From IMG/VR virus record IMGVR_UViG_3300021197_000511, positions 1 through 21,648 of that record: DNA of 21,648 bases, one strand, 5' to 3'. The notes beneath the pieces are model-generated. The model did no database searches and had not been told where the DNA came from. It saw only the letters and a program-made list of their open reading frames with translations. Origin of the DNA: a virus. The position numbers and the translations under genes are program-made. Each line of letters opens with the position of its first letter. The first letter of the stretch is position 1. Of the stretch, positions 1 to 21,648 are shown one piece after another.

Positions 1-2
1 GC

Positions 3-650
3 GATTATAGAGCCGTTTCAGACGAGCAATTCAGAATGCTAAATACCTACGGGGCATTCACGAGAGTGCCGCCAGAGGCGATTGCAGGGCTTCAGAGGCT
101 ATCGTTTCAAGGGTTTGAGGCTTTAGCTAATCAGCAGCTTGATACTCTGGCGAATGGTGTATATCAAGCCACGCTCACTGGCAGGGGTAAGGCTGACTTC
201 ATAAATGACTTGAGAGGTAGCATCAATGGAATCTATCAAGCAAGCGATCAAGAGGAGATTCGCCAGCTTGTTGAAGTGGCTCAAGCAGCAACTGGAGCCA
301 GACAACAGGAAGCGATTGATCGACTCCACTCAGTTTATAGCGCTGACAGGCTTGGCAATAATCTCAGGCGCTATGCGTCACTGTATGCAACTGATTCGCT
401 CAATCAGTACTCGGCGACGTTAACTGTCACAACGGCAAACGAACAAGGCATCGACCGTTTCGAGTACTACGGCGATCTGATAACCGATAGCCGACAGTTC
501 TGCCGTGACCATGTCGATAAGGTATATACCCGCGACGAGATCGAAAAAATATGGGAGGGTGAGTGGGCAGGCAAGGCTCCGGGCGACCCTTTTATCGTGA
601 GAGGGGGTTACAACTGCCGCCATCAATGGCTACCCATCGTGAGGGAATAA
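3..650 (+). CDS. Phage head morphogenesis protein, MuF-like, 5' partial
   Basis: The reading frame is open to the left edge, so the gene begins outside the window. The ATG at 36 is probably internal, because this family usually carries a longer N-terminal helical part. The C-terminal third has the MuF-type minihead signature: a GDLITDSRQFCRDH segment, then VYTRDEI, a W-x-G stretch and a closing GGYNCRHQWLPI with the conserved Asn-Cys-Arg. In phages such as SPP1 and Mu this protein is a minor capsid component bound near the portal and needed for head assembly or early DNA entry. It is followed after 1 nt by the next gene, and its place just before scaffold and capsid genes fits. The family call is from motif recognition and position; the missing N-terminus prevents a length check. 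Confidence 0.8.
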   Translation, partial: DYRAVSDEQFRMLNTYGAFTRVPPEAIAGLQRLSFQGFEALANQQLDTLANGVYQATLTGRGKADFINDLRGSINGIYQASDQEEIRQLVEVAQAATGARQQEAIDRLHSVYSADRLGNNLRRYASLYATDSLNQYSATLTVTTANEQGIDRFEYYGDLITDSRQFCRDHVDKVYTRDEIEKIWEGEWAGKAPGDPFIVRGGYNCRHQWLPIVRE

Positions 651-651
651 C

Positions 652-906
652 ATGAGCAAAGAGCTAGACCGAGCAAGGAACCTGACCGCGAGGCGACCGA
701 TACCACCGGCAATTCGTCAACTACTGGAGCCACTGGCAGCGGCTGCGCCCGAAGAAGAAAAGCCAGACTTTGATGAGCTATATGCAATTGTGGATGAGTT
801 GCTGCCATTACCTAAAAAAACGAGGAGCAAGAAAGATGCCGAGCCATTACGGACACAGCAAGAACAAGAAGAAAAAAAAGACGATGAACAAGCCCAAGAG
901 GACTAA
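652..906 (+). CDS. Small charged protein between MuF-like and scaffold genes
   Basis: This encodes 84 residues of unknown function. The N-terminal 40 residues are mixed with an Ala/Pro-rich stretch, and the C-terminal 25 residues are almost entirely Glu, Asp, Gln and Lys, so this tail is probably disordered. It starts 1 nt after the upstream stop and is presumably translationally coupled. A run of eight A residues at 872-879 encodes two Lys codons. Its 3' part overlaps, in another frame, a 25-residue basic ORF with its own good ribosome binding site. Possible roles are an accessory head protein or a scaffold helper, but nothing in the sequence settles this. Confidence 0.6.
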   Translation: MSKELDRARNLTARRPIPPAIRQLLEPLAAAAPEEEKPDFDELYAIVDELLPLPKKTRSKKDAEPLRTQQEQEEKKDDEQAQED

Positions 907-913
907 AAAGTAA
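836..913 (+). CDS. Nested lysine-rich 25-residue peptide
   Basis: An ATG at 836 opens a 25-codon frame, out of register with the enclosing 84-residue gene, ending at TAA 911-913. It is preceded by GAGGAG at 822-827, eight bases upstream, which is a near-ideal Shine-Dalgarno sequence. The peptide begins MPSHYGHSKN and has about 10 Lys, 1 Arg and 2 His in 25 residues. Very short basic proteins beginning with a similar MP-x-HYG pattern are, to my recollection, found beside capsid genes of aquatic phages, which raises confidence. A nucleic-acid or capsid-interior binding role is only inferred from charge. The overlap could also be a coincidence of an A/G-rich stretch. Confidence 0.5.
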   Translation: MPSHYGHSKNKKKKKTMNKPKRTKK

Positions 914-923
914 CCATCAGCTA

Positions 924-950
924 TTGACATCCCTGTGAAGCTGGTATAAT
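924..950 (+). promoter_or_regulatory. Consensus sigma70 promoter with extended -10
   Basis: TTGACA at 924-929 and TATAAT at 945-950 are both perfect consensus hexamers. The spacer is 15 bp, shorter than the optimal 17. The TG dinucleotide at 942-943, one base before the -10, makes an extended -10 element that can offset the short spacer. The predicted start of transcription, about 957, leaves a leader of roughly 20 nt carrying the ribosome binding site AGAGG at 965-969. It lies in the 63-bp gap before the scaffold gene and should drive scaffold and capsid. Confidence 0.8.
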
Positions 951-976
951 GCCCCCCACTCGAAAGAGGTTCGCAC

Positions 977-1642
977 ATGAGCGATGAAATCATGGAAGAA
1001 AGTGCTGAGACTGAACCGGCACAAGAAATAGTTCAGGAAGCTAAGACGTTTACTCAAGACGAACTTGATCGCATCGTTGCGGATCGAGTCGCTAGGGAAA
1101 GGCGCAAGCTAGACAAGAAGCTAGAAGGTATCGACATCGAGGAAGCTCGCCAGATCATGCTTGAGCGTGAGCAGGCGCAGATTGAACGCCAAAAGGAAAA
1201 AGGCGAGTTCGAGCAGGTACTAAAGCAGACTGTCGAAAAGAAGGATCAGCAGATTGCTGCAATGCAAGCGGCCCTAGAAAGCACCAAGATTGACGGTGCT
1301 TTGTTGTCGGCGGCAAGCAGGCACAATGCTGTAGATTCTGAACAGGTATCGCAGTTGCTGCGGAATCGTGTAAGACTATCGGACGATGGTTCGGTTGAAG
1401 TCCTAGACGATAGCGGAGCGATCAGATACAACGACAAAGCCGCTCCCCTCTCAGTTGATGAGTTGGTGGGTGACTTTCTTACGGCGAACCCGCATTTCGT
1501 CAGAGCCTCCGCAGGAGGTGCTGGCACACAAGGGATGGCTGGTGGCTCCACGCAGAAGCCTATATCTGTGGCTGACATGGTTGCTAATTGGAAGGACGGC
1601 GGTGCCGAGGCATTCCGCGCCTACAAGAAAGCAAACAAATAA
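977..1642 (+). CDS. Capsid scaffolding protein
   Basis: This is a 221-residue acidic, highly helical protein. It has an acidic N-terminus (residues 1-25), a QDELDRIVADRVARERRK segment typical of phage scaffolds annotated as minor structural GP20/DUF4355-like, a long predicted coiled coil (about residues 45-110), and a Gly-rich linker before a short basic helix ending KKANK. A basic C-terminal helix is the usual coat-binding element of scaffolds. Such proteins line the procapsid interior and direct correct shell assembly. It directly precedes the major capsid gene and follows a strong promoter. The start has AGAGG seven bases upstream. No protease motif is visible, so a separate maturation protease would have to lie outside the window or be unnecessary. 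Confidence 0.85.
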   Translation: MSDEIMEESAETEPAQEIVQEAKTFTQDELDRIVADRVARERRKLDKKLEGIDIEEARQIMLEREQAQIERQKEKGEFEQVLKQTVEKKDQQIAAMQAALESTKIDGALLSAASRHNAVDSEQVSQLLRNRVRLSDDGSVEVLDDSGAIRYNDKAAPLSVDELVGDFLTANPHFVRASAGGAGTQGMAGGSTQKPISVADMVANWKDGGAEAFRAYKKANK

Positions 1643-1671
1643 ACCACTTTTTTTGATATAGGACATAAATC

Positions 1672-2505
1672 ATGGCTGCTACAACGAGCACAACCCTTGA
1701 CGACCTGTTTGCGAATATCATCGCACAGGCACGATTCACTGCTGAAGAAGAGTCCCTAATGATGGGCCTCGTTACTATGTACAACATCGGCGACGAAGCT
1801 GGTAAGACGATTCAGGTGCCTAAGTACCCTGCAATCACTGCCGCTGACCTGACCGAAGGCACCGACATGAGCAGCACGACTGTCTCAACTTCTTCTGTCT
1901 CAATCACCGTGGGTGAGGTGGGCGCACAAGTAGTTCTGACCGACTTGGCTGCAATGGGTGCTGGCAACCCTGCTGAAGAGTTGGGTACTGTACTGGGTAA
2001 CGCTATCGCTACGAAGATGGACTCAGACCTGATCGCATTGTTTGACGGATTCAGCACTGCCTTGGGCGCTGCTGGTCAAGAGATCACTGTGGCTGATCTG
2101 TTCAAGGCTGCTGCTACCTTGCGTAACAACAAGGCACAAGGCGAGATTTTCGCGGTTGTTAACCCTTTCCAAGCGTACCAACTGAAAGCTAACTTAACCA
2201 ATACCTTCGCCAACCCAAATGGTGGTGACGCGCAGAACACGGCTATGGTTAACTCTTACGTTGGCACCATCGCTGGGATCGACGTTTACGAGTCTGCAAA
2301 CGTAACCGTGGATGGTAATGATGACGCGAAAGGCGCTGTCTTCTCACGCGAGGCTCTGGCTATCGCTATGAAGCGCGACTTCCAAATCGAAGCGCAACGT
2401 GACGCATCACTTCGTGCCTTCGAGCTTAACGCTACCGCCATCTATGGTGTGGGCGAGCTTGATGACACTTATGGTGTTGAGATGCTGTTCGACGCAGCAA
2501 TCTAA
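1672..2505 (+). CDS. Major capsid protein
   Basis: This is a 277-residue protein that I identify as the coat protein from position (directly after scaffold, before neck genes), expression context (strong promoter upstream, strong terminator directly downstream) and composition. It is rich in Ala, Thr, Val and Gly with few Cys or Trp. It contains stretches typical of HK97-fold coats: an N-terminal helical arm, a KTIQVPKYP segment leading into a beta-rich region, a central FAVVNPFQAYQL segment, and a C-terminal FELNATAIYGVGELDDTYGVEM. No delta domain precedes it, consistent with a separately encoded scaffold. The start has AGGA eight bases upstream. An HK97 fold is expected for a tailed phage but is not proven here. 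Confidence 0.85.
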   Translation: MAATTSTTLDDLFANIIAQARFTAEEESLMMGLVTMYNIGDEAGKTIQVPKYPAITAADLTEGTDMSSTTVSTSSVSITVGEVGAQVVLTDLAAMGAGNPAEELGTVLGNAIATKMDSDLIALFDGFSTALGAAGQEITVADLFKAAATLRNNKAQGEIFAVVNPFQAYQLKANLTNTFANPNGGDAQNTAMVNSYVGTIAGIDVYESANVTVDGNDDAKGAVFSREALAIAMKRDFQIEAQRDASLRAFELNATAIYGVGELDDTYGVEMLFDAAI

Positions 2506-2512
2506 AGCGTTT

Positions 2513-2558
2513 GGACGGCCCTGCCCCTTCTCTCCTTGGGGTGGGGCTGTCCCTTTTT
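2513..2558 (+). terminator. Intrinsic terminator after the capsid gene
   Basis: Bases 2513-2527 and 2538-2552 form a 15-bp stem that is fully paired if three G-U pairs are allowed. The loop is ten bases, and five T residues (2554-2558) follow after one C. The stem is very GC-rich. It begins eight bases after the capsid stop codon, so it should reduce readthrough into the neck and tail genes and keep capsid expression high relative to them. Confidence 0.88.
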
Positions 2559-2568
2559 GGAGGTTCTG

Positions 2569-2856
2569 TTGGCTATAACCTACCGAGGCGAGCGGTTCGA
2601 GGGCTACAACAAGCCTAAGCGCACACCTAAGCACCCAGAGAAGAGCCATGCAGTATTGGCTAAGGAAGGCGACAAGGTTCGTCTAATACGCTTTGGGCAG
2701 CAGGGTGCCGATAACAAGCCCCCTCGCAAGGGTGAGAGTGAAGCAGACAAAGCAAAGCGCAGAGCGTTCAAGGCTAGGTTTGCCAAGCAGATAGCCGCAG
2801 GGCGCAGAGACAAAACAGCATCGGCTGCGTATTGGGCCGACAAGGTGAAGTGGTAA
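2569..2856 (+). CDS. Small basic protein, unknown function, TTG start
   Basis: It encodes 95 residues, strongly basic (many Lys and Arg), ending in a YWADKVKW segment. I place the start at TTG 2569 because GGAGG lies at 2559-2563, five bases upstream. A start at 2536 would lie in the stem of the terminator and have no ribosome binding site. Proteins with a similar tail (basic helix, then AAYWA-x-KVKW) occur in aquatic phages as hypotheticals, to my recollection. The pattern suggests a nucleic-acid-binding or DNA-associated virion protein, but that is inference from charge. It is the first gene after the capsid terminator, and its stop overlaps the next start by one base. Confidence 0.65.
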   Translation: MAITYRGERFEGYNKPKRTPKHPEKSHAVLAKEGDKVRLIRFGQQGADNKPPRKGESEADKAKRRAFKARFAKQIAAGRRDKTASAAYWADKVKW

Positions 2857-3269
2857 TGGCATTTTCTCAAGACTCCGATCTGGTAGCCCTTGTCCCTGAC
2901 ATCTTGGACTTCGGCATCACATCGTTTGCGACTGAACACGCGAAAGCACAAACCGACCTGACCCGTACTATCAGAAATGAGTGGTGGTACAAGAAACAGA
3001 TTCCTGGGGAAATGGTTCCCGCATACCTGACCGACTCCCAGTGGACGCGATGCAATGCCTATCTGGTGTTGTGGAAGTTCGCCCTCCCCCAGCTTACAAA
3101 CTGGGTACAAGATGATCGCTTTCTGAACATGATTCAGTTCTACCAGCAGCGCTATCAAGAAGAACTGACTGCGGTGTTTGCTGACGGTGTGGAGTACGAC
3201 GACGACAACAGCGGCACGATTGAAGATGACGAGCGCGGCATTGTCTCTTATGGGCGGCTAACGCGATGA
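2856..3269 (+). CDS. Putative head-tail connector (adaptor) protein
   Basis: It encodes 137 residues. The ATG at 2856 shares one base with the previous stop (TAATG), so I prefer it over an in-frame start at 2832 inside the upstream gene. The protein starts with a short acidic segment (DSDLVALVPDILDFG), as in adaptor proteins that bind the portal ring. A helical middle with several Trp residues and an acidic C-terminus follow. Location between the capsid and tail-completion genes is the main evidence for a neck role. No catalytic motif is seen. The next gene overlaps by four bases (ATGA). Confidence 0.5.
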   Translation: MAFSQDSDLVALVPDILDFGITSFATEHAKAQTDLTRTIRNEWWYKKQIPGEMVPAYLTDSQWTRCNAYLVLWKFALPQLTNWVQDDRFLNMIQFYQQRYQEELTAVFADGVEYDDDNSGTIEDDERGIVSYGRLTR

Positions 3270-3742
3270 GTGTAGGGCTGCGAATCTCCATTGAGCCGAA
3301 AAACCTCAAGGGGTTGACCGAGCGCAAGCGTCAAGAGATTGAGCGCAGAATCTCGCCTGCTATTGATAAAACAGCGAGCCTTGGAAAGCAGATTATCCTC
3401 ACTCGCACAAAGAAGGGAGTGGGCATTGGTGGGCCGTTTAAGCGTTACTCACCTGCTTATGTAAGGTTCCGAAGTAGACCGAGGCGTAGGTCGCCAGCGG
3501 GTAACTTATTGGGTCTCGGCAAGAGCAATCCCAATTTGGTGAACCTCAATGCCACAGGCGATATGGTTAAGTCTGTGCAAGTGGAAGGTAGTAAGGGTGG
3601 TCGCATTGCGCGCATTTACCTAGCTGGAAAGTTCAACGCTCAAAAGGCGTTTTGGACAGATCGGCAACGTCCTTGGTGGGGATTCAATAATCAGGAAGAG
3701 TCACGCCTAGCTAGGTTCTTCCGCAAAGAGATTCTGCGATGA
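3266..3742 (+). CDS. Neck/tail completion protein, gpG/HK97 gp10-like
   Basis: It encodes 158 residues, basic throughout. It has the layout of phage virion morphogenesis proteins (Mu gpG / P2 gpS-like and HK97 gp10-like): an N-terminal charged helix (KGLTERKRQEIERR), a basic GGPFKRYSPAY segment, a central LNATGDMVKS motif, and a C-terminal RQRPWWGFNNQEE followed by a closing helix. In those families the C-terminal pattern is an aromatic-rich R-x-P-x-x-GF turn before a helix. These proteins cap or join tail and head. It is translationally coupled on both sides by four-base overlaps. Confidence 0.65.
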   Translation: MSVGLRISIEPKNLKGLTERKRQEIERRISPAIDKTASLGKQIILTRTKKGVGIGGPFKRYSPAYVRFRSRPRRRSPAGNLLGLGKSNPNLVNLNATGDMVKSVQVEGSKGGRIARIYLAGKFNAQKAFWTDRQRPWWGFNNQEESRLARFFRKEILR

Positions 3743-4173
3743 GTGTGAGAGAGAACATCGCTACCAATCTGGTGACAGCGTTACAGGCAGTGACCACTCC
3801 CACGACTATAAAGTTCGTCACTCGTGAGCCATTCGACTTTGACAAGCTCAGCAACGCACAGTATCCGGCAGTGCTTGTGAGAACAACAAGCGAAGACCGT
3901 GGCGACTCGACTGTGGGCGGTTCCGCTACACAGAGGCTTTCGACGATTGATTACGAGCTTGTGTGTTATGTGAAAGGCACAGGCTTGGACACGGCAAGGA
4001 ATAATATCATTGAGTCGATTGAAGAAAAGCTCGATGAGGACAGGTCTCGCGGTGGCAATGCAATTGATACGCAGATCATCAGCGTTGATACCGACGACGG
4101 CAGTATTGCCCCTATTGGTGGGGTGATTATAACGGTGCGAATTGAGTACCAATACACAAGAGGCACAACCTAA
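3739..4173 (+). CDS. Tail terminator protein, lambda gpU-like
   Basis: It encodes 144 residues of mixed alpha/beta type. The layout fits tail terminators: an N-terminal helix (RENIATNLVTALQAV), a strand and loop ending with YPAVLVRTTSED, a central beta strand (TIDYELVCYVKG), a helix (ARNNIIESIEEKLDED) and a C-terminal beta hairpin (IITVRIEYQYTRG). Tail terminators form the hexameric ring that stops tube growth at the head-proximal end. The position immediately before the tail tube gene is canonical. Assignment rests on order and predicted fold; sequence identity in this family is usually low. Confidence 0.65.
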   Translation: MSVRENIATNLVTALQAVTTPTTIKFVTREPFDFDKLSNAQYPAVLVRTTSEDRGDSTVGGSATQRLSTIDYELVCYVKGTGLDTARNNIIESIEEKLDEDRSRGGNAIDTQIISVDTDDGSIAPIGGVIITVRIEYQYTRGTT

Positions 4174-4183
4174 GAGGTGAAGC

Positions 4184-4585
4184 ATGGCAACGACTAAAGG
4201 CTCAAGCGGCGTAGTCAAATTGGCGGTTAGCGGCGGCAGTGTCGCTGCTATGGGTGAGATTCGTAGTTTCACCTTGGACGAAACGGCAGACACGATTGAA
4301 GACAGTGTGATGGGCGATACCTCGCGCACCTATGTCTCTTCTCTCAAGACTGCCACTCTATCAATGGATGTTTACTGGGATGACGCAGACGCTGTACAGC
4401 TAGTAATGGACGCAGCAGCGGATCTGATCTTTGAGTTGTATCCTACTGGCACAGGCACTGGCGAAAAATACTACAGTGGTGGTGGTATTCTAACGAGCAA
4501 ATCTTTGACCGCATCCTTTGATGGTATGGTTGAAGGCAGTTTCGCTCTGCAAGTGTCTGGAGCGGTTACAGAAGCCACAGCATAA
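4184..4585 (+). CDS. Major tail tube protein
   Basis: It encodes 133 residues, largely beta-strand, rich in Gly, Ser, Thr and Ala with one pronounced helix. It has an N-terminal MATTKGSSGVVKLAVSGG, a central SLKTATLSMDVYWDDADA segment and a C-terminal ASFDGMVEGSFALQVSGAV. The last resembles the closing beta hairpin of lambda gpV-like tube subunits. It sits between the tail terminator and the frameshifted chaperones, the usual place for the tube gene. AGAGGTGA six to twelve bases upstream is a strong ribosome binding site, as expected for an abundant virion protein. Confidence 0.8.
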   Translation: MATTKGSSGVVKLAVSGGSVAAMGEIRSFTLDETADTIEDSVMGDTSRTYVSSLKTATLSMDVYWDDADAVQLVMDAAADLIFELYPTGTGTGEKYYSGGGILTSKSLTASFDGMVEGSFALQVSGAVTEATA

Positions 4586-4597
4586 GGACATCCCAAA

Positions 4598-4948
4598 ATG
4601 GGACTAGCTAAAGAACTGAGAAGCAGAAGAAATCTGAGTGCGAGAGAGATCGAAGTGGAGGCGTGGGCTGATTCAGATGGTCAGCCTTTCGCCCTCTACT
4701 GCTACCCTCTCACTTGTTTTGACATGAACGAGATGCAGAAAAAGCACCCTAAGTTCATGGAAGGGATGACCCTTGGCGCAATGGTTGATTTGATTGTGCT
4801 GAAAGCGTGCGATAAGTCTGGCGAGCGAATCTTTACATCTGCCGAAGACAAGCACGACTTGATGGGTGAGGAGGGCGCGGTCATCAGTGACATCGCTGCG
4901 AGAATGTTCGCGTCAGTGCAGAGTGTTGAGGAACACGAAAAAAACTAG
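4598..4948 (+). CDS. Tail assembly chaperone, gpG-like (unshifted product)
   Basis: It encodes 116 residues, helical, beginning with a charged segment (AKELRSRRNLSAREIEVEAW) and ending EEHEKKN-like just before the TAG at 4946-4948. Located between tube and tape measure genes, it matches the gpG half of the lambda G/GT system, whose product coats the tape measure protein and recruits tube subunits. The last sense codons are GAA AAA AAC, forming the heptamer A AAA AAC at 4939-4945. The ribosome binding site is AAGGA at 4585-4589. The family shows little sequence conservation; the frameshift signal makes the assignment firm. Confidence 0.85.
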   Translation: MGLAKELRSRRNLSAREIEVEAWADSDGQPFALYCYPLTCFDMNEMQKKHPKFMEGMTLGAMVDLIVLKACDKSGERIFTSAEDKHDLMGEEGAVISDIAARMFASVQSVEEHEKN

Positions 4949-5091
4949 CGTCCGATCAGTTTAGGTTTACGTTAATAACCTTGGCTGATCGGTTACATAT
5001 GAGCATTTCAGAGGCCGAGCAGATGCCCATGTCAGAGTTCAATGAATGGCTGGCCTACTTCAACTTGATGGGTGCTGACGATGGCAAATGA
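4598..5091 (+). CDS. Tail assembly chaperone, gpGT-like (-1 frameshift fusion)
   Basis: A -1 slip at the A AAA AAC heptamer (4939-4945) moves the ribosome to a frame starting CTA at 4945 that stays open until TGA 5089-5091. It adds 48 codons and gives a 164-residue fusion. The added domain contains FTLITLADRLHMSISEAE and ends EFNEWLAYFNLMGADDGK; the E-W-x-A-Y/F pattern is typical of gpT-type tails that bind tube subunits. The extension has no start codon with a ribosome binding site of its own at its beginning and would otherwise be an unexplained open stretch. The tape measure start at 5081 lies inside its last codons. Confidence 0.85.
4939..4992 (+). promoter_or_regulatory. Programmed -1 ribosomal frameshift signal
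   Basis: The slippery heptamer A AAA AAC (4939-4945) lies in the correct phase in GAA AAA AAC TAG. After a 6-nt spacer (4946-4951), CCGATCAG (4952-4959) pairs perfectly with CTGATCGG (4985-4992). Two G-U pairs extend the stem inward, and after one mismatch AGGTT (4963-4967) pairs with AACCT (4977-4981) around a 9-nt loop. Heptamer, spacing and downstream stem are the three classical components of a -1 frameshift stimulator. Confidence 0.9.
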
Positions 5092-6406
5092 AGCGGTAAG
5101 AATCCCGATAGAGGCGGTCGATAACACCAAGGCCGCTTTCAACTCTGTTAACCAAAATCTTAACAAGACCGCAAAAAATGCCAAGGTGGTCACGGGTTCT
5201 TTTGGCAGATTCCGTGGCGCATCTCAGCAGTTAGGCTTTCAGATTCAAGACGTTGCTGTTCAGCTAAAGAGCGGAACGGATGCGTCTGTTGTCCTTGCTC
5301 AACAGGGTTCTCAGATAGCGTCTATCTTCGGGCCTGCTGGTGCTGTTGTAGGTGCGTTCATAGCTGTAGGTGCTGCGGTAGCGGGGCCATTTATATCTTC
5401 CATTCTAGGTGGCACGACTGCATTGAAAGAAATGCAAGAGGCTGCTGATAGGGTGCAGGGTTCTCTTGCGGCGATGACGGTTACAGAAAGGGCAAGGGCA
5501 ATGAGGCGCAATGCTGAGTTGCAAGCTGAAGCGTTAGCCGCACAAGCGGAAGCGCAGCGAAAAGTCACAGAGGCTGAAAACGAAGTTGAGAGGTTGAGGT
5601 CTGACAGGCGCACAAGGCAACCCGTTTTGCTTGCTGCGATTGAGCAGGTGACAGTAGCGGAGAAAGAGCAAATATCTGTCAACGAAGAAGCGCAGATTGT
5701 TCTGGAAAGAATAACGGCGGTGAATCAGGCATACGCAGAGTCACAAGATACAACTGCGCAAAGCATCAAAGAAGCTAACAACGCGATGCGAGAGCAGAGA
5801 AGGCTAGCAAAAGAAATGGCAGATGCTGAGGAGGCTGCTGGTGCGGTTCTCCTTAACATCAACCAAGCAAACATTGACAGAAGCATTGAAGAGCGCCGAG
5901 AAAAGAAGCAGAACAAAGAAGACACGATAAACTTTTTGGATGAGCAGTTAGCTGCTTCTGCGCAGACCAGCAAAAAGATGTTTGCTGTTAACAAGGCGTT
6001 CCGTATAGCACAAGCAACGATGCAGACGTATGAGGCGGCGACAAAAGCCTTGGCTGCATTCCCTCCGCCCTTCGGTCAATTGGCTGCTATCGCTACAGTT
6101 GGTTTCGGTTTGGGGCAGGTTGCTGCTATCAAGTCGCAGAGCTTTGAGGGTGGGGGCTTTACTGGTAGAGGGGCGAGGGCTGGTGGATTAGATGGCAAGG
6201 GTGGTCGCATGGCTATGATCCACCCAAATGAAACGGTCATTGACCACACAAAGGGCGGCGCTGGAGGGATTACGGTAATCAACAACGTCGATGCTCGTGG
6301 CTCAGGTGCTGATGTAGACCAAAAGATTAAATCCGCTATGGCTCAGACTAGCCAACAGACTATAATGACGATTCAAGACTTGATGCGTCGGAGACGGTTC
6401 GTATGA
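5081..6406 (+). CDS. Tail tape measure protein (short)
   Basis: It encodes 441 residues from ATG 5081; an in-frame GTG at 5072 is an alternative. The N-terminal part has SQQLGFQIQDVAVQL-KSGTD followed by VLAQQGSQIASIFGPAG and a hydrophobic stretch (about residues 80-115), a signature of lambda gpH-type tape measures. A long Ala/Glu-rich coiled coil spans about residues 120-275. A second helical region (AFRIAQATMQTYEAATKAL) precedes a Gly-rich GGGFTGRGARAGG segment and a C-terminal MIHPNETVIDH motif seen near the end of many tape measure proteins. At about 0.15 nm per helical residue this implies a tail near 65 nm. It overlaps the gpT-like frame by 11 bases. Confidence 0.92.
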   Translation: MANEAVRIPIEAVDNTKAAFNSVNQNLNKTAKNAKVVTGSFGRFRGASQQLGFQIQDVAVQLKSGTDASVVLAQQGSQIASIFGPAGAVVGAFIAVGAAVAGPFISSILGGTTALKEMQEAADRVQGSLAAMTVTERARAMRRNAELQAEALAAQAEAQRKVTEAENEVERLRSDRRTRQPVLLAAIEQVTVAEKEQISVNEEAQIVLERITAVNQAYAESQDTTAQSIKEANNAMREQRRLAKEMADAEEAAGAVLLNINQANIDRSIEERREKKQNKEDTINFLDEQLAASAQTSKKMFAVNKAFRIAQATMQTYEAATKALAAFPPPFGQLAAIATVGFGLGQVAAIKSQSFEGGGFTGRGARAGGLDGKGGRMAMIHPNETVIDHTKGGAGGITVINNVDARGSGADVDQKIKSAMAQTSQQTIMTIQDLMRRRRFV

Positions 6407-7002
6407 CCACATTCACATTTCCTAGCATCACCCCCACGACGAACACGTTTGAGCTTGTTGCTAATACTAGGACGTTTCAAAGCCCACTGACTAACGCGAT
6501 ACAAACGACATCGCGCAAGGGTTCTCTGTGGCGAGCTAGTCTCCAGTTCAACAACCTATCAGGGGCTGATCGCAAGGTTCTGCAAGCCTTCGTGGTGAAA
6601 TTAAACGGGCAGCAGCATCGCTTCACATTACAGGATCACTCTCACACATTGAGGGGAACGGGTGGTGGCACGTTAAGAGTCAACGGTGGTACTCAATCGG
6701 GTACCAGTTTGGTCTGTGATGGTGCCACTGCGAGCGTAAATAACTACCTCAGAGCCGGTGACTACATCTCGTTTAATAACGAGCTTCACATGGTGGTCGC
6801 TGATGCAAACTCTGACGGTTCTGGCAATGTTACCTTGTCAATTGCACCTCCAATACGCAAAACGCCAGCAGACGACACGATTATTACTTATACCAGCCCT
6901 GTGACTGGTGTATTCATGCTCGCTGGCCCTGCATCTTGGGACACGCAAGCAGACATAACGTCCAGCTTCAACATTGAGGCGGTCGAGGACGTTCTAGCAT
7001 GA
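6403..7002 (+). CDS. Putative distal tail protein
   Basis: It encodes 199 residues, mainly beta-strand, beginning FTFPSITPTTNTFELVAN and continuing with WRASLQFNNLSGADRKVLQAF, a pattern of phage minor tail proteins that bind next to the tape measure. The middle has a small beta module (AGDYISFNNELHMVV) and the end a conserved GVFMLAGPASWD turn. It directly follows the tape measure gene with a four-base overlap, the position of lambda gpM or of the gp12 distal tail protein in gene transfer agents. The role is inferred from order; the sequence family is not named with certainty. Confidence 0.6.
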   Translation: MTTFTFPSITPTTNTFELVANTRTFQSPLTNAIQTTSRKGSLWRASLQFNNLSGADRKVLQAFVVKLNGQQHRFTLQDHSHTLRGTGGGTLRVNGGTQSGTSLVCDGATASVNNYLRAGDYISFNNELHMVVADANSDGSGNVTLSIAPPIRKTPADDTIITYTSPVTGVFMLAGPASWDTQADITSSFNIEAVEDVLA

Positions 7003-7637
7003 GCCGTGGCTTTCCCTCTAATGTCCTGACTGCTCTGGCATCTCAACACGTTGCACTGGTCACATTTGCCGAGTTGCAGTTTCCATCTGGTACGGTGTAC
7101 CTGCACAACTCCATCGGTACTTATACATGGGGTGGGCAGGACTGGCTGGGTGTGGGTGATCTAGGGGAAATCAGCCAGATCGAAGAAGGCGCGGACGTTA
7201 GCCCTTACAAGATAACGCTCTCGCTCTCTGGGTTAGACGCGACCATCTCAGGTGCCGCGCTGACCGAAGACTACTACATGCACCCTGTGAAGGTTTATCT
7301 GGGTGTATTGGACGCAGATGATGCGTTGCTCGCTGATCCCACTATCGTCTTTGAGGGCGCGATGGATCAGATGAATGTCTCCGTGGGCGCGAGTGGTGGG
7401 GATGTTATTTCTCTGACGGCGGAGTCAGAGCTTGCTCGGTTCGACAGGGCATCGAATCTCAAATACACGGACACGCAATTGCAAAGTGACTTCTCAGGTG
7501 ATGTTGCGTTTGAGTTCATGGCTGACATTGAAGGCGCAAAGATTCGGTGGGGCGATGCAACGTCAGATGCAGTTGCCGGTGGCGCCAGTCGAGCTAATCC
7601 AAGGGATGACCTTTACATCGGAGACGAGATAGCGTGA
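6999..7637 (+). CDS. Tail tip/hub protein, DUF2163 (BR0599)-like
   Basis: It encodes 212 residues. The N-terminus SRGFPSNVLTALASQHVAL followed by a VTFAELQFPSGTVYLHNS segment is the hallmark of DUF2163/BR0599-type phage proteins, as is the later TWGGQDWLGVGDLGEIS. These correspond to the hub protein gp13 in gene transfer agents and lie between distal tail and NlpC/P60-type genes, as here. The C-terminal part (FSGDVAFEFMADIEGAKIRWG) matches the end of the shorter phage versions. It overlaps the upstream gene by four bases and shares one base with the preferred start of the downstream gene. Confidence 0.75.
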   Translation: MSRGFPSNVLTALASQHVALVTFAELQFPSGTVYLHNSIGTYTWGGQDWLGVGDLGEISQIEEGADVSPYKITLSLSGLDATISGAALTEDYYMHPVKVYLGVLDADDALLADPTIVFEGAMDQMNVSVGASGGDVISLTAESELARFDRASNLKYTDTQLQSDFSGDVAFEFMADIEGAKIRWGDATSDAVAGGASRANPRDDLYIGDEIA

Positions 7638-8005
7638 TGAGAGTCCATTCCGCACTGAATAAGTGGCAGCGCCGTCAGTTCAATTATGGCGATGCAGACT
7701 GCTGCCAGTTCACAGCCTTTGTGGTTAAAGAACTGACTGGCAGGGATTATTCCTCTCAGTTTGAGTACACCAGTGAGGCTGAGGCGGAGCTTATCGTCGG
7801 ACGTAAGGGAGAGTTGGTGGACTTTATTGCCAGCGTGTTAGGTAAGGCGAGTTCTGAATTGAAAGACGGTGATCCTTGTGTGGTAGACATTCCGATAGCC
7901 GGTCAGGTTTGCGGCATCAAGCTGTCCGATAAGATTGTGTGCTTGACGGAAAAGGGGATGGTGCGGATACCAGACCGCTATTTATTAGCCGGATGGAGCG
8001 CCTAA
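7637..8005 (+). CDS. NlpC/P60-like tail tip protein, DUF6950-like
   Basis: It encodes 122 residues from ATG 7637; GTG 7634 adds one residue. FNYGDADCCQFTAF at residues 15-28 carries the Asp-Cys pair that provides the nucleophile in NlpC/P60 peptidases (Cys22), and the position before the large tip gene is where lambda gpK or GTA gp14 is encoded. The active members cut peptidoglycan during DNA entry. However, the only His is residue 4. The region where the catalytic His would be expected (about 80-105) reads DPCVVDIPIAGQVCGIKL without His, so catalysis is doubtful. It may be a structural, inactive relative. Confidence 0.65.
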   Translation: MRVHSALNKWQRRQFNYGDADCCQFTAFVVKELTGRDYSSQFEYTSEAEAELIVGRKGELVDFIASVLGKASSELKDGDPCVVDIPIAGQVCGIKLSDKIVCLTEKGMVRIPDRYLLAGWSA

Positions 8006-11000
8006 ATGCCACAGGTTGTTGCAGGATTAAAAATAATTGGCGCAGCGGTAGCCACTGCAGTTGGTGCGGCAGGCGCGACGGGTACTGCTCTTGCAATAGC
8101 CTCCTCTAGTGCGGCTTTGGTAGCTCTCGGTGCCGCAACTGTTGTGGCGGCGGGTGTTGCGTTAAATGCAGCAATGAAGGGCTTGATGCCCGACATCTCC
8201 ATACCTCAGGTAGACACAGATCGGTCACGACAGCAGACCGTCCGAGGAACGATTGAGCCACAGAAGGTCGTCTATGGTGAGGCGCTAGTCTCTGGCCCGA
8301 TATTCTTCGTCGGTGTTGCAGGCACAGATAACAATACTCTCTATCACGCCATCGCCCTGACTGGGCATGAGGTCGATGACATCACGGATATTTACTTCGA
8401 CAATGAGGTGATAACCGATGCACAGATCAATCAATCGGCACAGGTAACAGCGGGAGAGTTTGGGCCTACATCAGAAGCGCCCTCAGAATATATCTGCCTG
8501 ATTGAGCGCAAGACCGGTTCAAGCACTCAAACATCTAGCTCACTACTCACTCCCACGTTTAACGACTGGACGTCATCCCATAGGGCGAGGGGTATCTCTT
8601 ATGTGGTCACGCAATGGAAGCTGACCGACTCATCCCAAGAGGTGTGGGACAGACTCAAGCCAAACAACATCAAGGCGCTCGTTAAGGGTAAAAAGGACAT
8701 CTATGACCCACGGCTAGACGTTGCAGCGGGGAATACGGCAGGTGACAACCCTACCTTGGGGGTCTATCAGCAATGGACGGATAACCCCGCTCTGTGTGTT
8801 GCCAACTATTTAACAGACACCAGATTCGGGTTGAGCATCCCTACAAGTAAGATTGATTGGGCGGCAGTGGTGACGGCGGCAGATGCTTGTGACGTGACAG
8901 TCACGGTTCCAAACAGTGGAACAGAAAAGCGATTCACCGCCAACGGTGTGCTGTTCGCTGGTGACGCACACAGGACGAATATCAACAAGCTGCTGTCTGC
9001 GATGAACGGCAGCTTAGTATATTCGAATGGTATATACACGATTCGGGCGGGAATCTATGAAGCCCCCACAGAGAGCCTTGATGAAGACGACCTTGCAGGA
9101 GCGGTCACGGTTAAGACATCGGTGGAGCGCGGTGATCGTTTTAACACAGTGCGCCCGATATTTATTGACCCCTCCCAAAGACACAAAAGCGTCGAGGCTC
9201 CAGAGGTACAGCTTACAACGGCAGTTAACCGAGATAATGGAGAGGTTTTAACAAGGGACATACAGCTACCGTTTACAAACAGTAGCTTCATGGCCCAGAG
9301 AATCGCTCACAAGCAGATTCAGCTATCCGACCAGCAGAAGGTCATCACCTTCCCGGCTAACCTTACAGGGCTTCGTGTGGACGTTGGAGATAGGGTTCAA
9401 GTCACCATCGAGGAACTGAACTATAGCAACAAGGTGTTCCGTTGCGCTGGGTGGTCATTCTCAGACACTCAAGACGGTGTGGTAAACCTCACTCTCTTAG
9501 AAGATGACTCCGGTTCGTATGCAGACCCCACGGCGGGAGAGTACAGCACCATCTCGGCATCGGGTGTCATCACTCAGGGGTTTCGTGGAGTACCTGATCC
9601 ACAGAATCTATCGGCGACGGCTGGACTCAAGCACATTGAGTTGAACTGGACGAATCCCAGCAACCCCAAGCTGTTTGAGATTATAGCTATCTACGCATCG
9701 GCAGACTCGTCTTGGTCGAATGCACAGCTAATCGGTGAGACCAGAGGCACTCAGTTTTTCCACGATGGTGCGAACCCGATAGACCCTGTTGCGGTCGGTA
9801 ATACACGTTACTACTGGGTGAGGGCGTTAGCTTACGCAGGCGATAAGAACAGCAGCAGTCCCTTTGTCGTATCAGACCGAAACCCAGACTCCGACACGTC
9901 GAACATCGTCCAGACCGTTGGGCCTAACAATCCTGACTACTCAGACATCGTTGACGATACGCCAGCGCAAGAAGCACCCAGTAATCTCACGCTAACAGAG
10001 ACAACGGTTCTAGGTAATGATGGCGCTGTTCTACCTGCTGTCCGTGTTTCGTGGACTGCGCCGACTGCGAATACATACGTCAACGCTTACGAAGTGGAGT
10101 TCAAACGAACATCTGCCAGTCAGATTGACTATGGGCAGATCACAGACTCTTACACTGCGACGATTGACTACGGCTCTGTCGCAGACGCTACTACTCTCGA
10201 ACTGAACTACGGTGGCGTGAATGAGGCGGTCACTGATCCGGGCGCTGAGTTCTCATCTGTTCTGGTATACGGAACCAGCACGACAATCGCAGGCCAGAAA
10301 GAGCTAGAAGAGCATACCTTCAGGGTGAGGGCGGTCACAGTAACCGGCAGAACATCTGGCTTCATCACTGCGTCGATTGTTTTGCAGGGCGACCAGACTG
10401 CGCCAGCTATCCCCGGCAGCATTGTGGCGACTGGTGGCATCCAGCAGATAAAACTCGACTACGAACTGCCGTCCGATTCTGACTTGGCCTACATTGAGAT
10501 CTTTGAGAATACGGTTGACAACCTTGCCACTTCAAGTCTGATTGTTCGCACCAAGTCGGATCAGCATACAGTGACAGGGCTGGGCAATAACGTCACTCGC
10601 TACTACTTTCTGAGAAGTGCTGACCGCTCTGGCAACCTCTCTGGTTTTAGTGCGTCTTTCAGTGCTACAACTCAGAAGGTGGTGCTCGATGACCTAGCTC
10701 AATCAGTGCTAGACCAGTTCTCCGCAGGTGATGCGTTTGGTATTGAGCCTGTTAGTACGCTCTCAGGCGTTACAGGGGCGCATGTGGGGCAGATTAAGTT
10801 CCTGACTACCACAAGCACCCTGCACGTTTGGAACGGCTCTGCGTGGACTACAGACCTGTTCACAGCGTCATCTGTTGACCCGGGTTCTATCACTGCCGCC
10901 TCGTTTGCTAGTGGTGTGGAGCCAATCTCTGCGGTAACAAGCCTGCCCTCTCCCACTGGGTACACAGGGCCGAGCATTGTCTTTTTGACGAGTGATAAGA

Positions 11001-12145
11001 AGCTCTACCGCTACAACTCATCGGTGCCTGAGTTTACGACCTTAGTGAACACGACCGACCTGTCTGGCACATTGGGCGAGAACCTATTTAGCGACACGGT
11101 TCGACCAATCGAGAGGGTGGGTACTTTACCGACTAGCAACCTGACCACTGGGCGAGTGGTTATGTTGACCACCGACAACAAGCTCTACAGGTACAGTGGA
11201 ACGTCGTGGACTTCTGCCATCTCAGCATCAGACCTTGATGACCAAGTGAACCTTGCCACGCAGGTATTCGGGCAAGTACAAGCAGCAAGCCTCACGGCGG
11301 GTCAGATCTCGACAGCATCCATTCAGAGCGGAGCCGTGGTCGCAGATTCCATCTCAAGCGGGGCGATCAGTGCAGTTAAGCTGGCGGCGGATTCCGTGAC
11401 TGCAAATGCCATCGCAGCTAACGCGGTGACGGCATCAGAGATAGCGGCGAACACGATAACGTCAACCCAACTGGATACGTCCCAGATATTCGCCGACTCT
11501 GCTGTCATTGGTGCGATTCAGAGTTCATCCATCACCACGGCTGCGGTAGTCGCTGCGATTGGTAGCTTTGAGTTTATTCAGTCACAGAACATACAATCGA
11601 ATGCGATTACGGCAGGTAAATTAGCCGCGTCGAATGTAGTTACTAACTCAGCGCAGATCAGTGATGGCATAATCACAAACGCCAAGATCGGCAGCGTAAT
11701 TCAATCTAGCAACTATTCCGCTGGGTCTGCTGGCTGGATAATTAACAAAGACGGCAGCGCAGAATTTAACGGCGTGGTTGTAAGCCGTGACTTGATTGTG
11801 GCTACTGGAAGCCAAACGCTATCTGACAGAAGCGGCCTGTTTAATAATGACATAACCACCCTAGAAACTATCTATATAGAGGGAGTGTACCCCGCTGGGT
11901 TTGCAGCATGGGGCGGGTCAAACTCAACCTTATTATGCAACGTCGAAATGAGTGGGAGCTTTTCCACCTTTGTCGGCTCTGAAAGCACAGCGATGCTTGG
12001 GCCGGTGGCAACGATTCTACCTTTAACTAAATTCCAAGGTACGCAAGGCTTCACATTAAAAATTGAGATGGTTGGTAGGCGCATTTCTGGATGGGGGTCG
12101 CCGAGCAATTTAACCCTCAACTGGAAGATTTATAAGGTGACATGA
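8006..12145 (+). CDS. Central tail tip/fibre protein, gpJ/megatron-like
   Basis: It encodes 1379 residues, the largest gene in the window. Residues 8-57 are hydrophobic and Ala/Gly-rich. Residues about 70-500 form the hub-like region, including VRGTIEPQKVVYGE and a later ITFPANLTGLRVDVGD, which match gpJ-like tip proteins. Three fibronectin type III-like modules begin near residues 529, 656 and 796. Three copies of a roughly 60-residue module begin near 913, 971 and 1033 (core LTTDNKLYRYSG-like). Residues about 1094-1190 are Ala/Ser/Ile short repeats (AGQISTASIQSGAV and similar), probably beta-helical. A unique C-terminal domain of about 130 residues follows and is the likely receptor-contacting end. 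The next gene overlaps its stop. Confidence 0.88.
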   Translation: MPQVVAGLKIIGAAVATAVGAAGATGTALAIASSSAALVALGAATVVAAGVALNAAMKGLMPDISIPQVDTDRSRQQTVRGTIEPQKVVYGEALVSGPIFFVGVAGTDNNTLYHAIALTGHEVDDITDIYFDNEVITDAQINQSAQVTAGEFGPTSEAPSEYICLIERKTGSSTQTSSSLLTPTFNDWTSSHRARGISYVVTQWKLTDSSQEVWDRLKPNNIKALVKGKKDIYDPRLDVAAGNTAGDNPTLGVYQQWTDNPALCVANYLTDTRFGLSIPTSKIDWAAVVTAADACDVTVTVPNSGTEKRFTANGVLFAGDAHRTNINKLLSAMNGSLVYSNGIYTIRAGIYEAPTESLDEDDLAGAVTVKTSVERGDRFNTVRPIFIDPSQRHKSVEAPEVQLTTAVNRDNGEVLTRDIQLPFTNSSFMAQRIAHKQIQLSDQQKVITFPANLTGLRVDVGDRVQVTIEELNYSNKVFRCAGWSFSDTQDGVVNLTLLEDDSGSYADPTAGEYSTISASGVITQGFRGVPDPQNLSATAGLKHIELNWTNPSNPKLFEIIAIYASADSSWSNAQLIGETRGTQFFHDGANPIDPVAVGNTRYYWVRALAYAGDKNSSSPFVVSDRNPDSDTSNIVQTVGPNNPDYSDIVDDTPAQEAPSNLTLTETTVLGNDGAVLPAVRVSWTAPTANTYVNAYEVEFKRTSASQIDYGQITDSYTATIDYGSVADATTLELNYGGVNEAVTDPGAEFSSVLVYGTSTTIAGQKELEEHTFRVRAVTVTGRTSGFITASIVLQGDQTAPAIPGSIVATGGIQQIKLDYELPSDSDLAYIEIFENTVDNLATSSLIVRTKSDQHTVTGLGNNVTRYYFLRSADRSGNLSGFSASFSATTQKVVLDDLAQSVLDQFSAGDAFGIEPVSTLSGVTGAHVGQIKFLTTTSTLHVWNGSAWTTDLFTASSVDPGSITAASFASGVEPISAVTSLPSPTGYTGPSIVFLTSDKKLYRYNSSVPEFTTLVNTTDLSGTLGENLFSDTVRPIERVGTLPTSNLTTGRVVMLTTDNKLYRYSGTSWTSAISASDLDDQVNLATQVFGQVQAASLTAGQISTASIQSGAVVADSISSGAISAVKLAADSVTANAIAANAVTASEIAANTITSTQLDTSQIFADSAVIGAIQSSSITTAAVVAAIGSFEFIQSQNIQSNAITAGKLAASNVVTNSAQISDGIITNAKIGSVIQSSNYSAGSAGWIINKDGSAEFNGVVVSRDLIVATGSQTLSDRSGLFNNDITTLETIYIEGVYPAGFAAWGGSNSTLLCNVEMSGSFSTFVGSESTAMLGPVATILPLTKFQGTQGFTLKIEMVGRRISGWGSPSNLTLNWKIYKVT

Positions 12146-12300
12146 TGACGCTATTCGACGGTTATGAGAACGAATCCGGCATATTTTTGCATTACAAGCA
12201 AATTGATGGTGAACAAGCGATAATAGACATAAAAACCTATGCGCCTGATGATCCTCAATTCGCTTGGGCATTAGAGCAACTTAGAAATTTAGAGGGCTGA
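12142..12300 (+). CDS. Small protein between tip and fibre genes
   Basis: It encodes 52 residues from ATG 12142, or 51 from ATG 12145. AAGGTG at 12134-12139 supports either start, and both overlap the end of the tip gene. The product begins MMTLFDGYENESG, contains a short beta-like middle and ends with a helix (FAWALEQLRNLEG). The stop is followed after one base by the fibre start, so the gene fills the gap exactly. Function is unknown; a fibre-assembly helper is possible from position only. Confidence 0.65.
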   Translation: MMTLFDGYENESGIFLHYKQIDGEQAIIDIKTYAPDDPQFAWALEQLRNLEG

Positions 12301-12301
12301 A

Positions 12302-13792
12302 ATGGCTACACAATTACAGATTAGACGCGGAACTTCCACGCAAGTAGCCGCCTTCACAGGTGCCGAGGGCGAGATAGTCGTTAACACGACCAACGACTCA
12401 GTTCATGTCAATGACGGCTCCACAGCGGGTGGCTTCGAGCTTGCGCGAGCGGATCTCAACAACGTCTCAGACACTGACTTAAACGCTGCGCTCACGGGTA
12501 ACACTGTTAGCGCGTTGACTGTTACGACGCTGACCGCTGGAGCTTTCACATCGAACGGCATTGATGACAACGGCACATCCACAGCTATCACTATTGATAG
12601 TTCTGAGAATGTCTTGGTGGGCACTACAACCCATCGCAACTTTTCTGGTGACACGACAGAGATCACTGTAGGAACAACCGCTACAGGGGCAACTAAAGGT
12701 GGTGCTGTAACCTTTGGCAGTGGTTCTGGATTCTTGGGCTATCTTGCATTTCAAGAAAGCGAAGGAACTTTGGGCACGTTAACGTCTGTGCCGCTTGTGT
12801 TTAAGACCGGCAACACAGAACGCATGCGCCTGACCACAACGGGGTTGGGTGTTGGTACTACTTCTCTTACTCCAAACGCTACTTTAAGTGTAGCTCAAGG
12901 CGGAGTTCATGTAGACGGCGGAGCAAGTGGCGGTTCGTCACAAGTCATACTTTCAACAGGTGCTTCTTCTGGCTCTAATTTTGGACAAATTAGCAATACA
13001 GGAACACGCTGGGCTTTAGGGTACGGCGGGACTCAACAAACAGTAGGGACAGAAGTTTTAACGTGGAATAGTTCAAATAATGTCGGTATTGGCACCACTA
13101 GCCCCCAAGCAGCAAAGTTCTCAAGTACGGCGAGTGGCATCCTTGAACTAGCTAACACTAAGCCAGTTATAAATATCCATGAAACAGATGTTACAGATGC
13201 TGAATTCTTCATGGGCATGTCTGGCGGTAGCGCAGTTATAGGCACTACAGGCAACGGTCAGCTTATTTTTCAAACCGGCACTAGCTCTGCAAGCATCAGC
13301 GCACTCATTGACGCAAGTGGCAACTTGCTTGTGGGTGACACAAGTTCGTCATTTCCAACCAATGTTCGAGCCTTTAAGGTTTTTGAGGCAAGCATAGCAA
13401 TAAGCCATAACACCTCAAATACTTCTGGTGATTCATATGTGCGATTTGGTTATAGCACAAACACTATTGGATCAATTACGCAAAACGGAACTACGGCTGT
13501 TCTCTACAACACCTCCTCAGACCAACGCCTAAAATCTAGCATCGTAGACGCACCTTCTGCTTCTGACGACATTGACGCTATCCAAGTACGTTCATTTGAC
13601 TGGAAGGCTGACGGTTCACACCAGAAGTACGGCATGGTTGCTCAAGAGCTACAAAGCGTTGCACCGGAAGCAGTATCAACACCAGAAGACCCTAATGACA
13701 TGATGGGCGTGGACTACTCAAAGCTAGTCCCAATGCTTGTCAAAGAAATTCAATCACTACGCGCTCGCGTACAACAATTGGAGAATAACTAA
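12302..13792 (+). CDS. Tail fibre with S74 intramolecular chaperone
   Basis: It encodes 496 residues. The N-terminus (TQLQIRRGTSTQVAAF, then GEIVVNTTNDSVHVNDG) is a virion-attachment module common at the start of aquatic phage fibres. The middle is Gly/Ser/Thr-rich with repeated short strands (for example NNVGIGTTSP and LLVGDTSS), consistent with a trimeric beta-structured shaft. The C-terminus is a peptidase S74 domain: SDQRLK places the catalytic Ser at 406 and Lys at 411, followed by FDWKADGSHQKYGMVAQEL and a closing coiled coil (VKEIQSLRARVQQLENN). Such domains trimerise the fibre and then cut themselves off before the Ser, which would release the last 91 residues. Confidence 0.88.
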   Translation: MATQLQIRRGTSTQVAAFTGAEGEIVVNTTNDSVHVNDGSTAGGFELARADLNNVSDTDLNAALTGNTVSALTVTTLTAGAFTSNGIDDNGTSTAITIDSSENVLVGTTTHRNFSGDTTEITVGTTATGATKGGAVTFGSGSGFLGYLAFQESEGTLGTLTSVPLVFKTGNTERMRLTTTGLGVGTTSLTPNATLSVAQGGVHVDGGASGGSSQVILSTGASSGSNFGQISNTGTRWALGYGGTQQTVGTEVLTWNSSNNVGIGTTSPQAAKFSSTASGILELANTKPVINIHETDVTDAEFFMGMSGGSAVIGTTGNGQLIFQTGTSSASISALIDASGNLLVGDTSSSFPTNVRAFKVFEASIAISHNTSNTSGDSYVRFGYSTNTIGSITQNGTTAVLYNTSSDQRLKSSIVDAPSASDDIDAIQVRSFDWKADGSHQKYGMVAQELQSVAPEAVSTPEDPNDMMGVDYSKLVPMLVKEIQSLRARVQQLENN

Positions 13793-14127
13793 TGGCAGCA
13801 ACATTCACTTGGACGATCTCAACACTTGAACGCGACCTGATCGGCGACCTAGCAGGTGGCGTGATTGTGGCGCACTGGCGCGTCAACGCAGAGCAGGTAG
13901 AAGGCACTGGCGATGACGCTGTGACCTACAACGCTAGTTCATACGGGACTTGTGGTTTCACGCCTGATCCTGCCGCGTCAGACTATATCGCTTACGACGA
14001 TTTGACCGAAGCTGATGTGATTGGCTGGGCGCAGGCTGACGTTGACCAAGACGCTATCGAAGCGAGTCTGCAAGCCAACATCGACGCACAGATCACGCCA
14101 GCAACCGCCACAGGAACGCCTTGGTAA
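13792..14127 (+). CDS. Fibre-associated protein, DUF7936-like
   Basis: It encodes 111 residues and shares one base with the preceding stop (TAATG). It begins FTWTISTLERD, contains GGVIVAHWRVNAEQ and a YNASSYGTCGFTPDP segment, and ends TATGTPW. This combination of an aromatic N-terminal strand, AHWRV, a Y-x-A-S-Y-G turn, a helical D-L-T-E-A-D-V-I-G-W stretch and a terminal Trp resembles a phage family I recall as DUF7936, usually encoded beside fibre genes. Its function is unknown; a fibre-tip or assembly role is inferred from location. Confidence 0.6.
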   Translation: MAATFTWTISTLERDLIGDLAGGVIVAHWRVNAEQVEGTGDDAVTYNASSYGTCGFTPDPAASDYIAYDDLTEADVIGWAQADVDQDAIEASLQANIDAQITPATATGTPW

Positions 14128-14142
14128 ACTAGGGGGTGAGAG

Positions 14143-14346
14143 ATGGACAGAGCAGAGCAGGCACTTGAGAAGATAGCCAAGCACGAAGCTGAGTGTGCCC
14201 AACGCTGGGGTGAGGCATTGGTTGAACTTCGAGAACTTCGCAAGGTCACTGATGCCCACGCTGCGCGATGGGAACGTCTGGCTTGGCTGGTGGTTGCTTC
14301 TGCCGTGACTGCCGTTGTGTCCATTCTAATGAGCCACCTCCAGTGA
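14143..14346 (+). CDS. XhlA-like small membrane protein, possible holin component
   Basis: It encodes 67 residues. Residues 1-42 are a charged amphipathic helix, and residues about 46-64 (LAWLVVASAVTAVVSILM) form one transmembrane segment near the C-terminus. This layout, soluble coiled coil then one membrane span, matches haemolysin XhlA-type proteins of phage lysis cassettes. GGTGAGAG at 14135-14142 gives a ribosome binding site. It is placed after the fibre genes, a usual lysis position, but no endolysin is adjacent, so the holin role is only a suggestion. Confidence 0.55.
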   Translation: MDRAEQALEKIAKHEAECAQRWGEALVELRELRKVTDAHAARWERLAWLVVASAVTAVVSILMSHLQ

Positions 14347-14807
14347 TTCTGGAATCGGTGGCGGCGTGTAGTGCCGCGCTCAACGCCATCAATGCAGTAG
14401 TCTCAAAGGTGAACGAGACCGGCTCTGGCGTGCAACAACTGTATGGGATGTGCTCAGACTTCCTGCAAGCGCTAGATGACTTCGAGGCGAATAAGAAGGC
14501 ATCTACATTCACTCCCCTATCGTCTGGGGAGATGCTTAGACTAGCGCAGATAAGAAAGTCATTTGAGCGTCAGCAGAAGTCCATTGAAGACTGCCTCGCC
14601 ATGCTCGACCCGGAACTATTACAGTCGTGGAGAGAGATGCGAGCCACCCAAGAGCAGCAAAGAAAAGAGCACTTGGCTTATCTGGCGAGGAGGAAGAAAC
14701 AGCGCAAGATGCTGATGCAGCAAATAGCCGTTGGGACGCTCACTCTCATAACTGGGTCTATAATCGCAGTCGGGGCCATATTCATAATCATTGAAGTCTT
14801 CGCTTGA
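14343..14807 (+). CDS. Coiled-coil protein with C-terminal membrane segment
   Basis: It encodes 154 residues from GTG 14343, which overlaps the previous stop (GTGA). An earlier in-frame start at 14268 lies inside the upstream gene and is unlikely. Residues 1-110 are helical. A basic segment (YLARRKKQRKMLMQ) then precedes a long hydrophobic span (about residues 130-152) at the extreme C-terminus, so the protein is tail-anchored with the basic side probably cytoplasmic. Membrane proteins with an LLQSWREM-type helix before a basic patch are found near fibre or lysis genes of aquatic phages, to my recollection. Function is unknown; a spanin- or holin-related role is possible but unsupported. Confidence 0.6.
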   Translation: MILESVAACSAALNAINAVVSKVNETGSGVQQLYGMCSDFLQALDDFEANKKASTFTPLSSGEMLRLAQIRKSFERQQKSIEDCLAMLDPELLQSWREMRATQEQQRKEHLAYLARRKKQRKMLMQQIAVGTLTLITGSIIAVGAIFIIIEVFA

Positions 14808-14814
14808 GGCAAGC

Positions 14815-15528
14815 ATGTATCAATATCACTATCAGCGCCCGACTCCCCACCTATTGTTTGATATTGCTCAAGGCAAGATGTATGACAGCGAGGCGGTCAA
14901 CATCTTTGGCTTCAATAGGGTGGTGGGAACATCGTTTGAGACGCTCTGGAACGACGGGGGAGACTACGTTTTCCCAACCTCTGCTGTGACTATGGATCTC
15001 GTCTCAACGAGCACCAGCGACACTATGAGCGTCTTGGTGAAGGGTCTGGATGCGAACTATAACGAGATTAGTGAGACAGTCACGCTAACGGGTACGGTAG
15101 CAGTCACTACATCGGCGAGCTTTCTCAGAATAAACTCGGCGATCATTTTGTCGGGCAGTAATGCTGGCGACATCTCAATCAGCAACGGTGGCACGACATA
15201 CGGGTTTATCGGTACGAATCTAGGCACAACTCAAGCCTGTATTTACACTGTACCAGCGGGGCACTCTCTCTACCTGTTTCGCATTGACTTCAACAGCGCG
15301 ACCACCAACGGCAACAAGTACGTCACAGTTCGTAATAAATTAGCGACAGACACTGATCGTATCTTGCATGTAGCAGAGGCGACATTTGCAGTCAGTCAGG
15401 TATCATACGACCGTCAGGTTCCGTTCAAGATAGCGGAGAAAACTGACTTTCAGTTTCAAGCGAAATCGAGTAGTAGTACCAATGAAGTCGCTGTCTTTGT
15501 TGAAGCAGTACAAGTGAAAAACCAATAG
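14815..15528 (+). CDS. Putative virion structural protein (beta-rich)
   Basis: It encodes 237 residues from ATG 14815, chosen because TGAGG lies five bases upstream at 14805-14809; an earlier in-frame start at 14791 would be inside the upstream gene. The protein is strand-rich with Ser/Thr, including MDLVSTSTSDTMSVLVKGLD, an ISETVTLTGTVAVTTSASF stretch and YTVPAGHSLYLFRIDF. The ETVTL-TGT-VTT pattern resembles virion proteins of podo- and siphoviruses from seawater that decorate heads or tails. No catalytic motif is seen. It is the second-last gene of the late operon. The exact place in the particle cannot be told from the sequence. Confidence 0.6.
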   Translation: MYQYHYQRPTPHLLFDIAQGKMYDSEAVNIFGFNRVVGTSFETLWNDGGDYVFPTSAVTMDLVSTSTSDTMSVLVKGLDANYNEISETVTLTGTVAVTTSASFLRINSAIILSGSNAGDISISNGGTTYGFIGTNLGTTQACIYTVPAGHSLYLFRIDFNSATTNGNKYVTVRNKLATDTDRILHVAEATFAVSQVSYDRQVPFKIAEKTDFQFQAKSSSSTNEVAVFVEAVQVKNQ

Positions 15529-15537
15529 AGGTGAAGA

Positions 15538-15726
15538 ATGATAACGATTGATGGCAAGACTTACGAAGAAGAAGACCTAACACAAGCTGCAAAGATTAGA
15601 GCGAATCACATCGCAGACTTACAAGAAAGGAAAACTGAGTATCTTCTGTTGCTTCAAGACATCGAAGCCTCAATAGCTTCTCAGGCTCAAAGCATCAAAG
15701 AAGAGCTAGAGGGAGAGGGCGAATAG
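15538..15726 (+). CDS. Small acidic protein, DUF6447-like
   Basis: It encodes 62 residues. It starts ITIDGKTYEEEDLTQAAK and continues with one long acidic helix (ADLQERKTEYLLLLQDIEAS). An ITIDGK-x-Y strand pair followed by a coiled helix is the pattern of a phage family I recall as DUF6447. GAGGTGA six bases before the ATG is a strong ribosome binding site. It is the last gene of the rightward late operon, and its TAG stop contributes the first base of the parS-like palindrome. Function unknown. Confidence 0.6.
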   Translation: MITIDGKTYEEEDLTQAAKIRANHIADLQERKTEYLLLLQDIEASIASQAQSIKEELEGEGE

Positions 15727-15739
15727 TTCCACGTGGAAC
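15726..15739. promoter_or_regulatory. parS-like palindrome (ParB binding site candidate)
   Basis: GTTCCACGTGGAAC is a perfect 14-bp palindrome filling most of the 15-bp gap between two converging operons. With flanking A on each side it agrees with the 16-bp chromosomal parS form TGTTCCACGTGGAACA at 15 of 16 positions, and the inner 14 are identical. No parB gene is in the window, so it would have to bind a host ParB or one encoded elsewhere. As RNA it could form a 5-bp hairpin with a 4-nt loop but has no T run on either side, so it is a poor terminator. Confidence 0.6.
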
Positions 15740-15741
15740 AA

Positions 15742-16014
15742 TCAACATAGATTGGTGGGGGCAGGCCAGCTAACACGGTTAACGAGAGCTTTGACCTTGT
15801 ACTGCGTCACCCCCAGCTTGTCAGCGATTCGACGAGTGCCATAACCCTCTTTTTGCCATTCCCATATCTGCCGTTTTGTAGCTTCAGAAAATGGCGCAGT
15901 GATCTCAGCCAACCGATAGGCTAGGTACTTCTCTCTCAGCTTTTCTTGCGCCTTGATCGCCCTGTAGAACCTGTCTCCTTGAAACCCGTATGCCTGTGGA
16001 AGCACTTCTTGCAT
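15742..16014 (-). CDS. Small helix-turn-helix protein
   Basis: It encodes 90 residues from ATG at 16014, with GGGGAG nine bases upstream on the minus strand. The C-terminal half contains a clear HTH (SEATKRQIWEWQKEGYG-TRRIADKLGVTQ, about residues 43-72) of the resolvase/Hin-like or sigma-like kind, followed by a recognition helix end (KVKALVNRV). The N-terminal 35 residues are basic and helical. Its first 79 bases overlap the end of the preceding zinc-finger gene in another frame. It is the last gene of the leftward operon. A DNA-binding regulator is likely; the target is unknown. Confidence 0.65.
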   Translation of the reverse strand: MQEVLPQAYGFQGDRFYRAIKAQEKLREKYLAYRLAEITAPFSEATKRQIWEWQKEGYGTRRIADKLGVTQYKVKALVNRVSWPAPTNLC

Positions 16015-16157
16015 CTTCTCTGACTCCCCTTCGTTAGATCTTCTGCTGGAAAGACACCCTTGCAGTTCATGCAGATATTGAGATCACGCTTGATCCCAGA
16101 CTCTAGCTGCTGAATCTTCCCACCCTCTTCAAGAAATTTCTTGACGGCATCATTCAT
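15936..16157 (-). CDS. Small zinc-finger protein with GGKIQ motif
   Basis: It encodes 73 residues. The N-terminus VKKFLEEGGKIQQLESG resembles a short motif (FL-x-x-GGKI-x-x-L) recurring in small phage proteins. CMNC at residues 29-32 and CKKC at 47-50 form a four-Cys zinc-binding site, followed by HRH and a basic Ser/Arg/Lys tail that could contact nucleic acid. The start is four bases inside the upstream gene (ATGA overlap, 16154-16157). The 3' end overlaps the HTH gene by 79 bases. The role is unknown. Confidence 0.6.
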   Translation of the reverse strand: MNDAVKKFLEEGGKIQQLESGIKRDLNICMNCKGVFPAEDLTKGSQRRCKKCFHRHTGFKETGSTGRSRRKKS

Positions 16158-16618
16158 CGTCTGCCCTCCGTCTGCACCACCATGAATCCTAGAGTACCTA
16201 GTTTGGCTTTCAGGGGGTACTGGACACCCAGTTCATTGTCTACACGATTAACAAGCTGCTCGATCCACGCAGGGACGTTCTCAGGGCGTTTTACTGTCAC
16301 CCCGTCGTATTGCACACCATGCCTATGTTCTAGCAGTCGGGTGGCTATCTCCTCGCTCTCAGATGTGCTGTTGGTCTTCTCTCCACCACCCTCGGTTTTG
16401 ATTGATGACAACTTGTTAAGTTTCGACCTAATGTCCTTGGGTAACGGGAAGTGGTCGAGTTCCTCGGTTAGCTGACCTAGTGCCTCGGTCATCAGCGCAA
16501 CGCTTTCTTTGCCGAATGCTTGGTAATGCACTTTTCCAAGTTCCTCCCAGTCGCGTTTCTTAAATGGGTGGAGTGCGAACCATTGCGAGTAAAGAGCCGT
16601 AAATTCTTGCTTATTCAT
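16154..16618 (-). CDS. Unknown protein, possible replication accessory factor
   Basis: It encodes 154 residues. The N-terminal 60 residues are helical (FTALYSQWFALHPFKKRDWEEL-type start, then a second helix ending LTEELDHFPLPKDIRSKLNKL). A Ser/Thr/Glu-rich linker (about 70-90) follows, then a C-terminal mixed domain with VPAWIEQLVNRVDNEL. A helical N-domain ending in an F-P-x-P segment is reminiscent of G39P-type helicase loaders/inhibitors, but the resemblance is weak. It sits two genes after Erf and immediately after the SSB-like gene, separated by a structured 143-bp gap. I do not recognise it with confidence. Confidence 0.55.
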   Translation of the reverse strand: MNKQEFTALYSQWFALHPFKKRDWEELGKVHYQAFGKESVALMTEALGQLTEELDHFPLPKDIRSKLNKLSSIKTEGGGEKTNSTSESEEIATRLLEHRHGVQYDGVTVKRPENVPAWIEQLVNRVDNELGVQYPLKAKLGTLGFMVVQTEGRR

Positions 16619-16634
16619 AGATTCCCCTAGTTAT

Positions 16635-16727
16635 GCGGCAGTCGATCACTTTGATGCGTGAATGAATTGCGGGTCACAAAGCAAGTGACCTATCTCTCTA
16701 ACCCCGAAGGGAGGCTGACGCTGCCGC
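16635..16727 (-). other. Structured intergenic element (multi-hairpin, tRNA-like layout)
   Basis: This lies in the 143-bp gap between the SSB-like gene and the next leftward gene. GCGGCAG (16635-16641) and CTGCCGC (16721-16727) form a perfect 7-bp closing stem. Inside it lie TCAC/GTGA (16646-16649 and 16658-16661, 8-nt loop), GGTCAC/GTGACC (16672-16677 and 16685-16690, 7-nt loop) and, on the transcribed minus strand, a CCC-TTCG-GGG tetraloop hairpin (16702-16711). GCGGGT at 16669-16674 can alternatively pair with ACCCGC at 16744-16749, so two folds compete. It lacks the T-loop and D-loop consensus of tRNA. Possible roles are a structured leader, a processing site or a DNA cruciform. Confidence 0.4.
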
Positions 16728-16761
16728 TCGCCTGCCCAGAATCACCCGCGACCTAATGGTA

Positions 16762-17052
16762 TCAGAATGGAATGTCGTCCTCGAAGTCATCCATCGTCTG
16801 TGGCGGTGTATAAGCCTTTGCAGACTGACCGCCTTTGGGTTGCCACTTGTTGACTGCTAGATACCAGTTGCCGCTTTTGCCAACCTTGATCTGGGCCTTG
16901 ATGTTGCCGTTCTTATCCAGACCGCCATCATCGAAGGTTGCGGTGTTGAGCCAATGCCTTAGCTCCTCTTTGTTGATTTTGACTTCGGCCTTAATCCATT
17001 CCTTGTTGGGTTCAAAGACTCGAATGCCATTGACGAATTGTATGTCGCTCAC
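16762..17052 (-). CDS. Single-stranded DNA-binding (SSB-like) protein
   Basis: It encodes 96 residues. The C-terminus MDDFEDDIPF is the acidic tail with terminal Ile-Pro-Phe used by bacterial SSB to recruit partner proteins. Before it, a Gly/Gln/Pro-rich linker (about 72-86) follows a small beta-rich domain (about 5-70) with aromatic residues (WIKAEVKIN, GNWYLAVNKWQ) suited to stacking on ssDNA. At under 100 residues it is shorter than E. coli SSB (about 178) and probably a reduced or divergent OB-type domain. It overlaps the upstream winged-helix gene by four bases and lies near Erf, consistent with a recombination/replication role. Confidence 0.75.
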   Translation of the reverse strand: MSDIQFVNGIRVFEPNKEWIKAEVKINKEELRHWLNTATFDDGGLDKNGNIKAQIKVGKSGNWYLAVNKWQPKGGQSAKAYTPPQTMDDFEDDIPF

Positions 17053-17534
17053 AGTAGCTCCAGTAGTATTGCGGTAAGTGATGAGGCTGCTGCTGCAACC
17101 AGTAAGATATAAACTTTGTCCTTAACGTCGAGTCGCACCTCTACCGTCTCAAATAAGCGCTTTGGAGGCGTTATTTCGCCGCTCTCAGGCGTTTTCTCTA
17201 CGAGTGAGGGGTTTGGTACTGGGTTTGACGGTTTCACCTTAGCGTAAGCCTCGCGGCCCCCTTCGTTCCATTCTTGAACCATCTTAGTCACCGAATGTCT
17301 GTCTTCGCCTTGCAGCGAATTTTTATTCGCAACGACCACAAACTTGTTGTAATTGTGGTCTGCCCTGACCAACTGACGGCGCTGTTGCATGTTAATCAGA
17401 CAACGCTTCACCTGATCTTTTGACATGCGTACCTTACGCTTTCGAAGGCGCTCATGGATGCCGTTATAAGCCAAAGGCCCATCGGCCTGTACAATTTCGT
17501 ATATCTCCCTTGCAAATCCTCTTTTGGGTTTCAC
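17049..17534 (-). CDS. Winged-helix-like protein with C-terminal membrane anchor
   Basis: It encodes 161 residues. Residues about 5-68 look like a winged helix: FAREIYEIVQADGPLAYNGI, then a basic recognition region (RKRKVRMSKDQVKRCLINM) and a wing-like RQLVRADHNYNKFVVV. A Pro/Ser/Glu-rich linker follows (about 100-130). The final segment VYILLVAAAASSLTAILLEL (about 141-160) is one transmembrane helix at the very C-terminus. This predicts a cytoplasmic DNA-binding domain tethered to the inner membrane. It lies between Erf and SSB with four-base overlaps on both sides. The DNA-binding role is inferred from pattern and not proven. Confidence 0.65.
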   Translation of the reverse strand: MKPKRGFAREIYEIVQADGPLAYNGIHERLRKRKVRMSKDQVKRCLINMQQRRQLVRADHNYNKFVVVANKNSLQGEDRHSVTKMVQEWNEGGREAYAKVKPSNPVPNPSLVEKTPESGEITPPKRLFETVEVRLDVKDKVYILLVAAAASSLTAILLELL

Positions 17535-18163
17535 TGCTTTTCTCCTCGCATTTTTGTGATTGATGTTCGCACTCCGCTAGGTAATTCACGCCAAACAGCT
17601 ATTTTCATGTCGCTGTCGGTGTTTAGCTCTTCGATCAGTTCATTAATGCCAGCTTCGTCTGCTTGTTGTACACAGTTAACAAGAGCGGTCGCGTACTGGT
17701 CGCGTTTTGCTTGATCCACTTGAATGCCAGACTCTTGCATGACTGTCTCAATGACAGACTGTCCACGCTTCTTTGGTGGTGCCTTTGCTGCTGCGTTCCC
17801 GTCGTCGTCTTCGTCGGCAGATACTCCGCAAGCCATCGCAAGAGAATATCTTTTGGCATACGTCAGCGCTGATCCAAAGCCTTGAGCGTTCTCACGGTCG
17901 ATAGGTACGGGCACAGGGCCGGTTCTTAACTCCTCACCGTGCCCATGAAACACCGTCTCAACCGCGATACCCTGATCCATTGGGACAGACCTTTGAACGT
18001 ACGCTATTCCGTTCGCGTTGAGCGCAGGCTTGACTGCGTCGATCACACTCTTGAGAGAAGCAAACTTGCTCTTGAAGTGTGGGTTAGTTTGGTCAAATGC
18101 CGCATGCGACATTTCAGACTGCGCCTTCACCAAGGCGCTAATCAGAGTTGGTTCTGATTCCAT
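17531..18163 (-). CDS. erf: Erf-family single-strand annealing protein
   Basis: It encodes 210 residues. It carries the Erf core: NPHFKSKFASL (27-37), a V-I-D-A-V-K-P helix, NGIAYVQ (51-57), TVFHGHGEEL (70-79) and GSALTYAKRYSLAMACGVSADEDDD (97-121). A Lys/Pro linker and a helical C-terminal domain follow. Erf proteins form rings that anneal complementary ssDNA, supporting phage recombination and circularisation. AGAGGA seven bases upstream of the ATG supports the start, which lies 26 bases inside the preceding small gene. The downstream SSB-like gene and the NinG gene on the other strand complete a recombination set. Confidence 0.92.
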   Translation of the reverse strand: MESEPTLISALVKAQSEMSHAAFDQTNPHFKSKFASLKSVIDAVKPALNANGIAYVQRSVPMDQGIAVETVFHGHGEELRTGPVPVPIDRENAQGFGSALTYAKRYSLAMACGVSADEDDDGNAAAKAPPKKRGQSVIETVMQESGIQVDQAKRDQYATALVNCVQQADEAGINELIEELNTDSDMKIAVWRELPSGVRTSITKMRGEKQ

Positions 18164-18329
18164 TCATCAATCCTCTTAGTTGGTTTTGCATGTACTCGTA
18201 ACGCTCTAGCGAGTTCATTGGTAGATCACAGCGCTGGATGTTGTCCAGCACTTGTGAGTAAGGGAGTGGGACTAGCTCATCGTCTGGCCCCAAATCATCT
18301 TCGAACATTTCGCATTTAACGCGACCCAT
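18138..18329 (-). CDS. Small acidic hypothetical protein
   Basis: It encodes 63 residues, acidic at the start (CEMFEDDLGPDDELVPLPYSQVL) and helical afterwards (SLERYEYMQNQLRGLMNGI). No domain is recognised. It overlaps the upstream zinc-ribbon gene by 14 bases and Erf by 26 bases, which fits a tightly packed early operon. Acidic small early proteins sometimes inhibit host proteins, but nothing here shows that. Confidence 0.6.
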   Translation of the reverse strand: MGRVKCEMFEDDLGPDDELVPLPYSQVLDNIQRCDLPMNSLERYEYMQNQLRGLMNGIRTNSD

Positions 18330-18741
18330 TAAACACCTCCGTCAAGCAGCCGATCTGATTGCCTCGGTACCAGATGAAGAATTGACCAGCAGGGTTGCTA
18401 TCGCGCACGTCGGCAGGTCTGTGAATGTCGTTGACTATCTTTGACAGTGTCCAGTGCAGGTTCTGTTCCCACCACATTTGAAGATCAAACATATCGGCGC
18501 GGGACTCAGACACTAGGCCATTCTCAAAGCCAGAGCATTCAGTCATACCGTAGAGGTGAAGGTTGAACAGGGTGTCGTTGTCTTTGGGTTCGCCAAGATC
18601 GCAGACTGGGCAAACGAGGCACTTGTGTCCATCATCATTCAGATCGCGGAGTTCTCCGTCGCACTTAGTGCAGAGTGGAGCGTCACCCCACATTGCTTGC
18701 CATCGCATATCAGATTCAATTGGTCTATCAGGTACGATCAT
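18316..18741 (-). CDS. Zinc-ribbon-like hypothetical protein
   Basis: It encodes 141 residues. The N-terminal third has Cys24-x2-Cys27 and Cys41-x2-Cys44, plus Cys47 and His39 nearby, a zinc-ribbon layout. The rest is rich in aromatic residues (DLQMWWEQNLHWTLSKIV; QFFIWYRGNQIG) with no domain I know. It is the second gene of the leftward transcript. A nucleic-acid- or protein-binding role is suggested by the zinc site only. Confidence 0.65.
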   Translation of the reverse strand: MIVPDRPIESDMRWQAMWGDAPLCTKCDGELRDLNDDGHKCLVCPVCDLGEPKDNDTLFNLHLYGMTECSGFENGLVSESRADMFDLQMWWEQNLHWTLSKIVNDIHRPADVRDSNPAGQFFIWYRGNQIGCLTEVFNGSR

Positions 18742-18757
18742 GATTCCCCCGAGCCGC

Positions 18758-18997
18758 TTACGCGGCCACGTTGTTAGTAACTTTCAGGCAATAATCACGC
18801 GCAGCCTCGAAGGTCTCGAAGTGCCTGCAACGCTGCATCATCAAATTGCCCGTAGAGGTGTAAGACACCATCACTCTCCAAGGCTTCAAAGTAGAGCTAA
18901 TTGCCCAGATGAGTGCGGTGAAACCTTTGGGATCTCTGTCTTCGTACCACCAAAGATCATCATTGATAAAACCGTATGCAATTTGATTTGACATCAT
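18758..18997 (-). CDS. First gene of the leftward early operon, unknown
   Basis: It encodes 79 residues from ATG 18997, or 78 from the adjacent ATG at 18994. It is Trp- and aromatic-rich (DDLWWYEDRD; LIWAISSTLKPWRVMVSY) and ends with a short helix (FETFEAARDYCLKV). That strand-strand-helix tail resembles small one-domain proteins of about 80 residues with an F-x-T-F-E-A-A-x-x-Y motif, which are common in phages but uncharacterised. The upstream GGGA gives a weak ribosome binding site. The leftward promoter lies about 25-50 bases upstream. Confidence 0.6.
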   Translation of the reverse strand: MMSNQIAYGFINDDLWWYEDRDPKGFTALIWAISSTLKPWRVMVSYTSTGNLMMQRCRHFETFEAARDYCLKVTNNVAA

Positions 18998-19020
18998 CTT
19001 TTCCCGTTGTTGTTGAAGCC

Positions 19021-19049
19021 ATTGTCACCGATACCGATACATCTGTCAA
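19021..19049 (-). promoter_or_regulatory. Leftward early promoter
   Basis: On the minus strand TTGACA (plus-strand 19044-19049) is a perfect -35 box, and GACAAT (19021-19026) is a 4-of-6 -10 box with an ideal 17-bp spacer. The spacer contains the tandem repeat ACCGATACCGATAC (19027-19040, plus strand), so a bound regulator would block RNA polymerase. Transcription should start near 19014, about 17 nt before the first leftward gene. Confidence 0.65.
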
Positions 19050-19136
19050 CACAAAAGATACAATTATTTTGATTTATTTTTATCCTCTATCGGTTGACTC
19101 AAGTATCCGCTGGGTGTACTGTCGCCGAATGGATAC
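19027..19136. promoter_or_regulatory. Operator-like repeat cluster in divergent control region
   Basis: GATAC or its complement GTATC occurs at 19030-19034, 19036-19040, 19057-19061, 19103-19107 and 19132-19136. The first two sit in the tandem repeat ACCGATACCGATAC. GTCACCGATA (19024-19033) is mirrored with one base missing by TATCGGTTGAC (19088-19098). The two ends of this inverted repeat overlap the leftward -10/spacer and the proposed rightward -35. This suits binding by the Cro-like protein or a repressor encoded elsewhere. Confidence 0.45.
19094..19120 (+). promoter_or_regulatory. Candidate rightward promoter for the Cro-like gene
   Basis: TTGACT (19094-19099) is a 5-of-6 match to the -35 box. 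TGTACT (19115-19120) is a weak -10 after a 15-bp spacer. If used, transcription would start near 19127, leaving only about two bases before the ATG at 19129. No Shine-Dalgarno sequence precedes that ATG, so a nearly leaderless mRNA is plausible, as for lambda cI from PRM. Confidence 0.35.
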
Positions 19137-19344
19137 ACAACTATTTGAAGAATTACTGAGTGGTGCTGGAACCAATCAAGCTGGCTTGGCTAGTAAGATA
19201 GGGGTCACTCGACAGATGTTGCACAAGTACAAAAGCGCAGGTATTCCCGCGAATCGTGTGATACAGTTCGAGAAGGCAACGGGGGTTCCACGAGAAAGAA
19301 TTAGACCAGATGTATTTGATGAACAGTACATTCTGGGCAGTTAG
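19129..19344 (+). CDS. Cro/YdaS-like transcription regulator
   Basis: It encodes 71 residues from ATG 19129. A longer in-frame reading from 18976 crosses the promoter region and the start of the divergent gene, so I reject it. The HTH spans about residues 17-48: QAGLASKIGVTRQMLHKYK, then the AGIPANRVIQFEKATGVPRE segment. This 'G-I-P-x-x-R-x-I-x-x-E-x-A-T-G-V' pattern is the hallmark of YdaS/Cro-like proteins, small dimeric DNA binders in lambdoid prophages. The gene is divergent from the leftward operon with operator-like repeats between them, so it probably controls the early switch. No strong ribosome binding site is seen. A separate CI-type repressor is not in the window. Confidence 0.85.
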   Translation: MDTQLFEELLSGAGTNQAGLASKIGVTRQMLHKYKSAGIPANRVIQFEKATGVPRERIRPDVFDEQYILGS

Positions 19345-19689
19345 CGGTCAGTCCCCATACTCTCCCCCCTCCCCGTTGTTGTGGGGGCTGGCCCATTTAT
19401 TCGCTCCACGAAAGTGGCAGAGGCTCGAAAGAGTGCGGGTGGTTGACCCGTTGAGCAGAACGACCAAAGGCAACTCGTTTGAAGCTGGGCGCTGTAGTAG
19501 GGAGCGCCAAATTGAACACTCGTTAATGGTGGCATAAAAACCCTCTCCCCCGTTTTATATATGGGCAGAGAGGTGGGCAGCGTTTGAGCCAGCGCAGAAG
19601 TGGTTGAGTGGAAATACAGCCTAACGATACAGACAGATCTAGTATGGGCCACCAAACCCCTACTAAATGTCATCTGTGGGAGAGAGAAA
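19345..19689 (+). other. Gene-free, hairpin-rich region
   Basis: I see no supported gene here. Perfect short stems are CCCC/GGGG (19371-19386), CCAC-GAAA-GTGG (19406-19417), CTC-GAAA-GAG (19424-19433), CGGGT/ACCCG with a 5-nt loop (19436-19450) and GGCGCT/AGCGCC with a 9-nt loop (19488-19508). Positions 19542-19573 can pair CCTCTC with GAGAGG. Two stems carry GAAA tetraloops, a GNRA type favoured in RNA. None is followed by a T run. TTGAAC (19512-19517) and CATAAA (19533-19538) are a weak promoter candidate. It may be an early leader RNA, a noncoding RNA or an antitermination site. Confidence 0.4.
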
Positions 19690-20007
19690 ATGGATCGAAT
19701 GGATGCAATACTGACGAAACTCAGTGAGCGTATAAACGAGTGGGAGAGAGCAAGTCGGGAAGCCATTGAAGCAGAAACAACTTTCAAGTCTTATGAGGCA
19801 TCTGTCCAGAAGGCGCACATGGATGCAGGCAGCAGCGCGGCAAAAGCTCAAACAGAAACAAGATCAGGGGGAGAGTGGGCCAGCCACTACAGGGCAGTCC
19901 AGTTAGCCAACCTAAATGCCGAGAAGTTGAAGAAGCAGATCATGCTTGGGCAGTTGATGTTCGACGCAGAGCGAACCAAGCAGGCTAATCAGCGCAGAAT
20001 CGTCTGA
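19690..20007 (+). CDS. Helical hypothetical protein upstream of NinG
   Basis: It encodes 105 residues from ATG 19690, with GGGAGAGAG just upstream; an earlier in-frame start at 19600 lacks such a site. It is almost wholly helical: DAILTKLSERINEWERASRE, a middle with KSYEASVQKAH, and a C-terminal charged helix (NAEKLKKQIMLGQLMFDAER). A short Gly/Ser break separates two helices, suggesting a coiled-coil hairpin. The stop shares a base with the NinG start. Function is unknown; co-transcription with NinG suggests a DNA-metabolism context. Confidence 0.65.
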   Translation: MDRMDAILTKLSERINEWERASREAIEAETTFKSYEASVQKAHMDAGSSAAKAQTETRSGGEWASHYRAVQLANLNAEKLKKQIMLGQLMFDAERTKQANQRRIV

Positions 20008-20435
20008 TGCCAAAGAAACCCACCTCGGCAACTTTACGCGCCAAAGCATTGAAAACGCTGCAAAGACTCGCCAGAATCAGCGCGGCTGATGAGTCGGGCT
20101 TCGCGGCTTGTGTATCATGCGGAAGGGTTCAGCACTACAAAGAGATGGACGGTGGGCACTTTATCCCCAAGGGTTCATCATCAAGGTGGGCGCTTGAAGA
20201 ATGCAATGTGAACCCTCAGTGTAAGGGTTGCAATGGCTATGGTATGAAGCATGGCAGCGCAGAAGCCCAGTACACAATGTGGATGATGGACTGGTACGGA
20301 CGAGACACTGTGGAACACATGCTGTCCACAAAGAAAGACCCAGTTAAGTTTTACGCATCGGATTATCGTGAGATGATTGCAGACTGGGAAGAACAGATCA
20401 AAGCGCATGAGCGCAGAATTGGTGAACGGAGATGA
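20007..20435 (+). CDS. ninG: NinG/Rap-like recombination protein
   Basis: It encodes 142 residues. Cys35-x2-Cys38 (CVSCG), the DGGHFI motif with His51, an R60 and Glu64/65-Cys-Asn stretch, and Cys72-x2-Cys75-Asn (QCKGCN) reproduce the conserved core of lambda NinG (Rap), a zinc-containing Holliday-junction endonuclease of HNH-like type. The N-terminal basic helix (LRAKALKTLQRLARI) and C-terminal charged helix are also typical. Lambda NinG is about 200 residues, so this is a shorter member. It is one-base coupled to the upstream gene and overlaps the next by four bases. Confidence 0.88.
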   Translation: MPKKPTSATLRAKALKTLQRLARISAADESGFAACVSCGRVQHYKEMDGGHFIPKGSSSRWALEECNVNPQCKGCNGYGMKHGSAEAQYTMWMMDWYGRDTVEHMLSTKKDPVKFYASDYREMIADWEEQIKAHERRIGERR

Positions 20436-20611
20436 GAAGCCCGAGGGCTATTGCGGTTGATATGGTGAGGGCCATGGACGCAGCAGCCAAGCAGGTTTGG
20501 GAAGCAGAACAGAAGACAGAATCGGACGACAAACTCAAGGCGTTGGTTTTTGCCCACGTCTGCAATTCATACGCTCGCAGAGGGGGCTATGGGAAAGAGA
20601 AAGTTACCTGA
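20432..20611 (+). CDS. 59-residue hypothetical protein
   Basis: An ATG at 20432 overlaps the NinG stop (ATGA) and opens a 59-codon frame ending TGA 20609-20611. The product begins MRSPRAIAVDMVRAMDAAAK and has a helical middle (VWEAEQKTESDDKLKALVFA) and a basic Gly-rich tail. It covers the gap exactly and overlaps the next gene by 23 bases, the style of the rest of the cluster. AACGGAG just upstream provides a ribosome binding site. No function is recognised. Confidence 0.65.
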   Translation: MRSPRAIAVDMVRAMDAAAKQVWEAEQKTESDDKLKALVFAHVCNSYARRGGYGKEKVT

Positions 20612-21554
20612 TCCGCAGGTTTTCGCTGAAGAGTTCGAAAGGTTGGGGGCGTCTGGCGTTGCTCGTAAGTACGAGGTGGAGGTCAGAAACGTCTTCCAGT
20701 ACCGCAGATCTGTTGAGGATAAACTTGGCAGGCCGTTAAACGTCCCATCATATCTTGACCGCAGCGGCAAGCCGCGCCCCAGCGTCAGAAAAGAGATCGC
20801 TGTCGATAACTCGATGTGTATGATTATCGGATCTGATGCACATTATGAAAGCAACACAGTCACCACAGCCCACCTTGCTTTTGTCGATTTAGCGAAGAAA
20901 CTACAGCCCGACGTGATCGTGATGAATGGCGATATGATGGATGGAGCCAGCATCAGCAGACACGCACCCTTGGGGTGGGAGGAACGGCCTACCGTTGAAC
21001 AAGAACTAAATACGGTTCGCCAACGCCTCAGTGAGATCGAGAAAGCAGCGCCAAGCGCAGAGCGTTACTGGTGTATGGGCAACCATGACGCACGCTTCGA
21101 TATGCGGCTGGCTGATTTATTGCCACAGTACAAAGGGGTCAAAGGTTTCACTCTGAGGGATCACTTTGAAGGGTGGAAGTTTTGCATGAGCCTTTGGGTT
21201 GAGGGTGCGGAGCGGTCAATCGTCATAAAGCATAGATACAATGGTGGAGTCCACGCAGGCTACAACAATACGTTGAAATCGGGCCTGCATATGGTCACAG
21301 GGCATACGCATCAGATGGAATGCAAGAGCTGGTCGGACTACACCGGCACGAGATATGGGATACAGTGCGGCACCATGGCAGACCCGAATCAAGCGAGCTT
21401 TGACTATGCAGAGGATGGGCCAAAGAACTGGGTAAGTGGGTTCGCTGTACTGCACATCCGTGATAACTTCTTGCTGACGCCAGAGTTCGTTAAGGTGCAT
21501 CAACCGGGCGAGTACGAGTGGCGCGGAAACATTCACACGGTTGACTACCCATGA
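20589..21554 (+). CDS. Metallophosphoesterase with N-terminal helix-turn-helix
   Basis: It encodes 321 residues from ATG 20589, chosen for AGAGGGGG at 20579-20586; an in-frame start at 20550 has no such site. The calcineurin-like metal site is complete: Asp83-x-His85 (GSDAHYES), GDMMDG (114-119), GNHD (164-167), a His near 215-222 and GHTH (238-241). Residues about 8-46 form an HTH-like helical segment (PQVFAEEFERLGASGVARKY, then VEVRNVFQYRR). Family members cut phosphodiesters or phosphomonoesters; SbcD/Mre11 nucleases and phage phosphatases are relatives. Context with NinG and Erf suggests a DNA nuclease role. The HTH suggests a DNA target, but substrate is unknown. Confidence 0.85.
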   Translation: MGKRKLPDPQVFAEEFERLGASGVARKYEVEVRNVFQYRRSVEDKLGRPLNVPSYLDRSGKPRPSVRKEIAVDNSMCMIIGSDAHYESNTVTTAHLAFVDLAKKLQPDVIVMNGDMMDGASISRHAPLGWEERPTVEQELNTVRQRLSEIEKAAPSAERYWCMGNHDARFDMRLADLLPQYKGVKGFTLRDHFEGWKFCMSLWVEGAERSIVIKHRYNGGVHAGYNNTLKSGLHMVTGHTHQMECKSWSDYTGTRYGIQCGTMADPNQASFDYAEDGPKNWVSGFAVLHIRDNFLLTPEFVKVHQPGEYEWRGNIHTVDYP

Positions 21555-21648
21555 TGAAAGAGATTGAGCCTTGGGAATATATCGTCGCAAACAATCTGAA
21601 CTACCTCAGTGGGCGGGTGGTTAATCTGCTGACTGAGTACAGCCACAC
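21551..21648 (+). CDS. DUF3310-like protein, 3' partial
   Basis: The frame starts at ATG 21551 (or 21554), overlapping the previous stop by four bases, and runs off the window. The 32 visible residues include KEIEPWEYIVANNLNYLSGR and VVNLLTEYS. A pattern I-E-P-x-x-Y-I-x-A-N-x-L-x-x-x-x-G-x-V-x-x-x-x-x-x-Y is the signature of DUF3310, a small phage protein sometimes described as a nucleotide kinase. Only the N-terminus is visible, so this is tentative. Confidence 0.5.
   Translation, partial: MMKEIEPWEYIVANNLNYLSGRVVNLLTEYSH

Follow-up and report, generated by a model that had tools for sequence, protein, structure and literature searches.

Conservation of a 25-codon lysine-rich open reading frame in the head region of environmental phages

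A micro-gene between two head genes

The window analyzed is a virus record of 21,648 bases, in which a lysine-rich micro-gene lies among head genes. The features of this region were as follows.

3..650, plus strand: upstream head gene, 5' truncated by the window, with a C-terminal GGYNCRHQW motif; PHROG matches weak
652..906, plus strand: 84-aa ORF, the last 71 nt of which (836-906) overlap the micro-gene
822..827, plus strand: Shine–Dalgarno (SD) sequence GAGGAG, read directly, with an 8-nt spacer to ATG 836; equivalent sites in relatives
836..913, plus strand: micro-gene MPSHYGHSKNKKKKKTMNKPKRTKK, read directly and translated, 25 residues
924..950, plus strand: promoter-like TTGACA-N15-TATAAT with TG before the -10, read directly, between micro-gene and scaffold
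977..1642, plus strand: capsid scaffold gene (phrog_206, E 8e-20)
1672..2505, plus strand: major capsid protein (phrog_267, E 1e-27), used as the bait for relatives

From its position and its C-terminal motif, which also occurs in HTVC111P gp33, the gene at 3-650 would be MuF-like. The 84-aa ORF had no match among Pfam or PHROG profiles. The scaffold is acidic, with a net charge of -11 overall and -7 in its first 25 residues. The promoter-like site is conserved in sister phages and its short spacer notwithstanding, may drive the scaffold and capsid genes as a host-type promoter; because that spacer is 15 nt, the site was not reported by a simple promoter scan.

The micro-gene had been picked out in a first-pass annotation, the position, peptide, start and frame of which proved exact to the base. 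The frame runs from ATG 836 to the stop TAA at 911-913, is shifted +1 relative to the 84-aa ORF, and ends 7 nt beyond it, as had been described, and the GAGGAG reported eight bases 5' of the ATG is present at that spacing. The peptide, put at about 10 lysines, contains exactly 10 Lys, together with 1 Arg and 2 His, among its 25 residues; its net charge is +11 with His excluded (K+R 44%). The neighboring gene had correctly been called a scaffold. Across the whole window, this was the sole SD-led K/R-rich micro-ORF.

Conservation and selection in relatives

Relatives were recruited with the capsid protein alone, giving 80 IMG/VR loci, and K/R-rich ATG ORFs upstream of the capsid were then sought with no sequence pattern imposed. 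The micro-ORF was found in 67 of the 67 relatives covering the place; IMG/VR contigs are fragments, and relatives not covering it were left out of this count. Such retention strongly supports the earlier suggestion of a real nested gene overlooked through length cut-offs. The heads recovered in this pattern-free way were mostly MPxHxG, with a variant MPKMNPSKYG. An intact 84-aa-type ORF lay over the micro-ORF in 49 sequences, window included; in the remainder this ORF was absent, ran off the contig, or went unresolved by the script. Loss of the start, ribosome-binding site or frame in relatives retaining the enclosing gene had been named as evidence that would speak against the micro-ORF; start and frame were kept in 49 of 49, and the ribosome-binding site was weaker in some, the strong GAGGAG of the window being replaced in many overlapping relatives by AGGAA or AGGTA types. 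In eight relatives (L047-L051, L056, L057, and L060), the 84-aa gene was absent and the micro-ORF stood alone. There, the upstream head gene ends 1 nt before the micro-ATG, and the micro-gene has its own SD, the consensus GGAGG.

The comparison of synonymous rates in the overlap that had been proposed as a check favored the micro-ORF. Counted per clade against the consensus rather than a tree, with an assumed transition weight and in small numbers, 27 substitutions were found in the overlap in clades without indels. The micro-ORF peptide was unaltered by 17 of these (6.3 expected, p = 1.2e-5), the 84-aa protein by 1 (7.3 expected). Non-overlapping copies of the micro-gene, counted in the same way, gave 12 silent (S) to 6 non-silent (N) changes (25% S expected, p = 2.3e-4). 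Upstream of the overlap, the 84-aa gene had the normal excess of silent changes that indicates purifying selection, whereas in its overlapping tail no purifying selection was visible in its own frame. Both genes are therefore real, with selection in the shared stretch following the micro-gene.

The order of arrival of the two genes was examined with a capsid tree of 63 sequences, sister lineage included. The presence of the 84-aa gene needs two changes on this tree, most readily explained by a single gain and a single loss around a resident micro-gene, the loss coinciding with the non-overlapping clade (support 100/100). The micro-gene occurs throughout the window lineage and in most covered sister-lineage loci. 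A sharp contrast with the acidic tail of the 84-aa protein had been remarked upon, and it is real, the first 61 aa having a net charge of +1 and the last 23 aa, which overlap, -7; it follows largely from the frame relation, because AAG AAG (Lys-Lys) reads as GAA (Glu) in the 84-aa frame. Polymorphisms in the overlap exchange Glu for Lys or the reverse in the 84-aa protein and leave the lysines of the micro-protein unchanged. Given the one gain and one loss, the lysine-codon relation and these polymorphisms, the tail is best read as an overprint: most of the acidic C terminus is probably the out-of-frame reading of micro-gene lysine codons, and the 84-aa gene, a lineage-specific neighbor overprinting the micro-gene, probably came later. 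The description of the micro-ORF as nested inside a gene thus stands as regards the overlap but not as regards host and guest, since by the selection counts and the capsid tree the micro-gene is the constant element.

The MPSHYG and MPKMNPSKYG heads interleave on the capsid tree; it appears that one N-terminal head has replaced another several times while the lysine tail persisted. The head MPKMNPSKYGKSLKQ replaces MPSHYG in nine loci (L018, L021, L025, L026, L052, and L077-L080) at no fewer than three separate places of the tree, which points to recurrent exchange of the micro-gene or its region. A search for other genes with the MNPSKYGKSLKQ head returned this micro-gene and unrelated matches only.

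The interval between head gene and scaffold is occupied in the sister capsid lineage (L351-L430) by free-standing genes 14-16 codons long, MPYHKGKKKKKKSK and MPYHKKDKRKKKRKSR among them; most have good SDs, and they lie 30-53 nt before the scaffold. Substitutions were 9 S : 3 N in the 14-codon gene (p = 4e-4) and 13 S : 11 N in the 16-codon group (p = 0.003). Kinship with the micro-gene is putative, these genes having too few residues to tell strict orthologues from mere occupants of the same slot. Three sister-lineage contigs have a different cassette there, MPQGKGTYGSKxGRP plus lysines; in a few others the place is taken by another small gene or left empty, and at least two (L412 and L430) seem to be without a micro-gene in the slot before the scaffold. 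A further small family (MPKKLEQELRKMCSKKGWSKERCDRYVYGTLRKTGWKPGK and look-alikes) was noted in the pre-scaffold slot of L375 and L415 and of two further sister-lineage loci, in the latter as a 40-aa ORF.

HTVC111P-type pelagiphages, which have a related capsid, lacked the micro-gene in the same slot (0 of 70). This absence and that in L412 and L430 indicate that the micro-gene is not essential to this capsid type; in HTVC111P-type phages it is either dispensable or replaced. Four loci of that type (L082, L083, L084, and L086) have a short gene after the capsid gene with a lysine-rich C-terminal stretch, for example KKKRKTRKKK, which is possibly a functional substitute and is offered as a lead.

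It might still be supposed that the micro-ORF is a chance open frame, a by-product of the lysine- and glutamate-rich 84-aa tail that is not translated or not functional. The two frames are indeed linked through lysine codons, and short ORFs are common: when the 84-aa gene was recoded synonymously at random 20,000 times with the codon usage of the window, ORFs of 25 aa or more arose 19,467 times. Those that were led by an SD, began with ATG, reached 25 codons, and had 10 or more Lys numbered 3. Conservation in all 67 covered relatives is, in our assessment, far stronger evidence against chance than this recoding test. A chance frame would also hardly persist where the 84-aa gene is absent, be biased toward silent change in its own frame and not in the other, have stand-alone genes of 14-16 codons in the same slot of a sister lineage, or begin with an MPxHYG start conserved across otherwise different contigs, and we regard it as scarcely credible. 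Judged by comparative sequence evidence, 836-913 is an independent gene: it is real and conserved, selection acts in its own frame, and it survives where the enclosing gene is missing.

The MPxHYG-lysine family and its neighborhoods

The family was defined by an ATG start reading MP-x-H-Y-G, an ORF no longer than 90 aa that carries a K/R-rich tail, and restriction to phages; the window peptide belongs to it by its MPSHYG start, its 25 aa, and its K+R content of 44%. Scanning IMG/VR DNA for MPxHYG followed by lysines returned at least 119 viral stretches. When an SD plus MPxHYG was sought with lysines not required, 127 of 132 ORFs were K/R-rich and 130 of 132 were no longer than 90 aa, among the matches listed. 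The lysine scan had already recovered roughly a third of these loci; among the listed loci new to the SD-based scan, 79 of 83 were K/R-rich. A scrambled control, MPxYHG, gave 38 stretches, with 11 of 36 K/R-rich, and those 11 (MPGYHG...KKKK) look like family variants. The family total is at least 194 members, at least 155 of them distinct, with a median length of 29 aa and a median net charge of +14. The tails are mostly lysine and have few hydrophobic residues (median 15%).

The lysine pattern was also run against 84,980 bacterial and archaeal genomes, where it found 21 stretches and no members; most of the stretches were one conserved protein of ~340 aa, and the rest were chance frames or other proteins. 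On the viral versus cellular scans, then, the family is phage-restricted. Searched against Pfam and PHROG, the window peptide, variants of it, and longer members had no usable match, the one hit (E 0.36) being at chance level; the sensitivity of these searches is limited by composition and length. Several longer members were compared by tblastn with 50,697 isolate phage records and had no match or matched in an EF-hand-like part only; no cultured phage with an MPxHYG head was found by this route. The literature searched contained nothing specific on the MPxHYG motif or on lysine-rich phage microproteins. These tiny phage proteins form a large family, which apparently lacks a name and is missed by ordinary annotation.

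Some members carry an additional segment in common with other small proteins of the head region: QKxLPxxL...KKK, as in HTVC022P gp30, or an EF-hand-like DxxKDGK, as in a P-SCSP2 gene between scaffold and capsid. Longer members (L150, L163, L198, L210, L254, and others; L350:2989-3114) have the EF-hand-like loop LDMDKDGKLTKKDFAML and resemble that small P-SCSP2 gene.

Genomic neighborhoods were sampled by testing twenty nearby proteins one by one, together with pooled scans; many of the twenty belong to the head or to packaging. The micro-gene sits between terminase and portal in L228, directly downstream of terminase in L269, L252, and L093, after head-assembly or scaffold-like proteins in L104, L211, L186, and L245, after a head morphogenesis gene in L095, and before a scaffold in L138. 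Non-head neighbors were RNase E-like (L090), endolysin-like (L248), and major tail (L145) proteins. Terminase, head assembly, scaffold, and capsid led the pooled scans, with holin, endolysin, and ferredoxin as minorities. Because some members lie beside RNase E-like, endolysin-like, holin, tail, or ferredoxin genes, the head association is common but not universal.

Proposed role and comparison with known systems

The explanation we favor, held with slightly more confidence than doubt, is an independent translated head-assembly micro-gene, the product of which combines a docking motif with a polycationic tail. The peptide would be translated and produced together with the head proteins. Its 25 residues, probably disordered, would comprise the MPxHYG recognition motif and the lysine tail, with the Met before Pro expected to be removed. 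The Pro-x-His-Tyr-Gly motif would dock on a head-assembly partner (scaffold, portal, or the inner face of the capsid), and the lysine tail would bind a polyanion, either acidic scaffold or incoming DNA, and so aid procapsid assembly or packaging. Since the scaffold is itself acidic, scaffold binding is as plausible as DNA binding. A DNA-condensing or procapsid-interior role, as first suggested, is compatible with the composition and with the recurrent head-module position.

That position, and the charge of +11 here against a family median of +14, would also suit a peptide packaged in many copies in the head, where it neutralizes or condenses the genome. By our own estimate, however, a few hundred copies would neutralize a small part of a 30-40-kb genome, and binding to acidic scaffold fits equally well. 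Charge counting thus makes bulk DNA condensation unlikely, with local DNA binding still allowed, and we consider the packaged condenser rather unlikely as a whole. Strong positive charge, along with the holin or endolysin genes that adjoin some members, could instead suggest a host-directed or lysis-helping peptide, acting by disruptin-like membrane disruption or by binding host nucleic acid or ribosomes. The window copy, by contrast, adjoins head genes; the median length is 29 aa, with relatives as small as 14; and tails of mostly lysine, so poor in hydrophobic residues, are not expected to form an amphipathic membrane-active helix. Such a role seems improbable.

Polylysine chains can slow ribosomes, and in both lineages the distance from the micro-gene to the scaffold, which follows shortly downstream, is fairly constant. 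The micro-gene might accordingly be read as a regulatory leader, in which translating the lysine run (by slow or stalling decoding, or by re-initiation) tunes scaffold expression and the peptide is inert. This is a shade more improbable still: a promoter-like sequence intervenes before the scaffold, members in other phages lie before portals, after terminases, or after scaffold-like genes with no downstream gene in common, the N-terminal motif is conserved although the tail alone would matter, and purifying selection acts on the amino acids.

Beyond the window, the head-assembly explanation may extend to a widespread class of microproteins, down to 14 residues, in which interchangeable docking motifs are joined to a polylysine tail; such proteins would hold procapsid components and nucleic acid together as an electrostatic clamp. 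We put this generalization forward tentatively, at somewhat less than even confidence. Gene-length cut-offs would explain why the class has escaped notice, and in this lineage a younger gene would even have been written over it. What might have been a one-off curiosity becomes a testable gene family, apparently unnamed, in many environmental phage contigs, and relatives of 14 codons are very short for a conserved protein gene. The overlap is also a clear case in which the hidden ORF is the selected, and probably the older, one. If the head role is true, this would suggest that tailed phages bring a lysine polycation of their own to assembly or packaging, for which host polyamines and motor force usually receive the credit. 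Standard annotation overlooks a recurrent head-region component, cultured phages included.

The closest parallel in cultured phages, those of the marine T7-like group, is the type of HTVC022P gp30 (annotated "hypothetical protein"), which has an MPxGKGTYGSKxGRP head and a lysine tail, and of which the copy in the Roseobacter phage CRP-171 is unannotated. Both of these lie between scaffold and capsid; in S-SBP1, the analogue is one gene after the capsid assembly gene, and in P-SCSP1k, a tblastn match places it just after the capsid gene. Like the micro-gene, this type is short, starts with MP, and has a Gly- and Tyr-containing head followed by a lysine tail. It differs in having GKGTYG rather than xHYG as its N-terminal motif, and common ancestry is not demonstrated. 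Membership of the window peptide in the GKGTYGSKxGRP type was considered and rejected, the head being different and the slot and lysine tail alone being shared. The unannotated S-SBP1 (Synechococcus phage) microgene (L514:4501-4584) directly follows a short "high light inducible protein" gene. In phage DSL-LC06, an unannotated SD-led 15-codon ORF, MKYKKKKPGRGGKKY (L085:4974-5021), is a positional analogue upstream of the scaffold; directly adjoining it is a lysine-tailed hypothetical protein of 40 aa (L085:5021-5143).

Assignment as a disruptin-like lysis peptide was likewise rejected, on the head-module position and on the lysine tails with few hydrophobic residues. Adenovirus mu/pX and the T4 internal proteins are small, strongly basic, and thought to be internal DNA-associated components. 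They are similar to the window peptide in smallness and basicity; they are processed or packaged by known routes and are not known to be related to it in sequence. Phage genes of fewer than 100 codons that standard annotation misses have been recognized through conservation and synonymous variation, according to the review PMC11323111, which cites Fremin et al. (2022, Cell Rep 39:110984), and CodingDiv (PMC10356776) uses the same principle. The micro-gene resembles those small phage genes in being shorter than 100 codons, in having been missed by standard annotation, and in being recognizable by its conservation and silent variation.
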